From Bacteroidales bacterium (GTDB taxonomy: Bacteria > Bacteroidota > Bacteroidia > Bacteroidales > GCA-2748055): a DNA stretch of 64,000 bases. This document shows, piece after piece, positions 1-64,000 of the stretch. Every line of letters begins with the position of its first letter. Within the stretch, counting starts at the first letter, position 1. The translations under genes were made by a program, and so were the position numbers. The stretch lies in the NCBI GenBank assembly GCA_021738565.1, contig JAIPBT010000004.1:61482-125481 (forward strand), in the 5' to 3' direction. The notes beneath the pieces were generated by a model, which did no database searches, was not told the origin of the DNA, and saw only the letters and a program-made list of their open reading frames with translations.

Positions 1-61
1 GAAATTTTATGTTTTTAAGGTGTCTGTCAATCAGTTGTTGTGCTTCATTCAGTGTATACAT
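1..61 (-). CDS. N-terminal fragment of an unknown protein cut by the window edge
   Basis: Reading the minus strand from an ATG at 61 gives an open 20-codon stretch beginning MYTLNEAQQL and running off the left edge. The composition is plausible for a cytoplasmic protein start and no stop occurs. The opening vaguely resembles that of small MazG-like pyrophosphohydrolases, but 20 residues are too few to name it. It would be divergently transcribed from the thioredoxin-like gene at 271. Confidence 0.4.
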   Translation of the reverse strand, partial: MYTLNEAQQLIDRHLKNIKF

Positions 62-242
62 GGTATCATGAATTGGTTTTGTGAAATCAGTCAAATGAGA
101 AATCTAAGGTAGCTTCATTTTTTACCTGTGCCAAAAAATGAATGCTGTTTTACATCAATAAATACAGCTGTTTCACAGTTATAAGAATGGCACAAACCTT
201 GATATTGAGAACAACTGAGACAAGAAATTGTCTTATTATCAT

Positions 243-250
243 TAAATTTG
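243..250 (+). promoter_or_regulatory. Possible -7 box for the thioredoxin-like gene
   Basis: TAAATTTG fits the Bacteroidota -7 consensus TAnnTTTG and lies 20 bases before the preferred ATG at 271. No TTG is found at the right distance for a -33 box, so this is a weak call. The rest of 62-270 shows nothing recognisable. Confidence 0.3.
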
Positions 251-270
251 GACCTTTAAATTCATACAAT

Positions 271-1737
271 ATGAGAAAAAGAAGAATTAGATTACAATCT
301 GCATTTTTAGGAATGTTGTATTTCAGCGCTTTATCATACGGACAGGGATATGAAATAGAATTGAATGCCCCTGATTTTGCGAACAAGCAAGTCATTCTTG
401 CCGAATATTTCACCACCAGGATGATCCCTAAAGACACCATAATATTAAATTCTTCAGGCACCGGAGTGTTTAAAGGAGAAAAACCATTTGATGGTGGATT
501 GTATGTAATGTTTTTTGATCAGAACAATTATTTCGATTTTATGATCAACAGGGATCAATTTTTCAGCATAACCACCAACGCAAGTGACTTCGTAAAAAAG
601 ACCACTTTCACCGGATCAGTGGATAACAAAGGTTTTTATAAATACAAAAATTTTCTGGCGAAAAGAAGAGGAAAGCAGGAAAGCTATATAAAACAGTTGG
701 CTGAAGCCAAAACAGTTTCTGATTCCAGCTGGATATCAAGCATGATGGAAAAACTCAATGATGAAATCTCCCAGTATGTGGATATGATGATCTTTGATTA
801 CAAGGGTACGTTCTTTGCAACTTTTTTGATGGCAATGAGGGATAATACTGCTCCTGAATCAATTCTGAAAGGCACACAGAAGCAAAAGGATTCAATCCGT
901 TATGCCTTTTATAAGAACCACTATTTCGACAATTTTAATGTGGGTGATATTCGCCTTCTTCATACGCCACTCTATGATGCCAAAATTAAAAATTACATCA
1001 ATAAAGTTGTCCCCTCGCATCCTGATTCGCTAATTGCTGCAGTGGATTTTCTAATTGAAAGATCCAGGGCCAATGAGGCGATCTTCAGATATATGTTGAT
1101 CACGCTGTTCAATAATTTTGCGGAAAGCAAAATAATGGGTATGGACAAAGTATATTTTCATATCGCTAAAAAATATTACATACCTGAAGCTCACTGGAGT
1201 GACAAAGAATACATTGAAAAGCTCAAGGAGAATCTCGAAAAAAGCAAACACACATTCATTGGTGAAATTGCTCCGGATTTTGAATTAAGGGGACTGCCTA
1301 AAGAACATATCCATATGGCTGAAATGGACCAGCAAATCAAAGAGGATCCGCATGTGGGATATACTTTCAGTCTGTCAGACATAGATGCTGAATATACAAT
1401 TCTGTACTTCTGGGAAGCAGATTGCGGACACTGCCAAAAATCCACACCAAAATTATACGAAGTTTTTAAAAAATATAAGGACAAAGGACTGGAAGTACTC
1501 TCCATTCATGTCATAAATTCTGTTGAAGGAAAAGTTAAATGGATAGACTTTCTAAATGAGCATGAATTATATGACTGGACCAATTGCTGGAGTCCCTATG
1601 ACAATAATTTCAGGGTCCTTTACAACCTGACCAGCTTCCCTTATTTATTGCTGTTGGATAAAGATAAAAGGATCATTGCCAAGCGACTGGCTCCTGAACA
1701 GATAGATGACATGCTGGAAAAGCTGACCAAAGATTAG
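271..1737 (+). CDS. TlpA-like periplasmic thiol-disulfide oxidoreductase
   Basis: The ORF track starts at 142, but the ATG at 271 begins MRKRRIRLQS followed by a hydrophobic stretch ending near SYGQG, a convincing signal peptide, so the start is moved there (488 aa). The N-terminal half resembles the DUF4369/DUF5106 region common before thioredoxin domains in Bacteroidota. The C-terminal third is a thioredoxin fold with the redox motif CGHC at about residues 385-388 in WEADCGHCQK, and the cis-Pro loop SFPY further on. Such proteins act in the periplasm in disulfide reduction or cytochrome maturation; the actual substrate cannot be told. It lies 19 bases before carA with no clear functional link. 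Confidence 0.8.
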   Translation: MRKRRIRLQSAFLGMLYFSALSYGQGYEIELNAPDFANKQVILAEYFTTRMIPKDTIILNSSGTGVFKGEKPFDGGLYVMFFDQNNYFDFMINRDQFFSITTNASDFVKKTTFTGSVDNKGFYKYKNFLAKRRGKQESYIKQLAEAKTVSDSSWISSMMEKLNDEISQYVDMMIFDYKGTFFATFLMAMRDNTAPESILKGTQKQKDSIRYAFYKNHYFDNFNVGDIRLLHTPLYDAKIKNYINKVVPSHPDSLIAAVDFLIERSRANEAIFRYMLITLFNNFAESKIMGMDKVYFHIAKKYYIPEAHWSDKEYIEKLKENLEKSKHTFIGEIAPDFELRGLPKEHIHMAEMDQQIKEDPHVGYTFSLSDIDAEYTILYFWEADCGHCQKSTPKLYEVFKKYKDKGLEVLSIHVINSVEGKVKWIDFLNEHELYDWTNCWSPYDNNFRVLYNLTSFPYLLLLDKDKRIIAKRLAPEQIDDMLEKLTKD

Positions 1738-1756
1738 GTACCTGTTATTTTAATCT

Positions 1757-2839
1757 ATGAAATACAATAAGATCATACTCAAATTAGAGGATGGCAACAG
1801 CTTTGAAGGATATTCATTTGGTTATGATGGCAGCACAGCCGGAGAAGTAGTATTCAATACTGCTATGACCGGTTATCCTGAAAGTCTTACTGATCCTTCC
1901 TACAGGGGACAAATACTGGTTCTTACCTATCCGATAGTGGGGAACTATGGTGTTCCCCATGATGATAAAGAAAATAACTTGTACCGTTTTTTCGAATCAC
2001 ATACATTGCACATATCAGCCCTTGTCATCAGTGATTATTCTGTTGATTATTCCCACTGGAATGCAGAAAAAAGTCTTGGAGACTGGCTTAAGGAAAATGA
2101 GATACCCGGAATTTTCGGTATTGACACGCGCATGCTTACAAAAATTCTAAGGGAAAAGGGATCCATGCTTGGGAAGGTAATTTTCGATGAACAGGAGCCA
2201 GAATGGTATGATCCGAATACGACAAACCTTGTACAGCAGGTTACGGTGGACAAAAAACAAATCTACGGCAACGGCAAACATAAGATACTTTTGCTTGACT
2301 GTGGAGTAAAATACAACATCATACGTTACCTGCTGGATAGAGATACTACGGTAATCAGGGTCCCTTACGATCACGACATATCTTCAGAGGATTATGACGG
2401 CTTGTTTGTTTCCAACGGACCTGGAGACCCTAAAATGTGTCAACCTGCCATAACAAGTCTTGCCAAAGCGTTTAATGAAGATGTTCCAATATTTGGTATT
2501 TGCCTGGGCAACCAGTTAATGGCCCTTGCGGCAGATGCCGATACCTACAAGTTAAAATACGGACACAGAAGCCATAACCAGCCTGTTTTACAGGTCGACA
2601 CCAACAGGGCCTACATAACTTCCCAGAATCATGGTTTTGCTATTGACAATGAGACACTCGGGGATGAATGGGAACCTCTTTACATCAATCTGAACGACCG
2701 TACCAATGAAGGAATGAGACATCGTAAAAAGCCATTCTTTTCCACGCAGTTCCACCCCGAAGCATCCGGCGGTCCTACTGACACAGCACACCTTTTCGAT
2801 GATTTCATAGATATGATAGAACAGTCCAGGAAGGTTTAA
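1757..2839 (+). CDS. carA: Carbamoyl-phosphate synthase small (glutaminase) subunit
   Basis: Hydrolyses glutamine and channels ammonia to CarB for carbamoyl phosphate, the precursor of arginine and pyrimidines. The N-terminal CPSase domain opens with the typical LEDGNSFEGYSFG, and the C-terminal class I glutaminase carries the nucleophile in GICLGNQ (Cys about 249) and the His-Glu pair in FHPEA (about 333-335). Length 360 aa is normal. Its partner carB is 8 kb away on the same strand, with the minus-strand arginine/proline genes between them. The stop codon overlaps the stop of convergent proA: TAA at 2837-2839 against TTA at 2836-2838. Confidence 0.96.
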   Translation: MKYNKIILKLEDGNSFEGYSFGYDGSTAGEVVFNTAMTGYPESLTDPSYRGQILVLTYPIVGNYGVPHDDKENNLYRFFESHTLHISALVISDYSVDYSHWNAEKSLGDWLKENEIPGIFGIDTRMLTKILREKGSMLGKVIFDEQEPEWYDPNTTNLVQQVTVDKKQIYGNGKHKILLLDCGVKYNIIRYLLDRDTTVIRVPYDHDISSEDYDGLFVSNGPGDPKMCQPAITSLAKAFNEDVPIFGICLGNQLMALAADADTYKLKYGHRSHNQPVLQVDTNRAYITSQNHGFAIDNETLGDEWEPLYINLNDRTNEGMRHRKKPFFSTQFHPEASGGPTDTAHLFDDFIDMIEQSRKV

Positions 2840-4083
2840 CCCCTTACCTGTCCGTTTCCATATATAATATACTTAATGGTGGTCAATTCATTCAATCCCA
2901 TGGGGCCCCTAGCATGAAGCTTTTGTGTGCTTATACCGATCTCTGCTCCATAACCGAATTCAAATCCGTCTGTAAACCTTGTGGAAGCATTAACATAAAC
3001 AGCAGCAGCATCTATCATTTCAAGAAAATACTGCGCATTGCCGTAATCAGAAGTAATAATAGACTCTGAATGGGAAGATCCGTAGGTATTGATATGGGAA
3101 ACCGCTTCCTGTACCGAACCGGTTACCTTTGCACTAATGATCATGTCCAGGTACTCCGTTCCCCAGTCATCATCTGTGGCTGGTTTTGCATTTTTCAATA
3201 ATGAACAGACCCTATCATCACCGCGTATTTCTACACCAGCATCAACAAGTGCTTTTCCAATGAGAGGAATCGCCTCGTCTGCAATCGCCGAATGAACCAG
3301 CAGACTTTCTGCCGCATTGCATACTCCCGGCCTGTGGGTCTTTGAATTCACCACTATTTTCGTTGCCATTTCAAGGTCGGCAGAGGCATCTACAAAGAGG
3401 TGACAATTCCCCACACCGGTTTCAATAACCGGTACCGTGCTGTTATTTACCACTGCCTGGATAAGACCGGCTCCCCCTCTTGGTATAAGAATATCAAGGT
3501 ATTCGTTCAGCTTCATCAAGGCTACAGAACTTGCCCTGGTTGTATCTGTAATCAGCTGGATCATATCGGGATTATTTCCCATGGAATCAATTACATTTCT
3601 GAAAACAGTAACAATAGCCATGTTGGAATGAAACGCTTCCTTGCCGCCCCTCAGCACACAAACATTCCCGGTTTTAATGCACAACCCGCCAACATCTGCT
3701 GTTACATTGGGTCTGGATTCATATATTACACCGACCACACCCAGTGGAACACGTTTTTTCCCGATCATCAAACCATTCGGTCTTTTATTCATTTCAATGA
3801 CCTGTCCGACCGGGTCATCCAGGGCAGCAACCTGATTCAGGCCTTCAGCAATCCCTTCTATCCTCTTGTTATTGAGCGTAAGGCGATCCACAATGGCTCC
3901 TTCCAGTCCAATTTTGTCTGCATTTTTCAGGTCCGTTTTGTTGGCTTCAAGAATTGATGCCGATTGCTTTATCAATTCCTGTGCAACCTGTTCCAGGATA
4001 TTATTCTTGGCTATTGTATCCAGATGTGCCAATTCATACGATGCTTCTTTTGCTCTTTTCCCAATTTCAATTACTTCCTTCAT
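2836..4083 (-). CDS. proA: Gamma-glutamyl phosphate reductase (glutamate-5-semialdehyde dehydrogenase)
   Basis: Second step of proline synthesis, reducing glutamyl-5-phosphate with NADPH. It is an aldehyde-dehydrogenase-fold protein of the usual length (415 aa), with the conserved VIYESRPNVTADV segment near residues 118-130 and the catalytic cysteine region HRPGVCNAAESLL near 255. It follows proB by 11 bases and is the last gene of the minus-strand arginine/proline run. Its 3' end overlaps carA by 4 bases, so no room is left for separate terminators. Confidence 0.96.
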   Translation of the reverse strand: MKEVIEIGKRAKEASYELAHLDTIAKNNILEQVAQELIKQSASILEANKTDLKNADKIGLEGAIVDRLTLNNKRIEGIAEGLNQVAALDDPVGQVIEMNKRPNGLMIGKKRVPLGVVGVIYESRPNVTADVGGLCIKTGNVCVLRGGKEAFHSNMAIVTVFRNVIDSMGNNPDMIQLITDTTRASSVALMKLNEYLDILIPRGGAGLIQAVVNNSTVPVIETGVGNCHLFVDASADLEMATKIVVNSKTHRPGVCNAAESLLVHSAIADEAIPLIGKALVDAGVEIRGDDRVCSLLKNAKPATDDDWGTEYLDMIISAKVTGSVQEAVSHINTYGSSHSESIITSDYGNAQYFLEMIDAAAVYVNASTRFTDGFEFGYGAEIGISTQKLHARGPMGLNELTTIKYIIYGNGQVRG

Positions 4084-4094
4084 AAATATTCATT

Positions 4095-4910
4095 TTAATC
4101 GGATTTTAAATCTGTTGACCTGCTCACGAAATGTGTGCCATGCTCGCTTCCATTCAATATTTCATAAATAACATTGGCATCGGTGCCGTCAGCGATCACA
4201 ACATCAATATTCTTCTGTCTGCAAAGTTCAGCGGCATCAATTTTTGAGCGCATACCGCCCGATCCCATTTCGGATTTACCCTCCGTAACAACGTCTTTTA
4301 AGTCATTCCCTGCTTTCATTACTTTTGGCACCTGTTTCGCGTCGCTGTTGGTCTTCGGATTATCAGTATACACACCATTGGTCGTGGTCAGAATTATCAG
4401 CAATCCGGCACTGACCAGTTCTGCCACCATTGCAGATAACATATCGTTATCACCAAACTCAATTTCTTCCGTTGAAACGACGTCATTCTCATTGATCACC
4501 GGTGTTACACCCATTGCAAGAAGTTTCTCGATGGCGTTTTTGGCGTTGTTTTTCCTAACCGGGTGATCAATCCCGTCACGCGTCAACAAGACCTGACCTA
4601 TGATCTGATTGTATTCTTTGAAAAATGTTTCATACATTCTCAACAGGGCAGCCTGTCCGACCGATGCCAGTGCTTGTTTTTCAATAATATCCACCGGTTC
4701 ATTTTCCATGTCAAGAATGCCAATGCCAGATCCAACTGCACCTGAAGTCACAAGAATGATTTCTCTTCCTTCGTTTCTCAATCCGGCAATGACCCGTGCA
4801 AATTTCTCCAGCCTGATCAGATTTATCTTGCCATCAGTGTGCGTAATAAGTGCTGTTCCGATCTTAATAATAATCCGTTGCTTGTTTTTCAGCAGTTCCC
4901 TGTGTTCCAT
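4095..4910 (-). CDS. proB: Glutamate 5-kinase, short form without PUA domain
   Basis: First committed step of proline synthesis, phosphorylating glutamate on the gamma carboxyl. The amino-acid-kinase fold is shown by IIIKIGTALIT, the glycine-rich VTSGAVGSGIG and the nucleotide-binding segment GSGGMRSKIDAAE. At 271 aa it ends after the kinase domain; the C-terminal PUA domain of the roughly 370-residue enterobacterial enzyme is absent, as in other short forms. It lies 39 bases after argH and 11 before proA, so co-transcription is likely. Confidence 0.95.
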   Translation of the reverse strand: MEHRELLKNKQRIIIKIGTALITHTDGKINLIRLEKFARVIAGLRNEGREIILVTSGAVGSGIGILDMENEPVDIIEKQALASVGQAALLRMYETFFKEYNQIIGQVLLTRDGIDHPVRKNNAKNAIEKLLAMGVTPVINENDVVSTEEIEFGDNDMLSAMVAELVSAGLLIILTTTNGVYTDNPKTNSDAKQVPKVMKAGNDLKDVVTEGKSEMGSGGMRSKIDAAELCRQKNIDVVIADGTDANVIYEILNGSEHGTHFVSRSTDLKSD

Positions 4911-4949
4911 TTATACAATATTATGTTAATGTTATACTGGTTGCGCACT

Positions 4950-6308
4950 CTATTTGTGATAAAATGCCTCTTCTTTAAATGTTTTCATCTTATTTAATAC
5001 CTCTTCAGGTTCCATGATGGAAAAATGCTCTGATAAAGAAATCAACCTGTCTCTTATCATTTCTATTCCGGGATTTCCTATGCTGCCAATATGGGTGTAA
5101 TCGACACGCGGACCGGTTTTAAAAATACCTTTTTCAATTTCTTCAGCTACTTCCCTGTATGCCTCCCTGAAAGATTTCCCCTGTATTACCTTATTGTTGA
5201 CCACTTCAACAGAAAAAGCGTATTGGTACTTGTCCGCTGACAAAATATCCTCTGCAGGCAGCATATTTTCAACCATCAAATTCATCATTTTCAGACAATT
5301 TCGCAACTGCTGGAAAGAAGGAAACAACATCTCTTTTGTCAATTGAAAATCACGGTGATATCCTGAAATTAAATTGGCAGATAAACCATTCAAGGTTACA
5401 TAATTTTGTGCAATAACATTGCAATGTGCCCTGATCAATTCAAGAACGTCCGGATTTTTTTTATGTGGCATAATGCTCGAACCGGTGGTCAATTCATCAG
5501 GAAAGGAAAGGAACGAAGTGTCCTGTCCAATAAAAAAAACAATATCATTCGCAAGCCTTGACAAAGTATTTGCAAAAGCAGAAAGGCCTGATGCAATTCT
5601 GGATTCAATCCTTGATCTGTTCAGTTGAGCCGTTGCCGAACTAATCATCAATTCAGAAAATCCAAGCAAATGAGTGGTCAATTCCCTGTCTATGGGAAAG
5701 CTCGATCCGTAACCGGCTGCTGAGCCCAGCGGGTTTTTATTTATCACCTTATAAACGGCTTGAAACTCCTCCATATCATCAAGGAACCGCTCAGCATAAG
5801 CTCCAAGCCAAAGGCCAAATGAAGAAGGCATTGCTACCTGTGTATGGGTATAGCCAGGGAGAAGACAGGTCTTAAACTCATTTCCTTTTCCCAGCAGAGT
5901 GTTCATCAGATCACCTGCTTCGCTCAAAACAAGGCGCATTTCCTCTCTGAAATACAATATCATAGCAACCATCACCTGGTCGTTGCGCGATCTGCCTGTA
6001 TGAATTTTTTTGCCTGTTTCTCCTATGGTTTTTACAAGATAGCCTTCCAGGTGGCTATGAATGTCCTCATCACCAGGATCCAGTTCAAATGACTGCCCTT
6101 CAGTAACCGGGTAATAATGGAAAAGCGCATCAAATAATTCGGTCGCTTCATTTTCTGAGATAATATTCGTTTTTCCAAGCATTAAGGCATGTGCCATTGA
6201 TCCCAGCACATCGAAAGGTGCCAGTGATGCATCGAATTCACGGTCCTTACCGATTGTAAATTCAAGAATGCTGTTTGATGTTTTCTTATCTTTTTCCCAG
6301 AGCTTCAT
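4950..6308 (-). CDS. argH: Argininosuccinate lyase
   Basis: Last step of arginine synthesis, splitting argininosuccinate into arginine and fumarate in the cytoplasm. The fumarase/aspartase superfamily signature GSSIMPHKKNPD is present near residue 275, with the loop serine expected to act as catalyst, together with HTGRSRNDQV near 105 and GYTHTQVA near 150. Length 452 aa is typical. It lies between the argE-like peptidase and proB on the minus strand. Confidence 0.96.
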   Translation of the reverse strand: MKLWEKDKKTSNSILEFTIGKDREFDASLAPFDVLGSMAHALMLGKTNIISENEATELFDALFHYYPVTEGQSFELDPGDEDIHSHLEGYLVKTIGETGKKIHTGRSRNDQVMVAMILYFREEMRLVLSEAGDLMNTLLGKGNEFKTCLLPGYTHTQVAMPSSFGLWLGAYAERFLDDMEEFQAVYKVINKNPLGSAAGYGSSFPIDRELTTHLLGFSELMISSATAQLNRSRIESRIASGLSAFANTLSRLANDIVFFIGQDTSFLSFPDELTTGSSIMPHKKNPDVLELIRAHCNVIAQNYVTLNGLSANLISGYHRDFQLTKEMLFPSFQQLRNCLKMMNLMVENMLPAEDILSADKYQYAFSVEVVNNKVIQGKSFREAYREVAEEIEKGIFKTGPRVDYTHIGSIGNPGIEMIRDRLISLSEHFSIMEPEEVLNKMKTFKEEAFYHK

Positions 6309-6362
6309 TTTTCAAAATTGTTGTATGAATCTGTCGTTGCAGCAATAAATACTGCATCTCAC

Positions 6363-7412
6363 TTACAGTGGTACAGAATATATCTCATTTATTATATTGT
6401 TATACTTTTCTATGGCATCAAATAATTCATTTATAAGAATAAATTCATTTGGGCTGTGTGAGCGTGATGAATCACCTGGCCCGATCTTAACGGCCGGAAA
6501 ACTCATTAATGCCATATCGGACAATGTTTGGGAGCCGAAAGGTTTTAACCGGTATTTCTCGAATACCGAATATACCGGATGCCTATGATCCAGATATGAG
6601 CTTTTGAGACGTGTGGATCGGGGATTGATTGTGCTTGCACATGCATTCTCAAGGATATCTAATATCCTGGTATTGGAATACCTGTCGTTGCTTCTTACAT
6701 CAATTACGAATTCGCACTTTGCAGGAACAACATTGTGATTCTTACCTGCATTAATAATCGTAACATTCAATGCGGGTTCATCCAGCCATTCAGATTTCTC
6801 AGGGAACCGGAATTGCCGGATCTTCATAATGTCATCCAGTGCATTGTAGATGGCATTTATCCCTTCGTTTCTTGCAGCATGTCCGTTTGCTCCTTCGGCA
6901 ACAGCATCAATCACCATTAAACCGCGCTCTGCTATGGCAGGCTGCATCCGGGTGGGTTCTCCCACGATCCCGAATTTTATTCCGGAAAGTACAGGTAAAA
7001 CTTTAACCATTCCGTTTTTTCCACTGATTTCCTCTTCTGCCGATATGACCATTACAAGCCTATTTTTGTCTGCATTCATTAGAAATGCAGCAAGCATGGC
7101 CACCACCGAAGCTCCAGCATCATTGCTACCAAGTGCCGTGATTCGCTTATGATCTCTTTCGGGCAGGAATGGATCAGAATTCCATCCGTTCCCGGCCGGA
7201 ACTGTATCGATGTGTGAATTAAGCAGGATTTCCTTACCTCCAATATTATTATCACCTGAAATAACAAGATTGTTCTTTATCCTTCTTACTGATAATCCTT
7301 CATTTATCAGCCAGTTTTCCAGAAAATCAACCCGTGTTTTTTCCTGTTTGCTCAGGGCAGGAATAGCAAGTAGTTGAACCAGCAGGTCAATGTATTTTTC
7401 TTTATTGATCAT
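6363..7412 (-). CDS. M20 family peptidase, likely N-acyl-ornithine/citrulline deacylase (ArgE-like)
   Basis: A zinc-dependent M20 amidohydrolase of 349 aa. Metal and catalytic residues fit the family: HIDTVP (first His and Asp), GSNDAGAS (bridging Asp), SAEEEISG (general-base Glu-Glu) and GEPT. In Bacteroidota arginine clusters this gene removes the acetyl or succinyl group carried through the pathway. It overlaps proC by 4 bases (ATGA) and precedes argH. Context supports an arginine role, but the acylated intermediates it would act on need ArgB, ArgC, ArgD and ArgF, none of which is in this window. A dipeptidase role cannot be excluded. Confidence 0.85.
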   Translation of the reverse strand: MINKEKYIDLLVQLLAIPALSKQEKTRVDFLENWLINEGLSVRRIKNNLVISGDNNIGGKEILLNSHIDTVPAGNGWNSDPFLPERDHKRITALGSNDAGASVVAMLAAFLMNADKNRLVMVISAEEEISGKNGMVKVLPVLSGIKFGIVGEPTRMQPAIAERGLMVIDAVAEGANGHAARNEGINAIYNALDDIMKIRQFRFPEKSEWLDEPALNVTIINAGKNHNVVPAKCEFVIDVRSNDRYSNTRILDILENACASTINPRSTRLKSSYLDHRHPVYSVFEKYRLKPFGSQTLSDMALMSFPAVKIGPGDSSRSHSPNEFILINELFDAIEKYNNIINEIYSVPL

Positions 7413-8209
7413 TTCAGGTCATTGATGCCTGCATGGGATGTAATTATACCCTTTATCAGAGCAGAACTCAGACCGTAATGTTCCATTTCATTCAAGCCTG
7501 CAATTGTACATCCCATCGGGGTTGTTACTTTGTCAATCTCTTTTTCAGGATGGTTCCCTGTAGCCAATAAAATCTGTGCAGCTCCCTTGGCTGTTTGTGC
7601 TGCAATCCTACCTGCTTGCTCCGCATGAAACCCTATTTGAATCCCTCCCTGTGTCTCAGCCCTGATAAAGCGCAGAAAAAATGCAATACCACATGCTGCA
7701 AGAATGGTAGCAGCAGGCATAAGTTTTTCCTGGATAACCATGGTAGCGCCCATCAGACTGAAGATCTCTTCAACTAATTTTTCTGCAGCGCTGTGATTAC
7801 CAGAAATACATGTCATCGATTCACCAAATTCAACAGCCGTATTTGGCATGATCCGAACAACAGGCACAATTTTGTTTGACCAAATTTCCAGATCATGGAT
7901 TGAAACTGCAGATACTACACTGACCAATGTATGGATATCTTTATTAAAAAAGGGTGTTATTTCCCTGATAACTTCCTCAGCCTGAAAAGGTAATACAGCA
8001 ATTACAATAACCTCACATGCATCCACAATTTCCTTGTTGCTGGTATGGACCATCACTCCTTGTTCTTTGAAACTTTCAAGAAGAATTCCTTTTCTTCTGG
8101 TGATATGGACCTGTATGCGATTCAAATCACTGTAATTTACCAACCCTCTGGCAATGGCCCCTCCTATGTTACCCGCACCAATGATTCCAATTTTTTTCAT
8201 ACGTTTCAT
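7409..8209 (-). CDS. proC: Pyrroline-5-carboxylate reductase
   Basis: Final step of proline synthesis, reducing pyrroline-5-carboxylate with NAD(P)H. The Rossmann motif GIIGAGNIGGA is at the N-terminus, with VVRIMPNTAVEFGE near 115 and the C-terminal dimerisation region ending in the TPMGCTIAGL segment typical of ProC. Length 266 aa is normal; an internal ATG three codons in (MKKIGIIGAG) is an equally good start. It overlaps the next gene by 4 bases, indicating translational coupling. Upstream is a 175-base gap to argG where related clusters have argC. Confidence 0.94.
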   Translation of the reverse strand: MKRMKKIGIIGAGNIGGAIARGLVNYSDLNRIQVHITRRKGILLESFKEQGVMVHTSNKEIVDACEVIVIAVLPFQAEEVIREITPFFNKDIHTLVSVVSAVSIHDLEIWSNKIVPVVRIMPNTAVEFGESMTCISGNHSAAEKLVEEIFSLMGATMVIQEKLMPAATILAACGIAFFLRFIRAETQGGIQIGFHAEQAGRIAAQTAKGAAQILLATGNHPEKEIDKVTTPMGCTIAGLNEMEHYGLSSALIKGIITSHAGINDLK

Positions 8210-8384
8210 TATTTAATTGACAATGAAGAAGCAATATATTTCTTCATTTATGTATATCCATACCCTTCAACAGTGCATTACCGTTGCATGGAAATCTCTA
8301 ATTTCAAGTATTGTATCATTGAAGTGTGCGAATGGATAACATACAAAAAAATCTTAATAAAACAAATAAATCTGAGTTTACGGC

Positions 8385-9584
8385 TCAATCACGCTCTGTA
8401 TTTTTGCGGTGCCAGATCATTTGCTGATTTCCTATAAGCCTTGTAAATCCGTCGACATCGGCTGCATCCCAGCTTTTATTTTCTTCACCATAGGATGCGA
8501 TATTGTCATCCATTAGATCATATTTACTTATCACACCCACAATCGAATGGTTGTATGGCCTGAGTCTTACCGATACGGTTCCTGTAACATTTCTTTGTGA
8601 GGAGGTGAGTAAAGCCTCCATGTCTCGCATCACAGGTTCCAGAAATTGTGCTTCATGAACAAACATACCGTACCAGTTTCCTATTTGCTCTTTCCAGTAA
8701 AGCTGCCATTTGGTAAGCACATGTTTTTCAAGGGCAAGATGAGCGTCAATCAATATTCTTGCCGCCGGCGCGGAAAAACCCACGCGTCCCTTGATCCCTA
8801 TAATGGTATCCCCAACGTGCACATCCCTTCCCAAAGCATATTCAGAACCGGTTATTTCAATCTCTTTTATCAGTTCGACAGGAGTCATGGTTCTTCCATT
8901 TAAAGAGCATGGCTCTCCCTGGTTAAAACCCAATTCAACAACATCCGTGCCTGTTACAGGTTTGCCGCCGGGGAAGGCGCTTCCCGGCAATTCATTATCA
9001 CTGGTCAGGGTTTCTTTCCCTCCAATGGTGGTACCCCAAAGTCCTTTATTTATAGAATATTTCGCTTTGTTTAAATCAACCCTGATTCCATTATCAGACA
9101 GGTATTTTAACTCATTTTCCCGTGATATTTTCAATTTCCTGATGGGGGTAATCACATTTATCCCCGGTTCAATGATCCTGGCAGTCAGATCAAACCTCAC
9201 CTGGTCATTTCCTGCCGCGGTAGAGCCATGGGCAATGTTATTGAATCCATGCTTTTTCGCATGATTTATAAGTGCCATAGCCTGGAATGAGCGCTCAGAA
9301 CTTACCGAAAGGGGATAATTTCTGTTGCGAAGGGCATTCCCAAACAACAAATATTTGATACAACTGGTGTAATAATCCTCTGTAGCATCCAATACAGCAT
9401 GTGAACATGTTCCCAAATCCCGGGCATGGTTTTCAATCTGATCCAGTTCTGATCCTGAAAAACCTCCTGTATTCACAATTGCAGTATGTACTTCATAATT
9501 CATTTCCCTGGCCATATAAACGGCACAAAAAGTTGTGTCCAGACCTCCACTGAAAGCCAGCAGGACTTTTTCCTTTTTACTCAT
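8385..9584 (-). CDS. argG: Argininosuccinate synthase
   Basis: ATP-dependent condensation of citrulline and aspartate to argininosuccinate. The N-terminal PP-loop is LLAFSGGLDTTF (residues about 8-19), the adenylation signature of N-type ATP pyrophosphatases. HGSTAAGNDQVRFD near 120 and the C-terminal RPYNHSIVGV region fit the family, and 399 aa is the normal length. It lies 15 bases after the GNAT gene, in a likely argR-GNAT-argG transcript under the ARG-box promoter at 10.7 kb. Confidence 0.95.
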   Translation of the reverse strand: MSKKEKVLLAFSGGLDTTFCAVYMAREMNYEVHTAIVNTGGFSGSELDQIENHARDLGTCSHAVLDATEDYYTSCIKYLLFGNALRNRNYPLSVSSERSFQAMALINHAKKHGFNNIAHGSTAAGNDQVRFDLTARIIEPGINVITPIRKLKISRENELKYLSDNGIRVDLNKAKYSINKGLWGTTIGGKETLTSDNELPGSAFPGGKPVTGTDVVELGFNQGEPCSLNGRTMTPVELIKEIEITGSEYALGRDVHVGDTIIGIKGRVGFSAPAARILIDAHLALEKHVLTKWQLYWKEQIGNWYGMFVHEAQFLEPVMRDMEALLTSSQRNVTGTVSVRLRPYNHSIVGVISKYDLMDDNIASYGEENKSWDAADVDGFTRLIGNQQMIWHRKNTERD

Positions 9585-9599
9585 CTTGATTTTATTGTT

Positions 9600-10175
9600 T
9601 TATGCAGCATCTTTATCCCTGTCCCTTGAAGTACCCAGCTCAGCAGCACTTTCCCTGAGCATGCCTGTGCAAAGACAATGCGCCTTCCTTGTTCGAACAA
9701 GGATATCATAATAAGGACAGGACTCACATCCCTTCCAAAATTCCTCATCGTCGGTCAATTCTGAAAATGTAACTGGATAGTACCCCAGGCTGCTGTTGAT
9801 CTTCATTACAGCAAGACTTGTGGTCAGGCCGAATAATTTGGCATTTGGGAACAGCTCGGAGGATAATTCAAGAGCCCTTCTCTTGATCTCTCCCGCCAGT
9901 CCTGCCCCCCTGAACTCAGGGTCTACTACCAATCCACTATTAGCGACAAACCGATCATGACCCCATGATTCGATGTAACAAAATCCTGCCCAGCGGCCAT
10001 TTGCATCCACAGCGATTACAGATTTTCCTTCCAGGATCTTATCAGCTAAGTATTCCTGGCTTCTGACAGCGATTCCTGTTCCTTTAATTGCAGAGGCATC
10101 CTTTATGGCCTTTTGAATGGTGCCGACATAATCCAGATCTCCGGCTCCAGCAACATATATATTGATTTCAGTCAT
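9600..10175 (-). CDS. GNAT family acetyltransferase of the arginine cluster
   Basis: A 191-residue GNAT protein with the acetyl-CoA binding motif in VDPEFRGAGLAGEIKRRA (about residues 82-99). In Bacteroidota clusters a GNAT gene at this position, between argR and argG, is the candidate N-acylglutamate synthase replacing classical ArgA; that assignment is by context. The C-terminal part has four cysteines (CESCPYYD and later HCLC), which could bind metal and look unusual for a plain GNAT enzyme. It is 29 bases downstream of argR. Confidence 0.75.
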   Translation of the reverse strand: MTEINIYVAGAGDLDYVGTIQKAIKDASAIKGTGIAVRSQEYLADKILEGKSVIAVDANGRWAGFCYIESWGHDRFVANSGLVVDPEFRGAGLAGEIKRRALELSSELFPNAKLFGLTTSLAVMKINSSLGYYPVTFSELTDDEEFWKGCESCPYYDILVRTRKAHCLCTGMLRESAAELGTSRDRDKDAA

Positions 10176-10204
10176 TTGAATTCTTTTTACTTTCTGCTTA
10201 ATAC

Positions 10205-10681
10205 TTAATTTTTCATGCGCTCATTAAACCCGGATATTCTGTTCTTCAAAAGGTTCAGAATATCCTTTTTTGCAACTCCATCCCTGGGAATGACCAGAAC
10301 CGTATCATCACCGGCAACAGTACCTGCTACCTCATAGGAATTCATGTTGTCTATTGCATATGCTATACTGCTCGCATGTCCCGGAAGCGTTTTCATTATA
10401 GCCATATCCCTCGCAAAATCAATCGATACAAATCCTGATATTGAGATGTCATCATTTCCCGATGGTTTGTTCAGATTCCTTTCGGCAAGCATATAAATAT
10501 ATCCCCGATCACTGTCAGGCATTTTTGCAACTTTCAGGTATTTCAGATCCCTTGACAGTGTTGCCTGGGTCATATTGAATCCTTGTTTCCTAAGCATATC
10601 CAGTAACTCTTCCTGGGAAGAAATATTCCTACTGTTGATCATTCTGCGAATGGTCATCAACCTGTTGTTCCTGTCTTTCAT
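10205..10681 (-). CDS. argR: Arginine repressor
   Basis: Arginine-responsive hexameric DNA-binding regulator. The N-terminal winged helix is clear in NISSQEELLDMLRKQGFNM and TQATLSRDLKYL (about residues 17-50), and the C-terminal arginine-binding/hexamer domain includes GTVAGDDTVLVI near 120. At 158 aa it matches the family. It heads the minus-strand arginine genes, and its own promoter overlaps two ARG-box-like palindromes, so autoregulation is expected. Confidence 0.95.
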   Translation of the reverse strand: MKDRNNRLMTIRRMINSRNISSQEELLDMLRKQGFNMTQATLSRDLKYLKVAKMPDSDRGYIYMLAERNLNKPSGNDDISISGFVSIDFARDMAIMKTLPGHASSIAYAIDNMNSYEVAGTVAGDDTVLVIPRDGVAKKDILNLLKNRISGFNERMKN

Positions 10682-10683
10682 AT

Positions 10684-10718
10684 TGTATATTTATACATTT
10701 GAATTGCAAATTTATACA
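10684..10718. promoter_or_regulatory. Tandem ARG-box-like operators between argR and carB
   Basis: Box 1 is TGTATATTTATACA (10684-10697), a dyad with perfect 6-bp arms around TT. Box 2 is TGCAAATTTATACA (10705-10718), the same right arm and a degenerate left arm. Their spacing is exactly 21 bp, two helical turns, which is the centre-to-centre distance of paired ARG boxes bound by one ArgR hexamer in other bacteria. Box 2 covers the argR -7 element and box 1 the expected start of transcription. A further half site TGTATA lies at 10742, nearer carB. Confidence 0.75.
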
Positions 10719-10736
10719 TTTTTTTAATAATTGCAA
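10707..10736 (-). promoter_or_regulatory. argR operon promoter
   Basis: On the minus strand TTG (10736-10734), a 19-base spacer and TAAATTTG (10714-10707) match the Bacteroidota -33/-7 consensus TTG-N19-TAnnTTTG. The -7 box lies inside the second ARG box, so ArgR binding would block it. Confidence 0.65.
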
Positions 10737-10756
10737 GAAACTGTATAATTTTTTTC

Positions 10757-10764
10757 TATTTTTG
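10757..10764 (+). promoter_or_regulatory. Possible carB -7 box
   Basis: TATTTTTG fits TAnnTTTG and lies about 70 bases before the carB ATG. A TTG at 10731-10733 is 23 bases upstream, longer than the ideal spacing. The ARG-box half site at 10742 lies between the two elements, so ArgR could also affect carB. Confidence 0.4.
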
Positions 10765-10834
10765 ACTCCCGGATCAATAAAGCCGGACCTCCTTGATAGC
10801 GGTCTGATATATCCACCTAAAACCGAGCAATGAA

Positions 10835-13800
10835 ATGACCGAAAAATTCAATAAAATCCTCATTCTGGGATCCGGAGCGCTTAAGATCGGGGAAGCCGGA
10901 GAATTTGATTATTCAGGCTCGCAGGCATTGAAAGCATTGCGCGAAGAGGGAGTAAAAACAGTATTGATCAATCCCAATATTGCAACTGTTCAAACTTCTG
11001 AAGAGGTGGCGGACCAGATTTATTTCCTTCCTGTGACCCCTTATTTTGTTGAAAAAGTAATACTGAAGGAAAAGCCCGAAGGCATTTTACTTTCCTTCGG
11101 GGGGCAAACTGCATTGAATTGCGGTGTCGCTCTTCATAACGAAGGGATTCTTCAAAAACATGGTGTAAAGGTACTGGGAACACCGGTACAGGCCATAATG
11201 GACACTGAAGACCGGGAGTTATTTGCGGGAAAATTAAAAGAGATCAATGTAAAGACTCCCCGCAGCATTGCCTGCAGCTCAATAGAAAAGGCCCACAGCG
11301 CTTCAGAGAAACTGGGATTCCCAATCATAATAAGAGCTGCATATACACTGGGAGGGCAGGGCAGTGGTTTTTGCTACAATGCAGGGGAATTACAGGTTCT
11401 TGCTTCCAATGCTTTCTCCTACTCCAATCAGATTCTGGTGGAAGAATCCCTGAAAGGGTGGAAAGAAGTTGAATATGAAGTTGTAAGGGACAGGTACGAC
11501 AATTGTATCACTGTGTGTAACATGGAAAATTTTGATCCATTGGGCATCCATACAGGAGAAAGTATTGTTGTTGCACCTTCTCAAACATTGACCAACAGCG
11601 AATACCACAAATTAAGGAAGCTTTCAATTGATATTATCAGGCATATCGGGATCATTGGTGAATGTAACGTACAATATGCATTGGATCCTGAATCCGAGGA
11701 TTACAGGGTAATTGAAGTAAATGCAAGGTTGTCAAGATCATCAGCACTTGCTTCCAAGGCAACGGGGTATCCCCTGGCCTTTGTGGCCGCAAAACTGGGG
11801 CTCGGGTACGGGTTGCATGAACTTAAGAATTCGATTACAAAGACCACCCCTGCATTTTTTGAACCGGCACTGGATTATATAGTCTGCAAAATCCCGCGCT
11901 GGGACCTCAATAAATTCACAGGTGTATCCAAATTGATAGATTCCAGCATGAAATCTGTCGGTGAAGTTATGGCCATTGGAAGAAGCTTTGAAGAAGCAAT
12001 ACAAAAAGGGATCCGTATGATCGGACAGGGTATGCACGGATTTGTCGGTAATGAAAACATTACCATTGAGGATTTAGAAAAAGAATTAAAGGAGCCTACT
12101 GATATGCGCATCCTGGTAATTGAAAAAGCCCTTGATGCAGGTTTCTCAGTTGATAATATTCATCAATTGACCAGAATTGATAAATGGTTTCTTGTCAAGC
12201 TAAAAAACATATTCGATCTGAAAAATGAACTGATCGCTGTTACCTCCCTCGGTCAGCTAAATGATGAGCTCTTATTATCTGCGAAAAAATCAGGTTTCAG
12301 TGATTTCCAAATCGCCAGACTTGTAATGGAAGGAGACGTAAGCAGCAACATGCATACTGTCAGAGTACACAGAAAAAGCAGGAACATTTTGCCCTGTGTT
12401 AAACAGATTGATACTCTTGCGGCTGAATATCCGGCACAAACCAATTACCTTTACCTCACCTACCACGGAGGAGAACATGACATTGATTTTTTTGATGATC
12501 AACTTTCTGTTATTGTACTTGGATCAGGCGCTTACCGGATCGGAAGCAGTGTAGAATTTGACTGGTGCAGTGTAAATGCCCTGAAGACCTTAAATGAGCA
12601 GGGTTACAGGTCAATAATGATCAATTACAATCCGGAGACCGTTTCCACCGACTATGATGTTTGCGACCGGCTTTACTTTGATGAACTTACATTTGAACGG
12701 GTAATGGATATCCACGATCTTGAGAATCCGAAAGGTGTAATAGTTTCAGTGGGTGGTCAAATTCCCAATAATCTGGCCATGCGCCTGCATTCTTCAAATG
12801 TTAAAGTACTCGGAACATCGCCTGATTCCATTGATAATGCTGAAAATCGACACAAGTTTTCCATGCTACTGGACAAATTGGGGATCGATCAGCCCCGATG
12901 GAAGGAATTGTCAAGTCTTGGTGAAATCAAGGAATTTGTCAAAGAAGTTGGATTCCCCCTGCTTGTCAGGCCATCCTATGTATTGTCAGGAGCAGCAATG
13001 AATGTTGTATCAAACAGTGAAGAATTGGAACATTTCCTAACGCTGGCAACAAGGGTTTCAAAGCAATACCCCGTTGTAGTTTCCGAATTTATTGAACAGG
13101 CAAAGGAAATTGAAATTGATGCGGTAGCGAAGCAGGGAGAGCTATTTTCCTATGCCATATCAGAGCATGTTGAATTCGCAGGGGTCCACTCGGGAGATGC
13201 CACCATGGTATTTCCCCCACAGAAGATATACTTTGAAACGGTCAGAAGGATAAAAAAAATTGCTAAGCAACTGGCTGAAGCCCTTGAAATATCAGGTCCA
13301 TTCAATATGCAATTCCTTGCCAAAGACAACGACATCAAAGTTATCGAGTGTAACCTCAGGGCCTCCCGAAGTATGCCGTTCGTTTCTAAGGTACTTAAAT
13401 CCAATTTGATTGACCAGGCCACCAGAATAATGCTTGACTTACCTGTGGATAAACCTCATAAGTCAATTTTTGATCTTGATTACATAGGCTGTAAAGCTCC
13501 TCAATTTTCTTTCTCAAGACTAAAAAAGGCAGATCCCATCCTTGGCGTTGACATGTCTTCCACAGGTGAAGTTGGCTGCATCGGCGACAATTATTATGAA
13601 GCTGTGTTAAAAGCGATGCTGTCTGTGGGATATAATTTTCCCAAAAAAAACATATTGCTTTCAACGGGGCCCATGAGATCCAAGGTAGAATTGGTAAATT
13701 CCTGCAGGATGCTGGTTGAAAAAGGATACAATCTTTTTGCCACCCACGGAACCCATGAGTTTCTGAAGCTTAACGGACTGGAATCCATCGACCTGGCATG

Positions 13801-14047
13801 GCCTGATGAAGACAAAAAACCCAATGTACTGGATCATCTGGCCAACGGTCAGATAGACCTTGTTATCAACATACCCAAGAATCTATCCTCCCATGAGCTA
13901 TCCAACGACTATACCATACGGCGATCGGCTGTAGATTATAACATTCCGTTAATAACGAATGCCCGTCTGGCTAGTGCTTTTATCATAGCATTCTGCAAGA
14001 TAGACATGAACGATATTTCAATAAAAAGTTGGGGAGAATACAATTGA
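10835..14047 (+). CDS. carB: Carbamoyl-phosphate synthase large subunit
   Basis: Makes carbamoyl phosphate from bicarbonate, ammonia and two ATP. Two homologous ATP-grasp halves are visible, each opening with a similar pre-ATP-grasp motif (ILILGSGALKIGEAGEFDYS at the start and VIVLGSGAYRIGSSVEFDW near residue 558). The C-terminal MGS-like allosteric domain starts near 935 (ILLSTGPMRSK, LFATHGTHEFL). Length 1070 aa is normal. It is divergent from argR, shares the regulatory region and ends 28 bases before the convergent atpG. Confidence 0.97.
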   Translation: MTEKFNKILILGSGALKIGEAGEFDYSGSQALKALREEGVKTVLINPNIATVQTSEEVADQIYFLPVTPYFVEKVILKEKPEGILLSFGGQTALNCGVALHNEGILQKHGVKVLGTPVQAIMDTEDRELFAGKLKEINVKTPRSIACSSIEKAHSASEKLGFPIIIRAAYTLGGQGSGFCYNAGELQVLASNAFSYSNQILVEESLKGWKEVEYEVVRDRYDNCITVCNMENFDPLGIHTGESIVVAPSQTLTNSEYHKLRKLSIDIIRHIGIIGECNVQYALDPESEDYRVIEVNARLSRSSALASKATGYPLAFVAAKLGLGYGLHELKNSITKTTPAFFEPALDYIVCKIPRWDLNKFTGVSKLIDSSMKSVGEVMAIGRSFEEAIQKGIRMIGQGMHGFVGNENITIEDLEKELKEPTDMRILVIEKALDAGFSVDNIHQLTRIDKWFLVKLKNIFDLKNELIAVTSLGQLNDELLLSAKKSGFSDFQIARLVMEGDVSSNMHTVRVHRKSRNILPCVKQIDTLAAEYPAQTNYLYLTYHGGEHDIDFFDDQLSVIVLGSGAYRIGSSVEFDWCSVNALKTLNEQGYRSIMINYNPETVSTDYDVCDRLYFDELTFERVMDIHDLENPKGVIVSVGGQIPNNLAMRLHSSNVKVLGTSPDSIDNAENRHKFSMLLDKLGIDQPRWKELSSLGEIKEFVKEVGFPLLVRPSYVLSGAAMNVVSNSEELEHFLTLATRVSKQYPVVVSEFIEQAKEIEIDAVAKQGELFSYAISEHVEFAGVHSGDATMVFPPQKIYFETVRRIKKIAKQLAEALEISGPFNMQFLAKDNDIKVIECNLRASRSMPFVSKVLKSNLIDQATRIMLDLPVDKPHKSIFDLDYIGCKAPQFSFSRLKKADPILGVDMSSTGEVGCIGDNYYEAVLKAMLSVGYNFPKKNILLSTGPMRSKVELVNSCRMLVEKGYNLFATHGTHEFLKLNGLESIDLAWPDEDKKPNVLDHLANGQIDLVINIPKNLSSHELSNDYTIRRSAVDYNIPLITNARLASAFIIAFCKIDMNDISIKSWGEYN

Positions 14048-14075
14048 TAACCAGTCCCCTGCTGCATTAAATCAG

Positions 14076-14963
14076 CTAGCTTCTCAATGCCTCTGCTCCG
14101 CTAACTATTTCAATGATCTCGTTGGTAATGGCAGCCTGCCTTGCCTTGTTGTATTCCAGGGCAAGATCCTTCAGTATTTCCGTAGCATTGTCCGTAGCCT
14201 TATGCATAGCTGTCATTCTCGCCCCATGTTCTGATGCGCAGGAATCCAGAATTGACTTGTAGAATTGCAGTTTAAGCGACCTTGGGATCATTTCCTTTAA
14301 GATATATTCCTTTGTGGGCTCGAAAATATAATAGGGATTAACCTGGCTTGTACTTTCTTCACCCAGCTCTTCCATCTTAATCGGTAAAAACTGTTCTGTT
14401 ATGAGCACCTGGGTACCAGCATTTTTGAACTGGTTGTAAACGATATCCACATGATCGTATTCTGCCTCAACATACAACTTCATGATCATCTCTGATAATT
14501 TCATAGAGCGCTCAAAAGTCAGATCATCCAGCAGTTCACTTCCGTTGAATAGCACATTGTAACCATGTCTTTTGAGGAAATCGAATCCTTTTTTCCCTAT
14601 GGCCATAAAATGTACCTGTCCTGCCATCATTTGCTCTGAATATGTTTCCAATGCTGCATGAATTGCTGCTTTTATGGCATTGCTGTTAAATGCACCACAA
14701 AGTCCCCTGTTTGAAGTGATCAGCACGAGCAGCACAGATTCTTCATCCCTGTTCTGTGCATATAGATTTTCCTCATCGTCTTTCAGACTGCCACTGATAT
14801 TTCCCAGGATCTGCTGGAGTTTTTCAGCATATGGCCTCAACTGCAAAATTGCATTCTGTGCTTTTTTCAATTTTGCAGCTGCAACCATTTTCATTGCACT
14901 TGTAATTTGCCTGGTTGATGCAATGGATTCCCGCCTGTCTCGTATTTCCTTAAGGTTTGCCAT
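14076..14963 (-). CDS. atpG: ATP synthase F1 gamma subunit
   Basis: Central rotor stalk of F-type ATP synthase. The N-terminal helix reads LKEIRDRRESIASTRQITSAMKMVAAAKLKKA and the C-terminal helix MHKATDNATEILKDLALEYNKARQAAITNEI, the two strands of the coiled coil. LITSNRGLCGAFNSN is the conserved central motif. 295 aa is normal. It is the last gene of the run and lies 32 bases after atpA. Confidence 0.96.
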   Translation of the reverse strand: MANLKEIRDRRESIASTRQITSAMKMVAAAKLKKAQNAILQLRPYAEKLQQILGNISGSLKDDEENLYAQNRDEESVLLVLITSNRGLCGAFNSNAIKAAIHAALETYSEQMMAGQVHFMAIGKKGFDFLKRHGYNVLFNGSELLDDLTFERSMKLSEMIMKLYVEAEYDHVDIVYNQFKNAGTQVLITEQFLPIKMEELGEESTSQVNPYYIFEPTKEYILKEMIPRSLKLQFYKSILDSCASEHGARMTAMHKATDNATEILKDLALEYNKARQAAITNEIIEIVSGAEALRS

Positions 14964-14995
14964 TTAAGCTTTACAGATTGCTGGTTTCCTGGTTA

Positions 14996-16573
14996 CTATT
15001 TTATCTTTTCTACAATATCTTTTGCAACAGATTCAAGTGTTGATGTTATTTTATCATCAATTTTCCCTTCAGAAAGCTTTTTTAATACATCCTTGTGCTT
15101 CAAATCCAGTAATTCAAGAAATTCATTCTGGAACTGTGCTATCTGGTTGATTTCTATTTCAGTAAGAAGACCTTTTGTGCCGCAGTAAATTATTGCAATT
15201 TGTTTTTCTACCGCAAATGGCGAATATTGTGCCTGTTTCAGGATCTCAACGTTTTTTCTTCCTTTATCCAAAACAGCCTTTGTCGCAGCATCAAGGTCGG
15301 ATCCGAATTTTGCAAAAGCCTCCAGTTCACGGAACTGTGCCTGGTCAAGTTTCAGGGTACCGGCAATTTTTTTCATGGCCTTTATCTGTGCATTTCCTCC
15401 AACCCTCGATACTGAAATACCAACATTAATTGCCGGTCGGATCCCGGCATTGAAAAGGTTTGATTCGAGGAATATCTGGCCATCGGTAATTGAGATCACA
15501 TTTGTTGGGATATATGCGGAAACATCACCAGCCTGTGTTTCAATAATAGGCAAAGCAGTAAGTGATCCTCCTCCCTTTACCATGGGCCTGATCGTATCTG
15601 GCAGATCATTCATATTGGCAGCGATCTCATCCGATTCTATGATCTTTGAAGCACGTTCCAGCAATCTTGAATGCAAATAAAATACATCACCGGGATATGC
15701 TTCCCTTCCAGGGGGACGCCTCAACAGCAGGGATACTTCCCTGTATGAAACGGCCTGTTTGGAAAGATCATCATATATGATTAGGGCAGGCCGGCCTGTG
15801 TCCCTGAAGTATTCACCAATTGTACAACCTGCAAACGGAGCATAAAACTGAAGTGCAGCAGGATCTGAAGCTGTTGCACAAACAACAACGGTGTAATCCA
15901 TTGCCCCACGCTCTTCAAATGTCTTAACAACGTTTGCTACAGTACTGCCCTTTTGTCCGATGGCAACATAAATACAATATACGGGTTCTCCGCGGTCATG
16001 GAATTCCTTTTGATTTAAGATGGTATCAATTGCTATTGCAGTCTTTCCAGTCTGACGGTCTCCGATAATTAATTCCCGCTGTCCCCTTCCGATCGGGATC
16101 ATTGCATCTATCGCCTTTAAACCTGTTTGTAACGGTTCATTTACAGGTTGTCTGAAAATGACCCCCGGCGCCTTTCGTTCAATAGGTAGTTCATAAAGAT
16201 CACCGGTGATGGGGCCCTTGCCATCAAGTGGTTCACCAAGTGTATTGATAACCCTGCCCAACAGTTTTTCTCCAACCCTGATGGATGCAATCCGTTTTGT
16301 ACGTTTTACGGTATCGCCTTCTTTAATCAACTCCGAAGGACCCAGCAATACAGCCCCAACATTGTCTTCTTCCAAATTCAGCACAATGCCCATCACACCA
16401 CTGTCAAATTCTATCAATTCGTTGGCTTGTACACTATTAAGTCCATATATACGGGCAATGCCATCCCCCACCTGAAGCACGGTACCTACCTCTTCAAGCT
16501 CTGCGCTGCTCTTAAATCCTTCTAATTGTTTCTTTAGTATCTCTGATACTTCCGAAGGTTTGATCTGGGACAT
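14996..16573 (-). CDS. atpA: ATP synthase F1 alpha subunit
   Basis: Non-catalytic nucleotide-binding subunit of F1. Walker A is [13 protein letters not shown] near residue 170, the Walker B region [11 protein letters not shown] near 265, and the signature [15 protein letters not shown] follows. 525 aa is typical. It sits between atpH and atpG with short gaps; the catalytic beta subunit is not in this window. Confidence 0.97.
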
Positions 16574-16589
16574 ACTGTAGATTTTTGTA

Positions 16590-17123
16590 TTATTTCAATA
16601 GTTGTTTTTCAACTTCTCTAAGGCTGTTGGAAATGCTGGCATCATACTGCAGCTGATCGATGCGAATTACAAACCCGCCAATAAGTGTGTCATTGGTTGA
16701 GATTTCTAATTCCACAGGAGATTTAAAAGCTTTCTCGATGTTCCTCTTAACTTTCTTACTGATAGCATCCGGTAAAGGAGTTGCACTAACAAATGTTGCG
16801 GATTTTATGCCTTTGTGTTTCTTATATAGATCAATAAAATACCTTGCAATTGAAGGTATGTATTCCTCCCTGCCGTTTTTAACAGTAAGGTTCAAAAGAG
16901 AAAGAGAAAGGGAATGTATGTCTTTTTTGAACATTTTTTCCAATACAGTACATTTCCCGGATTCCTTGATTACAGGATTAACAAGCAGGTACCTGAATTC
17001 GGGAATTTGGCAAACCTTGTAAACATCCTCCATGTTCTCCCTTATTTCATCCAGTACACCTTCTTCCTTTGCGCTTTCAAACAGGGCCCTGGCATATCTT
17101 ACTGATATCTGACTTTCGTTCAT
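16590..17123 (-). CDS. atpH: ATP synthase F1 delta subunit
   Basis: Peripheral-stalk OSCP/delta subunit linking F1 to the b subunit. It starts with [17 protein letters not shown], the normal delta opening, and ends with the conserved segment [23 protein letters not shown]. 177 aa is the expected length. Order atpF-atpH-atpA is conserved and the flanking gaps are 10 and 16 bases. Confidence 0.94.
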
Positions 17124-17133
17124 GCTCTTTTTA

Positions 17134-17628
17134 TCAATTCAATTTAATATCGTCAATCAGTTTTTTGGCAAGTTTTTCCTGCTCCTTATCACTGCTGAGT
17201 TTTGATTTGAGTATCTTTTCGGCTATCTGAACAGATAAAATGGCCATCTGTTCTTTCATCTCTGTTATGGCCGACAACTTTTCATTCTGTATCGCATTCC
17301 TGGCGTTTTTAACCAGTTTTGCTGCTTCAGCATTTGCTTTTTCCCTGGCTTCACTTATAATCTTGTCCTTTACATCACGTGCCTCTTTCATCATAGCATC
17401 GCGTTCAGTTTTTGCCTCAGCAAGTACTTTTTCGTTGTCTGCATGCAACTGTTCCATTTCTTTCCTTGCCTTTTCAGCCGATTCCAGGGCTTTTCGTATG
17501 CTTTCATTTCTTGCTCTTACAGCAGCAAGTATAGCTGGCCATGCAAACTTTCCAAGGATAAATAGAAGAATCAGGAAGAATAAAGTTGACCAGAAGATCA
17601 TTCCAATTCCGGGCGTTACAAGATCCAT
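17134..17628 (-). CDS. atpF: ATP synthase F0 b subunit
   Basis: Membrane-anchored peripheral stalk. One N-terminal transmembrane helix (IGMIFWSTLFFLILLFILGKFAWPAIL) is followed by a long charged, alanine- and lysine-rich helix that would form a coiled coil to about residue 155. 164 aa is normal. It lies between atpE and atpH. Confidence 0.95.
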   Translation of the reverse strand: MDLVTPGIGMIFWSTLFFLILLFILGKFAWPAILAAVRARNESIRKALESAEKARKEMEQLHADNEKVLAEAKTERDAMMKEARDVKDKIISEAREKANAEAAKLVKNARNAIQNEKLSAITEMKEQMAILSVQIAEKILKSKLSSDKEQEKLAKKLIDDIKLN

Positions 17629-17693
17629 ATTGTCGAATTTTAATTTTTACATAGAAAAATGGCCTGCAACCAACCGTTGCAGGCCGATTTTAT

Positions 17694-17918
<225 letters not shown>

Positions 17919-17932
17919 TTAATTAAAAAATA

Positions 17933-19114
17933 TTAACTATGGTGATGCTCGGGCATCGCCAATCCAATAAACAAAGCCGATAAGAGTGTAAAAATATATG
18001 CCTGGAGGAAAGCAACAAGCAGCTCAATCATATCCATAAATATGACCATTACCAAAGAGGGAACCGCCATAAATACGCTCTTAAAAATAAATATCAATGA
18101 AACCAGGCTCAATAAAACTATATGCCCTGCTGTAATATTGGCGAATAACCGGACCATCAGGGCAAAGGGCTTGGTTATTATACCCAGTAATTCTACCGGA
18201 ATCATAATAGGCAGCAGCCAAAGAGGTACTCCCGGAGGAAAAAATATGTGCTGCCAGTATGCCTTGTTGCCATTGAAATTTGTAATAACCATTGTAAATA
18301 TCGCCAGCACCATTGTAACGGCAATATTTCCTGTTACGTTGGCACCAAATGGAAAGAACGGGACCATGCCCAACAGGTTATGAATCAAAATAAAAAAGAA
18401 AACGGTAAGCAAATAAGGCATAAACCGCGCATACCTGTCTTTCCCGATATTTGGAATGGCAATATCTTCCTCAACAAACACGATCAACGGTTCAAGAAAA
18501 CCCTGAATGCCCTTTGGGGCACGCACTCCGTATTTCTTATAGGATTTTGCCAGGGACAGGAAAACCACCAGTAGAATAACCACTGCAAGAAACATCATGC
18601 ACACATTCTTTGTAATGGAAAAATCCAGCGGTAAGCCTTCATTTACAATAACTCCATTTTCATCCAACTCCACAATCTTACCCCCAACATTCTTCTCTGT
18701 CAAATTTCCTTCTTTGTCAGGAACCATCATTGACCCATGGCCCAATTCAAATCCCCTGTAATTTTGTCCGTGGGCAATTTTAGATGACATAAAAAAGTGA
18801 AAGCCGGAGTGTTTGCTGAAAAGAATGACAGGCAGGGGAATGCTGACATTATGACCGTGCTTATCTGTAAAGATATTCCATTCATGTGCATCTTTTACAT
18901 GGTGCATGATCACTTCGGAAGCATTAAAAGTTCCTTCCTCTTCATGGATATCAGACTCATCAAGTTGCCCTTCGTCCTGCGCTTCATGATTATCGTGCTG
19001 TTGATCATTCAAATAATCCTTCCCGGCAGAATATACCATCGGTGGAGAACAGACAAGCAATACGAGGACCACCAAAGGAAAAATTCTATCAAATATGTCT
19101 TTTTCGATCCTCAC
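17933..19114 (-). CDS. atpB: ATP synthase F0 a subunit with long periplasmic N-terminal extension
   Basis: Proton-channel subunit. The C-terminal part has the hydrophobic helices of the family and the essential arginine in KPFALMVRLFANITAGH near residue 330. At 393 aa it is about 120 residues longer than the E. coli protein: the N-terminus has a signal-like hydrophobic segment (IFPLVVLVLLVCSPPMVYS) and then an acidic, His-rich stretch (residues about 36-75) and a soluble domain before the first channel helix. Long a subunits like this are known in Bacteroidota. It lies 26 bases before atpE. Confidence 0.94.
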   Translation of the reverse strand: MRIEKDIFDRIFPLVVLVLLVCSPPMVYSAGKDYLNDQQHDNHEAQDEGQLDESDIHEEEGTFNASEVIMHHVKDAHEWNIFTDKHGHNVSIPLPVILFSKHSGFHFFMSSKIAHGQNYRGFELGHGSMMVPDKEGNLTEKNVGGKIVELDENGVIVNEGLPLDFSITKNVCMMFLAVVILLVVFLSLAKSYKKYGVRAPKGIQGFLEPLIVFVEEDIAIPNIGKDRYARFMPYLLTVFFFILIHNLLGMVPFFPFGANVTGNIAVTMVLAIFTMVITNFNGNKAYWQHIFFPPGVPLWLLPIMIPVELLGIITKPFALMVRLFANITAGHIVLLSLVSLIFIFKSVFMAVPSLVMVIFMDMIELLVAFLQAYIFTLLSALFIGLAMPEHHHS

Positions 19115-19126
19115 AATGTCCTATAA

Positions 19127-19507
19127 TCATTTTGTTTTCAGCATTTTAAGCAAAATACTGATTAAAAATAAAGTGAGCACTAAATATAATACAAAAAAAG
19201 CAATGATAAACTCCATCGCCAGATTTTTTACCACGGCCCAGAAGACAAGTATTATGATCAGATATGCGAGGAATTTTCCACCCAGTCCTGCGATCAAATA
19301 TACACCTCCTTGCTGACCACCTTTGCTTACTCCTTTCCTGACCAATAAATAGCTCCCTGCTGTAACAATTGTCATTGCACTCAGCAACGAAGCATAAACT
19401 TCCGGCACAAGGTAAAAACCCGTATGCTGGCAAATCAGTATCCCCAGAATCAGTGCAGTGATATAAATAAGCAGCAACTGCAGCAAATGGCGGTTTTCAT
19501 GAATCAT
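19127..19507 (-). CDS. Small membrane protein in the ATP synthase operon (AtpI-like position)
   Basis: A 126-residue protein with four predicted transmembrane helices (about residues 8-25, 38-55, 68-88, 95-120). It occupies the place of AtpI or uncI-type genes between atpZ and atpB, and may help c-ring assembly or ion supply, but no diagnostic motif is seen. The start overlaps the preceding gene by 11 bases and the stop is 12 bases before atpB, so it belongs to the operon. Confidence 0.7.
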   Translation of the reverse strand: MIHENRHLLQLLLIYITALILGILICQHTGFYLVPEVYASLLSAMTIVTAGSYLLVRKGVSKGGQQGGVYLIAGLGGKFLAYLIIILVFWAVVKNLAMEFIIAFFVLYLVLTLFLISILLKMLKTK

Positions 19508-19766
19508 CTTTTTTGTGAATAAACTCCCGGAGCGCCGTGTAGATCCCTATGATAACACCAAGAACTGAGAGAATTGCCGTATATATTGAATTTTCATTAC
19601 CTGATCTTTCATCAAGCTTCACCCCTGCCCATGTAAAAATGGCAATAATGGCAAGCATCTGAAAGCCCATTCCCGCATATTTCAGGTAATCATTTATCCC
19701 CGACCTGCTCTGTGAATTACCTTTCTTGTTTTTCGGTCTGTTCGGTGTTTGATCCTTTGCTGCCAC
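19497..19766 (-). CDS. AtpZ/AtpI-family ATP synthase accessory protein
   Basis: An 89-residue protein with a basic N-terminus, two transmembrane helices (about 30-46 and 60-78) and the short pattern GxxxDxxxG-like in WAGVKLDERSG, as in AtpZ-type accessory proteins of F-ATP synthases. The start is a GTG at 19766 lying out of frame inside the bactofilin gene, a 50-base overlap; the first in-frame residues (AAKDQTPNRPKNKK) are polar, so a shorter form starting later is possible but there is no ATG before the first helix. Confidence 0.75.
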   Translation of the reverse strand: MAAKDQTPNRPKNKKGNSQSRSGINDYLKYAGMGFQMLAIIAIFTWAGVKLDERSGNENSIYTAILSVLGVIIGIYTALREFIHKKDDS

Positions 19767-20103
19767 TCATATCACATTTACCGGTAAATATAGCCCCCGG
19801 TTCAATTGAAAGCTTGTTCGTAACAATTTCACCATGAAATTTAGACATGGAGCGCAAGGTAAGCAGTTCTTCCATGACCACCTTGCCATCAACGAAACCT
19901 TCTACTTCACAATTTTTGCACCTTACCTCTCCATTTACTTTTCCTGACTGGCCAATAAATACCTTTCCCTTTGTAGAAAGGTTGCCAATAAGATTTCCAT
20001 CGAAGCGCACATTTTCATTGGAACTTACATTTCCTTCAATTGTAGTTCCTACCCCGATCATATTGATCTTGTTTGTATTTTCTGATTCAGAAACTTTAGC
20101 CAT
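19717..20103 (-). CDS. Bactofilin
   Basis: A polymerising beta-helical cytoskeletal protein of 128 aa. The central region (about residues 15-110) shows the repeating glycine/valine pattern of bactofilins, such as IGVGTTIEGNV, LIGNLSTKGKVFIGQSG and VEGFVDGKV, flanked by disordered tails. Two cysteines sit close together in VRCKNCEV, which is uncommon and could bind metal. It precedes the ATP synthase accessory genes and shares 50 bases with the next one, so it is probably the first gene of that operon. Confidence 0.88.
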   Translation of the reverse strand: MAKVSESENTNKINMIGVGTTIEGNVSSNENVRFDGNLIGNLSTKGKVFIGQSGKVNGEVRCKNCEVEGFVDGKVVMEELLTLRSMSKFHGEIVTNKLSIEPGAIFTGKCDMSGSKGSNTEQTEKQER

Positions 20104-20194
20104 AATTCCTGCCTGTTATTTAAGAATTTATTTGTGTAAAGATATACAAATTACCATCAATCAGTGAAGAAAAATGCCATTAACGGCACCAGCA

Positions 20195-21190
20195 CTATTC
20201 AGGATCATATGCCCATTTCAGATAAACCGATCCCCATGTAAACCCACCTCCAAAAGCTGCAAATATGACATTGTCTCCCCTGTTAATTTGCTTTTCATAT
20301 TCCCAGAGGCACAATGGAATTGTTGCTGCCGTGGTATTTCCATACTTCTGAATATTTATCATCACCTGGCCCTTCCGGATTCCCATCCTTCTTGCCACTG
20401 CTTCAATGATCCTCATATTGGCCTGGTGGGGCACCAACCATTTCAGTTCGTCCGGTTTAATTTTATTTCTTTTCATGATCTCGACAGAAACATCAGCCAT
20501 TTTTGAAACTGCCACTTTAAAAACAGCCTGACCTTCCTGAAAAATAAAATGCTCACGGTTATCTACAGTTTCGTGTGAAGCTGGTTTCAGGGACCCACCG
20601 GCTTTCATATGCAGGTTATTGTACCCGCTGCCATCTACTTCAAGTATACTGTCAATGATCCCAAAACCGTCTTCAACAGGTTCAATAAGCACCGCCCCTG
20701 CACCATCACCAAATAGGGGACATGTAGTTCGGTCGGTATAGTCTGTAATGGCACTCATCATATCCGCACCCACAACGATAACTTTTTTACTTGCTCCGCT
20801 CCTGACAAAACCTGCAGCTGTTTCAAGTGCAAAGAGGAATCCGGAACATGCAGCTGCAAGATCAAAACCCCAGGCATTTTTTAATCCCGCTTTGTGGCAA
20901 ATTAAATTGGATACTGACGGAAATTGCATATCCGGAGTAACGGTTGCAACAATAACCAATTCAACATCAGCAGGACTGGTGTTTGTTTTTTCAAGAAGTC
21001 CTTTTACTGCTTCCGTTCCCATATCTGATGTTGCCTTGCCCCCCTTAAGTATCCGGCGCTCTTTGATCCCGATACGCTGCATTATCCATTCATCCGTCGT
21101 ATCAACAAGGGTACTAAGCTCATCATTCGTAAGCCTGTATTCCGGAACCCAGCCATGGACTCCTGTTATTCCAGCCGCAGTCAAACTCAT
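20195..21190 (-). CDS. fabH: Beta-ketoacyl-ACP synthase III
   Basis: Starts fatty acid synthesis by condensing an acyl-CoA with malonyl-ACP. The catalytic triad is recognisable: Cys in [10 protein letters not shown] near 113, His in VPHQANMRI near 252 and Asn in [10 protein letters not shown] near 282. Length 331 aa is normal. It overlaps plsX by 4 bases (the pair plsX-fabH is a common lipid operon). Confidence 0.96.
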
Positions 21191-22131
21191 TTGTTCAGTG
21201 ATTCTTTAATGTTGTCAATCAATCCTGTATCTATTACATTGAAGGTTTGGATGATCATGTTCATAATTGCCTTTTCATTTGATATCCCGTGACCAATGAC
21301 CATTGGAGATTGAATACCCAAAACAGGTGTTCCTCCAAAATTTTCAAAATTAAACATTTCAAAATAACCATTGCATTGATTCCTGGTAGAAATCAAATTA
21401 TAGAAAGCTTCTGCCAGTTTCAGGACAATGTTACCAACAAACCCGTCACATACTATAACATCAGCTTTATTATCTGTAAATAAGGTGTTTGGTTCAATGT
21501 TGCCTGAAAAGTTAAAATCATTGTTCCGGTACATTAGCCGGAATGTGCTTTTAGCAACGAGATTTCCTTTTTCCTCTTCCTCACCAATATTCAACAATGA
21601 TACCCTTGGGTTTTCAATATTGTAAAGCAACCTGGATATGATGCTGCCAAGTATTCCGTATTGGTATAAAACATCTGGCCTTGCATCGGGATTCAGGCCA
21701 ACATCCAGTATGACAGCATCCCCACCCTTGATTCCTGGAATTTTTGCTGAAATGGCAGGTCGGATCACCCCTGGTATGGGTGTAATTATTTGCATGGCTC
21801 CTACAAGCATTGCTCCGGTATTGCCTGCACTGCAAAAACCATCAATATTTTTGTTTTTAAGCATTTTCTGACCAAGAAAAATGCTTGAATCCGGCATGTT
21901 GTTGAAAGCCTTGATCGGATGATCCCCCATTCCAAGGTACTGGTCGGTATGAATGATCTCAAATAAACTGATATCCAGATCATTTTTACCTGCATAAGTA
22001 AGGATAATGTCTTTGTCGCCAAAAAATACGATATCAGTTTCTGCGGGAAGTTCCTTCTTTGCAAGCAGGCTACCTTCAATAGCTGCACCCGGGGAGTAAT
22101 CCCCGCCCATGATGTCAATTCCAATGCGCAT
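21187..22131 (-). CDS. plsX: Phosphate acyltransferase
   Basis: Converts acyl-ACP to acyl-phosphate for phospholipid synthesis. It opens with [18 protein letters not shown], the PlsX start motif, and has [14 protein letters not shown] near 100 and [13 protein letters not shown] near 240. 314 aa is normal. It follows rpmF by 29 bases and is coupled to fabH. Confidence 0.96.
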
Positions 22132-22132
22132 G

Positions 22133-22148
22133 CTTCGTCTAAACGAAG
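22133..22148. promoter_or_regulatory. Perfect inverted repeat just upstream of plsX
   Basis: CTTCGT-CTAA-ACGAAG is a 6-bp perfect inverted repeat ending one base before the plsX start codon and filling most of the 29-base rpmF-plsX gap. In RNA it would form a hairpin next to the translation start; in DNA it could be an operator. No poly-U tract follows, so it is not a standard terminator. Confidence 0.4.
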
Positions 22149-22160
22149 GCCATCAAGCGA

Positions 22161-22355
22161 TCAGCCCAGGTCAGCTTCATTATCAATGACCAGTTTACCC
22201 TTATAGTAGAGATTGCCGTCAACATAATAAGCACGGTGGCGTTGATGCACCGTTCCGGTAGTTGAACAGGTAGAAAGTGTTGGCGCTTCAGCCTTATAAT
22301 GTGTACGTCTTTTATCTCTTCTTTGTTTAGAAGTTTTTCTTTTTGGATGTGCCAT
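22161..22355 (-). CDS. rpmF: Ribosomal protein L32, zinc-less form
   Basis: Large-subunit protein of 64 aa opening with [19 protein letters not shown], the conserved bL32 N-terminus. Typical zinc forms have two CxxC pairs; here only one cysteine remains (LSTCSTTG) and the second pair is replaced by [11 protein letters not shown]. It is therefore a C-minus type, as also found in some other Bacteroidota. It sits in the usual DUF177-rpmF-plsX-fabH order. Confidence 0.95.
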
Positions 22356-22360
22356 GACCT

Positions 22361-22891
22361 TTAATTTTTATCAAATACTTTTTTTAATTCATCCCAACGT
22401 GGATCCGTATATTTTACTTCTTCTTTCAACAAATGATTCTTCAGCTTTTTCAACATGTCAGGATTGCATCCAGAGGACCCGTCCTGCAGATCCGAATGTA
22501 CTTTTTTTATCGGAACTGAGAGCACCAGGTATTCATAAAAGATTTGGGAAACATCAAAATGATTGTTATCCCTCGGAACCATTAACACATCGTCATCCAT
22601 CTCTTTCTCCACATCACCATATTTCAGGAACATGGTTTGGTCAACAGAGATCGGATGTTCGAAGACCTCCAGACACCTGTCACATTCCAGATTCAAAAAA
22701 CCCTCCAGGTGAACATCAAGTGTTAAGCCATCCGTTCGTTTCGATACTTCCATCAAAACCCGGATCTCCCCACCTTCCCAATAACTGCTCTCGTAAAACC
22801 GAAAGAACGAATCTCCCAATGAAAATTCAAACGTTTCAGTCTCCTTCTTCAGTTCGGAAAAACGAACTACATATTCTTCACTTCGCTTCAC
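22361..22891 (-). CDS. YceD/DUF177 family protein
   Basis: A 176-residue protein of the YceD (DUF177) family, which in bacteria and plastids is encoded beside rpmF and linked to 23S rRNA maturation or ribosome assembly. The family hallmark is the CxxC in [16 protein letters not shown] near residue 77, followed by the acidic [11 protein letters not shown] segment. It is 5 bases before rpmF. Confidence 0.9.
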
Positions 22892-22975
22892 AATACAATA
22901 CGTCGAATTTCGGGTTGCAAAAATAAAAAAACTTATGATATATAAAAAATATATACCACCGTATGTTTGTCTGAT

Positions 22976-23134
22976 TAATTAGTGCCTGTCAATAAAGTGC
23001 AGTGGCTGGATCATAATGTTCGTTTGCAAGGCTTGCGAAGTTGGGAAATGCGGAGTCCCGATATATTATCGGGATTAGCAATTTTACCGACGAGCGTAAC
23101 GATGATATCGGACATTATGGACAGACACTAATTA
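22976..23134. repeat. MITE-like long inverted-repeat element
   Basis: About 159 bp bounded by TAATTAGTGCCTGTC on the left and GACAGACACTAATTA on the right, inverted copies with one mismatch. Inside, matching segments continue (CATAATGTTCG against CGGACATTATG) toward a central perfect hairpin TCCCGATATATTATCGGGA (23056-23074). It has no ORF. A 24-base core (23052-23075) occurs again, inverted, at 63914-63937. These properties fit a non-autonomous palindromic intergenic repeat or a structured RNA. It fills most of the DUF177-response regulator gap. Confidence 0.7.
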
Positions 23135-23171
23135 GAATTTCAGGCTTAAGGAATATTATAAAGCTCCCCGG

Positions 23172-23549
23172 TTAATACAATACTTCATCGATCATTTGAA
23201 TGAGTGTATCAATAAAGTAATCGTCTTTTGTTAGAAAACGCACTGCTCCAATTTCCAGGGATTTTCTTAAAAGTTCTTCTGTTCCGTAAGCAGTAAGCAT
23301 GATAACAGGGAGGTCTGATTTGATACTTTTGATCTTTTCAAGGGTCTGCAAACCATTCATTTTAGAATCGTCATCAGTAGACAAATTATGATCAAGTACA
23401 ATCAGATCAGGATTCAGGTCAATCGAATTCAAACAATCTTCTCCCGATTCAAATGCCTTTACATCATATTGCTGACGGCTCTGGAAAGTATACTCCAGCA
23501 GATTTATTATCATTTTGTCATCGTCAACAAAGAATATCAGTTTGCTCAT
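23172..23549 (-). CDS. Stand-alone response-regulator receiver protein
   Basis: A 125-residue single receiver domain. The acidic pocket is FVDDDK (about 8-10), the phospho-acceptor Asp is in LIVLDHNL near 55, the switch Thr is in MLTAYG near 87 and the conserved Lys in LTKDD near 109. There is no output domain. No kinase is adjacent; it may act as a phosphorelay intermediate or on a partner protein. It is bounded by the palindromic repeat downstream and a long intergenic region upstream. Confidence 0.9.
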   Translation of the reverse strand: MSKLIFFVDDDKMIINLLEYTFQSRQQYDVKAFESGEDCLNSIDLNPDLIVLDHNLSTDDDSKMNGLQTLEKIKSIKSDLPVIMLTAYGTEELLRKSLEIGAVRFLTKDDYFIDTLIQMIDEVLY

Positions 23550-23854
23550 ATTTCCAGATTGAATGATACAATAATATCCGCCTCTCCATGTTGATAAACA
23601 GAGTGATTTGTAAATGTAAGAATTTTTTTAAAACCCGCTTAAAATATAATGAAACGACCTTGTAAAAAAATAATTATTGGTTCTACAAGTGACAGTGATA
23701 ATTTTTTATTTGAAGTTGCATCTGACCATTGAAAAAACAGACCATTAACAGATCGTTAGTTTGTAAATAACATTTGGGCCCAAATTCCGGTACGTTATAA
23801 ATATCCAACTGATGTTTTAAACAAAAAACCGAAAAGACAATTTTCATAAAAAAC

Positions 23855-23868
23855 GTCCGTTATCGAAC
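23855..23868. promoter_or_regulatory. Possible enhancer dyad for a sigma-54 activator
   Basis: GTCCGTTATCGAAC is a 14-base imperfect palindrome (pattern GTYCG-N4-CGRAC, 10 of 14 positions symmetric) about 80 bases upstream of the -24/-12-like element. This is the usual distance for binding sites of NtrC-type activators. No such activator is encoded in the window. Confidence 0.4.
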
Positions 23869-23946
23869 ACCTGTTCAATGAAACAGCACACTTCTTATGA
23901 TGGTGTTAAGTGTATAAAATTTTGAATTAGTGATTCTTGTAATTTT

Positions 23947-23962
23947 TGGCATATCTATTGTA
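23947..23962 (+). promoter_or_regulatory. Candidate sigma-54 (-24/-12) promoter
   Basis: TGGCAT-N5-TTGTA matches the sigma-54 consensus TGGCAC-N5-TTGCA in layout, with GG and the -12 dinucleotide separated by exactly 10 bases. The -12 element is GT rather than the preferred GC. Transcription would start near 23973, about 50 bases before the preferred ATG at 24022 and downstream of the ORF-track start, supporting the later start. Confidence 0.45.
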
Positions 23963-24021
23963 TTTTTTCGTTGCAACTGGAACCTGGTTATTCTTCCTGG
24001 AACTACCAATATTATAAAAAT

Positions 24022-26466
24022 ATGTCACTTATTAAGAACTATTTCACTGCCCTTTTCAGACACAATGTTAAGGATCGTTTCTATTCAATTCTGAATATAT
24101 TGGGACTTGCCATTGGAATTGCATCTGCAATTCTGATATTTCTGTACATCGAAGATGAGTTATCTTTTGACAAACATAATGTTAATCACGAAAGAATTTA
24201 CAGGCTGGAAGGCGATTTTTTCATAAACGGGAAACAGGATCTCACTGCAATAACTCAGATCCCGCTGGCTCCAACACTTAAAGATGAGTACCCGGAAATT
24301 GAGAACATAACCAGGATATTGCCAAGACAGGGATTGTATTTCCGAAAGGGCGAAGATATATTCAAGGAAGATAGCCTGGCACTTGCAGATTCAACAATAT
24401 TTAATGTATTTACATTGAAATTCCTGCGCGGAGATCCGAAAAGCGCGCTCACAGAACCCCTTACCATGGTAATCAGTGAGAGCCTGGCAAATAAATACTT
24501 CGGATCATTGGATATCATAAATGAGTCCGTCACCAACCTTGATGGTTCAGAATACAGGATAACCGGGGTTTTCAAGGACCTTCCAAAAAACACGCACATG
24601 CGTTACAATGGACTGATCTCCACCAAAACAATTGAAGAGCAAATAGGAAGTGAAAGATTCAATGATCGATCTTCTGGCTCATTTTGGAACGTTGCTGCCT
24701 ATTCTTATGTGATCCTGAAGGAAAACACCACCGCACAGATGGTGCTTGACAAGTTCCCTGATTTCTATGACAAATATATGAGAGAACTTGGCGACAGGCT
24801 GGATGCCAGTTTCAGTCTCAGAATGACCAATATCACGGATATTCATTACCAGGAGGAAGAATTAACATGGGACCTCCAAAAAGGCAATATGAATTATATT
24901 TACATACTGACCATCATCGCAGTATTCCTGGTATTCATCGCCAGTGTAAATTATACAAATCTGACAACTGCACGCGGAGCAAAAAGAGGAAAAGAAATAG
25001 GTGTCCGAAAAGTTGGAGGAGCAAGCAAAAGCATATTGCGGAAACAGTTCCTGGGAGAATCACTGATCACCACCTTTATCGCAGGATTGATAGCAATTTT
25101 ACTCATCATCATAGCACTCAATACATTCAACGGGTTTTCTGAAAAATCTTTTGGAATGGATGATATATTTCAGTTCAGAATAATCCTGTTTATAATCGGG
25201 TTGATCTTACTGACCGGCTTGATATCCGGACTATACCCTGCATATTACCTTGCATCATTCAACCCGGTGGCCATTATGAAAGGGGGAAGTGAAGGATTGA
25301 AAGAAAAAGGTATGCTCAGGAGGATCCTGGTGGTTTCACAATTTGTAATTTCTGCAGCAATGATAGTCGGGACAATTGTAGTTGCTGTGCAATTGACATA
25401 CATGCAGAACAAGCCGCTTGGATTTGACATAGACCAGATCATAACCGTTCAGCTTAATGATTCCTCCATAATAAATAATATTGATGCGTTCAAGCAGGAA
25501 TTAAACAGAAGTCCGGCTATTGAAGGTGTGGCCAGGTCAACTTCAGTTCCCGGTAGATTTTTCGGAAAACAGGTAATGACAGTTGAGGCCGGAAATGGTG
25601 AAATGCAGGAAAAAACGGTTAACAGCGTTGTTGTTGATTACGATTTTATAGATGTGTATGGTTTGCAATTAAAAAACCAACCGAATTCAAGAAAATTCAG
25701 CAAAGATTTCGGATCCGATCCTCAATCAGCATTTATTATTAATGAAGCTGTTGCCCGTGAATTCAACCATGGTGATAATTCAGTAGGGAAGCGTTTCAGA
25801 CCGGGGGTTTTTCTGGATGGCCAGGGTCCCCCGGAAGGCAAGGTCATTGGTGTTACAGAGAATTTCCATTATGCATCACTACATAATCCGGTGGATGGCA
25901 TTCTAATGAGGGTCAATGAAGGACCTTTCCTCCGGACAATGTCCATTAGATTTGCAAATGGCATGAGTGAAGAGGCGTTGAAATGGATCAGGCAAACAAG
26001 AGAAGGTTTTGATCCGGTTTTCCCGCTGGAATACAACTTCCTGGATGAAGAAATTGAAAAACTTTACTCCCAGGAAAAGATCATCTTTTCATTGTTCATT
26101 GCCTTTACAATACTTGTTCTTTTCATCTCTGCAATGGGTTTGCTCGGATTGTCCTCGTTCATGACTGCAAAAAGAACCCGTGAAACAGGCATCCGGCGAG
26201 TTATGGGCGCCACACAAAATCAAATACTCATTCTTTTTGTCAGGCAGTTTTCCAAATGGGTGATTATTTCAAATATTATCGCATGGCCCCTTGCATGGTT
26301 GGTTATGAACAAATGGCTGGAGAATTTTGAATTCAGAAAAGACTTTCCATTTTGGTCCTTTGCCTTATCTTTGCTTACATCAGTAATTATAGCAATTTTA
26401 ACAGTGAGCTGGCAATCTGTAAAGGCATCAAGAATGGATCCTGCCCGCTCGCTCAAGGTAGAATAA
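24022..26466 (+). CDS. MacB/FtsX-type ABC transporter permease
   Basis: Large permease of about 814 aa with two FtsX modules. The ATG at 24022 (MSLIKNYFTALFRH) is preferred over the ORF-track start because it gives the usual amphipathic N-terminus before the first helix (LNILGLAIGIASAILIFLYI). Then come a periplasmic MacB core domain, three helices near 285-425 with the RGAKRGKEIGVRKVGGASK motif, a second periplasmic domain, and three C-terminal helices with TRETGIRRVMGAT. No ATPase is adjacent, so it must use one encoded elsewhere. Such permeases in Bacteroidota often appear as stress-responsive single genes. Confidence 0.9.
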   Translation: MSLIKNYFTALFRHNVKDRFYSILNILGLAIGIASAILIFLYIEDELSFDKHNVNHERIYRLEGDFFINGKQDLTAITQIPLAPTLKDEYPEIENITRILPRQGLYFRKGEDIFKEDSLALADSTIFNVFTLKFLRGDPKSALTEPLTMVISESLANKYFGSLDIINESVTNLDGSEYRITGVFKDLPKNTHMRYNGLISTKTIEEQIGSERFNDRSSGSFWNVAAYSYVILKENTTAQMVLDKFPDFYDKYMRELGDRLDASFSLRMTNITDIHYQEEELTWDLQKGNMNYIYILTIIAVFLVFIASVNYTNLTTARGAKRGKEIGVRKVGGASKSILRKQFLGESLITTFIAGLIAILLIIIALNTFNGFSEKSFGMDDIFQFRIILFIIGLILLTGLISGLYPAYYLASFNPVAIMKGGSEGLKEKGMLRRILVVSQFVISAAMIVGTIVVAVQLTYMQNKPLGFDIDQIITVQLNDSSIINNIDAFKQELNRSPAIEGVARSTSVPGRFFGKQVMTVEAGNGEMQEKTVNSVVVDYDFIDVYGLQLKNQPNSRKFSKDFGSDPQSAFIINEAVAREFNHGDNSVGKRFRPGVFLDGQGPPEGKVIGVTENFHYASLHNPVDGILMRVNEGPFLRTMSIRFANGMSEEALKWIRQTREGFDPVFPLEYNFLDEEIEKLYSQEKIIFSLFIAFTILVLFISAMGLLGLSSFMTAKRTRETGIRRVMGATQNQILILFVRQFSKWVIISNIIAWPLAWLVMNKWLENFEFRKDFPFWSFALSLLTSVIIAILTVSWQSVKASRMDPARSLKVE

Positions 26467-26470
26467 CCCA

Positions 26471-27283
26471 ATGGAAGAAATCAGGGGAAACTTTGTCATT
26501 CTGAACGGGCATCCGGTTAGGAAAGAAAAATACATTCCCGAAAAAGCATCTAAAATCTACTACGAGGTGATAAGAATGATCGATGGTGGCTACCTGTTCC
26601 TTGAGGACCATCTTGAAAGACTAAAAAAATCCTGCAACAAACACGATTCAAACTGCCCATCTGATAAGGATGCCATAAAATCTCTGGAAATGCTTGCAAA
26701 GAGATCAGGTTTAGTTAATGGAAATGTCAAAATATTGGTTTACAGTAAGGAAGGAAGAATGCATACAGCATGTTACTTCACTCCTCATTATTACCCGGCT
26801 CCCGGAGATTATAAAAATGGCATACAAACCAGGACTTTTTCTTTTAACAGGCCTGATCCCAATGTAAAACAATGGAACGAAAAATTCAGGAAAGAAGTGA
26901 AACAATTTATCCAACAGGAGAATATTTACGAGGCAATCCTGTTGAGTAAAGAAGGAAATCTTACTGAAGGAAGCCGTTCAAATCTTTTTTTTATTGACCA
27001 GGAAGGGGTCGTTATCACTGCACCTTCAGAAGCAATACTACCTGGCATCACCAGGAAATATGTAGTTGATTTGTGCGAAAAAAACAGGATCACAGTTAGC
27101 GAAAAACTCGTTGACCTTGATTTTGCTCAAAAAATGACCAGTTGTTTCATTACGGGAACCTCTCCCAAGGTGTTGCCGGTAAGGTGTTTAAATAATATCG
27201 AATTTGATACTGGGAATGAAGTGCTCCAGATTATAAGAGATTCTTTTGATCAATTACTGCAAGAACATTTGAAAAGGAAATAA
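26471..27283 (+). CDS. Class IV aminotransferase / aminodeoxychorismate lyase-like protein
   Basis: A 270-residue fold-type IV PLP enzyme. The conserved pattern NLTEGSRSNLFFI near 170, the ITAPSEAILPGITRKYVVDL segment near 195 and the late CFITGTSPKVLPV near 235 fit the family that includes branched-chain aminotransferase, D-amino-acid aminotransferase and PabC. The catalytic lysine is probably the one in NVKQWNEKF. Short length and absence of IlvE-specific segments favour a PabC- or DAAT-like activity, but the substrate cannot be fixed. It begins 4 bases after the permease stop. Confidence 0.82.
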   Translation: MEEIRGNFVILNGHPVRKEKYIPEKASKIYYEVIRMIDGGYLFLEDHLERLKKSCNKHDSNCPSDKDAIKSLEMLAKRSGLVNGNVKILVYSKEGRMHTACYFTPHYYPAPGDYKNGIQTRTFSFNRPDPNVKQWNEKFRKEVKQFIQQENIYEAILLSKEGNLTEGSRSNLFFIDQEGVVITAPSEAILPGITRKYVVDLCEKNRITVSEKLVDLDFAQKMTSCFITGTSPKVLPVRCLNNIEFDTGNEVLQIIRDSFDQLLQEHLKRK

Positions 27284-27287
27284 GCAG

Positions 27288-27362
27288 TGGGACATACTGG
27301 AGTCGAACCAGTGACCTCTTGCCTGTCAAGCAAGCGCTCTAAACCAACTGAGCTAATGCCCC
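27288..27362 (-). tRNA. tRNA-Val (anticodon GAC)
   Basis: The minus strand folds into a full cloverleaf of 75 nt: acceptor GGGGCAT pairing with ATGTCCC, D arm AGCTCAGTTGGTTTAGAGC, anticodon stem CTTGC/GCAAG around the loop TTGACAG, and T arm CTGGTTCGACTCCAG. The anticodon at positions 34-36 is GAC, reading valine codons GUC/GUU. CCA is not encoded. Confidence 0.93.
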
Positions 27363-27369
27363 TTCAGGG

Positions 27370-27377
27370 CAAAAATA
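27370..27377 (-). promoter_or_regulatory. Possible -7 box for tRNA-Val
   Basis: TATTTTTG on the minus strand matches TAnnTTTG and ends 7 bases before the tRNA 5' end. No good -33 TTG was found at the proper spacing. Confidence 0.4.
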
Positions 27378-27491
27378 ATAAAATGTTTCCGATTTGTCTT
27401 GCCCCGATTGAAGTTTGTTAAGCCCTTTCCAATAACGTATTCCGTTTTCTTTTTTATATTTATTGACTGATTACAATTAAAAACCATATTT

Positions 27492-28769
27492 ATGAATCGT
27501 CGAAAATTTCTCAATACTTCTGCCGGAGCGTCTGTGGGAACGCTGGCAGGGTTATCCGGATGTTCCAATCCCTCTTCAACGGAATCAACCGGCAGTAAAA
27601 GGGCCGATAATACTCCTTATCCCCTGGCGATCACCATGTGGGAATTTTCATGGCTTGAACGAAAATGGCCAGGTGCAGGATACGAAGATTGGGACAAAGC
27701 ATTATCCGAGCTGGTTGAAAGGGGATATGATGCAATTAGAATAGATGCATTTCCCCATCTGATTTACAATGATCCGGATAAAGAATATTTACTCTATCCT
27801 CAGTGGACTTTTGAAGAATGGGGAAGTCCTTCAATTAACCGGGTAAAGGTACAGCCCAATTTGAATTTATTTCTTGAAAAATGCAGGGAGTACAATATAA
27901 GGGTAGGTCTTTCCAGCTGGTTCAGGGAAGATGAAAATGACCTCCGAATGCGGCTTAATTCACCTGAAAAACATGCAGCCGCCTGGTTAAAAACCCTTCA
28001 TTCTATTGATGAAGCAGGTTTGATGGATGTTATTATCTATGTTGACCTTTGCAATGAATGGACAGGTCCTGATTGGTGCCCTTATTTTGTAAATGATCCT
28101 CCCGAGGCGACATGGACAGGTTGGAACACAAAAAAATCCTTAAAATGGATGCATAAAAGTACAGATATTCTAAGGGAACATTTTCCAGATCTGCCATACA
28201 CTTTCTCATTCACCGGTGAGGTCAATGCTTCTACACCGGATAAGGGATATTTTGAAATGCTTGATTTCCTGGAGCCCCACATCTGGATGACCAGCTACAA
28301 TGGTTCTGAATTTTACCGGGAAACCGGTTATGTTTTTAATAATTTCAGCTCCAAAGGTTATGAAAGCCTTGCGCTTAATGGGAAAAGGGTGTACGATTCC
28401 AAAAAAGACTATTGGAACAATGGATTGAAAGAGCAAATATATTATGCTGCCAAATGGTCGGAAGTCTCAAAACAGCCCCTGATAACCACTGAATGCTGGG
28501 GAGTTGTAAACTTCAGGGACTGGCCAATGCTTGATTGGGGATATATCAAGGAATTGTGTGCTGTGGGAACTGAGGAGGCAGCAAAAACAGGTCGCTGGCT
28601 TGCTATTGGAACCAGTAATTTTTGCGGACCACAGTTTGTTGGAATGTGGAGAGATATAAAATGGCATCAACAATTAACCAGAATGATCCATGAGTCAACG
28701 CTGGCTGATGACTTAAGAGGATCATTACTGGCTAAAAGAATGTCAGATTTTATCGGTAAAATAAGTTAG
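27492..28769 (+). CDS. Tat-exported lipoprotein, cellulase-like glycosidase family
   Basis: A 425-residue protein with a twin-arginine leader (NRRKFLNTSAG) and a lipobox-like LSGC near residue 24, so it is probably exported folded and lipidated. The mature part resembles the (beta/alpha)8 glycosidases grouped as sugar-binding cellulase-like: LVERGYDAIRIDAFPH near 75, a strand-4-type VDLCNEWTGP near 180 that would supply the acid/base Glu, and TTECWGV near 330 for a nucleophile Glu. Substrate is unknown; polysaccharide fragments are likely. No SusCD pair is near. Confidence 0.78.
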   Translation: MNRRKFLNTSAGASVGTLAGLSGCSNPSSTESTGSKRADNTPYPLAITMWEFSWLERKWPGAGYEDWDKALSELVERGYDAIRIDAFPHLIYNDPDKEYLLYPQWTFEEWGSPSINRVKVQPNLNLFLEKCREYNIRVGLSSWFREDENDLRMRLNSPEKHAAAWLKTLHSIDEAGLMDVIIYVDLCNEWTGPDWCPYFVNDPPEATWTGWNTKKSLKWMHKSTDILREHFPDLPYTFSFTGEVNASTPDKGYFEMLDFLEPHIWMTSYNGSEFYRETGYVFNNFSSKGYESLALNGKRVYDSKKDYWNNGLKEQIYYAAKWSEVSKQPLITTECWGVVNFRDWPMLDWGYIKELCAVGTEEAAKTGRWLAIGTSNFCGPQFVGMWRDIKWHQQLTRMIHESTLADDLRGSLLAKRMSDFIGKIS

Positions 28770-28794
28770 ACACTGTTTGAGCAATGCTCCATTT

Positions 28795-29472
28795 TTATTC
28801 CATGGTATTTTGAAAGTATCTTTCCTTCTCAACAACTGCCTGGTAAATGGTTGCAAACGCTGTATTTATCCACATGACGGAAATGATCACTCCGAAAAAC
28901 AGTACGATTAAGCCAAGAATTACGATAAAAAATGCAAGTATCCCCATCAGGAAAATCTGCCAACCATAGCCCCTGGTCATCTGCCAGCTTTTATTCATTG
29001 CTTCGGTAAGCTCCATCTCCCTGTCAATCACAAGATAGGGGACAAATGCAAGCCTGCAGGCAAAAATAATCCCGGGGAAAATCAGCATAAGGATTCCTAT
29101 GCCGACAATTACACCAACAACAACATTGGCTGCCACAGCATTCCAGTAATTCCTGTTAAATACAGCAAACATGTCCTGTATTTCATAAGATTCCCCTCTA
29201 ACTGCTTTTAGAAAAACCCACTTGGTGCTGTATCCAATCGGTCCAGCAACAAAAATTCCAAATCCGATCCCAAATAGGACCAGTGGTATCAGGAACAAGC
29301 TAAAATCATCAGCTTTCCACTGCACCATTGCGGTCGGACCAGAGATAACACAATAAATTATGGTAACTGCAAGAAGCCCTACAAATGACTTCCACATGAT
29401 GTTCCAACTTATTCCATATACATCTCCGGCTGAAGGAACAAGATTGTCTGAATTGTTATTTAGTATTTCCAT
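28795..29472 (-). CDS. Polytopic membrane protein of unknown function
   Basis: A 225-residue protein with about five to six transmembrane helices (about 28-48, 60-85, 115-140, 170-205). The opening GDVYGISWNIMWKSFVGLL and the central YWNAVAANVVVGVIVGIGILMLIFPGIIFACRLAFVPYLVIDRE pattern resemble the DUF975-like or GlpQ-membrane-domain-like families of integral membrane proteins. No catalytic motif is visible. Convergent with the glycosidase-like gene and divergent from the LuxR gene. Confidence 0.7.
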   Translation of the reverse strand: MEILNNNSDNLVPSAGDVYGISWNIMWKSFVGLLAVTIIYCVISGPTAMVQWKADDFSLFLIPLVLFGIGFGIFVAGPIGYSTKWVFLKAVRGESYEIQDMFAVFNRNYWNAVAANVVVGVIVGIGILMLIFPGIIFACRLAFVPYLVIDREMELTEAMNKSWQMTRGYGWQIFLMGILAFFIVILGLIVLFFGVIISVMWINTAFATIYQAVVEKERYFQNTME

Positions 29473-29610
29473 TTTTTTAAAAAATTTGATTTCATTGTCA
29501 AATCTATTGCATGTTGAGTAATTATTTTAGCGACTAAAGTAGGAATTTAGTCTGCCGCTTGATATTTAATTTCCATTTGTTATATATTGCATTCAGATTA
29601 ACCTACTGCT

Positions 29611-30558
29611 TTGAATTTGCGCATCCAAATAATCATTCTTCTGATCTTTCTTATTGCCGGGATGGTGACAGTTTTTCTGTCAAACAGGATCATGAGAAAA
29701 TATGCCTTGCCCTACCTTTCCAGTTATTTTTATTTTATTGTTTTCTTATACATATTTTCAGTCTATAGTATTGTAGGTTCAAGTGTAATCAATCATATCC
29801 TTGTAAATAACAATACTGAATTAAATACAATACAGTCTGCAAAAGCAATTCTGATCGCGTTGGGTATACCTTTTTTTATTTTGTCCCTATACATGTTCCT
29901 GAGGCTGTGCCATGAACTATTCAATAAAAAGATCTCCGACCTCTTTACGGTATTGTATTTTATGTTATTTGCTGCATCGTTTTTGGGATATGCATTGCTG
30001 AACATGAATATAGGGGGATTCGAAACCGTTAATTTTTTAATGGATTCCAATCAGCTGATCTGGATATTTACTGGGCTGCTTGCAGGTATATTCGGCTATT
30101 CCCTGGTATACATCATATCCAAAGTCCGGGACATAAAAGATGTAAATCAGAGAAAGGCTTATTATTGGTTTGCAGCCTGGTATTTAACATTCATGATTAT
30201 TGTTACAGGCAGCCTTCAACTCACAAAATTAAATCCCCTGTTTGGATTGCTATTCATTGCCTTTTTGACAGCATTTCATCTTATTCCGGTCATGTTCATA
30301 AACCTCTACCTGCAGCGCTATTATGTTAGAAGTGTCTCAACAATGGAATTTACAGAAAAAATGACTGATTTGATGAATACTTATAACATTTCAAAAAGAG
30401 AATCTGAAATCATCGAATTAATTTGCAAGGGAATGTCCAACCAGGAGATCAGCGATTCACTATTCATATCATTACAGACAGTAAAAGATCATATACACAG
30501 GATCTTTAACAAAACGGGCGTTAAGAACCGGGTTCAGCTAACCAACCTTTTGTCATAA
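29611..30558 (+). CDS. Membrane-bound LuxR-type transcriptional regulator
   Basis: A 315-residue protein with about seven hydrophobic helices in residues 1-235 and a C-terminal GerE/LuxR helix-turn-helix (YNISKRESEIIELICKGMSN, then EISDSLFISLQTVKDHIHRIF). The membrane part probably senses a lipid-phase or periplasmic signal. The start is a TTG at 29611; the next in-frame ATG lies inside the first helix, so TTG is kept. No kinase or target operon is adjacent, and the downstream neighbour is a sulfatase pseudogene. Confidence 0.85.
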   Translation: MNLRIQIIILLIFLIAGMVTVFLSNRIMRKYALPYLSSYFYFIVFLYIFSVYSIVGSSVINHILVNNNTELNTIQSAKAILIALGIPFFILSLYMFLRLCHELFNKKISDLFTVLYFMLFAASFLGYALLNMNIGGFETVNFLMDSNQLIWIFTGLLAGIFGYSLVYIISKVRDIKDVNQRKAYYWFAAWYLTFMIIVTGSLQLTKLNPLFGLLFIAFLTAFHLIPVMFINLYLQRYYVRSVSTMEFTEKMTDLMNTYNISKRESEIIELICKGMSNQEISDSLFISLQTVKDHIHRIFNKTGVKNRVQLTNLLS

Positions 30559-30640
30559 TTACCAGCTGGTTCACTAACCTACCCAACATTCATTTTCTCC
30601 TTTCTCATCTAACAGATTTCCTGCCTTGATTTCATCTTTA

Positions 30641-31795
30641 CTATATCGTCCACCAGCTTACTTCCCCATCGATGTCAAATTTGAACTCCATTACGCCGGG
30701 CCAGAAAGGAGCTTTCATGTATTTTTCCCATTTCATGTATTTTTCCTGCAGATCCCTGATGACATCCGGATGATCCGGAGCTTCATTTCTCCGCTCATAA
30801 TTATTTAAACGCATGTCATAGAGATAGGTTTTACCATCACGTGTGTTCCAAAGCAACTTCCAGTTTGCACTTCGCACTGCCTTGTTAAAATCGGTACGCC
30901 AGTACAGGTACTCATGTGTCATGTCCTATTCAAATTCCACATTATTTATCAGGTCTTTTCCATCGATGACAACATGTCCTGGAAGCGGTATTGCGGAGGC
31001 AGTGCAAACAGTTGTAAATATATCCATTAGGGATACAGGCGCATCATATTGCCTGGATCCTTTAATCCCCCTGGGCCATCTGAGTATCATGGGAATATTT
31101 ATTCCCCTTCAAACTGACTGAATTTTCCCGCTTTTAGCGGTCCGTTATCTGTCGCTCCCGTATAGGTAGCTCCACCATTATCGCTGGCAAACAGAACCAG
31201 TGTATTTTCTTCAAGATCATTTTCTTTCAGGCTTTCCAGCAACATTCCAATTACCTCATCAAGTGCGGCAATCATTCCATAATATACCCTTTTGTTCACA
31301 TCTTTGATCTCCGGGAAACGATCATAATATTCCTGCGGAACCGGGCGTATGGGGTACATTGAATGCAGATACGACAAAGAAATTATTGCTTTTATTTCTT
31401 TCAATGAAATTGACGGTTTGCTTTGCAATTGAAAAGGTGAGATACTCATCCTCATTGATAACTGTATCATTTAACCGGATTGCACAGGGCCCTTTTCTTT
31501 TCTGTTTCCAGATATGCTTGTTTGCAAAATAGTCATGTCTGTAATTCACAATATTTTTATCGTTCAGCTGTGCAAAAAGTGAAAACGCCTCATAAAAACC
31601 GTACTGTTGATCAAATCCGCGCTGATTTGGTTTGAACTGCCGGTTGATTCCGAGATGCCATTTCCCACACAAGGCGGTTACATAACCGGCACTCTGCATG
31701 ATCTCCGGAAGCAAAATTTCTTCAACCGGAATCCCCTGGTTCTCAATATTTTCCTGTAAAACCTCTGCCCTGGGACTCAACAGACGCAACTGAGG
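30641..31795 (-). pseudogene. Decayed arylsulfatase (formylglycine sulfatase family)
   Basis: Sulfatase sequence can be followed through three minus-strand frames. The 5' part holds SAGYVTALCGKWHLGI and NNFFVVSAFNVPHTP; a frameshift near 31.35 kb leads to YYGMIAALDEVIGMLLESL and LVLFASDNGGAT; a second shift near 31.1 kb breaks the EGG-IRVPM-like region and continues as IPMILRWPRGIKGS; then an in-frame TAG at 30926-30928 precedes the C-terminal THEYLYWRTDF and NWKLLWNTRDGKTYLYDM. The N-terminal part with the formylglycine motif (C/S-x-P-S-R) is missing. At least four lesions make it non-functional. Confidence 0.92.
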
Positions 31796-31890
31796 AAATA
31801 AATTTCATTATAAATATACCGGATAAATTTGTTTATCAGATCAGGATCATTAACTCCGGGATCAATATTTTCTGATTTTTCTCAAATAAT

Positions 31891-31898
31891 TACCTTTG
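31891..31898 (+). promoter_or_regulatory. Possible -7 box of the YbaK-like gene
   Basis: TACCTTTG matches TAnnTTTG and ends only 6 bases before the ATG at 31905. If real, the transcript would be almost leaderless. Confidence 0.4.
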
Positions 31899-31904
31899 CT
31901 CTTC

Positions 31905-32396
31905 ATGACAGAAAGAGAAAAGGTGCTTCAGGTTTTAAGGGATCTTCAGATCAGCTTTGAGGAATATGAACACAAGCCGCTACCAACAATTGAAGTGGCC
32001 ATGGAGGTATGGAAAGATATTGATTCAACACATTGTAAGAATTTGTTTTTTAGAAATCACAAGGGTAACAAACATTATCTGGTTATACTTGAGTCAAACC
32101 ACAAGCTGGATATCAGGGACCTTGAACAAAGACTGAAGCAGGGAAAAATCTCTTTTGCTTCTCAAAAACGCATGGACAAATATCTTGGTACATCAGCTGG
32201 TTCAGTCAGCCCATTCGGGTTGATCAATGATATGGGAAACCATGTACATCTATTCCTGGACCTGACGCTTCAAAAGTCGGATAAGATCAGTTTTCATCCA
32301 AATATCAATACAAGTTCCATTGTCATAGAATTTAATGATTTTATCAGTTACCTTGACTGGGTTGGCAATTCATATGAATTCCTTGAATTGTATTAA
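31905..32396 (+). CDS. YbaK/ProX-type aminoacyl-tRNA deacylase
   Basis: A 163-residue editing-domain protein. The YbaK fold is indicated by EEYEHKPLPTIEVAMEVW at the N-terminus, CKNLFFRNHKGNKHYLVIL near 48 and the glycine-rich GTSAGSVSPFGLINDMGNHV near 105. Proteins of this kind (ProX/PrdX) hydrolyse mischarged Ala-tRNA-Pro in trans. The ATG at 31905 is preferred to the track's TTG at 31896 because the putative -7 box covers the latter. Confidence 0.88.
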   Translation: MTEREKVLQVLRDLQISFEEYEHKPLPTIEVAMEVWKDIDSTHCKNLFFRNHKGNKHYLVILESNHKLDIRDLEQRLKQGKISFASQKRMDKYLGTSAGSVSPFGLINDMGNHVHLFLDLTLQKSDKISFHPNINTSSIVIEFNDFISYLDWVGNSYEFLELY

Positions 32397-32639
32397 AGTT
32401 GGTTGTTTCAATTTTGGTTGAATTTTTTATATCACAATGGAACTGTCTGTCTGAGAAACCCATAAAGCGGAGGTTCTCTTACCCTGATCTAAACACAGGG
32501 TCTGTTCATTCCCTGTCAGGAACGCCAGTGCATGAGATTTCACATGAAGAGTTCTGCCGAAAATTTACCGATAATGATGTTGCAGAGTTGACTTGTAATT
32601 AGAATCGTTGTAAATTTCTCCAAATTTAAAAAAACCGTT

Positions 32640-33014
32640 ATGGACGAAAACAGAGCAAAAAGTCATGTTACGCTGGTCGCTGTCTTGCATATTTGTTTTG
32701 GTACACTGGCAATAATTGGTGCAATAATCACACTTTTCGTGTTTCAATTCTCATGGAATTTTATTCCTGATGACGAAGTACTGGCAAGAAATATTATTCA
32801 ATCCCTGGGAGCGGTTCTTCCTGCAGTCATAGGATTTTTTGGATTGATTGATCTTCTTTCCGGTGTATCACTTTTTAGTTACAAACAGTGGTCGAGGATC
32901 TTTGTCATTGTCATTTCTGCAATAAACTGCCTGAATATACCAATTGGAACTGCAAAAGGTGTATATTCCATCTGGGCATTGATGCAACCGGAAGTACAGA
33001 AACTTTTTGATTGA
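32640..33014 (+). CDS. Small membrane protein of unknown function
   Basis: A 124-residue protein with about three transmembrane helices (about 8-32, 52-75, 84-105). The layout, with a short N-terminal cytoplasmic tail and YKQWSRIFVIVISAINCLNIPIGTAKGVYSIWAL near the end, resembles small Bacteroidota membrane proteins annotated only as hypothetical. The 243 bases before it carry no convincing gene. Confidence 0.6.
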   Translation: MDENRAKSHVTLVAVLHICFGTLAIIGAIITLFVFQFSWNFIPDDEVLARNIIQSLGAVLPAVIGFFGLIDLLSGVSLFSYKQWSRIFVIVISAINCLNIPIGTAKGVYSIWALMQPEVQKLFD

Positions 33015-33089
33015 ATCAATCAATTGGGGATGTAAAAAATAACAAAGTCACTTCTACATAAAGGAGGTTTTTAATTGCAAAAAAACAGC

Positions 33090-34871
33090 TTAATACCTCT
33101 CCCTCTCTTTGTAATGTGTATGAAGCAGTTCATGAGACTTATGTCCCAGTGGTTCTCCCAGAAATTCCTCATACAATTGCAGTATCTCAGGGTTTTCATG
33201 GGATTTTCTGATGGGCATTGACATGTCCTCCTCATAAATCGCTGCAGCTCTTTCTTCCCTGATCTTTTGATTGGTAGGAATAGGCTGTCCTCCGCCACCA
33301 AGACATCCTCCCGGGCATGCCATGATTTCAATAAAATGTACATTTAGATCTCCGTTTTTCACGGCCCGCATCAATTCCCTGGCATTTGACAATCCATGTG
33401 CAACAGCGCATTTCAATTCAACACCTTCAAGGAATTTCCATTCATCAAGACAATTTTCAATTTTTACTGATGCCTGTTTGATCCCATCAAACCCCCTGAC
33501 AGGCATAATATTAAGATCCGTGAACGGTACTTCCCTGCCTGTAACAATTTCATAAGCCGTTCTCAATGCGGCTTCCATAACACCTCCGGTCGCACCGAAT
33601 ATTACACCAGCCCCTGATGAAGCTCCCATCAGGCGGTCAAAATGATCCTCTTTCATCTGAGAGAAGTCTATACCTGCCTGTCTGACCATGCGCGCCAATT
33701 CCCTTGTAGTTAAAACATAATCAACATCCTTGTAACCACTTGAACGCATTTCAGGGCGGTCTGCTTCGTATTTTTTTGCAGTGCAGGGCATGATCGAAAC
33801 AGTTACGATCTTTTTTGGATCAATATCCTTAGCCCTTGCATAATAGGTCTTTGCAAGTGCGCCGAACATCTGTTGTGGTGATTTACAGGTAGAGACATTG
33901 GGAAGGAATTCAGGGAAAGTATGTTCAATGAATTTGACCCAGCCTGGAGAACAGCTGGTTGTCATGGGTAAAGCTGTATTTTCATCCTTATCAACTATTG
34001 CCTTTTTTAAACGGGACAACAGCTCATTCCCTTCTTCAACAATAGTTAGATCTGCTGTGAAATCTGTATCAAGCACTGAATTAAATCCCAGTCTTTTTAA
34101 AGCAGCAACCATTTTTCCGGTAACACGTTCTCCGGGACTTAGTCCGAGATCCTCTCCCAAACCAACCCTAACTGCAGGTGCTGTCTGGACAATAACGTGT
34201 TTATCAGGATCCAGTATAGCATCCCATACTTCATCCAGGTAAGTTCTTTCCACCAGTGCCCCGGTAGGGCACCGGTTAATACACTGTCCACAGTTCGTGC
34301 AGATAACTTCTGCCATGGAATGGTCGAAGAAAGTGCTAATTTTCTGATGCATTCCCTTGTAGGCCACAGAAAGTGCATTTACTCCCTGCAATTCCTGACA
34401 GGTTCTGACGCATCGCTGGCATCTTATGCATTTGCTATCATCCTTTTGAATTGAGGGAGAAAATCGATCAATGGTATATTCCTTGTGTGCCAACAGATCC
34501 AGAAAAATGTGATCCCCCACACTGAATTCATTGGCCAGATTCTGCAATTCACACTGACCGTTCTTATAGCACTTGGTACAATCCGCATTGTGTTCAGACA
34601 ACAGCAATTCAATAACATGTTTCCTGGCTGTCCTGACTTTCAACGAATTTGTCAGGATCTGCATACCTTCAGCAACCGGCGTTCCGCACGCCGCAAACAA
34701 TGCCTTGCCTCCAAGCTGTTCAACCACGCAGACCCGGCAGTTCCCTGCCACACAAAGATCATCATGATTGCATAATGTAGGAATCCTGAAGTTCAGCTTT
34801 TTTGCAGCTTCAAGGATGGTTGTTTCTTCTGGAACCTCAACTAAAAGTCCGTTTATGGATAATTTTATCAT
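33090..34871 (-). CDS. [FeFe]-hydrogenase catalytic subunit of a trimeric NADH-dependent enzyme (HydA/HndD)
   Basis: Reduces protons with electrons from NADH and ferredoxin, probably by bifurcation or confurcation in the HydABC complex. From the ATG at 34871 (593 aa; the track's extra 35 residues look untranslated) the order is a 2Fe-2S domain (CNHDDLCVAGNCRVC), a His-ligated cluster (HNADCTKCYKNGQC), two 4Fe-4S clusters (CIRCQRCVRTC; CTNCGQCINRCP) and the H-cluster domain with L1 TSCSPGW, L2 MPCTAKK and L3 ACPGGCLGGGG. The TSCSPGW variant is usual for bifurcating group A3 enzymes. Maturases HydEFG are not in the window. Confidence 0.95.
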   Translation of the reverse strand: MIKLSINGLLVEVPEETTILEAAKKLNFRIPTLCNHDDLCVAGNCRVCVVEQLGGKALFAACGTPVAEGMQILTNSLKVRTARKHVIELLLSEHNADCTKCYKNGQCELQNLANEFSVGDHIFLDLLAHKEYTIDRFSPSIQKDDSKCIRCQRCVRTCQELQGVNALSVAYKGMHQKISTFFDHSMAEVICTNCGQCINRCPTGALVERTYLDEVWDAILDPDKHVIVQTAPAVRVGLGEDLGLSPGERVTGKMVAALKRLGFNSVLDTDFTADLTIVEEGNELLSRLKKAIVDKDENTALPMTTSCSPGWVKFIEHTFPEFLPNVSTCKSPQQMFGALAKTYYARAKDIDPKKIVTVSIMPCTAKKYEADRPEMRSSGYKDVDYVLTTRELARMVRQAGIDFSQMKEDHFDRLMGASSGAGVIFGATGGVMEAALRTAYEIVTGREVPFTDLNIMPVRGFDGIKQASVKIENCLDEWKFLEGVELKCAVAHGLSNARELMRAVKNGDLNVHFIEIMACPGGCLGGGGQPIPTNQKIREERAAAIYEEDMSMPIRKSHENPEILQLYEEFLGEPLGHKSHELLHTHYKERERY

Positions 34872-34890
34872 TGTTCGTAATTTTACCTGA

Positions 34891-36051
34891 TTAATAGATG
34901 ATCTCCTCTTTAAAATTCTCAACGATGGAGCTGAATGCATTTCCGACCGATTGTCCCAGCCCACATTTTGAAGCAAGCTTCATTGTTGTGGCAAGCTTTA
35001 CCAGTTCATCAAGGTATTTTGAGCTTCTTTCGCCTTTTTTCACTGCCTCAATGCCTTTAAGCAGCTGCTGACAGCCTACCCTGCAAGGGGTGCATTGTCC
35101 GCAGGATTCTTCGGCAAAAAAATCAAGGTAATTGTGCATAACGTTGTACATGGACCTGGAACTGTTGAATAGTTTCATAGAGCCACCGGTTGGCACGCCT
35201 TCAAAGCCAATGACAGTATCGGCAAAACGTTTTCGCGGAACACAAAAGCCCGCTGCACCTCCCACCTGCACTGCCTTGGTATCACCATCTCCGAATTCCT
35301 CAACGAATTCATCCACGCTCATTCCAAGTTCCAGCTCATAAATTCCCGCCTTGGGTGTATCCCCGGAAACAGAAAACACTTTGGATCCCCTAGAATCCTT
35401 GGTTCCAAGGTGCATAAAATGTGATGCTCCGTATTTCAGGATCATCACTGTATATACAAGGGTTTCAACGTTGTTAATGCAGGTCGGTTTGTTGAATAAA
35501 CCTGAAGCTGTCGGATAAGGTGGTTTGTTCCTGGGTTCACCCCTCTTGCCTTCGATCGATTCGAACAAGGCACTCTCTTCCCCGCAAATGTACGCTCCGC
35601 TTCCAAGGCGAAGCAAGATCCTGAAATCATGACCCATTTCTTTCATCAGCAGATGAAATTCATCCATTTTCTTCTCAAGTTTTGAAACAAGAAAATAGTA
35701 TTCACCCCGCAGATAGATGAACCCGTATTTTGCTCCTATGGCCTTTGAGGCGATTGCCATTCCACAAAATACTTTCTCCGGCACTTCGTCAAGGATCTGC
35801 CGGTCCTTAAATGTCCCCGGCTCTCCTTCATCAGCATTGCAAACAATGTATTTTTCATCTCCTTTCTCATTTGCAGCAAACTGCCATTTCAAGCCAGTCG
35901 GGAAACCTGCACCTCCCCTGCCTTTCAATCCTGAATCAATGACCGACTGAATAATCCTTTCCGGATCCATACTGATAATTTTCTTAAAAATTTCCTTGCA
36001 GACAATTTTTTCAAAAATCAGGTCAACTCTTTTTACAGGTATATTTTTCAT
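34891..36051 (-). CDS. NADH-binding NuoF-like subunit of the hydrogenase (HydB/HndC core)
   Basis: Flavoprotein that takes electrons from NADH. The NADH/FMN region has GLKGRGGAGFPTGLKW near 42 and NADEGEPGTFKDR near 75, and the C-terminal 4Fe-4S motif is ESCGQCTPCRVG near 310. At 386 aa it lacks the N-terminal thioredoxin-like 2Fe-2S domain and the C-terminal 2x4Fe-4S ferredoxin domain that extend HydB/HndC in Thermotoga and Desulfovibrio to about 500-600 residues. It lies 19 bases before the catalytic subunit and 19 after the NuoE-like gene. Confidence 0.93.
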   Translation of the reverse strand: MKNIPVKRVDLIFEKIVCKEIFKKIISMDPERIIQSVIDSGLKGRGGAGFPTGLKWQFAANEKGDEKYIVCNADEGEPGTFKDRQILDEVPEKVFCGMAIASKAIGAKYGFIYLRGEYYFLVSKLEKKMDEFHLLMKEMGHDFRILLRLGSGAYICGEESALFESIEGKRGEPRNKPPYPTASGLFNKPTCINNVETLVYTVMILKYGASHFMHLGTKDSRGSKVFSVSGDTPKAGIYELELGMSVDEFVEEFGDGDTKAVQVGGAAGFCVPRKRFADTVIGFEGVPTGGSMKLFNSSRSMYNVMHNYLDFFAEESCGQCTPCRVGCQQLLKGIEAVKKGERSSKYLDELVKLATTMKLASKCGLGQSVGNAFSSIVENFKEEIIY

Positions 36052-36070
36052 ATTGAATTTTTTACCGGTT

Positions 36071-36535
36071 CTATCTTTGCTTAATGTATTCCCTGAGAAT
36101 TTCTGTAACTTTCTCAGGTGTCAGTTCTGTATAGGGGGTGTCATTGATCAGAATGGCAGGAGCTTTATGGCACCAGCCGATGCAATTCGTTTCAAGAAGG
36201 CTGAATTTCTTATCAGCAGTGGTTTCTCCCAATTTTATTTTCAAAATTTCCTCCATGGTCGACAGAATTGAATTCTTTCCTTTCATGCTGCACGAGATCG
36301 TCTTGCAGATCCGGATCACATATTTACCACGTGGTTTTGTATCCAGGAAAGAATAAAATGTTGTCGTACCAAAGATGTCTGCGGCTGAGAGATCAAGTTG
36401 TCTGGCAACCTCAACCATATCCTGATCGGATATGTAATGCTTCTCTCTCACTATATCCTGCAGAATAGGCATCAACGCATCTCTGGTCTTACCATGTTTG
36501 TTAACTTTTTGACTGATGGATTCTGAAAGTGTCAT
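36071..36535 (-). CDS. NuoE-like 2Fe-2S subunit of the hydrogenase (HydC/HndA)
   Basis: A 154-residue thioredoxin-fold 2Fe-2S protein. The four cluster ligands are CKTISC near 84-89 and CIGWC near 122-126, and the N-terminal helical part (MPILQDIVREKHYISDQDMVEVARQLDLSAADIFGTTTFYSFL) is typical of the NuoE/HndA family. First gene of the operon with the NuoF-like and hydrogenase subunits. The upstream region carries a perfect 12-bp inverted repeat and a Rex-like site. Confidence 0.94.
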   Translation of the reverse strand: MTLSESISQKVNKHGKTRDALMPILQDIVREKHYISDQDMVEVARQLDLSAADIFGTTTFYSFLDTKPRGKYVIRICKTISCSMKGKNSILSTMEEILKIKLGETTADKKFSLLETNCIGWCHKAPAILINDTPYTELTPEKVTEILREYIKQR

Positions 36536-36593
36536 GGCTGCAGTTTTAATAATGATGTATTGAAAATTAATAACATTTTGTTGACTGTGAAAT

Positions 36594-36646
36594 AAATAAC
36601 AATAATATCAGCGAATTTAGTTTCTTTATTGTTATTTGTGTAACAG
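36594..36646. promoter_or_regulatory. Inverted repeats and Rex-like site upstream of the hydrogenase operon
   Basis: AAATAACAATAA (36594-36605) and TTATTGTTATTT (36626-36637) form a perfect 12-bp inverted repeat with a 20-base spacer. Overlapping it, TTGTTATTTGTGTAACAG (36629-36646) resembles a Rex operator TTGTTAA-N4-TTAACAA, with outer arms TTGTTA and TAACA matching and the inner pair deviating. Rex senses NADH/NAD and controls hydrogenases in other bacteria. The site lies between hndA-like and folA, so it could serve either, but the hydrogenase is the more logical target. Confidence 0.45.
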
Positions 36647-36792
36647 TATCTTGTTTTTTAAATACCAAAAGTTAAATTAATATTCAATCTAAATTAGCGC
36701 TTGGTCTGCAGTTCCCGTAAATCTGCTTATTCAGGACAAAAGCAAATGATCATTGGTGATTGTATTACATATTATCTATCTTGTGCATTGAG

Positions 36793-37296
36793 ATGATTTT
36801 ATCACACATAGTAGCTGTTTCCAATAATTTTGTCATAGGTAAAAACAACAGCCTTCCCTGGAGAATACCAGCTGATTTGCGCTATTTCCATCGCATAACC
36901 GATGGACATATTGTTCTGATGGGTAGAAAGAATTATGAAGCCAATGGCGGAGCACTACAGAACCGGACCAATATTATCATTACAAGGAAGAAATCCTTCC
37001 AGCCCAATGATGCCTTCGTTGCAAACTCGGTCGGTGCGGCAATAGAAAAGGCCCGGTCATATGCTCCCGACGAAGTATTCATTGTCGGGGGTGGGGAGAT
37101 TTATGCAGCAACCTTGCACCTGGCAGACAGGATTTACATTACGGTAATTGATGCAAATGTCAGCGGTGACACTTATTATCCCGAAATAAGATTTTCACAA
37201 TACAACACCGTCTCAAAGATCCATAAAAAAGCAGATCGGGAAAATCCATTCGACCATACCTATTACATCCTCCAAAGACCCAATTTAAAATATTAA
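36793..37296 (+). CDS. folA: Dihydrofolate reductase
   Basis: Reduces dihydrofolate with NADPH. The track begins at a TTG (36760); the ATG at 36793 gives MILSHIVAVSNNFVIGKNNSLPW, the standard DHFR start, and 167 aa. Conserved elements are the Met20-loop segment SLPWRIPADLRYF, HIVLMGRKNYEA and VFIVGGGEIYA. It precedes the BlaI/M56 pair by 128 bases; that gap contains the BlaI-like operators, so folA is probably a separate transcript. Confidence 0.94.
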   Translation: MILSHIVAVSNNFVIGKNNSLPWRIPADLRYFHRITDGHIVLMGRKNYEANGGALQNRTNIIITRKKSFQPNDAFVANSVGAAIEKARSYAPDEVFIVGGGEIYAATLHLADRIYITVIDANVSGDTYYPEIRFSQYNTVSKIHKKADRENPFDHTYYILQRPNLKY

Positions 37297-37352
37297 CTAT
37301 CAATATTTTATAACTTAACACAATATCAAAATATTTTGTGCGTTTTAAAATA

Positions 37353-37397
37353 AACTAACTTTTTAGTTGTTTAACTAAATTATTAGTTATATATTTG
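37353..37397 (+). promoter_or_regulatory. Promoter and tandem operators of the blaI-like gene
   Basis: Two perfect dyads, AACTAA-CTTT-TTAGTT (37353-37368) and AACTAA-ATTA-TTAGTT (37373-37388), stand 20 bp apart, placing them on the same face within about two turns. They overlap a Bacteroidota promoter: TTG at 37367-37369, a 20-base spacer, and TATATTTG at 37390-37397. This is the arrangement expected for autorepression by the BlaI-family protein just downstream. Confidence 0.75.
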
Positions 37398-37424
37398 AAA
37401 CGGATTAAAACCGCTGTCAAAAAA

Positions 37425-37805
37425 ATGAAAGAACTGACTAAAGCTGAAGAACAGGTCATGCAGATCCTTTGGGAAAAAGGGAATGCCTTTATTAAGGAGA
37501 TCATACCGGAATTTAAGGATCCAAAACCGGCATACAATACGGTTTCAACCATTGTAAGGATCCTTGAGAGAAAAGGTTTTGTGGGTCATATTGAATTTGG
37601 AAAATCACACAGGTATTTTCCGCTTATTCCAAAAGAAAAATACCGGGAAGAAGTTTTTTCCGGATTAATGAAAAACTATTTCAATAATTCAATGAAACAG
37701 GTGCTTTCCCATTTTTCCGGAAAATCAAAAATGGATATCAGGGAAGCAGATGAATTGATCCAACTGCTTAAAGAAATCAAGAAAAAAAACACCTCCAATG
37801 AATAA
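37425..37805 (+). CDS. BlaI/MecI family repressor
   Basis: A winged-helix repressor, about 126 aa from the ATG at 37425 (MKELTKAEEQVMQILWEKG). The track's TTG at 37395 lies within the -7 box and is unlikely. The recognition helix region is KPAYNTVSTIVRILERKGFV near 36, and the C-terminal helices mediate dimerisation. In known systems the repressor is cleaved or released when the M56 partner senses a signal. It overlaps the M56 gene by 8 bases. A link to beta-lactams is not supported here, as no beta-lactamase is adjacent. Confidence 0.92.
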   Translation: MKELTKAEEQVMQILWEKGNAFIKEIIPEFKDPKPAYNTVSTIVRILERKGFVGHIEFGKSHRYFPLIPKEKYREEVFSGLMKNYFNNSMKQVLSHFSGKSKMDIREADELIQLLKEIKKKNTSNE

Positions 37806-39108
37806 TATCGTGCAATATTTAATAGAACTGAACATATCGATAACAGCATTTTTCCTTCTGTATAAACTGCTGTTCAATAAGGATTCAAATTTTGGGATCC
37901 GAAGGTGTTTCCTTCTCTATGCACTTATTGGCTCTGCATTGATTCCATTGTTTAATATTTCGTTAACGGGAGATTCATTTTTATATTCTGCCAATATGAT
38001 CCGGCTGGAGGAATTGACCGTTCAGGGGAAGAGCGGTGATTCATTTAATACCGGCCCTTTTTCGGTTACCGGTTTTTTCTATCAGGTCTATTTAGTGGTC
38101 GCTTTGTTTTTATTCTCACGCCTGATAATCAGCGTTTCAAATATTATTTACAGCATTATAAAAGGAAAGAAAACCGCTATTAATGGTCAGGATTTGTACA
38201 TCAACTCAAAACTTCATGCAAGCTCATTCTTCAAATACATATTCATTGATCCGGACAAAACAGAAGACATTGAACTAAAACAGATTATAGCACACGAAAA
38301 ACAACATGTGCGCCTGTTTCATTCCTTCGACAGAATTTTCGTTGAAATTTTTGCAGCCGTGAGTTGGATCAATCCGGTTGTATGGACCTTAAGAAAAGAA
38401 ATTATCATTAATCATGAATACCAGGCAGACAACAAGATTGTTGAGCAGGGAACCGATCATGCAAGTTACCAGCTCACCATTCTGAATCAATATATTGGAA
38501 GCGCTTCAATAACCAATCAATTTAGTAATCACATTAAAAACCGAATAATTATGTTAAACAAAAATTATAAAAAAGGAAGCTTCTGGAAAAGCATCGTGCT
38601 GATACCGGCAAGCCTTATCCTGATGTTTTTTATTGCATGTGGCAATGAAACAGAAAACGAAGAGCCTCAATCCGGCGAAAAATTGATGGAAAATGTTTTC
38701 TATGATGTAGAAAAAATGCCTCAATGGCCTGGCAACGATGATTTTATAATGTCTGTCAGAAATTTTATTGCAAAAAACCTCCAGTACCCAACGGAAGCGA
38801 CTGATAATGGAGTTGAAGGAAAGGTATTCATTACATTCATGGTTACAAAAACCGGGAAAGTTATAGTCCCTGATCCGGAAATGCTGCCACCTGAAAAAAA
38901 TGAAGATGGAAGTTTAAAAGAGATGGTTGTAATCGGTTACAGAACACTGACGGACAACAGCGACATGCCAGACGAAAAATACATTAACCTGCTCAAGGAA
39001 GAAGGAAAAAGAGTCATCGGACTGATCCCGGACCTTCAACCAGGCGAAAAGGGAGGTGTCCCGGTCAATGCACTTTTCACAATGCCAATCATATTCAAAC
39101 TGAATTAG
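37798..39108 (+). CDS. BlaR1-type M56 metallopeptidase with TonB C-terminal domain
   Basis: A 436-residue membrane sensor-protease. The N-terminal part has three to four transmembrane helices and the zinc motif HEKQH (166-170) in IIAHEKQHVRLFHSFD. A further helix near 260-280 (SIVLIPASLILMFFIACG) leads to a periplasmic C-terminal domain that looks like TonB-C (NLQYPTEATDNGVEGKVFITFMV), instead of the penicillin-binding sensor of true BlaR1. The combination is frequent in Bacteroidota and its signal is unknown. It is translationally coupled to the BlaI gene and followed by a strong terminator. Confidence 0.9.
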   Translation: MNNIVQYLIELNISITAFFLLYKLLFNKDSNFGIRRCFLLYALIGSALIPLFNISLTGDSFLYSANMIRLEELTVQGKSGDSFNTGPFSVTGFFYQVYLVVALFLFSRLIISVSNIIYSIIKGKKTAINGQDLYINSKLHASSFFKYIFIDPDKTEDIELKQIIAHEKQHVRLFHSFDRIFVEIFAAVSWINPVVWTLRKEIIINHEYQADNKIVEQGTDHASYQLTILNQYIGSASITNQFSNHIKNRIIMLNKNYKKGSFWKSIVLIPASLILMFFIACGNETENEEPQSGEKLMENVFYDVEKMPQWPGNDDFIMSVRNFIAKNLQYPTEATDNGVEGKVFITFMVTKTGKVIVPDPEMLPPEKNEDGSLKEMVVIGYRTLTDNSDMPDEKYINLLKEEGKRVIGLIPDLQPGEKGGVPVNALFTMPIIFKLN

Positions 39109-39135
39109 AACGATCTTATAATTCAAATTTATCCC

Positions 39136-39172
39136 GGGAGGATCCTCTTTTTTACAGGATCCTCCCTTTTTT
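39136..39172 (+). terminator. Rho-independent terminator after the M56 gene
   Basis: GGGAGGATCCT (39136-39146) and AGGATCCTCCC (39156-39166) form a perfect 11-bp stem with a 9-base loop, followed by six T. It lies 28 bases after the M56 stop and would end the blaI-M56 transcript. Confidence 0.92.
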
Positions 39173-39276
39173 ATCCCGTTCACAGATATTTGATCACATT
39201 TATACAGTATTGTCCGTGAAAGAATTGTAAGTTTAAAATGAATTGATAAAATTTGTACAGAACTGATTTGTAACTG

Positions 39277-39765
39277 ATGATAATGAATTCGGCCCAATTG
39301 ATCAATACGATGCTTGTTCCTGCAATAATGATTGTAGCTACGGCAATCTTACTGTTTTCCACCAACGATAAATATTCCATGATCGTGAACAGGATCAGGT
39401 GGTTGAAGAAAGAGCGCGGAAAGATCTCAAACAAGGAGCAATTCAAAAAAGATGATGACAACCGAATGAGCAACATTGAATTGCAGATTAGCCATTTGAT
39501 CCACCGAATATCTATGGTTCGTATTATTATCGCCAGTTATTCATCTGCACTATTATTTTTCACAGTTTGCTGTGTATTAATGGCTGTCCGGTCTGATTTT
39601 CAGATAAATGGATATTACTGGGTCACCATAGGTTTCTTTTTTGCAGGCTTGCTTGGAATTATCAACGGGGTGGTTTTCTCTGTTATTGAAGTATTCAAGG
39701 GCTACAGGATCGTTCATATAGAGATAAAAGAGATCAACTATGAAAAACCTGAAAAAACATTATAA
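39277..39765 (+). CDS. DUF2721-like membrane protein
   Basis: A 162-residue protein with three transmembrane helices (about 10-26, 85-103, 112-135) and a charged loop NRIRWLKKERGKIS after the first, the pattern of the DUF2721 family. Function is unknown. Its 3' end overlaps the SRPBCC gene by 26 bases, implying coupled expression. Confidence 0.75.
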   Translation: MIMNSAQLINTMLVPAIMIVATAILLFSTNDKYSMIVNRIRWLKKERGKISNKEQFKKDDDNRMSNIELQISHLIHRISMVRIIIASYSSALLFFTVCCVLMAVRSDFQINGYYWVTIGFFFAGLLGIINGVVFSVIEVFKGYRIVHIEIKEINYEKPEKTL

Positions 39766-40117
39766 GATAAAAGCAACCCCTCCCGAAGTATATGCTGCAA
39801 TTACAAATCCTTTCTCCATTGAGATCTGGACAGGTGAAGAAGCTGTAATGAGCACCAGGGCCGGGGAAGAATTTTCACTTTTCAGTGGTGACATTGCCGG
39901 AAGAAACCTGCAATTTGAGCCCGACAGGAAAATAATTCAGGAGTGGTATTTTGGCGATCAGAAAGAACCTTCAATTGTTACAATCACATTGGAGCCCGAC
40001 AAATACTTCACAAAAATTGAGATCCTGCATACCAATATTCCTGATGACGCATTCGATGACATCCTAAACGGCTGGGATGAATCCTATTTTAGAGGATTGA
40101 AAGAATTTTTTGAATAA
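39740..40117 (+). CDS. SRPBCC/AHSA1-like domain protein
   Basis: A 125-residue single START-like domain. It opens with HYKIKATPPEVYAAITNPFSIEIWTGEEA, the usual first strand and helices of activator-of-Hsp90 (AHSA1)-type proteins, and continues with GRNLQFEPDRKIIQEWYFG and a long C-terminal helix. It should form a hydrophobic ligand pocket; ligand unknown. Its start lies within the preceding membrane protein gene. Confidence 0.82.
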   Translation: MKNLKKHYKIKATPPEVYAAITNPFSIEIWTGEEAVMSTRAGEEFSLFSGDIAGRNLQFEPDRKIIQEWYFGDQKEPSIVTITLEPDKYFTKIEILHTNIPDDAFDDILNGWDESYFRGLKEFFE

Positions 40118-40267
40118 TCCTTTTGTCATAATCAACCGGAACCTTTTGTATACTTACCAATCTTTTCCGGGTATACATTGTTGATTATTTTCCGCACCTG
40201 TAACTTTTCATTCATTACATCGTCTTACCCAAAAACAAACAACAATACTTTAATTAATCTTATTATT

Positions 40268-41179
40268 ATGAAACGCATAGCATCTTTGTTATTGACCCTC
40301 GCGATCGTTGTACCTTTAACGGCACAAAAAGACACCATACCTGAAACAGATATCTTACTGGAAACACCTGATAAGACGGAAGTTAAAATAGGGCAGAATG
40401 AAATATTTATCATTGAAGATGATGGAGACACAACACGTTTCCAGCTTGGCTCAAAGGGGATGAGCATTGTTGAAACTAAAGACGGGTATAAGATCGATAT
40501 TGTTGAAATGGATGACAAAGACAATGGGAAAAAGAACAATAAGTCAGACAACAGAAAAAAGAAATTCAAACCGCATTATGCAGGTTTTGAAGTTGGTATC
40601 AACAACTACCTGAATCCGAATTATACGTTGCACAGCGGGTCCTTCATGAACCTGAATACAGCAAAATCATGGAATTTCAATCTTAATTTCCTTGAGTACG
40701 GGATCGGACTGGGAACCTCTTATGCAGGATTGGTCACCGGGTTGGGCTTTGAATGGTCAAATTACGTATTTGATGCCAATAATTCAATAAAAGAAGATGC
40801 CAACGGAGATGTTATCAGCCTAATACCGCCTTACACCAGTATAACAAAATCAAAATTATCCATGAACTACCTTACAGCTCCTTTACTTCTGGAGTTTCAA
40901 ATTCCTGCAGGAAAAAAACGGATCCACATATCCGGGGGAGTCATCGGGGGAGTAAAACTGGCATCCAGGACCAAAGTGAAATACCAGGATGGTGGCAATA
41001 AAAAAGATGTTAGTAAAGACGATTTCAGTCTTTCACCGCTCAGATACGGAGCTACTTTCAGAATTGGGTACAGGGCGCTGAACATATTTGCAAACTATTA
41101 CTTCACACCCCTGTTTGGTGAAACCCCCACTCCGGAATTGCATCCTTTCAGCATTGGACTTAACCTCATTTCATTTTAA
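40268..41179 (+). CDS. Outer membrane beta-barrel protein (PorT-like)
   Basis: The ATG at 40268 gives a signal peptide (MKRIASLLLTLAIVVPLTAQ) and a 303-residue product; the track's longer start is rejected. After an acidic N-terminal segment and a very charged linker (DDKDNGKKNNKSDNRKKKFK), the rest alternates aromatic and small residues in strands such as HYAGFEVGINNYLN and FRIGYRALNIFANYYF, as in Bacteroidota small beta barrels. It ends with FSIGLNLISF, a barrel-like final strand with terminal Phe. Ligand or role is unknown. Confidence 0.8.
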   Translation: MKRIASLLLTLAIVVPLTAQKDTIPETDILLETPDKTEVKIGQNEIFIIEDDGDTTRFQLGSKGMSIVETKDGYKIDIVEMDDKDNGKKNNKSDNRKKKFKPHYAGFEVGINNYLNPNYTLHSGSFMNLNTAKSWNFNLNFLEYGIGLGTSYAGLVTGLGFEWSNYVFDANNSIKEDANGDVISLIPPYTSITKSKLSMNYLTAPLLLEFQIPAGKKRIHISGGVIGGVKLASRTKVKYQDGGNKKDVSKDDFSLSPLRYGATFRIGYRALNIFANYYFTPLFGETPTPELHPFSIGLNLISF

Positions 41180-41243
41180 TCAATGAAATAATCACTTTTG
41201 GACCTGTTTTAATAACTTTCTGAAGAAATGTTATCATATTTCA

Positions 41244-41251
41244 TAATTTTG
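41244..41251 (+). promoter_or_regulatory. Possible -7 box of pepE
   Basis: TAATTTTG fits TAnnTTTG 23 bases before the ATG at 41275. No -33 TTG at the expected distance. Confidence 0.35.
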
Positions 41252-41274
41252 CAGGAAATATAAATCCTGAAATT

Positions 41275-41979
41275 ATGAGGCTTCTGTTAATAAGTAATTC
41301 TACAAATCCGGGAGAAGCGTACCTTGACTATCCAAAACCTGAAATAAAAAACTTTCTTGGAGATAAAAAAGTAACCGGACTGTTTTTTCCCTATGCCGGC
41401 GTTACTTTTTCCTATGAGGAATATGCTGAAAAAGTAAAAATAAGATTTAATGAGATCGGTCATGATATCCGGTCAGTCCATGAATTCAAAGACCCCATTA
41501 AAGCGGTCAGAGATGCTGAAGCAATCATTGTGGGCGGAGGAAACACCTTTCACCTGTTGAAGATGATCCGCGATCACGGGTTAATTAAACCTGTCAGGGA
41601 AAAGGTTTTATCAGGTACACCTTACATTGGATGGAGCGCCGGTTCGAACATGGCATGTCCCACCATCAAAACCACAAATGACATGCCTATAGTAGAACCA
41701 GATAGCTTCAATGCCTTTCATCTTGTAGACTTCCAGATCAATCCGCATTACATTGATAAAAATCCCGATGGTCATGCAGGAGAAACAAGAGAAGACAGAA
41801 TCAATGAATTCCTGGCAGCGAACAGGGATATAAAAGTGATTGGATTAAGGGAAGGATGCATTTTCCGCGTTGAAGACCGCCAAATGAAATTAATTGGAAC
41901 AAAATCTGCACGGGTATTTGAATACGGAAAGTCACCTGTGGAAATGACAGATGAAAATGATTTTTCGGCTTTTATTTGA
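41275..41979 (+). CDS. pepE: Peptidase E (alpha-aspartyl dipeptidase, S51)
   Basis: Hydrolyses dipeptides with N-terminal aspartate. The S51 nucleophile elbow is GWSAGSNMACPT (Ser about 121), with VGGGNTFHLLK near 85 and the His-containing FQINPHYIDKN near 160. 234 aa is the normal length. It is a cytoplasmic, glutaminase-like-fold serine peptidase. It precedes the AsmA gene by 26 bases. Confidence 0.93.
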   Translation: MRLLLISNSTNPGEAYLDYPKPEIKNFLGDKKVTGLFFPYAGVTFSYEEYAEKVKIRFNEIGHDIRSVHEFKDPIKAVRDAEAIIVGGGNTFHLLKMIRDHGLIKPVREKVLSGTPYIGWSAGSNMACPTIKTTNDMPIVEPDSFNAFHLVDFQINPHYIDKNPDGHAGETREDRINEFLAANRDIKVIGLREGCIFRVEDRQMKLIGTKSARVFEYGKSPVEMTDENDFSAFI

Positions 41980-42005
41980 TAAGGCTGAATATTATATGAA
42001 ATCAA

Positions 42006-44642
42006 GTGAGAAGGATCAGATCATTTTTTGAATATCTGTTTGCAATTTTTTTGATCCTCTTCCTGGTTTTTTCAATAGCAAGTGTTGTTGTTGTAAAATT
42101 CTACGGAGATGAGGTGAAAAATCGTGCAATGTCAATAGTATATGATCAAATAGATGCAGATGTCGGTTTTGAAGAGATCGGGATCAGCATTTTCAAAAAA
42201 TTTCCCAATACTTCACTCTATCTTAAAAACTTTTTCATTCTCTCCGGGATCAGATATAACAGCATGGAATTCATTGATGCCAGCCGGGATACATTGATGA
42301 AGCTTGATTATGTTTTTCTTAAATTCAACCTGTTCGACTTGGTTCGTAAAAATTACAAAATCAATAGTTTCGAAGTGAATTCAGGATATTTGAATATTTT
42401 GATTGATTCAGAAGGAGGAAGCAATTACATACTGGCCCAACAGTTTGAAGAAAATGACAGCACCCTTTTTATTGATATAAAGGGATTCACTGCAAAAAAC
42501 CTGATCGTAAACTACACCAATCGAGCCAAGCAAACAAACAGCCATCTTCTGATCAGAAAAACAGATCTGGAGGGAAATTTTTCGAAAAACTTCTACAACA
42601 TGCGTGCCTCTGGAGAAGCTTATATATATGATTTTTTTAACCGTGATGTCAAATATATCTCCAACACGGATATAACAACAGATTTATCGCTTATTGCAGA
42701 TCATCACAAGCTTTCCGTTTCAAAAGGAGAGATTTCTGTTGGTGATGTTTCTGCTGATATCTTGGGAAGTATTACATTTGAAAAGACAGCGCATGCGGTG
42801 CTGGATCTTACATTTGAAGGTAAAAACCTGGAACTCGCCTGGCTAACAAACTTGTTGCGTCTTAATGAGAAAAAAGATTCAGGTATTGAAGGCAAAGGAT
42901 TGATCAACATCAATGGTCGAATATCAGGGGTGGCATCCCTAACCCAATCTCCGGATATCTATGCGATTTTTCGAATGAAAAACGGAACCTTAGCAATGAA
43001 GCAACTTCCGGTCGATGCAAAATCCATTTCGCTTAAAGGAACCTTCAGCAATGGCGTAACAAACAGCATTGTATCATCTTCTATTGTACTGGATCACTTT
43101 GAAATGACACTGAAAAAATCCAGAATATATGGAAAAGGGGAAATCAAAAATTTGATTGATCCGGCGTTTAAATTAGATCTGTCAGGTGAAATCTATGCAG
43201 CAGAATGGAACGAACTATTGACAGATTACTCCATTGAGATCAATGACGGAAAGATCATGCCGTTGCTTAAAATTTCCGGAAATGCCTCAGGACTGGCCGA
43301 TAACAATATAAAAATCAAGATCACTCCCACTGGCGATATTGAATTCTTTGATCTCGATGTTTCCTATGAAATTTCCCGATTGCAGCTTGATTCAATTTCA
43401 GGTACCATTCAAATTGGTAAGAGAGCTTGGCGTACCAGTTTTACAGGACGTCTGTATGATTCTGATTTTTTAGCTGAATTGTCTGTTTCAGATCCTCTTG
43501 CTTTCTTAAAAAACAAAGATCACCTCCTGGTAGAAGGATTCTTACACAGCAAAGACATTAATTTTGACAGGATGAAAAGCAATTTCAATGAATACCATGG
43601 TAATTTCAATAAATATCCTGAAAACATTGAACTTAATTTGGAACTGTTGATTGATTACCTTGTCAACAATAACATTGCCTTGAATAATTTCAGTGGAAAT
43701 ATCCGATACAACTATCCTGAAATAACATTTGACGTGTTCAATTTACAAACCATGAATGGCAGAATGGCCGGAAATATTCATATTTTTGACCTTGACAAAT
43801 ATATTTATCAATCCCATGTGAAAGCAGCATTTACTGAGGTTGATATTCATCAGTTGTTTGTTTCACTTAATAACCTTGGCCAGGATTTTATCACAAGCGA
43901 AAATCTGGAGGGCAGAATCTCAGGGGATGCTGAGCTAATGGTTCCCCTTACAAAAGAATTTAAATTTGACCTGAACAATATATATTCTGAAAGCAATTTT
44001 TTGATTGAAAATGGAGAATTAATTAATTTCCAACCCTTAACAAAAACATACAATTTTTTGAAGATCGACAACCTGGATCACATTCGCTTTTCAGAACTAA
44101 GAAACAATGTTTTGATAAACGATGGTAAAATATACATTCCACAAATGGAGATAAATTCGTCAGCATTTGATATGAAAGCTTCAGGGATCCATGGTTTTGA
44201 CAACACTTATGAGTACCACCTTTCAATGAAACTTTCAGAGTTCATGTACAACAAAAGTATGGCAAGAACGAATCCGGAATTTAAAATTGCTGCAGATCCT
44301 GAAGATAAGAGAACCGTTTTCCTCGTATTGTATGACCAGGGGAAAGGGATGCAAATTGAATTTGACCAGGAACGTGCGTTGAATAAGATCAGGCAAGACC
44401 TCAGGAATGAAAGAAATGAATTAAAGTCAATTCTAAAAAAAGAATTTGGCTCCAATACAGGCAAACAGGATACGATCACAGAACCTGCTGAATATAAAGA
44501 ACCTGTTCTGGAATTTGTATTTCCTGATGATGATTCCAGGGATACTGTTGCTACACCTAAAGAAAAAAAGAAGAGGTGGTGGAAAAAGAACAATCCTGAC
44601 AATAATGTGCCTGAAATTCAGTTCATTATAGATAACCATTAA
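42006..44642 (+). CDS. AsmA family protein
   Basis: An 878-residue protein with one N-terminal transmembrane helix (FFEYLFAIFLILFLVFSIASVVVV) and a long periplasmic part with repeating beta-rich segments, typical of AsmA/bridge-like proteins that shuttle phospholipids between membranes. The C-terminal AsmA-like region includes LTFEGKNLELAWLT and the late GIHGFDNTYEYHLSMKLSEF; the extreme C-terminus is lysine-rich (KEKKKRWWKKN). The start is GTG; the ATG 10 bases upstream is in another frame. The histidine kinase gene begins 10 bases downstream. Confidence 0.85.
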   Translation: MRRIRSFFEYLFAIFLILFLVFSIASVVVVKFYGDEVKNRAMSIVYDQIDADVGFEEIGISIFKKFPNTSLYLKNFFILSGIRYNSMEFIDASRDTLMKLDYVFLKFNLFDLVRKNYKINSFEVNSGYLNILIDSEGGSNYILAQQFEENDSTLFIDIKGFTAKNLIVNYTNRAKQTNSHLLIRKTDLEGNFSKNFYNMRASGEAYIYDFFNRDVKYISNTDITTDLSLIADHHKLSVSKGEISVGDVSADILGSITFEKTAHAVLDLTFEGKNLELAWLTNLLRLNEKKDSGIEGKGLININGRISGVASLTQSPDIYAIFRMKNGTLAMKQLPVDAKSISLKGTFSNGVTNSIVSSSIVLDHFEMTLKKSRIYGKGEIKNLIDPAFKLDLSGEIYAAEWNELLTDYSIEINDGKIMPLLKISGNASGLADNNIKIKITPTGDIEFFDLDVSYEISRLQLDSISGTIQIGKRAWRTSFTGRLYDSDFLAELSVSDPLAFLKNKDHLLVEGFLHSKDINFDRMKSNFNEYHGNFNKYPENIELNLELLIDYLVNNNIALNNFSGNIRYNYPEITFDVFNLQTMNGRMAGNIHIFDLDKYIYQSHVKAAFTEVDIHQLFVSLNNLGQDFITSENLEGRISGDAELMVPLTKEFKFDLNNIYSESNFLIENGELINFQPLTKTYNFLKIDNLDHIRFSELRNNVLINDGKIYIPQMEINSSAFDMKASGIHGFDNTYEYHLSMKLSEFMYNKSMARTNPEFKIAADPEDKRTVFLVLYDQGKGMQIEFDQERALNKIRQDLRNERNELKSILKKEFGSNTGKQDTITEPAEYKEPVLEFVFPDDDSRDTVATPKEKKKRWWKKNNPDNNVPEIQFIIDNH

Positions 44643-44652
44643 GAATAGCATA

Positions 44653-45801
44653 TTGAATATCTATCAGAAAAAACAACGTTGGAAGTACATTCTTCTTTTA
44701 TCAGCTGTGGTTATTGGTGCCGGTTCATTGTTCTATACCAACCAGCTCGTAAAAACCATTGCCAGTGACGAAAGAAAAAAAATTGAATTGTGGGCAGAAG
44801 CCACCAGGATCCTTGCCAACCCGGTCGCTGGAGGAAATGATATACTGTTTCCCCTGGAAGTGCTTGAAAACAATACTCAAATACCTGTCATACTTACAGA
44901 TGATGCTGGCAACGTAATGGCACAAAGAAACCTTGATTCCACGAGGATACGAAACAAGGAGTACCTGGCAAAAATGCTTCAAAAAATGAAAAGCGAAAAT
45001 GACAGTATTGTCATTGAACTGGGAGACAACAATTACCAATATCTGTATTACAGAAACTCTAACCTGCTCAGGAAGCTGGCCATATTTCCATATGTTCAAC
45101 TGGGTGTTATCATACTTTTCATAAGCGTTTCCTATATTGCATTCAGTATATCACGGAAAGCCGAGCAAAACAAAGTATGGACCGGCCTTTCAAAGGAAAC
45201 TGCGCACCAACTTGGAACCCCTGTATCCTCTTTATCAGGCTGGGTTGAATTACTGAAACAATCGGAAGCTCCAACTGAAACTATCCTTGAATTGGAAAAG
45301 GATTCTGAAAGACTTGTTAAGATTGCCGACCGTTTTTCCAAAATCGGATCCAAACCAGCCCTCAAGGAACAGGATGTCATACAGGTTATTGAAAACAGCT
45401 TAACATATATACAGGCAAGGAAAGCAAAGTCGATATATATTAAAACGATCTTTCCCGAATCACCTGTAATAATACCTGTAAATGAAACTTTACTGGACTG
45501 GGTCATCGAAAACCTTTGTAAAAATGCAATGGATGCGATGGATGGATCAGGAACTGTTACCATCAGGTGCAGTAAGGGAGAGGGCCTGGTAAATATCGAT
45601 ATTGAAGATACGGGCAAAGGCATCCCCAAATCCCAATTTAAAAACATATTCAAACCCGGGTTTACAACAAAAAAGAGAGGCTGGGGATTGGGGCTTTCAC
45701 TTGCAAAAAGGATTGTTGAAGGATATCACAATGGGAAAATCTTTGTACTTTTATCAGATTCCGGGATAAAAACCATAATAAGGATAGTCCTCAAAGGATA
45801 G
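44653..45801 (+). CDS. Membrane sensor histidine kinase
   Basis: A 382-residue kinase. Two transmembrane helices (about 11-29 and 140-162) enclose a small periplasmic sensor; the dimerisation helix carries the phospho-acceptor His185 in KETAHQLGTPVSSLSGW; the ATPase has NLCKNAMDAMD (N box) and DTGKGIP plus GWGLGLSLAKRIV (G boxes). The start is a TTG, 11 bases after the AsmA stop; the second in-frame Met is far inside. No cognate regulator is adjacent. Its stop faces the U32 gene one base away. Confidence 0.9.
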   Translation: MNIYQKKQRWKYILLLSAVVIGAGSLFYTNQLVKTIASDERKKIELWAEATRILANPVAGGNDILFPLEVLENNTQIPVILTDDAGNVMAQRNLDSTRIRNKEYLAKMLQKMKSENDSIVIELGDNNYQYLYYRNSNLLRKLAIFPYVQLGVIILFISVSYIAFSISRKAEQNKVWTGLSKETAHQLGTPVSSLSGWVELLKQSEAPTETILELEKDSERLVKIADRFSKIGSKPALKEQDVIQVIENSLTYIQARKAKSIYIKTIFPESPVIIPVNETLLDWVIENLCKNAMDAMDGSGTVTIRCSKGEGLVNIDIEDTGKGIPKSQFKNIFKPGFTTKKRGWGLGLSLAKRIVEGYHNGKIFVLLSDSGIKTIIRIVLKG

Positions 45802-45802
45802 G

Positions 45803-47068
45803 TTATTTCTTTTCAGGTTTTCTTACCACGACCTTATACAATTTGTCAGATCTTCTTACCGGTATATTCAGAGGAAAAGAACATTTGTCACCCTTTTTCG
45901 CTCTTTCAACCATTTTATCATTTACCCGCAACTCTTTTATGCTGTAATCAACAACGCCTGTTGTTGGTCCAATGATCAGAAGGTTGTCATTAACATGAAA
46001 TTCCCCGCTTTCAATAAGAAATTCAGCAACACCGATCTTGTCGAAATAATTGGTGCCCTTGCCCAGGTAAATTTTACGCGTTTTTGCTGCAGAGCCGTAT
46101 ACTTCACTCCATTCCCCCAGGCGCTGACCCAAATAGTATCCGTCCCAGAATCCGCGATTGAAAACATTGCTTAACCGGTCCTTCCAGTTTTCGATTTTTT
46201 CACGGGTATATTCACCGCTGAAATAAGCCCTTACAGCTTCATCGTAACAGGAAACTACTGTTTTGACATATTCCGGAGACCTGGCCCTTCCCTCTATTTT
46301 TAACACGGTGACTCCGGAATCAAGGATTTTGTTCAAAAAATGGATCGTGGAAAGGTCCTTTGGCGACATAATGTTCCTGTTATCCACCTCCAGTTCAATG
46401 TTCCGTTCCTTATCAGTTACAATATAGGATGTACGGCAGACCTGGAAACAGTCTCCACGATTGGCAGAATGGTTGTGCTCATGCAGGCTCAGATAACATT
46501 TGCCACTGATGGCCATACACAATGCGCCATGAATGAACATTTCGATCCTTATCAACTTCCCGGAGGGTCCACGTATATCATCCCGTTGTATGGCATCGTT
46601 TATTTGTGTCACCTGGTCAAGATCCAGTTCCCGGGCAAGAACCACCACATCGGCATAATTTGAATAAAACTTCAAAGATTCTATGTTGCTGATGTTTAAT
46701 TGGGTAGACAGGTGTATTTCAACTCTAGATTTAAGGGCATATTCAAGCGCTGACTGGTCCGACACGATTACTGCATTTACACCATGAAATTTTGAAAGAT
46801 CGATGATCCTGTGCATCTCCTGCAGTTCATGGTTGTATACAACGGTATTTAATGTGAGGTAAGTTTTTAATCCATATTCCCTGGCGATTTTAGTTATTTC
46901 CGGAAGGTCATCCCCGGTGAAATTTGCTGAAGACCTTGCCCGCATATTCAATTCCCCGATGCCAAAATAGACCGAATCAGCACCAGCCTGTATTGCAGCC
47001 ATAAGGGATTCATAGGAACCGGCAGGCGCCATAATCTCAACATCTTCCCTCTTTTTCAATCGTTTCAT
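45803..47068 (-). CDS. U32 family peptidase-like protein, TrhP type
   Basis: A 421-residue U32 protein of the YegQ/TrhP group, which is involved with prephenate-dependent 5-hydroxyuridine formation in tRNA. Family features are MAAIQAGADSVYFGIGELNMRA near 20, HGALCMAISGKCYLS near 175 and the cysteine set in ANRGDCFQVCR, plus KIEGRARSPEYV. It is convergent with the histidine kinase with one intervening base. Peptidase activity is doubtful for this subgroup. Confidence 0.88.
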   Translation of the reverse strand: MKRLKKREDVEIMAPAGSYESLMAAIQAGADSVYFGIGELNMRARSSANFTGDDLPEITKIAREYGLKTYLTLNTVVYNHELQEMHRIIDLSKFHGVNAVIVSDQSALEYALKSRVEIHLSTQLNISNIESLKFYSNYADVVVLARELDLDQVTQINDAIQRDDIRGPSGKLIRIEMFIHGALCMAISGKCYLSLHEHNHSANRGDCFQVCRTSYIVTDKERNIELEVDNRNIMSPKDLSTIHFLNKILDSGVTVLKIEGRARSPEYVKTVVSCYDEAVRAYFSGEYTREKIENWKDRLSNVFNRGFWDGYYLGQRLGEWSEVYGSAAKTRKIYLGKGTNYFDKIGVAEFLIESGEFHVNDNLLIIGPTTGVVDYSIKELRVNDKMVERAKKGDKCSFPLNIPVRRSDKLYKVVVRKPEKK

Positions 47069-47073
47069 AATTA

Positions 47074-47081
47074 CAAAGATA
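47074..47081 (-). promoter_or_regulatory. Possible -7 box of the U32 gene
   Basis: TATCTTTG on the minus strand matches TAnnTTTG and is only 5 bases from the ATG at 47068, implying an almost leaderless transcript. Confidence 0.4.
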
Positions 47082-47247
47082 AGTCAACACTTTGTATATT
47101 TATATACCAAAATGCATGGTATGACCTATATCTCCGGGATGGAGTTCATGCCTGAAACCAAATCCGGTTATAAAGGAAAGGGTTGGACTGAACGAACAGG
47201 AAAAGCAGGTCTAAAGGTCAATATCGGACCAATTCAACCGAAAGGTA

Positions 47248-48012
47248 TTATTCAAACAGACCATTTAAAAGTGAACGTCCTTCTTTCCTTACATTTTTGC
47301 CGTATGGTGAAAGTGCCTGGACAAGCTTTCTAATAGGCATCGATTGCAGCCAAACCGTACCGGTTCCATTCAGGGTGGCAAGGAACAATCCTTCACCTCC
47401 AAAAACCATGGATCTTAAATTTCCAGCAGCTTCAACATTGAAATCAATCCCGGCTGTAAAGCCTACAATGCAACCGGTATCCACCCTCAACTTTTCATTT
47501 TCAAAGCGCTTTTCTATGACCGTTCCACCTGCATGGATAAAGGCTTTACCGGTTCCCTCCAGTCGCTGCAATATAAAACCCTCACCACCAACCAATCCTG
47601 CTCCAATCCGCCTGTTAAAATGCAAAGATATCTTTGTCCCCAATGCTGCGCAGAGAAAAGCATCATTCTGGACGATTAGATTTCTTCCATAAAGATCCAG
47701 ATCAACGGGAATTATTTTCCCAGGGTAAGGGGCTGCAAAAGCAACTTTTTGCTTTTTTCGGGCTTGATTGGTAAAATGTGTAATAAACAGGGATTCCCCG
47801 GTAAGGACCCTGCTCCCGGCATCAATAATTTTATTCAGGACACCCGTGTTGGGCCGCGATCCGTCTCCCAGTCTGGTATCATAATTAATACCGTTGTCCA
47901 TATACATCATCGAACCGGCTTCAGCAATAACTGTTTCAGAAGGATCCAGTTCAATTTCAACAAGCTGGATATCATCCCCGATAATCCTGTAATCTATTTC
48001 ATGTGCGTTCAT
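47248..48012 (-). CDS. TIGR00266/AIM24 family protein
   Basis: A 254-residue beta-rich protein of the AIM24-like (TIGR00266) family, recognisable from ETVIAEAGSMMYMDNGI near 30, GEGFILQRLEGTGKAFIHAGGTV near 145 and GEGLFLATLNGTGTVWLQSMP near 210. Two similar halves fold as a tubular TRB-like structure. Biological role in bacteria is unknown. It begins 3 bases after the hybrid kinase stop. The 179-base gap on its downstream side, before the U32 start, holds only a dubious ORF. Confidence 0.88.
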   Translation of the reverse strand: MNAHEIDYRIIGDDIQLVEIELDPSETVIAEAGSMMYMDNGINYDTRLGDGSRPNTGVLNKIIDAGSRVLTGESLFITHFTNQARKKQKVAFAAPYPGKIIPVDLDLYGRNLIVQNDAFLCAALGTKISLHFNRRIGAGLVGGEGFILQRLEGTGKAFIHAGGTVIEKRFENEKLRVDTGCIVGFTAGIDFNVEAAGNLRSMVFGGEGLFLATLNGTGTVWLQSMPIRKLVQALSPYGKNVRKEGRSLLNGLFE

Positions 48013-48015
48013 GTT

Positions 48016-50859
48016 CTATTTTACTGAAGATGAAAATAACTTGATCAGCAATTGTTTCACGGTCTCTATTTTGACTGGTTTATCGATGTAATCATCCATG
48101 CCGGCAAGCACAGAATCTGCTTTTAATTCATCATTGCTTTCAGCAGACATTGCAATGATCGGGGTTTTTATCCCTTTTTTCCTTAAAATTTCAGTTGCTT
48201 CAAAACCATCCAGCTCTGGCATATAAAGGTCCATAAAAATTATATCATATTCTTTCCTGTCAGCCATTTCAACAGCCACTGCTCCGTTTTCTGCCAGTTC
48301 AATTTCATAACCGATGTTTTTGAAAATGGATTTGGCTACCTTCTGATTAATAATGTTGTCTTCTGCAAGCAATATCTTCAAATTCCCAGGAAGTGAATTA
48401 AGGATCGGGGCAATGGTTTTCTGGTCTTCGAGTCCGACAAATATTTCGCATAGAATATCATATAATTCTTTGCTTTCCAATGGTTCAACCAGGTAATGAT
48501 CTATATGTAATTTTCTTGAGATCTTGTAATTTCCAACCTGGTCATCATTAGAAACCATGATGATCGGAAATTTATCAGCCAGCCCCTTATCTTTCATTTT
48601 ATTGGCAACTGAAAAACCATCCATGTGGTTTTTATCTGCCATTACCAGTAACTGGTAGTCATTGTGCTTTGTTTTTATATGATGCATCAATGCATCCAAA
48701 GTACTCTCCTGGTAAATCCTGGCAATTATCTTAACTCCGAATTTTTTCAACCATTTGTAAACATTGCTCTTTGCCGGATCCGGCTCCTTGGTAATCATCA
48801 ATGCAGTTATCCGGTCAAGGGCTGTAATGCTGCTGTGATCAAATTCTTTTTCGATCTTTTCGGAAGAATAAACAGTGATGGTAAAAATAAATTTAGATCC
48901 CGGGGCATCATCAGAAATCGATATTCCGGAGGGGCTCTCCACCCTGATCTCTCCATTCATTAATTCTACCAATTGTTTGGAAATGGCAATCCCCAGGCCT
49001 GTCCCGCCGTATTTCCTGCTTATTGATCCCCTGGTTTGGGAATAATTATTGAATATGGTATTTATCTTGTCTGAAGGTATTCCGATTCCGGTATCTTCAA
49101 CCCGGAATAGCAACCGCAGCCTGTAATCATCAGTACTGAGGAGATCAGCTCCGATCACTATTTTTCCCTGTTCCGTAAATTTAATTGCATTGCTTACAAG
49201 ATTTGAAAATACCTGCCGTAGTCTAAACGGATCACCGATAAGTTTGTCAGGAATATTCTTGCTTATCGCCGTCTCAATTTTAAGCCCTTTTTCTGCGGCC
49301 AATCCATCAAAAAGACCAACAACAATGGAGATCTCTTCACTTAACCTGAACGGGATCTCTTCGAGCATCATTTTGCCTGCTTCAATTTTAGAAAAATCAA
49401 GAATATCATTGATAATGGTCATCAACAGGTCTGATGATTTTTTGATGAGCTGAACTTTTTCTTTCTCCTTTTCTGGCAATTCGGCCTGCAGCAGGTCCGA
49501 GACCATCCCTAAAATACCATTCATCGGAGTTCTGATCTCATGACTCATTGATGCAAGAAAATCTGATTTGGCATGATTTGCAGCCATCTCCTGTTTCCTT
49601 GACCGTTCAATGGTTGAAACATCAATCAATGCTATCAATCGCAATTCTTCTTCACCGATCCTCTTTACTTGTTCCATCCTGAATATTACTGTTTCAACCC
49701 CATCTTTATCATAGTACAAATAATCAATATTATTTCCCGATTCATTGTCATCATGGTTTAAAAATTTATTGGACAATAGAAATTGCCTTGTAAAATCCTT
49801 CCCCACCAGATTCTCAGTTTTTTCCACAAACAACATGCTTTGCGCAGTGCTGTTAATACTTCGGATTATGTTCTTATCGTCAAGTACCATGATCCCCACT
49901 GGAAAATTTTCTATGATCCTGCTTAAAAGATTTTCCGACGTCTGATGGATCTTTATTTTTCTATTCCTTCGTGAAATGACATAAAGCAGATAAGCGATCA
50001 ACCCCAGGTATATAAAAAATGAAGCCACTGCAACGCCAAGGTTCTTGTAGATAAAATATCTGTTGAATTCACTCTGGTTCGCTGAAAATATAATGCCAAG
50101 GCGCTTGTTAAAGATAGTAAGCGGATAATAAGAAGAGTGTACCGTGAATGTTTTGCCGGTTGTATCTGCTACTTCATGGCGGAGCGTACCCAAATTCAGC
50201 TCATCAATACTATCGGCCAGTGCATGAAGCGAACCAACCTGGGCAGGCTCAAAAAAATTGTTGGTCAATATTTTTGCATCAGAAGTAAGTACCCACTTCC
50301 AGGAAATGGTCCGATCCTCCGGGTAAAGAGAAAAAATATGGTCCGTAAATTTTTCAATATCAACTTCAACGATCAGGTTTCCACTGACTTTGTCGCCTTC
50401 AAAATATGGAAAGTAGTACAGGAATTTGTTCTCCTTCCTTTCCACTTTATCCCTTGGTGAAAGATTCTGCTGACGCTGCCTGGAAAATGTGTCGATCACA
50501 AAATTATCATCCTCATTCAAATAGAGTCCAAAATAATTTCTGTTGTCATCGTAAATTAAAATTTGTGTTATCAGATGCCTGTATTTTGAATAAAACAGTT
50601 CCAGGCTATGTTCCCTGTTTTCCAACTGCTCCCGGTCCTTGAATATCATTGAAAAATTATAATTGAACAACAGCTTGTTCAGATCATTTTCAAATGCATC
50701 AAGTTCCTCTTCCATTCTAATACCACACAAAACAGCCTGCTGCTCGATAGAGGAATTCAAAAAAGAAATGAACCGGCTGTTAACATTGAGAAATGAGAAA
50801 ACATTCAATGAAAGCAGGAATGCTACCAATGAAACAGAAAATAAAATCGTTTTCTTCAT
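48016..50859 (-). CDS. Hybrid histidine kinase with periplasmic sensor, PAS and receiver domains
   Basis: From the ATG at 50859 (MKKTILFSVSL) the protein has 947 aa. Order: transmembrane helix, periplasmic sensor of about 230 residues (Cache-like in length), second helix near 270, PAS near 310-410, HisKA with MSHEIRTPMNGILGM near 445, HATPase with NLVSNAIKFTEQ and GTGLGIAIS, a receiver-like domain without a normal Asp site (QLLVMADKNHMDGFS) and a final receiver with LLAEDNIINQK and the acceptor in IIFMDLYMPELDG near 870. No DNA-binding output, so it likely signals to another protein. Confidence 0.92.
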   Translation of the reverse strand: MKKTILFSVSLVAFLLSLNVFSFLNVNSRFISFLNSSIEQQAVLCGIRMEEELDAFENDLNKLLFNYNFSMIFKDREQLENREHSLELFYSKYRHLITQILIYDDNRNYFGLYLNEDDNFVIDTFSRQRQQNLSPRDKVERKENKFLYYFPYFEGDKVSGNLIVEVDIEKFTDHIFSLYPEDRTISWKWVLTSDAKILTNNFFEPAQVGSLHALADSIDELNLGTLRHEVADTTGKTFTVHSSYYPLTIFNKRLGIIFSANQSEFNRYFIYKNLGVAVASFFIYLGLIAYLLYVISRRNRKIKIHQTSENLLSRIIENFPVGIMVLDDKNIIRSINSTAQSMLFVEKTENLVGKDFTRQFLLSNKFLNHDDNESGNNIDYLYYDKDGVETVIFRMEQVKRIGEEELRLIALIDVSTIERSRKQEMAANHAKSDFLASMSHEIRTPMNGILGMVSDLLQAELPEKEKEKVQLIKKSSDLLMTIINDILDFSKIEAGKMMLEEIPFRLSEEISIVVGLFDGLAAEKGLKIETAISKNIPDKLIGDPFRLRQVFSNLVSNAIKFTEQGKIVIGADLLSTDDYRLRLLFRVEDTGIGIPSDKINTIFNNYSQTRGSISRKYGGTGLGIAISKQLVELMNGEIRVESPSGISISDDAPGSKFIFTITVYSSEKIEKEFDHSSITALDRITALMITKEPDPAKSNVYKWLKKFGVKIIARIYQESTLDALMHHIKTKHNDYQLLVMADKNHMDGFSVANKMKDKGLADKFPIIMVSNDDQVGNYKISRKLHIDHYLVEPLESKELYDILCEIFVGLEDQKTIAPILNSLPGNLKILLAEDNIINQKVAKSIFKNIGYEIELAENGAVAVEMADRKEYDIIFMDLYMPELDGFEATEILRKKGIKTPIIAMSAESNDELKADSVLAGMDDYIDKPVKIETVKQLLIKLFSSSVK

Positions 50860-50940
50860 TTGGGAAAAAATAAAAGACCCATGAGTCAAATACCTGTTCG
50901 TGAATTTTTAAAAATACATATTTCTGGTGATTTTCAAGAG

Positions 50941-51870
50941 CTATTTCCTGTATTTGTCACCAAGGTCTTCCAGCATGCTGATATAACTCCTGTATCGGGA
51001 AAGTCTGATTTTTCCCTGTTCTATTGCTTTCATTACTGCACATTCCGGCTCATTTAGATGCATACAATTGTTGTATTTACATTTTGCACTGAATTTAAAA
51101 ATCTCCGGGAAGAAATGAAACAATTCATCCTTTTCAATATCCACCATACCAAATCCTTTGATCCCCGGTGTATCGATAAGCCGAATGCCGGAGGACAGAA
51201 AAAACATTTCTGCAAAAGTAGTTGCATGCTGACCTGACTTATGATGATCTGATACATCCATGGTCTTTAGTTTAAGGCCGGGATCAAGCATATTGAGCAG
51301 GGTTGTTTTACCCACTCCCGAATTGCCCGCTATCACAGATGTCTTGTTGGTGAGATGTTCCACAATCAAATCAATATTAATCTGATTTTTCAAAGATGCA
51401 TCCAAACATTGATAACCTGTTTGTTCGTATGTTGAGATCAGTTCTTTCATCTCCTGCAATGTAGACTCGTCATAAATATCTGTCTTATTGAACAAGAGCA
51501 ACACCGGTATTCTGAAAGCTTCTGCAGAGACCAGGAACCTGTCAATAAATTCATACATTGTTTTTGGACGGATCAGGGTAATCATAAGAACGGCCTGATC
51601 AATATTTGCAGCGATGAGTTGGTATTCCTTTGATAGTTTGGGAGACCTTCTGATGATATAATTTTTTCTTGTGTGGATCTGTTCGATCACTCCGGTCTGT
51701 TCATTCTGCAAGATCCTGTATATAACAAAATCTCCAACTGCAACAGGATTGGTGGCTCTTATTCCTTTGATCCTGTAGGTGCCTTTAATTTTGCACGGAA
51801 CAACAACTCCTTCCTTATTCTTGATGTAATACCAGCTCCCGGTTGATTTTATGACGATACCTTTTTTCAC
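50941..51870 (-). CDS. rsgA: Ribosome small subunit-dependent GTPase
   Basis: Late 30S assembly GTPase with circularly permuted motifs: NKTD (G4) near 128, GNSGVGKTTL (G1) near 182 and DTPGIKGFG (G3) near 228. An N-terminal OB fold precedes them and the C-terminal zinc site is CKYNNCMHLNEPEC near 270. 309 aa is normal. It lies 81 bases upstream of the hybrid kinase. Confidence 0.95.
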   Translation of the reverse strand: MKKGIVIKSTGSWYYIKNKEGVVVPCKIKGTYRIKGIRATNPVAVGDFVIYRILQNEQTGVIEQIHTRKNYIIRRSPKLSKEYQLIAANIDQAVLMITLIRPKTMYEFIDRFLVSAEAFRIPVLLLFNKTDIYDESTLQEMKELISTYEQTGYQCLDASLKNQINIDLIVEHLTNKTSVIAGNSGVGKTTLLNMLDPGLKLKTMDVSDHHKSGQHATTFAEMFFLSSGIRLIDTPGIKGFGMVDIEKDELFHFFPEIFKFSAKCKYNNCMHLNEPECAVMKAIEQGKIRLSRYRSYISMLEDLGDKYRK

Positions 51871-52065
51871 ATATTTGTTTTCGCTAAAATACGAAAAAGA
51901 GTTTTATTGGAACCAGCCTCATTTGAAATGTATAAATCCTCCGGGGGAACAATATAGCAGAGGAATAAAAAGCAAAACAGGATAAACACAGATGAAGTAA
52001 TTTTTTTTTTGCCAATATAAACTGGTGATAAATAATGATATATGAACAGTGGGCCTCAGAATCTA

Positions 52066-53133
52066 TTATTCCTGATTAACAGGAGCTGTAAAATTCAACA
52101 GGCGCGACCTGAAATGAATGCCGGAGATGGTACCTTCTTCATCCTTGCTCGCCATCAATTTCGCATCGGTACCTGCAACCCTGTTCAGTTCTTTTAACCC
52201 GTTGCTCGCAATACTGTATAGCAATTCATCATCGTTTTCGATCAACCGGCTGATTCGTTGTATTTGTTGACGAGCCATCTCTTCCAGTGATAGTGATGAG
52301 ATGCTGACCGATGGGGGGTTGACCGGTTCCGGAACAATCCTGTCATATTTTACATTGACATTCTGAAACAAAGGCCTTTCGAGTCCCAGCCGGGCCAATG
52401 TATATGATTCTTCTTTCCTTCTGTCCAGTTCATCAGGAATTTCCTGTTGTTTTCTTTTTTCATTGATCTGCTTTGCCTTTTTTATATCCATGACGGGTAC
52501 AGGAGCCTTATTGTTCCTGATCACTTTCAATGTGGATGATTCCTGTACAGGTAATTTCCCCTTGATACTTTCCTTAGCAGCATTCAATTCCTTTTCCGGC
52601 TCAATGAATGCTGCCATTTCTGTTGGTTTTTCAGTATCCGGATTAATGAATACCACCATCAGAAAAACTGCAGCGGCAGCGGCAACAGGAACCAGGTACC
52701 TCAAATAAATGATTCCTTTTTTACTTTTTTTCAATGCTGATTTCCCGCCATATTTATATTTCCCGGGAATGAGAAATGCTCTTTTAAAAAGTTCAAATTT
52801 AGCAGCTTGTCGTGGATTCAAATCAATGTATGACTCAAATTCTATTTTCTGTACCTCTGTCAGATCTCCTTCAAGGTAAGCAATGCAAAACATTTCAAAA
52901 TTATCAGAAGTAAAGGGATCTTCACTGCCGGGGATTATTTTCCTTAGCTTTTCCTTTCCATCGAAACGGATATCTTCTGCCGGTAGTTTTTGAAGCCTGA
53001 ATGAATCCAGTTCCTTTGTCAGATCAGGATTGAACTTCAGAAATCTATGCAATATCTCCTCTTCTGAAGGAGAAAGCCTGCCCTCCAGGTGATCAAGAAA
53101 ATACTGTTCATAATTATTCCTGTTAATATTCAT
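52066..53133 (-). CDS. Putative anti-sigma factor-like membrane protein
   Basis: A 355-residue protein with a single transmembrane helix near 128-146 (LVPVAAAAAVFLMVVFI). The N-terminal cytoplasmic part has two repeats of a motif seen in Bacteroidota anti-sigma-like proteins: YEQYFLDHLEGRLSPSEEEIL and FCIAYLEGDLTEVQKIEFESYI, each followed by a PxLxxELD/PRQAAKFE-like segment. No zinc ligands. The rest is a low-complexity, probably periplasmic region. Its position just after an ECF sigma gene (14 bases) supports the role. The ATG at 53133 is preferred over the GTG. Confidence 0.75.
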   Translation of the reverse strand: MNINRNNYEQYFLDHLEGRLSPSEEEILHRFLKFNPDLTKELDSFRLQKLPAEDIRFDGKEKLRKIIPGSEDPFTSDNFEMFCIAYLEGDLTEVQKIEFESYIDLNPRQAAKFELFKRAFLIPGKYKYGGKSALKKSKKGIIYLRYLVPVAAAAAVFLMVVFINPDTEKPTEMAAFIEPEKELNAAKESIKGKLPVQESSTLKVIRNNKAPVPVMDIKKAKQINEKRKQQEIPDELDRRKEESYTLARLGLERPLFQNVNVKYDRIVPEPVNPPSVSISSLSLEEMARQQIQRISRLIENDDELLYSIASNGLKELNRVAGTDAKLMASKDEEGTISGIHFRSRLLNFTAPVNQE

Positions 53134-53147
53134 GGCTGTAAGCACTA

Positions 53148-53633
53148 TTATATTATGTTCTCTATCCTGACAAGGTAATTTTTCAGGTGCAACCTGCCCC
53201 TGTAAATGTAAACTTTCACCTGCGACTCCTTCAGTCCCGTTACCTCTCCTATTTCCTCATAGGAATATCCCTCATAATCCCTCAGTAATATTACAGTTCG
53301 TTGAATTTCAGGCAGTCTTGACAAAGCCTGTCCCAACAATTCGCCGATATCCGTGTACTGTTCTTCATGCTTGTAGCTGTACTCCTCTGAAATCCCGAAT
53401 TCAGCATGCCTGTTTTCCTTTTTCAACAAATCAAGCATGGTATGATATCCCGCTGTGAAAAGGTATGATTTCACCTTTTTGCTGTCTACATTTTCAATTT
53501 TCATCCAAAGTTTTTCAAATGTTTCCTGTACCACATCATTTGCAAGTTCCTCATTCCTTGAATTCTTCAGAATGAACCTGTACAAATTATCTGCATAGAG
53601 ATCAATCGTTTTGTTGTAATCTTCTACTGTCAT
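53148..53633 (-). CDS. ECF-type RNA polymerase sigma factor
   Basis: A 161-residue sigma-70 factor with region 2 (LYRFILKNSRNEELANDVVQETFEKLW, about 16-42) and region 4 (LPEIQRTVILLRDYEGYSYEEIGEVTGLKESQVKVYIYRGRL, about 110-150). It lies upstream of the anti-sigma-like gene and is divergent from the TetR gene. The upstream region has a GTAAC-N16-CGTC element, an ECF-type promoter suggesting autoregulation. Confidence 0.93.
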   Translation of the reverse strand: MTVEDYNKTIDLYADNLYRFILKNSRNEELANDVVQETFEKLWMKIENVDSKKVKSYLFTAGYHTMLDLLKKENRHAEFGISEEYSYKHEEQYTDIGELLGQALSRLPEIQRTVILLRDYEGYSYEEIGEVTGLKESQVKVYIYRGRLHLKNYLVRIENII

Positions 53634-53658
53634 ATTCAGCCCGGGAGTTCGTAATTAA

Positions 53659-53683
53659 GACGGATTAATTTATAAAAAGTTAC
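53659..53683 (-). promoter_or_regulatory. ECF-type promoter of the sigma gene
   Basis: On the minus strand GTAAC (53683-53679), a 16-base spacer and CGTC (53662-53659) fit the -35/-10 layout of ECF promoters (AAC in -35, CGTC in -10). It lies 26 bases before the sigma start codon, suitable for autoregulation. Confidence 0.5.
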
Positions 53684-53724
53684 AGCAGCCAGAGAATATT
53701 TTTATCATTTTTTTTTTAAAAAAC

Positions 53725-53768
53725 TTGACAATGACATATCAATTATTTTATCTTTGAACGAACGTTTA
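53725..53768 (+). promoter_or_regulatory. Promoter and palindromic operator of the TetR operon
   Basis: TTG (53725-53727), a 21-base spacer and TATCTTTG (53749-53756) form a Bacteroidota promoter. The palindrome TGAACGAACGTTTA (53755-53768; core AACG-AA-CGTT) overlaps the end of the -7 box and the expected transcription start, a good position for repression by the TetR protein 10 bases downstream. Confidence 0.6.
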
Positions 53769-53777
53769 ATCATAAAC

Positions 53778-54368
53778 ATGCCGAGAACACCTGCACAATT
53801 CAATAAAATCAGGCAAAAAAGAAAGCTTCAGATCATGAAAACAGCGCTGGATCTTTTTGCAAAGGAAGGTTACGGTCATGTTACCATTGCCATGCTGGCA
53901 GATAATGCCGGGATATCCAGGGGCCTAATGTACAACTATTTCGAAAGCAAAGATCAATTGCTGAAGGAGCTTCTGAACAATGCCATTGAATACATCATGG
54001 AATCCTTTGATCCAAATCAAGATGGCATACTGACCCCGGATGAGTTTGAATTATTTATTCGAAAGACCTTTAAACTAATGCGCGATGAAGGAGATTTCTT
54101 CAGAAAATTTTTCAGCATGATTATACAACCGAATGTTAAGTTATTGCTCAGGGACAGCGCGATGAAAGACCTCATGATTGAATATTTTGAGGTCTTTACC
54201 GCATATTTCAAAAAGCAGGGATTTGAAGATCCGCCCCTTGAAGTATTCAATCTCTCAGTATTGATTGAAGGATTCGGCATCATGATGCTCTTCTATGACG
54301 ACATCAGTCAAATACCGGAATCTCTTTTCAAAAAATTTGAAGAAAGGATCATCGAAAAATACACATAA
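53778..54368 (+). CDS. TetR/AcrR family regulator
   Basis: About 196 aa from the ATG at 53778 (MPRTPAQFNKIRQKRK); the track's upstream TTG is in the promoter region. The helix-turn-helix is ALDLFAKEGYGHVTIAMLADNAGISRGLMYNYFESKDQLL (about 23-62). The C-terminal domain probably binds a hydrophobic ligand. An insertion reads FDPNQDGILTPDEFELF, which looks like an EF-hand loop (DPNQDGILTPDE), unusual for this family. It begins the operon that carries the LolA-like, FtsX and ABC genes, 6 bases before the next. Confidence 0.9.
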   Translation: MPRTPAQFNKIRQKRKLQIMKTALDLFAKEGYGHVTIAMLADNAGISRGLMYNYFESKDQLLKELLNNAIEYIMESFDPNQDGILTPDEFELFIRKTFKLMRDEGDFFRKFFSMIIQPNVKLLLRDSAMKDLMIEYFEVFTAYFKKQGFEDPPLEVFNLSVLIEGFGIMMLFYDDISQIPESLFKKFEERIIEKYT

Positions 54369-54374
54369 TTAATT

Positions 54375-55133
54375 ATGAAACACCATACTATAATAGCAGC
54401 ACTACTTGTATTTCTGGGGTCTGTTTCTGTTTCAGCCCAGGACTTAAAAGCAAAAGAGATCATTCAAAAAGCCGACGACAAATTCAACGGTGAAGAGTCG
54501 GGCATATCAGAAATGGCAATGACAATTGTCCGCCCAACCTGGGAAAGAACCGTCGAATTCAAGAGCTGGAGCAAAGGATCTGAAAATTCTCTGACGCTGA
54601 TCACGGCCCCGGCATCAGAAAAGGGACAGACTTTTTTAAAGAGAGGCAATGAAATGTGGAGCTGGAATCCATCCATCAGCCGCTTGATCAAACTGCCTCC
54701 TTCGATGATGTCCCAGGGATGGATGGGGTCTGACTATACCAATGATGATATTTTAAAGGAATCATCGATGGTAAACGATTACATGCATGAATTAACCGGA
54801 GTAGAATCCGTCGACGGGCGTGAATGCTATAAAATCAAGATGACAGCCAAAGAGAATGCAGCAGTAATATGGGGGCATCAGATAAGATGGATAGGCAAAG
54901 AGGATTTTCTTTTTATTAAGGCCGAATTGTATGATGAGGACGGATACCTCATACGTACTGAAACCGGGAAAGAGATTAAAATGATGGATGGTCGCCTGAT
55001 ACCAACCAGAATTGAATTGATCCCTGAGGAGGAAGAGGGGCATAAAACCATTATTCACATTAAAGACATTCAGTTCAATGCTGACATTCCGGATTCCTTC
55101 TTCTCCCAGCAAAACATGAAACGTATCCGCTGA
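54375..55133 (+). CDS. LolA-like outer membrane lipoprotein-sorting family protein
   Basis: A periplasmic protein of 252 aa with signal peptide MKHHTIIAALLVFLGSVSVSAQ. The mature part is a COG2834-type (LolA/LolB-like) half barrel: MAMTIVRPTWERTVEFKSWSKG, ITAPASEKGQTFLKRGNEMWSWNP and IKLPPSMMSQGWMGSDYTNDDIL are typical of this subgroup, which is not LolA itself but a relative found with RND or ABC exporters. Probably a carrier for a lipid or hydrophobic molecule across the periplasm. It precedes the permease genes in the same operon. Confidence 0.88.
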   Translation: MKHHTIIAALLVFLGSVSVSAQDLKAKEIIQKADDKFNGEESGISEMAMTIVRPTWERTVEFKSWSKGSENSLTLITAPASEKGQTFLKRGNEMWSWNPSISRLIKLPPSMMSQGWMGSDYTNDDILKESSMVNDYMHELTGVESVDGRECYKIKMTAKENAAVIWGHQIRWIGKEDFLFIKAELYDEDGYLIRTETGKEIKMMDGRLIPTRIELIPEEEEGHKTIIHIKDIQFNADIPDSFFSQQNMKRIR

Positions 55134-55186
55134 TTATCAAATATCGGAGATGAAAAGTGAAGCTATTACGGAATTAACATAAGATT

Positions 55187-56602
55187 ATGGAAAATTTAAA
55201 ACTGGCATGGAGAAATTTATGGCGCAACCGGCGCAGAACCATGATAACTGCTGCATCGGTGTTTTTTGCTGTTTTCTTTGCCCTGTTTATGAGGTCACTC
55301 CAACTGGGCTCTTACGATTACATGTACAAAAATGTAATCGAATCATATAGTGGATATATCCAACTTCAGCAAAAAGAATGGTGGGATGAAAAGACCATAG
55401 ACAATAGTTTCGGTTATAATCTTAAATTAGAAGAAAGATTGCTAAGTGATAATAATATTGTCAATACCATCCCACGTCTTGAATCTTTTGCCCTTGCATC
55501 AAGTGGTTCGAATACTAAGGGAGTCATGGTAATGGGCATTGATCCCGAAAAAGAGAGCCTTCTTTCGGATATCAGTAAAAAAGTGGCAAAATACCATCTT
55601 TCCGCTGATGCCATAGCAAAAATACTGGCAAGTAAACAGCTTCCTGAAAAGGCGACCGGAAATTTACCTTTGTTTGAAAACGTTTATTATGATGATGAAA
55701 ACAGGCTCCTGCAGGACCTGGGATTAAATGTCGAAAAAAAAGATTCCTATCTCCCTGTTCTTGCAAGGTACTCAAGAATTGAAGGTGAACAAATAAAAGT
55801 CGGTGAACCCGGTGTTTGGCTTGGACAGGAGCTTGCAAAATACCTGGAAGTGCAACCTGGAGACACCATGGTATTAATGGGTCAGGGTTACCATGGTACT
55901 ACAGCTGCAGGAAAATACCAGATAAAAGGCATCATCAAAATCCCGGCATCTGATATTAGTGGAAGGATCGTTTACCTTCCATATGATGTTGCACAGGAAT
56001 TGTTCCACGCCGAAAACAACCTTACATCACTTATTCTTCATGTCAGGGACAATTCCGACAAAGCCATCGCGGAAACATCACAATGGCTAAGCGAAAAAAT
56101 ACCTGATGAAACCCGAATTATCGACTGGAAGGAAATGAACGATGTAATTATTCAGCAAATGGAGGCAGACAATGTAAGTGGAATGTTCATGATCGGTATT
56201 CTATACATTGTCATAGCATTTGGAATTATAGGGACAGTGCTGATGATGACTGCTGAAAGAAGAAGAGAATTCGGAGTTCTGGTGGCGATCGGTATGCAAA
56301 AAAAGAAACTGGCATCGATCGTTGGTTATGAAATGATGATGATAGGATTACTGGGGGTAATGGCCGGTATAATCATCAGCATACCAATTATCCTATATGG
56401 AGTGAATCACCCCATAGTTTTTAAAGGCGAACTGGCCCATATGATGGAAGAATATGATTTCGAACCCAAGCTGGTTTTTGAAACTGTCAGCTATTATTAT
56501 CTCTGGCAGGCATTTGTAGTGGCCCTAATGGTACTTGTTTCCCTGATCCATCCGGTTCGAAAAATCCTTAGATTAAAAGTAGTAAACGCTTTAAGAGCAT
56601 AA
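55187..56602 (+). CDS. FtsX/LolE-type ABC permease (first of pair)
   Basis: A 471-residue permease with the 4-helix LolC/E layout: an N-terminal helix (MITAASVFFAVFFALFMRSL), a large periplasmic domain (about 40-335) and three C-terminal helices, beginning with MFMIGILYIVIAFGIIGTVLMMTAERRREFGVLVAIG. It pairs with the next gene, 13 bases downstream, probably as a heterodimer driven by the ABC ATPase of the operon. Confidence 0.9.
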   Translation: MENLKLAWRNLWRNRRRTMITAASVFFAVFFALFMRSLQLGSYDYMYKNVIESYSGYIQLQQKEWWDEKTIDNSFGYNLKLEERLLSDNNIVNTIPRLESFALASSGSNTKGVMVMGIDPEKESLLSDISKKVAKYHLSADAIAKILASKQLPEKATGNLPLFENVYYDDENRLLQDLGLNVEKKDSYLPVLARYSRIEGEQIKVGEPGVWLGQELAKYLEVQPGDTMVLMGQGYHGTTAAGKYQIKGIIKIPASDISGRIVYLPYDVAQELFHAENNLTSLILHVRDNSDKAIAETSQWLSEKIPDETRIIDWKEMNDVIIQQMEADNVSGMFMIGILYIVIAFGIIGTVLMMTAERRREFGVLVAIGMQKKKLASIVGYEMMMIGLLGVMAGIIISIPIILYGVNHPIVFKGELAHMMEEYDFEPKLVFETVSYYYLWQAFVVALMVLVSLIHPVRKILRLKVVNALRA

Positions 56603-56615
56603 AAATATATAAGAC

Positions 56616-58043
56616 ATGATACTATTGACAGCCTGGAAAAATGTTTGGCGCAACAGGATGCGAAGCCTCGTGGTAATAGCCTCTGTAACCATTGGAATTT
56701 TCGCCGGGATATTTGCTGTCGGACTTATGAATGGCACAATGGAACAGCGTGTTGATGCTGCGCTCAATCAGGAGATCTCCCATGTACATATCAACAAACA
56801 AAATTTCAAAGACAATTATGACATTCAGCTGACATTCAGAAATTCAAGGGATATCAATGAACGAATTAGCAGCATCCCGGGAGTTGAAGCCATCGCCAAC
56901 CGTGTTGTAATCAATGCCATTGCAAATACTGCCGCCAAAAGTACCGGGGTCCAGGTTGCAGGAGTAAATCCGGAGCAGGAAAAAAAGGTTTTTAACCTTC
57001 ATGAAAAGATGATCCCGGGTACAGGTTCCTATTTTGATAAAAAGACACGCTACAACCAGGCATTTATCGGTGAAGATCTCGCAAAGGAATTGAACATCAT
57101 CAGGTACCGCATAGAATCAGCTACCATTGACAGCCTTTCTGAAAGGGGAGTCCCACCTGCCATTCTTGAAAAATTGAAACCTTTTATCGGTAGGCGATTC
57201 CCCGGTCAGAAGGCTTTTTCACGGGAAATGAAAAAAATCCTCTCAGGCAGAGAAATCACCGAATTTGGTCAGATTATACTTGAAGAGGCATGGTCCTTTC
57301 GTGAAAGATCAAAATTAACACTGACTTTTATTAATAAGAATAACATCCAAACGGGAGGCATGTTTCGCATCTGTGGCATCTACGATGTAAAGAACAGCAT
57401 TTTTGAAAAATCCCAGATTTTTGTATTGAATTCTGATTTAAAGCGACTTACAGGGATAGAAAATGACGAATTTCACCTGGCTGTTGTCAAATTATCAAAC
57501 AGGAACAGGACCAACGAAATAACAGAACTGATAGCCTCTGCATTTCCCGACTTCGAAGTAAAGAACTGGAAAGAAATTGCAATCGACCTGGCAATGATGA
57601 CGGGTATGATTGAAAAATTCAATGCAGTGTTTATAATCATTATTCTGGCAGCCCTTTCATTTGGAATTGTGAATACCATGCTGATGGTGGTGCTTGAAAG
57701 AACGAAAGAACTGGGTATGCTCACTGCCATTGGGATGAACAGAAAGAAAGTTTTTACAATGATTATGGCAGAATCCGTATTTCTCTCTCTGGTTGGAGGA
57801 GTTGCCGGCATGATCATCAGCAAACTGATTCTGGCTCTAACCAGGAACAAGGGGATCAATATTGCAAGCGCTGCTGAGGGTTTTGAGGCGATGGGGTTTT
57901 CATCACATATTTACCCCACAATCTCAAATACCTTTTTTGTTACTGTTACCCTGCTGATCATAATTACTGGCATACTTTCATCAATTTATCCTGCAATAAA
58001 AGCACTCAAACTGGATCCGGCAGAGGCACTCAGAACCGAATAA
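56616..58043 (+). CDS. FtsX/LolE-type ABC permease (second of pair)
   Basis: A 475-residue homologue of the preceding permease. N-terminal WKNVWRNRMRSLVVIASVTIGIFAGIFAVGLMNG is followed by a periplasmic domain and the C-terminal helices with VNTMLMVVLERTKELGMLTAIGMNRKKVF. Both genes open with the same WRN-R pattern, suggesting an old duplication. The ATPase gene begins 23 bases downstream. Confidence 0.9.
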   Translation: MILLTAWKNVWRNRMRSLVVIASVTIGIFAGIFAVGLMNGTMEQRVDAALNQEISHVHINKQNFKDNYDIQLTFRNSRDINERISSIPGVEAIANRVVINAIANTAAKSTGVQVAGVNPEQEKKVFNLHEKMIPGTGSYFDKKTRYNQAFIGEDLAKELNIIRYRIESATIDSLSERGVPPAILEKLKPFIGRRFPGQKAFSREMKKILSGREITEFGQIILEEAWSFRERSKLTLTFINKNNIQTGGMFRICGIYDVKNSIFEKSQIFVLNSDLKRLTGIENDEFHLAVVKLSNRNRTNEITELIASAFPDFEVKNWKEIAIDLAMMTGMIEKFNAVFIIIILAALSFGIVNTMLMVVLERTKELGMLTAIGMNRKKVFTMIMAESVFLSLVGGVAGMIISKLILALTRNKGINIASAAEGFEAMGFSSHIYPTISNTFFVTVTLLIIITGILSSIYPAIKALKLDPAEALRTE

Positions 58044-58066
58044 ATAAAAATCAAAAAATATACATC

Positions 58067-58756
58067 ATGAAAGTCCTGGAATTAAAAAACGCACATAAGA
58101 TCTATAACAGTTCAGAGATTCAGGTTCATGCAGTAAACGGGGTGGACCTGACTTTCGAGGAAGGAGAATTTGCCGCTATAGTAGGACCGTCAGGCTCAGG
58201 CAAAACTACCTTACTGAATATGATTGGAGGACTGGATCATCCGACGAAAGGTCTAATACTGGTTGAAAACACCGATCTGTCCAAATTAAAACCTTCAAAG
58301 CTGATCGATTTCAGAATGCGGAACATCGGGTTCGTTTTTCAATCATATAACCTCATTCCTGTACTGACCGCTGCTGAAAATGTGGAATTCATTATGAATC
58401 TTCAGAAAAAACCAAAGAAAGAGAGGCAAAAGCGTACAGAAGACTTGCTCAATGCTGTGGGCCTTGGAGACAGGATCAACAGCAGACCTTCAAAATTATC
58501 CGGAGGTCAGCAGCAGAGAGTTGCCGTTGCAAGGGCACTGGCATCCAAGCCTAAATTCATCCTGGCAGATGAACCAACTGCCAACCTCGACTCAAAATCT
58601 ACCGAGACTTTGCTTCAAATTATGGAGGAACTGAACAGGGAGGAAAAAATCACTTTTATCTTTTCAACCCATGATGCAAGGGTGGTCAAAAGAGCAAGGA
58701 GGGTGGTCACACTTGAAGATGGAAAAATCCTGAGCGACGAAATCAGCAAAAATTAA
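58067..58756 (+). CDS. LolD/MacB-type ABC transporter ATPase
   Basis: A 229-residue ATPase with Walker A GPSGSGKTTLLN near 43, Q loop VFQSYNLIPVLTA near 90, signature LSGGQQQRVAVARALA near 143, Walker B FILADEPTANLD near 163 and the H-loop STHDARV near 197. The sequence is of the LolD/MacB subfamily that drives FtsX-like mechanotransmission rather than substrate passage through the membrane. Partner of the two permeases upstream. Confidence 0.95.
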   Translation: MKVLELKNAHKIYNSSEIQVHAVNGVDLTFEEGEFAAIVGPSGSGKTTLLNMIGGLDHPTKGLILVENTDLSKLKPSKLIDFRMRNIGFVFQSYNLIPVLTAAENVEFIMNLQKKPKKERQKRTEDLLNAVGLGDRINSRPSKLSGGQQQRVAVARALASKPKFILADEPTANLDSKSTETLLQIMEELNREEKITFIFSTHDARVVKRARRVVTLEDGKILSDEISKN

Positions 58757-58804
58757 AGAATGTTTTGTGCATGATTATAAACGGGAAATAACAATGCACC
58801 ATAT

Positions 58805-59983
58805 ATGATCTCAAAAAGAACATGTATTCTTTTCGTTTGTACAGGAATCTCATTGTTGCCCCTGAAAAGCCAATCTTTCGTTAGTATTAACGGTTACATA
58901 AACGACATGCAGTCTGTTTACCACGTGGACCAAATTGGGTGGTTGTGGGAAAACCAGGTTCATAACAGACTAAATATCAATGTATATCCTGCTCTGTGGC
59001 TGAATCTATCTTTCCAGGGAAGAACAAGGTTCCAGCAAAACAATCTGTATGGTCAATTCCCCGGATACACAAATAACCTGGGATTGGATCCGGGCTGGTT
59101 TGATCTGACCTGGAGTTTTGACGATGCTTATAACAACAATGCAGGATATATATTTACTACCAGTCTTGACCGGGCATATGCAGAATTCAGCTTTGGAGAT
59201 TTTGTCGGCACCGTTGGGAGACAGCGCATCAACTGGGGACAGACATTCGTGTGGAATCCAAATGACATCTTCAATTCCTATTCATATTTTGATGTTGATT
59301 ACCCTGAAAGACCAGGCAGTGATGCAATAAGACTTCAATATTATACAGGCATGGCCTCAAACATTGAATTAGCGGTAAAACTGGATAGTTCAGGCAGTCT
59401 GACTACAGCAGGTTATTTCCGTTTCAATACCCGGGGCTATGACTTTCAATTTATCGGAGGTGTTTTATCAGCGGAAGATCTTGTGCTGGGAGCAGGATGG
59501 AGTGGTAATATACAAAATGTCTCTTTCAGGGGAGAAACAACCTATTTCAGAGATCTTGAAAATTTTGCCGACACTGCAGGAAATTTCATGGTCTCTGTTG
59601 GTTTGGATTATACCTTCTCCAATTCTTTGTGGCTCCGTGGAGAGTTATTGTATTCAGGGTTTGCAGATAAATTTGATATTTATTCACTAACACATATACT
59701 GGCTGCAGACATGAATGTTAAGAACCTGGGGTTCACAGAGTGGTCGTTGTTTTCAAGTATCTCATACCCGGTCAACCCTCTTTTCAACATTTCAGTTGCC
59801 GGTATCTATTATCCTGAATGGAAAGGTTTTTACCTGGGTCCCTCTTTCGATTATTCGCTGGCAAATAACCTTTCAGCTTCACTAATATTTCAGGGATTTT
59901 CTGCAAAACTGGAAGACCCCTTAGGCAATACAGCTCGTGAAAATACATTTATCGGATATGCCAGGATAAAGTGGAGTTTCTGA
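58805..59983 (+). CDS. Outer membrane beta-barrel protein of the ABC operon
   Basis: A 392-residue protein with a signal peptide (CILFVCTGISLLPLKSQS) and a beta-barrel pattern of alternating aromatic residues throughout, ending with GYARIKWSF (terminal Phe). The segment VGTVGRQRINWGQTFVWNPNDIFN resembles the core motif of DUF1302/porin-like proteins that accompany LolA-like carriers elsewhere. Probably an outer membrane receiver or pore for the operon's cargo. It follows the ATPase by 48 bases. Confidence 0.82.
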   Translation: MISKRTCILFVCTGISLLPLKSQSFVSINGYINDMQSVYHVDQIGWLWENQVHNRLNINVYPALWLNLSFQGRTRFQQNNLYGQFPGYTNNLGLDPGWFDLTWSFDDAYNNNAGYIFTTSLDRAYAEFSFGDFVGTVGRQRINWGQTFVWNPNDIFNSYSYFDVDYPERPGSDAIRLQYYTGMASNIELAVKLDSSGSLTTAGYFRFNTRGYDFQFIGGVLSAEDLVLGAGWSGNIQNVSFRGETTYFRDLENFADTAGNFMVSVGLDYTFSNSLWLRGELLYSGFADKFDIYSLTHILAADMNVKNLGFTEWSLFSSISYPVNPLFNISVAGIYYPEWKGFYLGPSFDYSLANNLSASLIFQGFSAKLEDPLGNTARENTFIGYARIKWSF

Positions 59984-60003
59984 AAAATTTGTAATTTTCA
60001 GCC

Positions 60004-60456
60004 ATGAGAGCAGTTGTTCAGCGGGTGAAATATGCCCGCATCACAATCAACCATTCGGAAAAAAAGCATATTAGGGATGGAAGCCTGATCTTGCTTGGAA
60101 TTGAAGAAAGTGACAACCTCAATGACATCGAATGGCTGGCCGGAAAAATTGCAAGATTGCGCATATTCAATGATGACGAGAAGAGGATGAACCTTTCTTT
60201 GCTGGACATCAGAGGTGAAGCAATGGTCGTAAGCCAGTTTACACTGCATGCCAGCACCAAAAAAGGCAACAGACCATCCTGGATAAGGTCAGCAAAACCA
60301 GAAGTAGCAGAACCAATCTATGTTGAATTCGTTAAAGTATTAGGATCGCATCTTGAAAATAAGATTGTAACCGGCGATTTTGGTGCCCATATGGAAATCG
60401 AATTGGTAAATGATGGTCCGGTCACTATTTATTTGGATACCAAACAGAAAGAATAA
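60004..60456 (+). CDS. dtd: D-aminoacyl-tRNA deacylase
   Basis: Removes D-amino acids from tRNA. It begins MRAVVQRVKYARITI, the DTD N-terminus, has the conserved SQFTLHAST near 78 (active-site SQFTL) and ends with GDFGAHMEIELVNDGPVTIYLDT, containing the cross-dimer Gly-Pro-like NDGPVT motif. 150 aa is normal. It starts 20 bases after the barrel gene and is 23 before deoC. Confidence 0.95.
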   Translation: MRAVVQRVKYARITINHSEKKHIRDGSLILLGIEESDNLNDIEWLAGKIARLRIFNDDEKRMNLSLLDIRGEAMVVSQFTLHASTKKGNRPSWIRSAKPEVAEPIYVEFVKVLGSHLENKIVTGDFGAHMEIELVNDGPVTIYLDTKQKE

Positions 60457-60479
60457 CAATAAACTGAAATAATTATTCT

Positions 60480-61355
60480 ATGAAGTATTTTTCTGAATTC
60501 ACTTTTGGTGTGGAACCTTCAGATATAGAAAATCAACTGAGTCAATACCTGAATGAAATCCCTGAAGAAATAAGCGATGAAAGACTCGCTCTAATATTCA
60601 GTCTGCTGGATTTTACTTCTCTGAGTGAAAAAGACAATGCTGAAACTATAGGACATCTGTGTGATCAGGTAAATCTTATACCCGAAAGTTATCCTGATCT
60701 GCCATCTCCCGCAGCAATTTGTGTTTATCCGGAACTGGTAGCCATAGTTAAGGCAAAATTGGATAATCCGCTTGTAAATATTGCATCAGTCGGAGGAGGG
60801 TTCCCGGCTTCACAGACATTCATGGAGGTAAAACTAAAAGAAATTGAGATGGCTGTAGAGGCAGGTGCAGATGAAATTGATTCAGTACTTTCCATAGGTA
60901 AATTCCAACTGGGGCTGGTGGAAGAAATACACGAGGAAATATCCCGTATTAAAAACCTGTTGGGTCCCCTTCATCTGAAAGTTATAATTGAAACTTCAGC
61001 ATTTAACGACCTCTCCGAAATAAGAAAAGCCTCTTTGCTTTGTATGGATGCCGGTGCAGATTTCATAAAAACCTCCACAGGAAAGACAGGTGAAGGAGCA
61101 AATCCGGTCTCTTTTGCAGTTATGTGTGAAGCAGTAAAAGACTTTTATTCAAAAACAGGCAGAAAAGTAGGTATCAAACCGGCAGGAGGAATATCAGATG
61201 CTTCTTCCGCCAATGTTTATGTTACAATCGTTGAAAAGATCCTCGGAACGGAATGGTTGAATCCTGAGAAATTCAGAATAGGAGCAAGCCGGTTGGCTAA
61301 TGATTTGATAAGAAGGATATTAAAAAAAGATGACACTTTTTCCTATTTCTATTAG
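60480..61355 (+). CDS. deoC: Deoxyribose-phosphate aldolase
   Basis: Cleaves 2-deoxyribose-5-phosphate into acetaldehyde and glyceraldehyde-3-phosphate. The Schiff-base lysine is Lys197 in ADFIKTSTGK, and the proton-relay lysine is in VGIKPAGGI near 231. At 291 aa it is longer than the E. coli enzyme through a helical N-terminal extension of about 40 residues. Followed by the hairpin/terminator at 61.4-61.5 kb. Confidence 0.94.
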   Translation: MKYFSEFTFGVEPSDIENQLSQYLNEIPEEISDERLALIFSLLDFTSLSEKDNAETIGHLCDQVNLIPESYPDLPSPAAICVYPELVAIVKAKLDNPLVNIASVGGGFPASQTFMEVKLKEIEMAVEAGADEIDSVLSIGKFQLGLVEEIHEEISRIKNLLGPLHLKVIIETSAFNDLSEIRKASLLCMDAGADFIKTSTGKTGEGANPVSFAVMCEAVKDFYSKTGRKVGIKPAGGISDASSANVYVTIVEKILGTEWLNPEKFRIGASRLANDLIRRILKKDDTFSYFY

Positions 61356-61443
61356 TTTTTTTGGATTTGTTGTTTTATATTTGTTTTAAATTGATTTTTA
61401 TCGTTCTTAATCATACAACAACTAAATATTAGTTATTGACTTC

Positions 61444-61540
61444 TAAGCGGTCCGATCTTCAAATTCCATTCTCATAGAGACGGGTTGAATTCCATGGCTT
61501 TTTTTCTTCAACATTCGAAATCGGACCGCTTATTTTTTTC
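61444..61540 (+). terminator. Large hairpin with T-run after deoC, possibly a small structured RNA
   Basis: TAAGCGGTCCGAT (61444-61456) and ATCGGACCGCTTA (61520-61532) are perfect 13-bp inverted copies separated by 63 bases, and the right arm runs into a T-rich tract. The loop can fold further (TTCAA with TTGAA). This exceeds a simple terminator, so a small RNA ending in its own terminator is possible. An upstream TATATTTG at 61377-61384 could be its -7 box. Confidence 0.6.
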
Positions 61541-61541
61541 C

Positions 61542-63767
61542 CTATTTCAACCGGTATCTCAGATAATCCAGCATCAATGGAATATCCTCCCTTTCTATTC
61601 CAGCATTTAATAATAACGGAATATCCTCATCTATGGTTCTCTGAAGCCCGGAAAAATCAAATCCGCTGTAATTCGTCGATTTCAAATATTGCTCAATAGC
61701 AGTCTTTCTGTCTCCTTGTGCCCATTTCAAATGTCCGAAATTTACATAATCATAATAGTCGGTTTTCTTACTGAATACCTTGGTATAATACTTTTCTGAT
61801 TTTTCCAGCTCTCCAATGGCAAAATAACACCAGGCAATTGGTCGCAGCACATTCCTGTTATCCGGGTTCATATATTCAATCTTGAAATAGTGCTTAAGGG
61901 CTGCATCATACCTCCCCAGCTTCATATTGCAAAAACCAATCAATGATTCAATACGGGCATCTTCGGGATTGTCAATATGTGCTTTGATATATACCTGCAT
62001 GGCATTGTCATAATCCTCAAGCATCCTGTAACAATATCCCATGTTTCTCAAAATCCAGTTTCTGGACTTCCCCTCCATGGTCAGCTGGTTGTAATAATGA
62101 AGGGCCTTGTTATATTGCTTAAGTTTCTGATGACAGTAACCGGCTTTTTCTATCAATTCTTCATTCACGGGATCATCATCAAGCTGCATCCTGAAAATGT
62201 CCAACGACTCATCATAGTGCTCCTTTTCAAAAAAATATTCCGCAATATTCCTGTAAATCTTTTTGTCTTCAATAATGCTCCTGAAAAAATAACTGTTATA
62301 AATGACCAGCTTGCCCTTGAAAACATCTTCAAATTCATTTTTAAATGGAGACAGTTTGAAAAACCTGTAAAGATCCTGTATGTGCTGAATAAAAACCAAC
62401 CTGCGTGCAAAATTCGCGTTCATCAATTCTTCATCCGAAATCATCTGGGACATACTTTCTATTTCCATGTTAAAAGCAGTGGTAAGCATCTTTTTCTGAT
62501 CATCAGGAAGGAATTTAACATTGAATATAAAACTGTATTTATCTGAATTACAAAGGAATGGCATTTTCTTCAACCCGGAAACAAACAGGTCTGGATTGAA
62601 ATTATCAGATCGCTGTTCGTATACAGCGTGCAGGTCAATGTTTTCTTCATAAAACGGGACCAGCCAGTTCGTAAGCTCATTGAAAAATGGGAAATTCTTC
62701 AGCCTCGCAAAAGTGGTCATATATACATCTGCTCCTTCCATCTGTAGCTTCATGAACTCATCCACCTTTTTATAAAGTTCATCAGACTCCTTAAAAACAC
62801 TTTCCCAATCCGGATTTTTTTCTCCAAGAAGGTCCTCCTCCTGCAAATCCTCCATTTTGAGCTTATCTTCAAGTTTTGGTTTTAACTTTGACATTTCCGG
62901 GATGATGTCCTCATGCAATTTTTTTCCAAGTTCCAAAGTGTCCTCAGTTCTTATCAATTGCAATACTATTTGCTCCAGTACCCTGTCCAGATCCATGGAA
63001 TCTTTGAGCAACACCATGCGACTGGTTATGGATGGATACAGGTGCAGACGCTTGTCGTATTTGTAAAGCAGAATTACAAGACTTACAAGTGCCCTGCCGG
63101 ATACCTGGGGATCTTCCGCATCGATAAAATCAATCACCTTTTGAATCTTTTGCTCATCAAAGAATCTCAGGGCCGAAAGTAAAATGGCACTTATTTGCAA
63201 TGCCTGCTCATGCCAGGAAAAATTCTTCGAAGAATGAACTTCTTTAACCAGGCTGTTCTCCGCTTCTCCGTAATGATCTGATAACCACAGGTGCCTGAAT
63301 ATGTCCATAACAAGATCCCTTCGCCTCTGGTCAGAAGTTTCCGGAGATTGCTTATTATCATTGATGATCTCATCCAGTTCTGAGTGAAAAGCAAGGTCGT
63401 CCAGGCTTTCAATTATTCCCTTTCCCGTTAATTTCTGCTTTTTTTCAAGTTCCTGTTGAAGAATATAGGTATGCCAGCCTGAATAATTCCTAAGCAATGC
63501 AGCTTTTACATTTTCCACCAGGTCAAGCAAAGAAACCTGGAGTTTCATATATATCTTCTTCCTTTCTGGATCATGAATGCCTTCCAGCGTATATTTGAGC
63601 ATTTGCTCATACGTGGATTCCAAATGCTCCTGCTGAATGAAATAATCATTGTATCCCGACTCTGAAATAAGTTCCTTGAGTATCTCCAATGCATCTTTTA
63701 TCTTCTTGGAAAATATAGAGGAACAAATTTGATCGTATTTAGAATGTATCCTTTTTACACTTATCAT
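61542..63767 (-). CDS. Large TPR-repeat protein of unknown function
   Basis: A 741-residue, apparently cytoplasmic protein with no signal peptide. The N-terminal two thirds are helical and charged without known motifs. The C-terminal region (about 500-700) has at least five tetratricopeptide repeats, such as YDESLDIFRMQLDDDPVNEELIEKAGYCHQKLKQYNKAL and DARIESLIGFCNMKLGRYDAALKHYFKIEYMNPDN. Likely a scaffold for protein assembly; no enzymatic domain is seen. Its stop is 9 bases beyond the terminator hairpin. Confidence 0.85.
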   Translation of the reverse strand: MISVKRIHSKYDQICSSIFSKKIKDALEILKELISESGYNDYFIQQEHLESTYEQMLKYTLEGIHDPERKKIYMKLQVSLLDLVENVKAALLRNYSGWHTYILQQELEKKQKLTGKGIIESLDDLAFHSELDEIINDNKQSPETSDQRRRDLVMDIFRHLWLSDHYGEAENSLVKEVHSSKNFSWHEQALQISAILLSALRFFDEQKIQKVIDFIDAEDPQVSGRALVSLVILLYKYDKRLHLYPSITSRMVLLKDSMDLDRVLEQIVLQLIRTEDTLELGKKLHEDIIPEMSKLKPKLEDKLKMEDLQEEDLLGEKNPDWESVFKESDELYKKVDEFMKLQMEGADVYMTTFARLKNFPFFNELTNWLVPFYEENIDLHAVYEQRSDNFNPDLFVSGLKKMPFLCNSDKYSFIFNVKFLPDDQKKMLTTAFNMEIESMSQMISDEELMNANFARRLVFIQHIQDLYRFFKLSPFKNEFEDVFKGKLVIYNSYFFRSIIEDKKIYRNIAEYFFEKEHYDESLDIFRMQLDDDPVNEELIEKAGYCHQKLKQYNKALHYYNQLTMEGKSRNWILRNMGYCYRMLEDYDNAMQVYIKAHIDNPEDARIESLIGFCNMKLGRYDAALKHYFKIEYMNPDNRNVLRPIAWCYFAIGELEKSEKYYTKVFSKKTDYYDYVNFGHLKWAQGDRKTAIEQYLKSTNYSGFDFSGLQRTIDEDIPLLLNAGIEREDIPLMLDYLRYRLK

Positions 63768-63829
63768 AACTGCAATTTATGAAAATGTCCCAAATATCAA
63801 GCCATAGATAATATACGACAAAGTGTCAG

Positions 63830-63990
63830 ATATTAAGCCCTGACCATGTGACTATTAATTTGTGCTTGCAAGAAAACGCCAATAGCTGCGTTATGCTCGA
63901 CTTCAAAACAGTCATCCCGATAATATATCGGGACTCCTGTTTTTCATCTGTCATTGCTTATTTTAATTTGTCAGATGGAGCTCGCCATGA
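63830..63990. repeat. Second copy of the palindromic intergenic repeat family
   Basis: AAAACAG-TCA-TCCCGATA and its partner TATCGGGA-CTC-CTGTTTT form a hairpin at 63905-63944. The 24 bases at 63914-63937 are the exact reverse complement of the core of the element at 23.0 kb, and a CGAG-TAACG-like segment follows in both. The flanks are not conserved. The boundaries given are approximate, and the element may run past the window edge. No gene is seen in 63768-64000. Confidence 0.55.
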
Positions 63991-64000
63991 CAGCTTTTCA

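Follow-up and report, generated by a model that had tools for sequence, protein, structure and literature searches.

Closest described systems

It is well known that bacteria harbour small MITEs with hairpins, TA ends and target duplications (PMC2229807), and attributing a MITE to a co-resident insertion sequence by means of its ends and its duplication is already practised (PMC6382973). For example, the RUP element of Streptococcus pneumoniae is a non-coding repeat of ~107 bp with terminal repeats common to the resident insertion sequence IS630-Spn1 and a TA-containing target (PMC2229807). The element described here is like RUP in these respects, although the transposase of the RUP partner belongs to the IS630 family and the likeness is drawn from its description. 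Another example is MITEAba12, attributed to the co-resident DDE insertion sequence ISAba12 via its ends and the length of its duplication (PMC6382973); unlike the present element, it measures 113 bp, has different ends and is flanked by 9-bp duplications without a sequence trend (PMC6382973). The Correia/NEMIS elements are likewise MITEs of ~107–155 bp with TA ends and long hairpins, for which RNA-level effects via RNase III have been proposed (PMC2229807), the likeness again being drawn from their description. Finally, ISRm17, an ISNCY-like element of Sinorhizobium meliloti, has a transposase homologous to the enzymes considered below over 93–95% of its length (33–37% identity), and its ends (GTGCCCRTCCATAAAC) and its target (TA-NNN-TA) resemble those of the family studied here. 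On the other hand, ISRm17 is autonomous and alphaproteobacterial, and its duplicated TAGACTA gives a 7-bp spacing instead of 6. No paper linking MITEs to ISNCY in Bacteroidota was found in the literature searched. The MITE family described here is new, its kind of mobile DNA being familiar, with novelty judged from the literature. Its significance is that an abundant, unannotated class of Bacteroidales repeats would be tied to a specific transposase group (ISNCY), and that it presents two testable oddities, namely that the structure of a MITE covaries and that its copies are biased towards stop codons.

Architecture of the element

In the window (the whole stretch of 64,000 nucleotides that was analysed), positions 22976–23134 are laid out as TAATTA, 147 bp and TAATTA, the interval singled out in an earlier note on this DNA being the element together with both target duplications. 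The MITE itself (family I; 147 bp excluding the duplications) occupies 22982–23128 on the plus strand, starts with GTGCCTGTCAATAAAGT and ends with ACATTATGGACAGACAC; the duplicated TAATTA lies at 22976–22981 on the left (AATT in the 4-bp reading) and at 23129–23134 on the right. The left terminal inverted repeat, GTGCCTGTCAATAAAGT (22982–22998, plus strand), is of an end type also found on an insertion sequence of contig C32, and is followed by an internal copy resembling it, AGTGGCTGGATCATAATGTTCG (23001–23022, plus strand), which forms the base of a long hairpin with the right end as its partner. The tip of this hairpin is a 24-mer (23052–23075, plus strand) made of GGAG and the stem CCCGATA/TATCGGG, and the right terminal inverted repeat (23109–23128, minus strand) reads outwards as GTGTCTGTCCATAATGTCCG. 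In family I the tip stem is flanked by GA on either side; in the window copy the 3' GA has mutated to TA. The earlier note had described terminal inverted repeats, matching inner arms, a perfect central hairpin and the lack of an ORF, and all four descriptions held on measurement: the terminal arms (22976–22998 and 23112–23134) are 87% complementary over 23 nt, the inner arms (23012–23022 and 23109–23119) 91% and the central hairpin (TCCCGATA/TATCGGGA) 100%, and there is no ORF of at least 80 aa inside the element. When folded as RNA, the element reaches −67.7 kcal/mol (z = −7.0), and none of 200 shuffled sequences was equally stable. According to Pfam, the MITE lies between a response-regulator gene (23172–23549, minus strand, PF00072) and yceD (22361–22891, minus strand, PF02620), with a plsX-like gene (21187–22131, PF02504) farther downstream.

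Copies in the genome and their target duplications

The genome to which the window belongs (G000) is a draft of 3.98 Mb in 83 contigs, 98.5% complete. At E < 1e-12 the element has at least 43 matches in it, most of them 81–93% identical, and the 24-mer occurs at least 38 times exactly and at least 52 times with up to three mismatches, against zero occurrences of the reversed pattern. Several contigs (C5, C9, C48, C50, C73, C74 and C19, as well as the one that ends with the window at 63862–64000) terminate inside or beside a MITE copy. The copy counts are thus lower bounds, and these repeats account for several contig breaks in the assembly. The end sequence TTAGTGTCTGTC, allowing at most one mismatch, was counted at least 165 times in the genome versus 25 for its reversed control, so that more subfamilies must exist than the one in hand. 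The hexamers flanking the copies follow the pattern TANNTA on both sides (examples are TATGGA, TATGTA, TAACTA, TAGTTA and TTTTTA), and the two middle bases agree between the sides in 42 of 55 elements, when 9.5 would be expected and 19 was the maximum in 1000 shuffles. Since the outer T and A never clearly deviate on both sides together, the duplication can be read either as the 6-bp TANNTA or as the 4-bp ANNT. Some copies directly adjoin one another with one target in common. A further subfamily with the same ends has an interior starting AAAATCTTAAACCGCAGTATAC and lacks the tip framed by GA/GA (L061:3122-3266, L066:1262-1407, L094 and L212). There are also minimal derivatives in which both ends are kept and only 29–37 bp separate perfect duplications (L063 near 2050, L076 near 1360 and L077 near 1593).

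A probable partner insertion sequence of the ISNCY type

An insertion sequence with matching ends is present in the same genome at positions 3123–4760 of contig C32 (L082:506-2143). It is 1638 bp long, is bounded by GAGTCTGTCAATAGAGT and GAGTTTGTCTATAAAGTC, and is flanked by TAATTA at both ends. The ORF that it interrupts continues in its reading frame, as followed by eye, once the element and one duplication are removed. Its intact ORF of 443 aa scores 372.6 bits on the NCBIfam model NF033593 ("ISNCY family transposase"; cut-off 325) and 38.6 bits on PF01609 (cut-off 23), and stays far under the cut-offs of IS5_1, IS1182 and IS982. The motifs DST, DGGY and E..S.IKR were recognised in it by eye only. 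With a transposase above the curated cut-off, and with inverted repeats and a target duplication around the gene, the element has the sequence features of an ISNCY insertion sequence. It was found as a single copy in the draft genome, so that one intact partner stands against at least 43 MITEs. The match between the ends of the MITE and those of the partner spans ~17–20 bp and is imperfect. Of the three DDE_Tnp_1 genes of this genome, only the one on C32 lies between such ends; those on C71 (an IS4-family transposase) and C56 were rejected as partners for lying outside them, and an IS630/DDE_3 partner, suggested by the TA ends, was discarded when PF13358 gave no match in the genome. Solo ends were also noted near ordinary genes on C57, C10, C79 and C1, where a transposase was looked for and none was found. 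In other genomes (other Bacteroidota and one bin labelled Ignavibacteria), relatives of the C32 transposase sit between ends of the TGTCYATAAA type. A copy of the partner transposase in a congener (G003:C28:335703-337030) is 96–98% identical, is split over two frames and has apparently decayed.

The window element is very probably a MITE that depends for its movement on a DDE transposase of the ISNCY type acting in trans. It is short, non-coding and multi-copy, has terminal inverted repeats and a target duplication, occurs in filled and empty sites, and has a relative that is autonomous and shares its ends and target, as a MITE should. The transposase of the C32 insertion sequence is the likely mover because ends and target agree, as in the published cases of RUP and MITEAba12. 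In the proposed mechanism, an NF033593-type enzyme would bind the two ends of ~17–20 bp (GTGYYTGTCMATAAAGT and GTGTCTGTCCATAATGTCC), mobilise the MITE and join it to TANNTA sites, with 6 bp (or the inner 4) being duplicated. This enzyme would be that of the C32 partner or a close relative since lost, and its chemistry would presumably be like that of other DDE transposons. The interior of the MITE is a long hairpin built on the internal end copy and not a deleted piece of the partner. Several proposals of the earlier note are borne out by these results. It had predicted many copies per genome from two, and the at least 43 elements and 38 exact 24-mers exceed the two copies that would have spoken against it; the alignment of flanks that it advised gave TAATTA here and TANNTA across the family; and the transposase with matching ends that it proposed to look for is that of C32. 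Its suggestion of a transposable relic agrees with the copies, the duplications, the matching-end transposon of the same genome and the empty sites in relatives.

Empty sites and distribution among relatives

In the congeners G002 and G003 the conserved flanks of the window element can be aligned, and the interval between them is ~140 bp shorter and devoid of the element, these flanks being too diverged for the exact empty target to be read. Elements of the same architecture are present in scattered genomes of the order. Among 101 genomes, matches to the MITE were obtained in 19 and to the transposase in 10, both together only in G000, G003 and G076; the co-occurrence of MITE and transposase across genomes is weak. 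Repeats drop out of draft assemblies, however, and a MITE can persist after its enzyme has disappeared.

Insertions at stop codons

All 25 copies examined for gene context lie outside long ORFs. The relation of the insertions to stop codons was analysed in 34 elements with duplications, from which the element and one duplication were removed by a script and the ORFs were read again; the ORF calling was crude (at least 100 aa, no start-codon model). At 11 of these 34 elements, the target contains the stop codon of 12 ORF ends, and the ORF length is unchanged in the empty site; this stop is the first codon of the hexamer in four of the 12 and TA plus the next base in the other eight. By comparison, a stop codon coincides with 2 of 60 comparable TANNTA sites taken from these flanks. 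There is one further stop-codon case, in which the length of the ORF shifts by 6 nt. This stop-codon bias of the MITE copies is a lead, and its simplest reading is that insertions at stop codons survive as the protein stays unchanged, because the TA of the target and the first base of the element, G, together make TAG. Copies of family I at stop codons include L003, L004, L005, L020, L024, L061, L069 and L072. The orientation of the MITEs relative to neighbouring genes gave no clear bias with these crude ORF calls, right-pointing tandem pairs being split 6 versus 6 and the other classes being too few.

Covariation of the hairpin

Comparison of 28 elements, taken from 13 genomes, shows that the main pairing partner of the right end is the internal end copy and not the left terminus. 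Pairing holds in 93.6% of the cells of the 19 basal pairs, against 82.3% after shuffling and 35–43% after sliding; 51 cells are changed on both sides versus 14.3 in shuffles, and the covariation score was reached in none of 500 shuffles. The tip stem is swapped wholesale between genomes (GTTTAC/GTAAAT, GTATAC/GTATAT, GTGTAC/GTACAT, GTTGAC/GTCAAT and GTCCCGAT/ATCGGGAT), while the flanking GA...GA is kept in most. Compensatory changes inside the genome of the window alone are weak, because chimeric arms exist there, and the set compared between genomes is much stronger. The covariation may reflect selection for structure or homogenisation of the arms.

In the first of these two cases, the hairpin could be a structured regulatory RNA, an option named in the earlier note, or a single-stranded DNA element under selection, merely carried by the transposon ends, with a role in 3'-end protection, as an RNase III site or as a transposase cofactor. 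Such a role, which is doubtful and would be compatible with the MITE reading, draws on the strong covariation of the hairpin base, on the persistence of GA/GA around replaced tips, on the combination of one tip-plus-arm module with two different end types (see below) and on the enrichment of copies on native stop codons. Against it, template switching or recombination between subfamilies homogenises arms and would make them covary even if the hairpin had no function; chimeras whose arms were swapped and are mispaired do survive, the window copy being one of them (left CGTTTGC, right GATATCG); and nothing exceeded the gathering score in Rfam, where the only hit was isrJ at 17.4 bits versus 37. 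It is unlikely that a conserved and structurally constrained hairpin module, having covarying arms and a replaceable tip between tandem GA/GA and placed on the ends of two divergent ISNCY clades, acts at the level of RNA or single-stranded DNA. If it did, it might for example protect the 3' end of the mRNAs whose stop codons the MITE occupies, or aid transposition.

REP or BIME palindromes carry the tag GTAG/CGTC. A reading of the element as such a palindrome, spread by a RAYT (Y1) transposase and acting as an mRNA 3'-end hairpin or terminator, would fit its intergenic position, its hairpin, its high copy number and its frequent location at gene ends. This reading, which the earlier note had raised as a REP-like structure, is highly improbable, and it fails on the size of 147 bp, on the terminal inverted repeats and on the duplicated TANNTA target, as well as on the ends held in common with a DDE insertion sequence. 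REPs are described as palindromes of 20–40 bp (PMC3733652). A derivative of the IS200/IS605 type, without terminal inverted repeats or target duplication, was discarded too, the window family having both.

The 24-mer at 63.9 kb and a second family

The 24-mer of the hairpin tip recurs exactly at 63914–63937 on the minus strand, with 0.00 occurrences expected in shuffles. The inverted match at 63.9 kb reported in the earlier note is thus exact; what did not stand is that it marks a second copy. The site belongs to another MITE family (family II), whose ends differ; this element occupies 63862–64000 on the plus strand with the left end GTGCTTGCAAGAAAACG and is incomplete, the contig ending where the window ends. 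That both sites hold the same element, one of them truncated, has almost no probability, for the two sequences, which have the 24-mer in common, differ everywhere except in the tip and in a portion of one arm, and family II has its own ends (GTGCTTGCAAGAAAACG and, read outwards on the right, GTGTCAGAAAGAAAAC), its own TANNTA duplications (TAACTA/TAACTA and TAGTTA/TAGTTA, for example) and dozens of loci, with compact copies of ~153–170 bp. No autonomous partner of family II was found in its own draft genome, where the only match was the family I transposase. In the relatives G012, G015 and G072, and also in G063 and G009, ends of the family II type enclose transposases from a distant branch of NF033593, two of the first three scoring 404.6 and 383.7 bits. 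In a tree of 13 proteins, one branch with a support of 100/100 separates the two end types, ISRm17 being a long branch of unsure placement.

Homology between the two families extends from the hairpin tip across the right arm, though not to their ends; comparison of family II with a family I element of G077 gave 66 identical positions out of 88. The 24-mer common to both would most simply be explained by recombination or by shared descent of the hairpin module. Chimeras of the two families were observed on contigs C61, C72 and C29. Elements in which a family I half is joined to a family II end were noted at L065:1384-1537, L058 near 1421-1524 and L074 at ~2870-3082, the first of these loci being flanked by the nearly matching duplications TAATTT/TAATTA.

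Follow-up and report, generated by a model that had tools for sequence, protein, structure and literature searches.

The stretch of DNA analysed here (the window, 64,000 nucleotides) carries six open reading frames on the forward strand at positions 53778-59983. In order, they encode a TetR regulator, a LolA-like carrier, two permeases, an ATPase and a barrel, and the gaps between them are 6, 53, 13, 23 and 48 bases. An earlier note on this DNA had described six genes in a row, 6 to 53 bases apart, and each was found in its place and on its strand. The features are as follows.

53725-53756, forward strand: Bacteroidota-type promoter read from the sequence, with -33 TTG at 53725-53727, 21 bases, and -7 TATCTTTG at 53749-53756
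53753-53772, no strand assigned: predicted TetR operator TTTGAACGAACGTTTAATCA, a degenerate copy of TTTGACYGAMCGTTCAGTCA, which overlaps the -7 box (75/76 relatives)
53778-54368, forward strand: TetR-family regulator, 196 aa (PF00440, 8.4e-15; AF2 pLDDT 88; PDB matches are TetR proteins)
54009-54044, forward strand: EF-hand-type loop, TetR residues 78-89, DPNQDGILTPDE (Pfam, signature, model)
54375-55133, forward strand: LolA-like periplasmic carrier, 252 aa (PF17131, 5.6e-56; solved relatives 3buu, 9tp6, 4z48 and 3bk5)
55187-56602, forward strand: FtsX/MacB-type permease 1, 471 aa (PF02687, PF12704; LolF/LolC/MacB structures matched by sequence)
56616-58043, forward strand: FtsX/MacB-type permease 2, 475 aa (PF02687, PF12704)
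58067-58756, forward strand: LolD/MacB-type ATPase, 229 aa (PF00005; TIGR02211 at 232.9 bits, below the cut-off of 307.75)
58805-59983, forward strand: outer-membrane beta-barrel, 392 aa, a remote DUF1302 relative (AF2 pLDDT 79; porin-like Foldseek matches; hhalign)

We place the TetR start codon at the ATG at 53778 because the upstream TTG (53754) falls within the promoter/operator. The regulator has the TetR_N domain, the TetR fold and a palindromic operator at its own promoter. FtsX permeases with a MacB-like periplasmic core and the ATPase (PF02687, PF12704, PF00005) make the transporter a MacB/Lol-type (Type VII) ABC system, and the Walker A/B, LSGGQ and H-loop motifs of the ATPase are intact (GPSGSGKTT, LSGGQ, ILADEPTA, STHD). 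The sequence shows a Sec-type signal peptide without a lipobox on the carrier, and an N-terminal signal peptide and a C-terminal Phe on the barrel. Next after the operon, at distances of 20 and 23 bases, come dtd and deoC, which may be co-transcribed with it; we rejected them as members of the system, as they lie downstream only in the closest relatives and outside the conserved unit.

The barrel had been called DUF1302-like. A kinship is seen in profile-profile comparison only: it runs through the RND-linked barrel family of the same genome (hhalign 98.4%, E 4.6e-15), a member of which passes PF06980. The Pfam search gave no direct match for the barrel, DUF1302 included. Homology to the barrel of a second ABC operon on contig C80 is weaker (hhalign 92%). 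Foldseek with the barrel model, which is of middling confidence and falls below pLDDT 50 in the conserved stretch 152-166, returned generic porin-like matches with poor rmsd and no specific family.

The predicted operator overlaps the -7 box, as the earlier note had claimed for a palindrome at the single promoter. Of 76 orthologous TetR genes, 75 have the palindrome TANNTTTGACYGAMCGTTCAGTCA on their 5' side; TTTG is common to it and the -7 box, and TANNTTTG beside the operator is kept in nearly all relatives. Sites were accepted at 17/20 or more against the family consensus, a score at which the window palindrome itself stands and against which random stretches mostly reach 10-13. When the genome was searched with the window palindrome, one other site only was found, with 3 mismatches. 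This footprint is strong evidence for predicted local TetR autoregulation and supports the claim that the operon is TetR-controlled. Scans for sigma-70-style promoters and terminators found nothing above chance.

Gene order was scored by profile HMMs in 24 fetched neighbourhoods and at least 80 named loci, which span Bacteroidales, Prolixibacteraceae, Marinilabiliaceae, Saprospiraceae, Cyclobacteriaceae, Roseithermus, Chlorobiota and one Delongbacteria bin. Counting paralogues, 44 of 61 genomes have a relative of the LolA-like protein. Among the loci listed, 60 distinct ones come with sufficient flanking sequence; of these, 46 have the full order TetR-LolA-permease 1-permease 2-ATPase-barrel, a further nine keep the five transport genes and lack only a recognised TetR, and five are shorter. 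The order is more than inherited synteny because the flanks vary between families while the six-gene unit persists. Thus, the neighbourhood is conserved as the earlier note had expected, and the operon does have an outer-membrane barrel of its own, as it had stated. One locus carries two permease pairs with a single ATPase and a single LolA-like gene (L067:1-6293).

The operon resembles the Lol systems (LolCDE/LolDF-LolA) in being a Type VII ABC system with FtsX-type permeases, a LolD-like ATPase and a carrier of LolA fold. It differs from them in its carrier family, its permease loop, its own barrel and its TetR control, and the genome holds separate Lol candidates. The carrier matches PF17131 only, not the LolA families PF03548/PF16584, and PF17131 genes number three in the genome. 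Elsewhere in the genome a weak LolA_2-type candidate, below the curated cut-off, follows a 784-residue protein, and two better lolCE matches (LolC/E-type permease candidates) lie on other contigs. The operon permeases scored 101 and 124 bits against the lolCE equivalog (cut-off 362) and the ATPase 233 against 308 bits for LolD, but these cut-offs discriminate weakly here because the genome's own LolC/E candidates miss them too. As no protein of the genome passes either one, its true Lol genes are named as candidates.

At what we take to be the position of the LolC Hook, the operon permease loop is about 9 residues shorter than that of E. coli LolC, so that the Hook length is absent; the permease on contig C23 has it. 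Docking of the carrier on permease 1 must therefore differ from that of LolA on LolC. Where the Hook would be, permease 1 (55187-56602) has the conserved loop QGYHG..AAGKY, at which the carrier may dock. In the ATPase tree, the 21 sequences of this operon and the 7 of the paralogous ABC operon each form one clade, and the two clades group together; E. coli LolD and the other candidates of the genome fall elsewhere. Long branches lie outside these clades, so we rely only on the joining of the two. We rejected the operon as the cell's only Lol system in view of the separate LolA_2 and LolC/E candidates and its own ATPase clade. The earlier view that it is distinct from the essential Lol system is borne out, and a grouping with a sole Lol system, which would have spoken against it, was not seen.

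The same genome carries two related versions. The operon on contig C80 reads TetR-barrel-ATPase-permease-permease-LolA_like, an order conserved in relatives, and the RND locus on contig C76 (L005) encodes a barrel (PF06980, DUF1302), an MMPL-type RND, a LolA_like protein (also PF07044, DUF1329) and a DUF2141 protein. Thus, the kit of carrier and barrel combines with either an ABC or an RND engine. Proteins of about 1020-1090 aa that look like fusions of MMPL/RND and LolA-like parts, with a DUF1302-type barrel adjoining, were also seen in relatives (L086:3775-7032, L087:3947-7018). The characterised cousin of the RND type is AmeABCD of Castellaniella defragrans, with an HAE3 RND, a DUF1302 barrel and a DUF1329/LolA-superfamily protein (PMC6394551). 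Like the operon, it joins a LolA-superfamily carrier and a DUF1302-related barrel to an energised inner-membrane transporter, and its substrate is hydrophobic. However, Ame is RND-powered and sits in a monoterpene metabolism island, whereas the window operon is of ABC type without an HAE3-type RND; the nearer relative of Ame in this genome is the RND-type locus. In Flavobacterium johnsoniae, LolA2/LolB2 of the flexirubin locus provide another Bacteroidota LolA-type protein thought to be specialised for hydrophobic cargo (PMC11885536), but that protein sits with a LolB in a pigment biosynthesis locus, and the window operon has no linked biosynthesis.

The regulator shares its fold, size and palindromic operator with TetR proteins of the FadR, MtrR and RutR type, its closest structural matches, but differs from them in the EF-hand-type loop. 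In the AF2 model the loop sits exactly between helices 4 and 5 (residues 58-74 and 87-103), and the second helix begins near loop position 10, as in EF-hands; a 12-residue loop with the chelating pattern is thus held between two helices. Against Pfam EF-hand_1, 17 of 19 orthologues give a match, at best 3.6e-6; the window TetR reaches 1.1e-4, under the gathering score. The EF-hand signature, presumably that of PROSITE PS00018, is present in 51 of 77 orthologues, in 51/51 exactly 26 residues after a YNYF-type motif; it occurred in 1 of 1620 other ORFs, 0 of 8 other sister-locus TetRs and 4 of 7700 shuffles. Across the unselected 77 orthologues, D1, N/D3, D5, G6, L/I8, T/S9 and E12 dominate, and positions 2, 4, 7, 10 and 11 vary more. 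Where solved TetR proteins were matched by profile, the alignments cross the loop region almost without change of length, which indicates that the loop stands in for the usual link from helix 4 to helix 5, where the DNA-binding domain is hinged. We found no report of an EF-hand-type loop at this hinge in the literature searched.

The loop suggests that regulation may be metal-sensitive. Saprospiraceae and some others have the operon and lack the loop, so the loop is not essential. In another view, which concerns the regulator only and which we hold to be less probable than not, the loop would merely cap a helix as a simple turn, with no metal bound. That members without the loop retain operator and operon would fit such a turn, as would the sub-threshold Pfam scores of the window protein. 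Against it, conservation falls on the chelating positions 1, 3, 5, 9 and 12, on G6 and on the hydrophobic position 8, and the place of the loop is fixed in 51/51 proteins. As a tentative proposal, these regulators could form a class of Bacteroidota TetR proteins with a working EF-hand hinge, in which cytoplasmic Ca2+, for example upon envelope damage, would gate a pathway reserved for bringing lipid to the outer membrane. If true, calcium would act on transcription in a direct and simple way, through an EF-hand within a one-component repressor; such links have seldom been documented for bacteria.

Based on these results, we propose that the operon encodes a TetR-autoregulated MacB/Lol-type ABC route that exports a hydrophobic, lipid-like molecule to the outer membrane, a reading we hold to be reasonably probable. 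The permeases and ATPase would form a complex at the inner membrane, the LolA-like protein would ferry the cargo through the periplasm inside its hydrophobic cavity, and the DUF1302-related barrel would admit it into or through the outer membrane. TetR bound to the palindrome over the -7 box would repress the operon until a ligand frees it from the operator; this ligand is probably the cargo itself or a related molecule. The EF-hand-type loop, placed at the hinge, is a probable binding site for Ca2+ (or Mg2+) and would tune DNA binding. The route probably works like Lol and Ame, and on the features tested it is a member of neither. The families are ordinary and their combination is not: a regulated ABC/LolA-like/barrel route is joined to an unexpected EF-hand-type regulator. 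This loop, the paralogous ABC and RND versions and the missing LolC-type Hook go beyond what the earlier note contained. Lipid movement to the outer membrane is poorly known in Bacteroidota.

Evidence on the cargo comes from accessory genes. A gene of the PEMT family (phospholipid methyltransferase, PF04191) lies 15-109 bases 3' of the barrel in nine loci (as two frames in L100), and a CAP-domain gene (PF00188) lies between ATPase and barrel in nine loci. PEMT-type enzymes are lipid-modifying, and binding of sterols or fatty acids is known for some CAP proteins of eukaryotes. These genes give circumstantial support to a putative lipid-like cargo; of the earlier claim that a hydrophobic molecule is moved between membranes, it is the nature of the molecule that has gained this support. 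No recurring biosynthetic genes were seen beside the operon in the relatives' neighbourhoods compared, so the context does not give the cargo away.

The same lack of linked biosynthetic genes would suit inducible efflux of toxic hydrophobes (terpene-, bile- or solvent-like), in the manner of AmeABCD but powered by ATP, with TetR sensing the toxicant. TetR control and the RND/DUF1302/LolA cousin in the same genome are consistent with this, and deletion of AmeABCD lowers monoterpene tolerance (PMC6394551). The accessory genes suggest lipid handling instead, and, unlike ordinary efflux pumps, the operon has no membrane fusion protein or TolC. We therefore regard efflux of toxicants as rather doubtful.

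We think it improbable that the operon is an additional Lol system specialised for some of the lipoproteins or for those of the cell surface, with the barrel as exit. The LolD-like ATPase and the lolCE matches could be read in this way, and the Aat system, a composite of Lol-like and secretion parts, is a precedent (PMC7943197). However, the carrier family, the permeases without a Hook-length loop and the missed equivalog cut-offs all argue against it, and the unit has no conserved lipoprotein gene. Uptake, in which the barrel admits a hydrophobic nutrient and the carrier brings it to the inner membrane, is more improbable still, as catabolic genes are absent nearby and MacB-type transporters, which work on the periplasmic side, and their Lol-type relatives are known to act outward (PMC5985334). 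It draws on a further cousin of the RND type, a LolA-fused MMPL protein of Thalassolituus that rises together with a neighbouring porin-like protein during growth on long-chain alkanes and was read as uptake-related (PMC6304351), a case that counts against treating the export direction proposed here as settled.

NCBIfam names for the TetR regulator all matched far below cut-off. Beside the operon, an ECF sigma factor and a putative anti-sigma protein are encoded divergently on the reverse strand (52066-53633). Their orthologues are linked in about 38 of 104 loci, mostly upstream and divergent; in L110 and L112 they come after the operon, in the same orientation. This linkage hints at a functional tie with the operon. 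A single-domain response regulator (PF00072), absent from the window, lies directly 3' of the barrel in L053, L055, L056, L057, L058, L064, L082, L096 and L106. On the reverse strand of the window (48016-50889), a hybrid histidine kinase with PAS, HisKA, HATPase and receiver domains adjoins rsgA, and in several relatives a receiver-bearing gene of about 950 aa adjoins rsgA as well.
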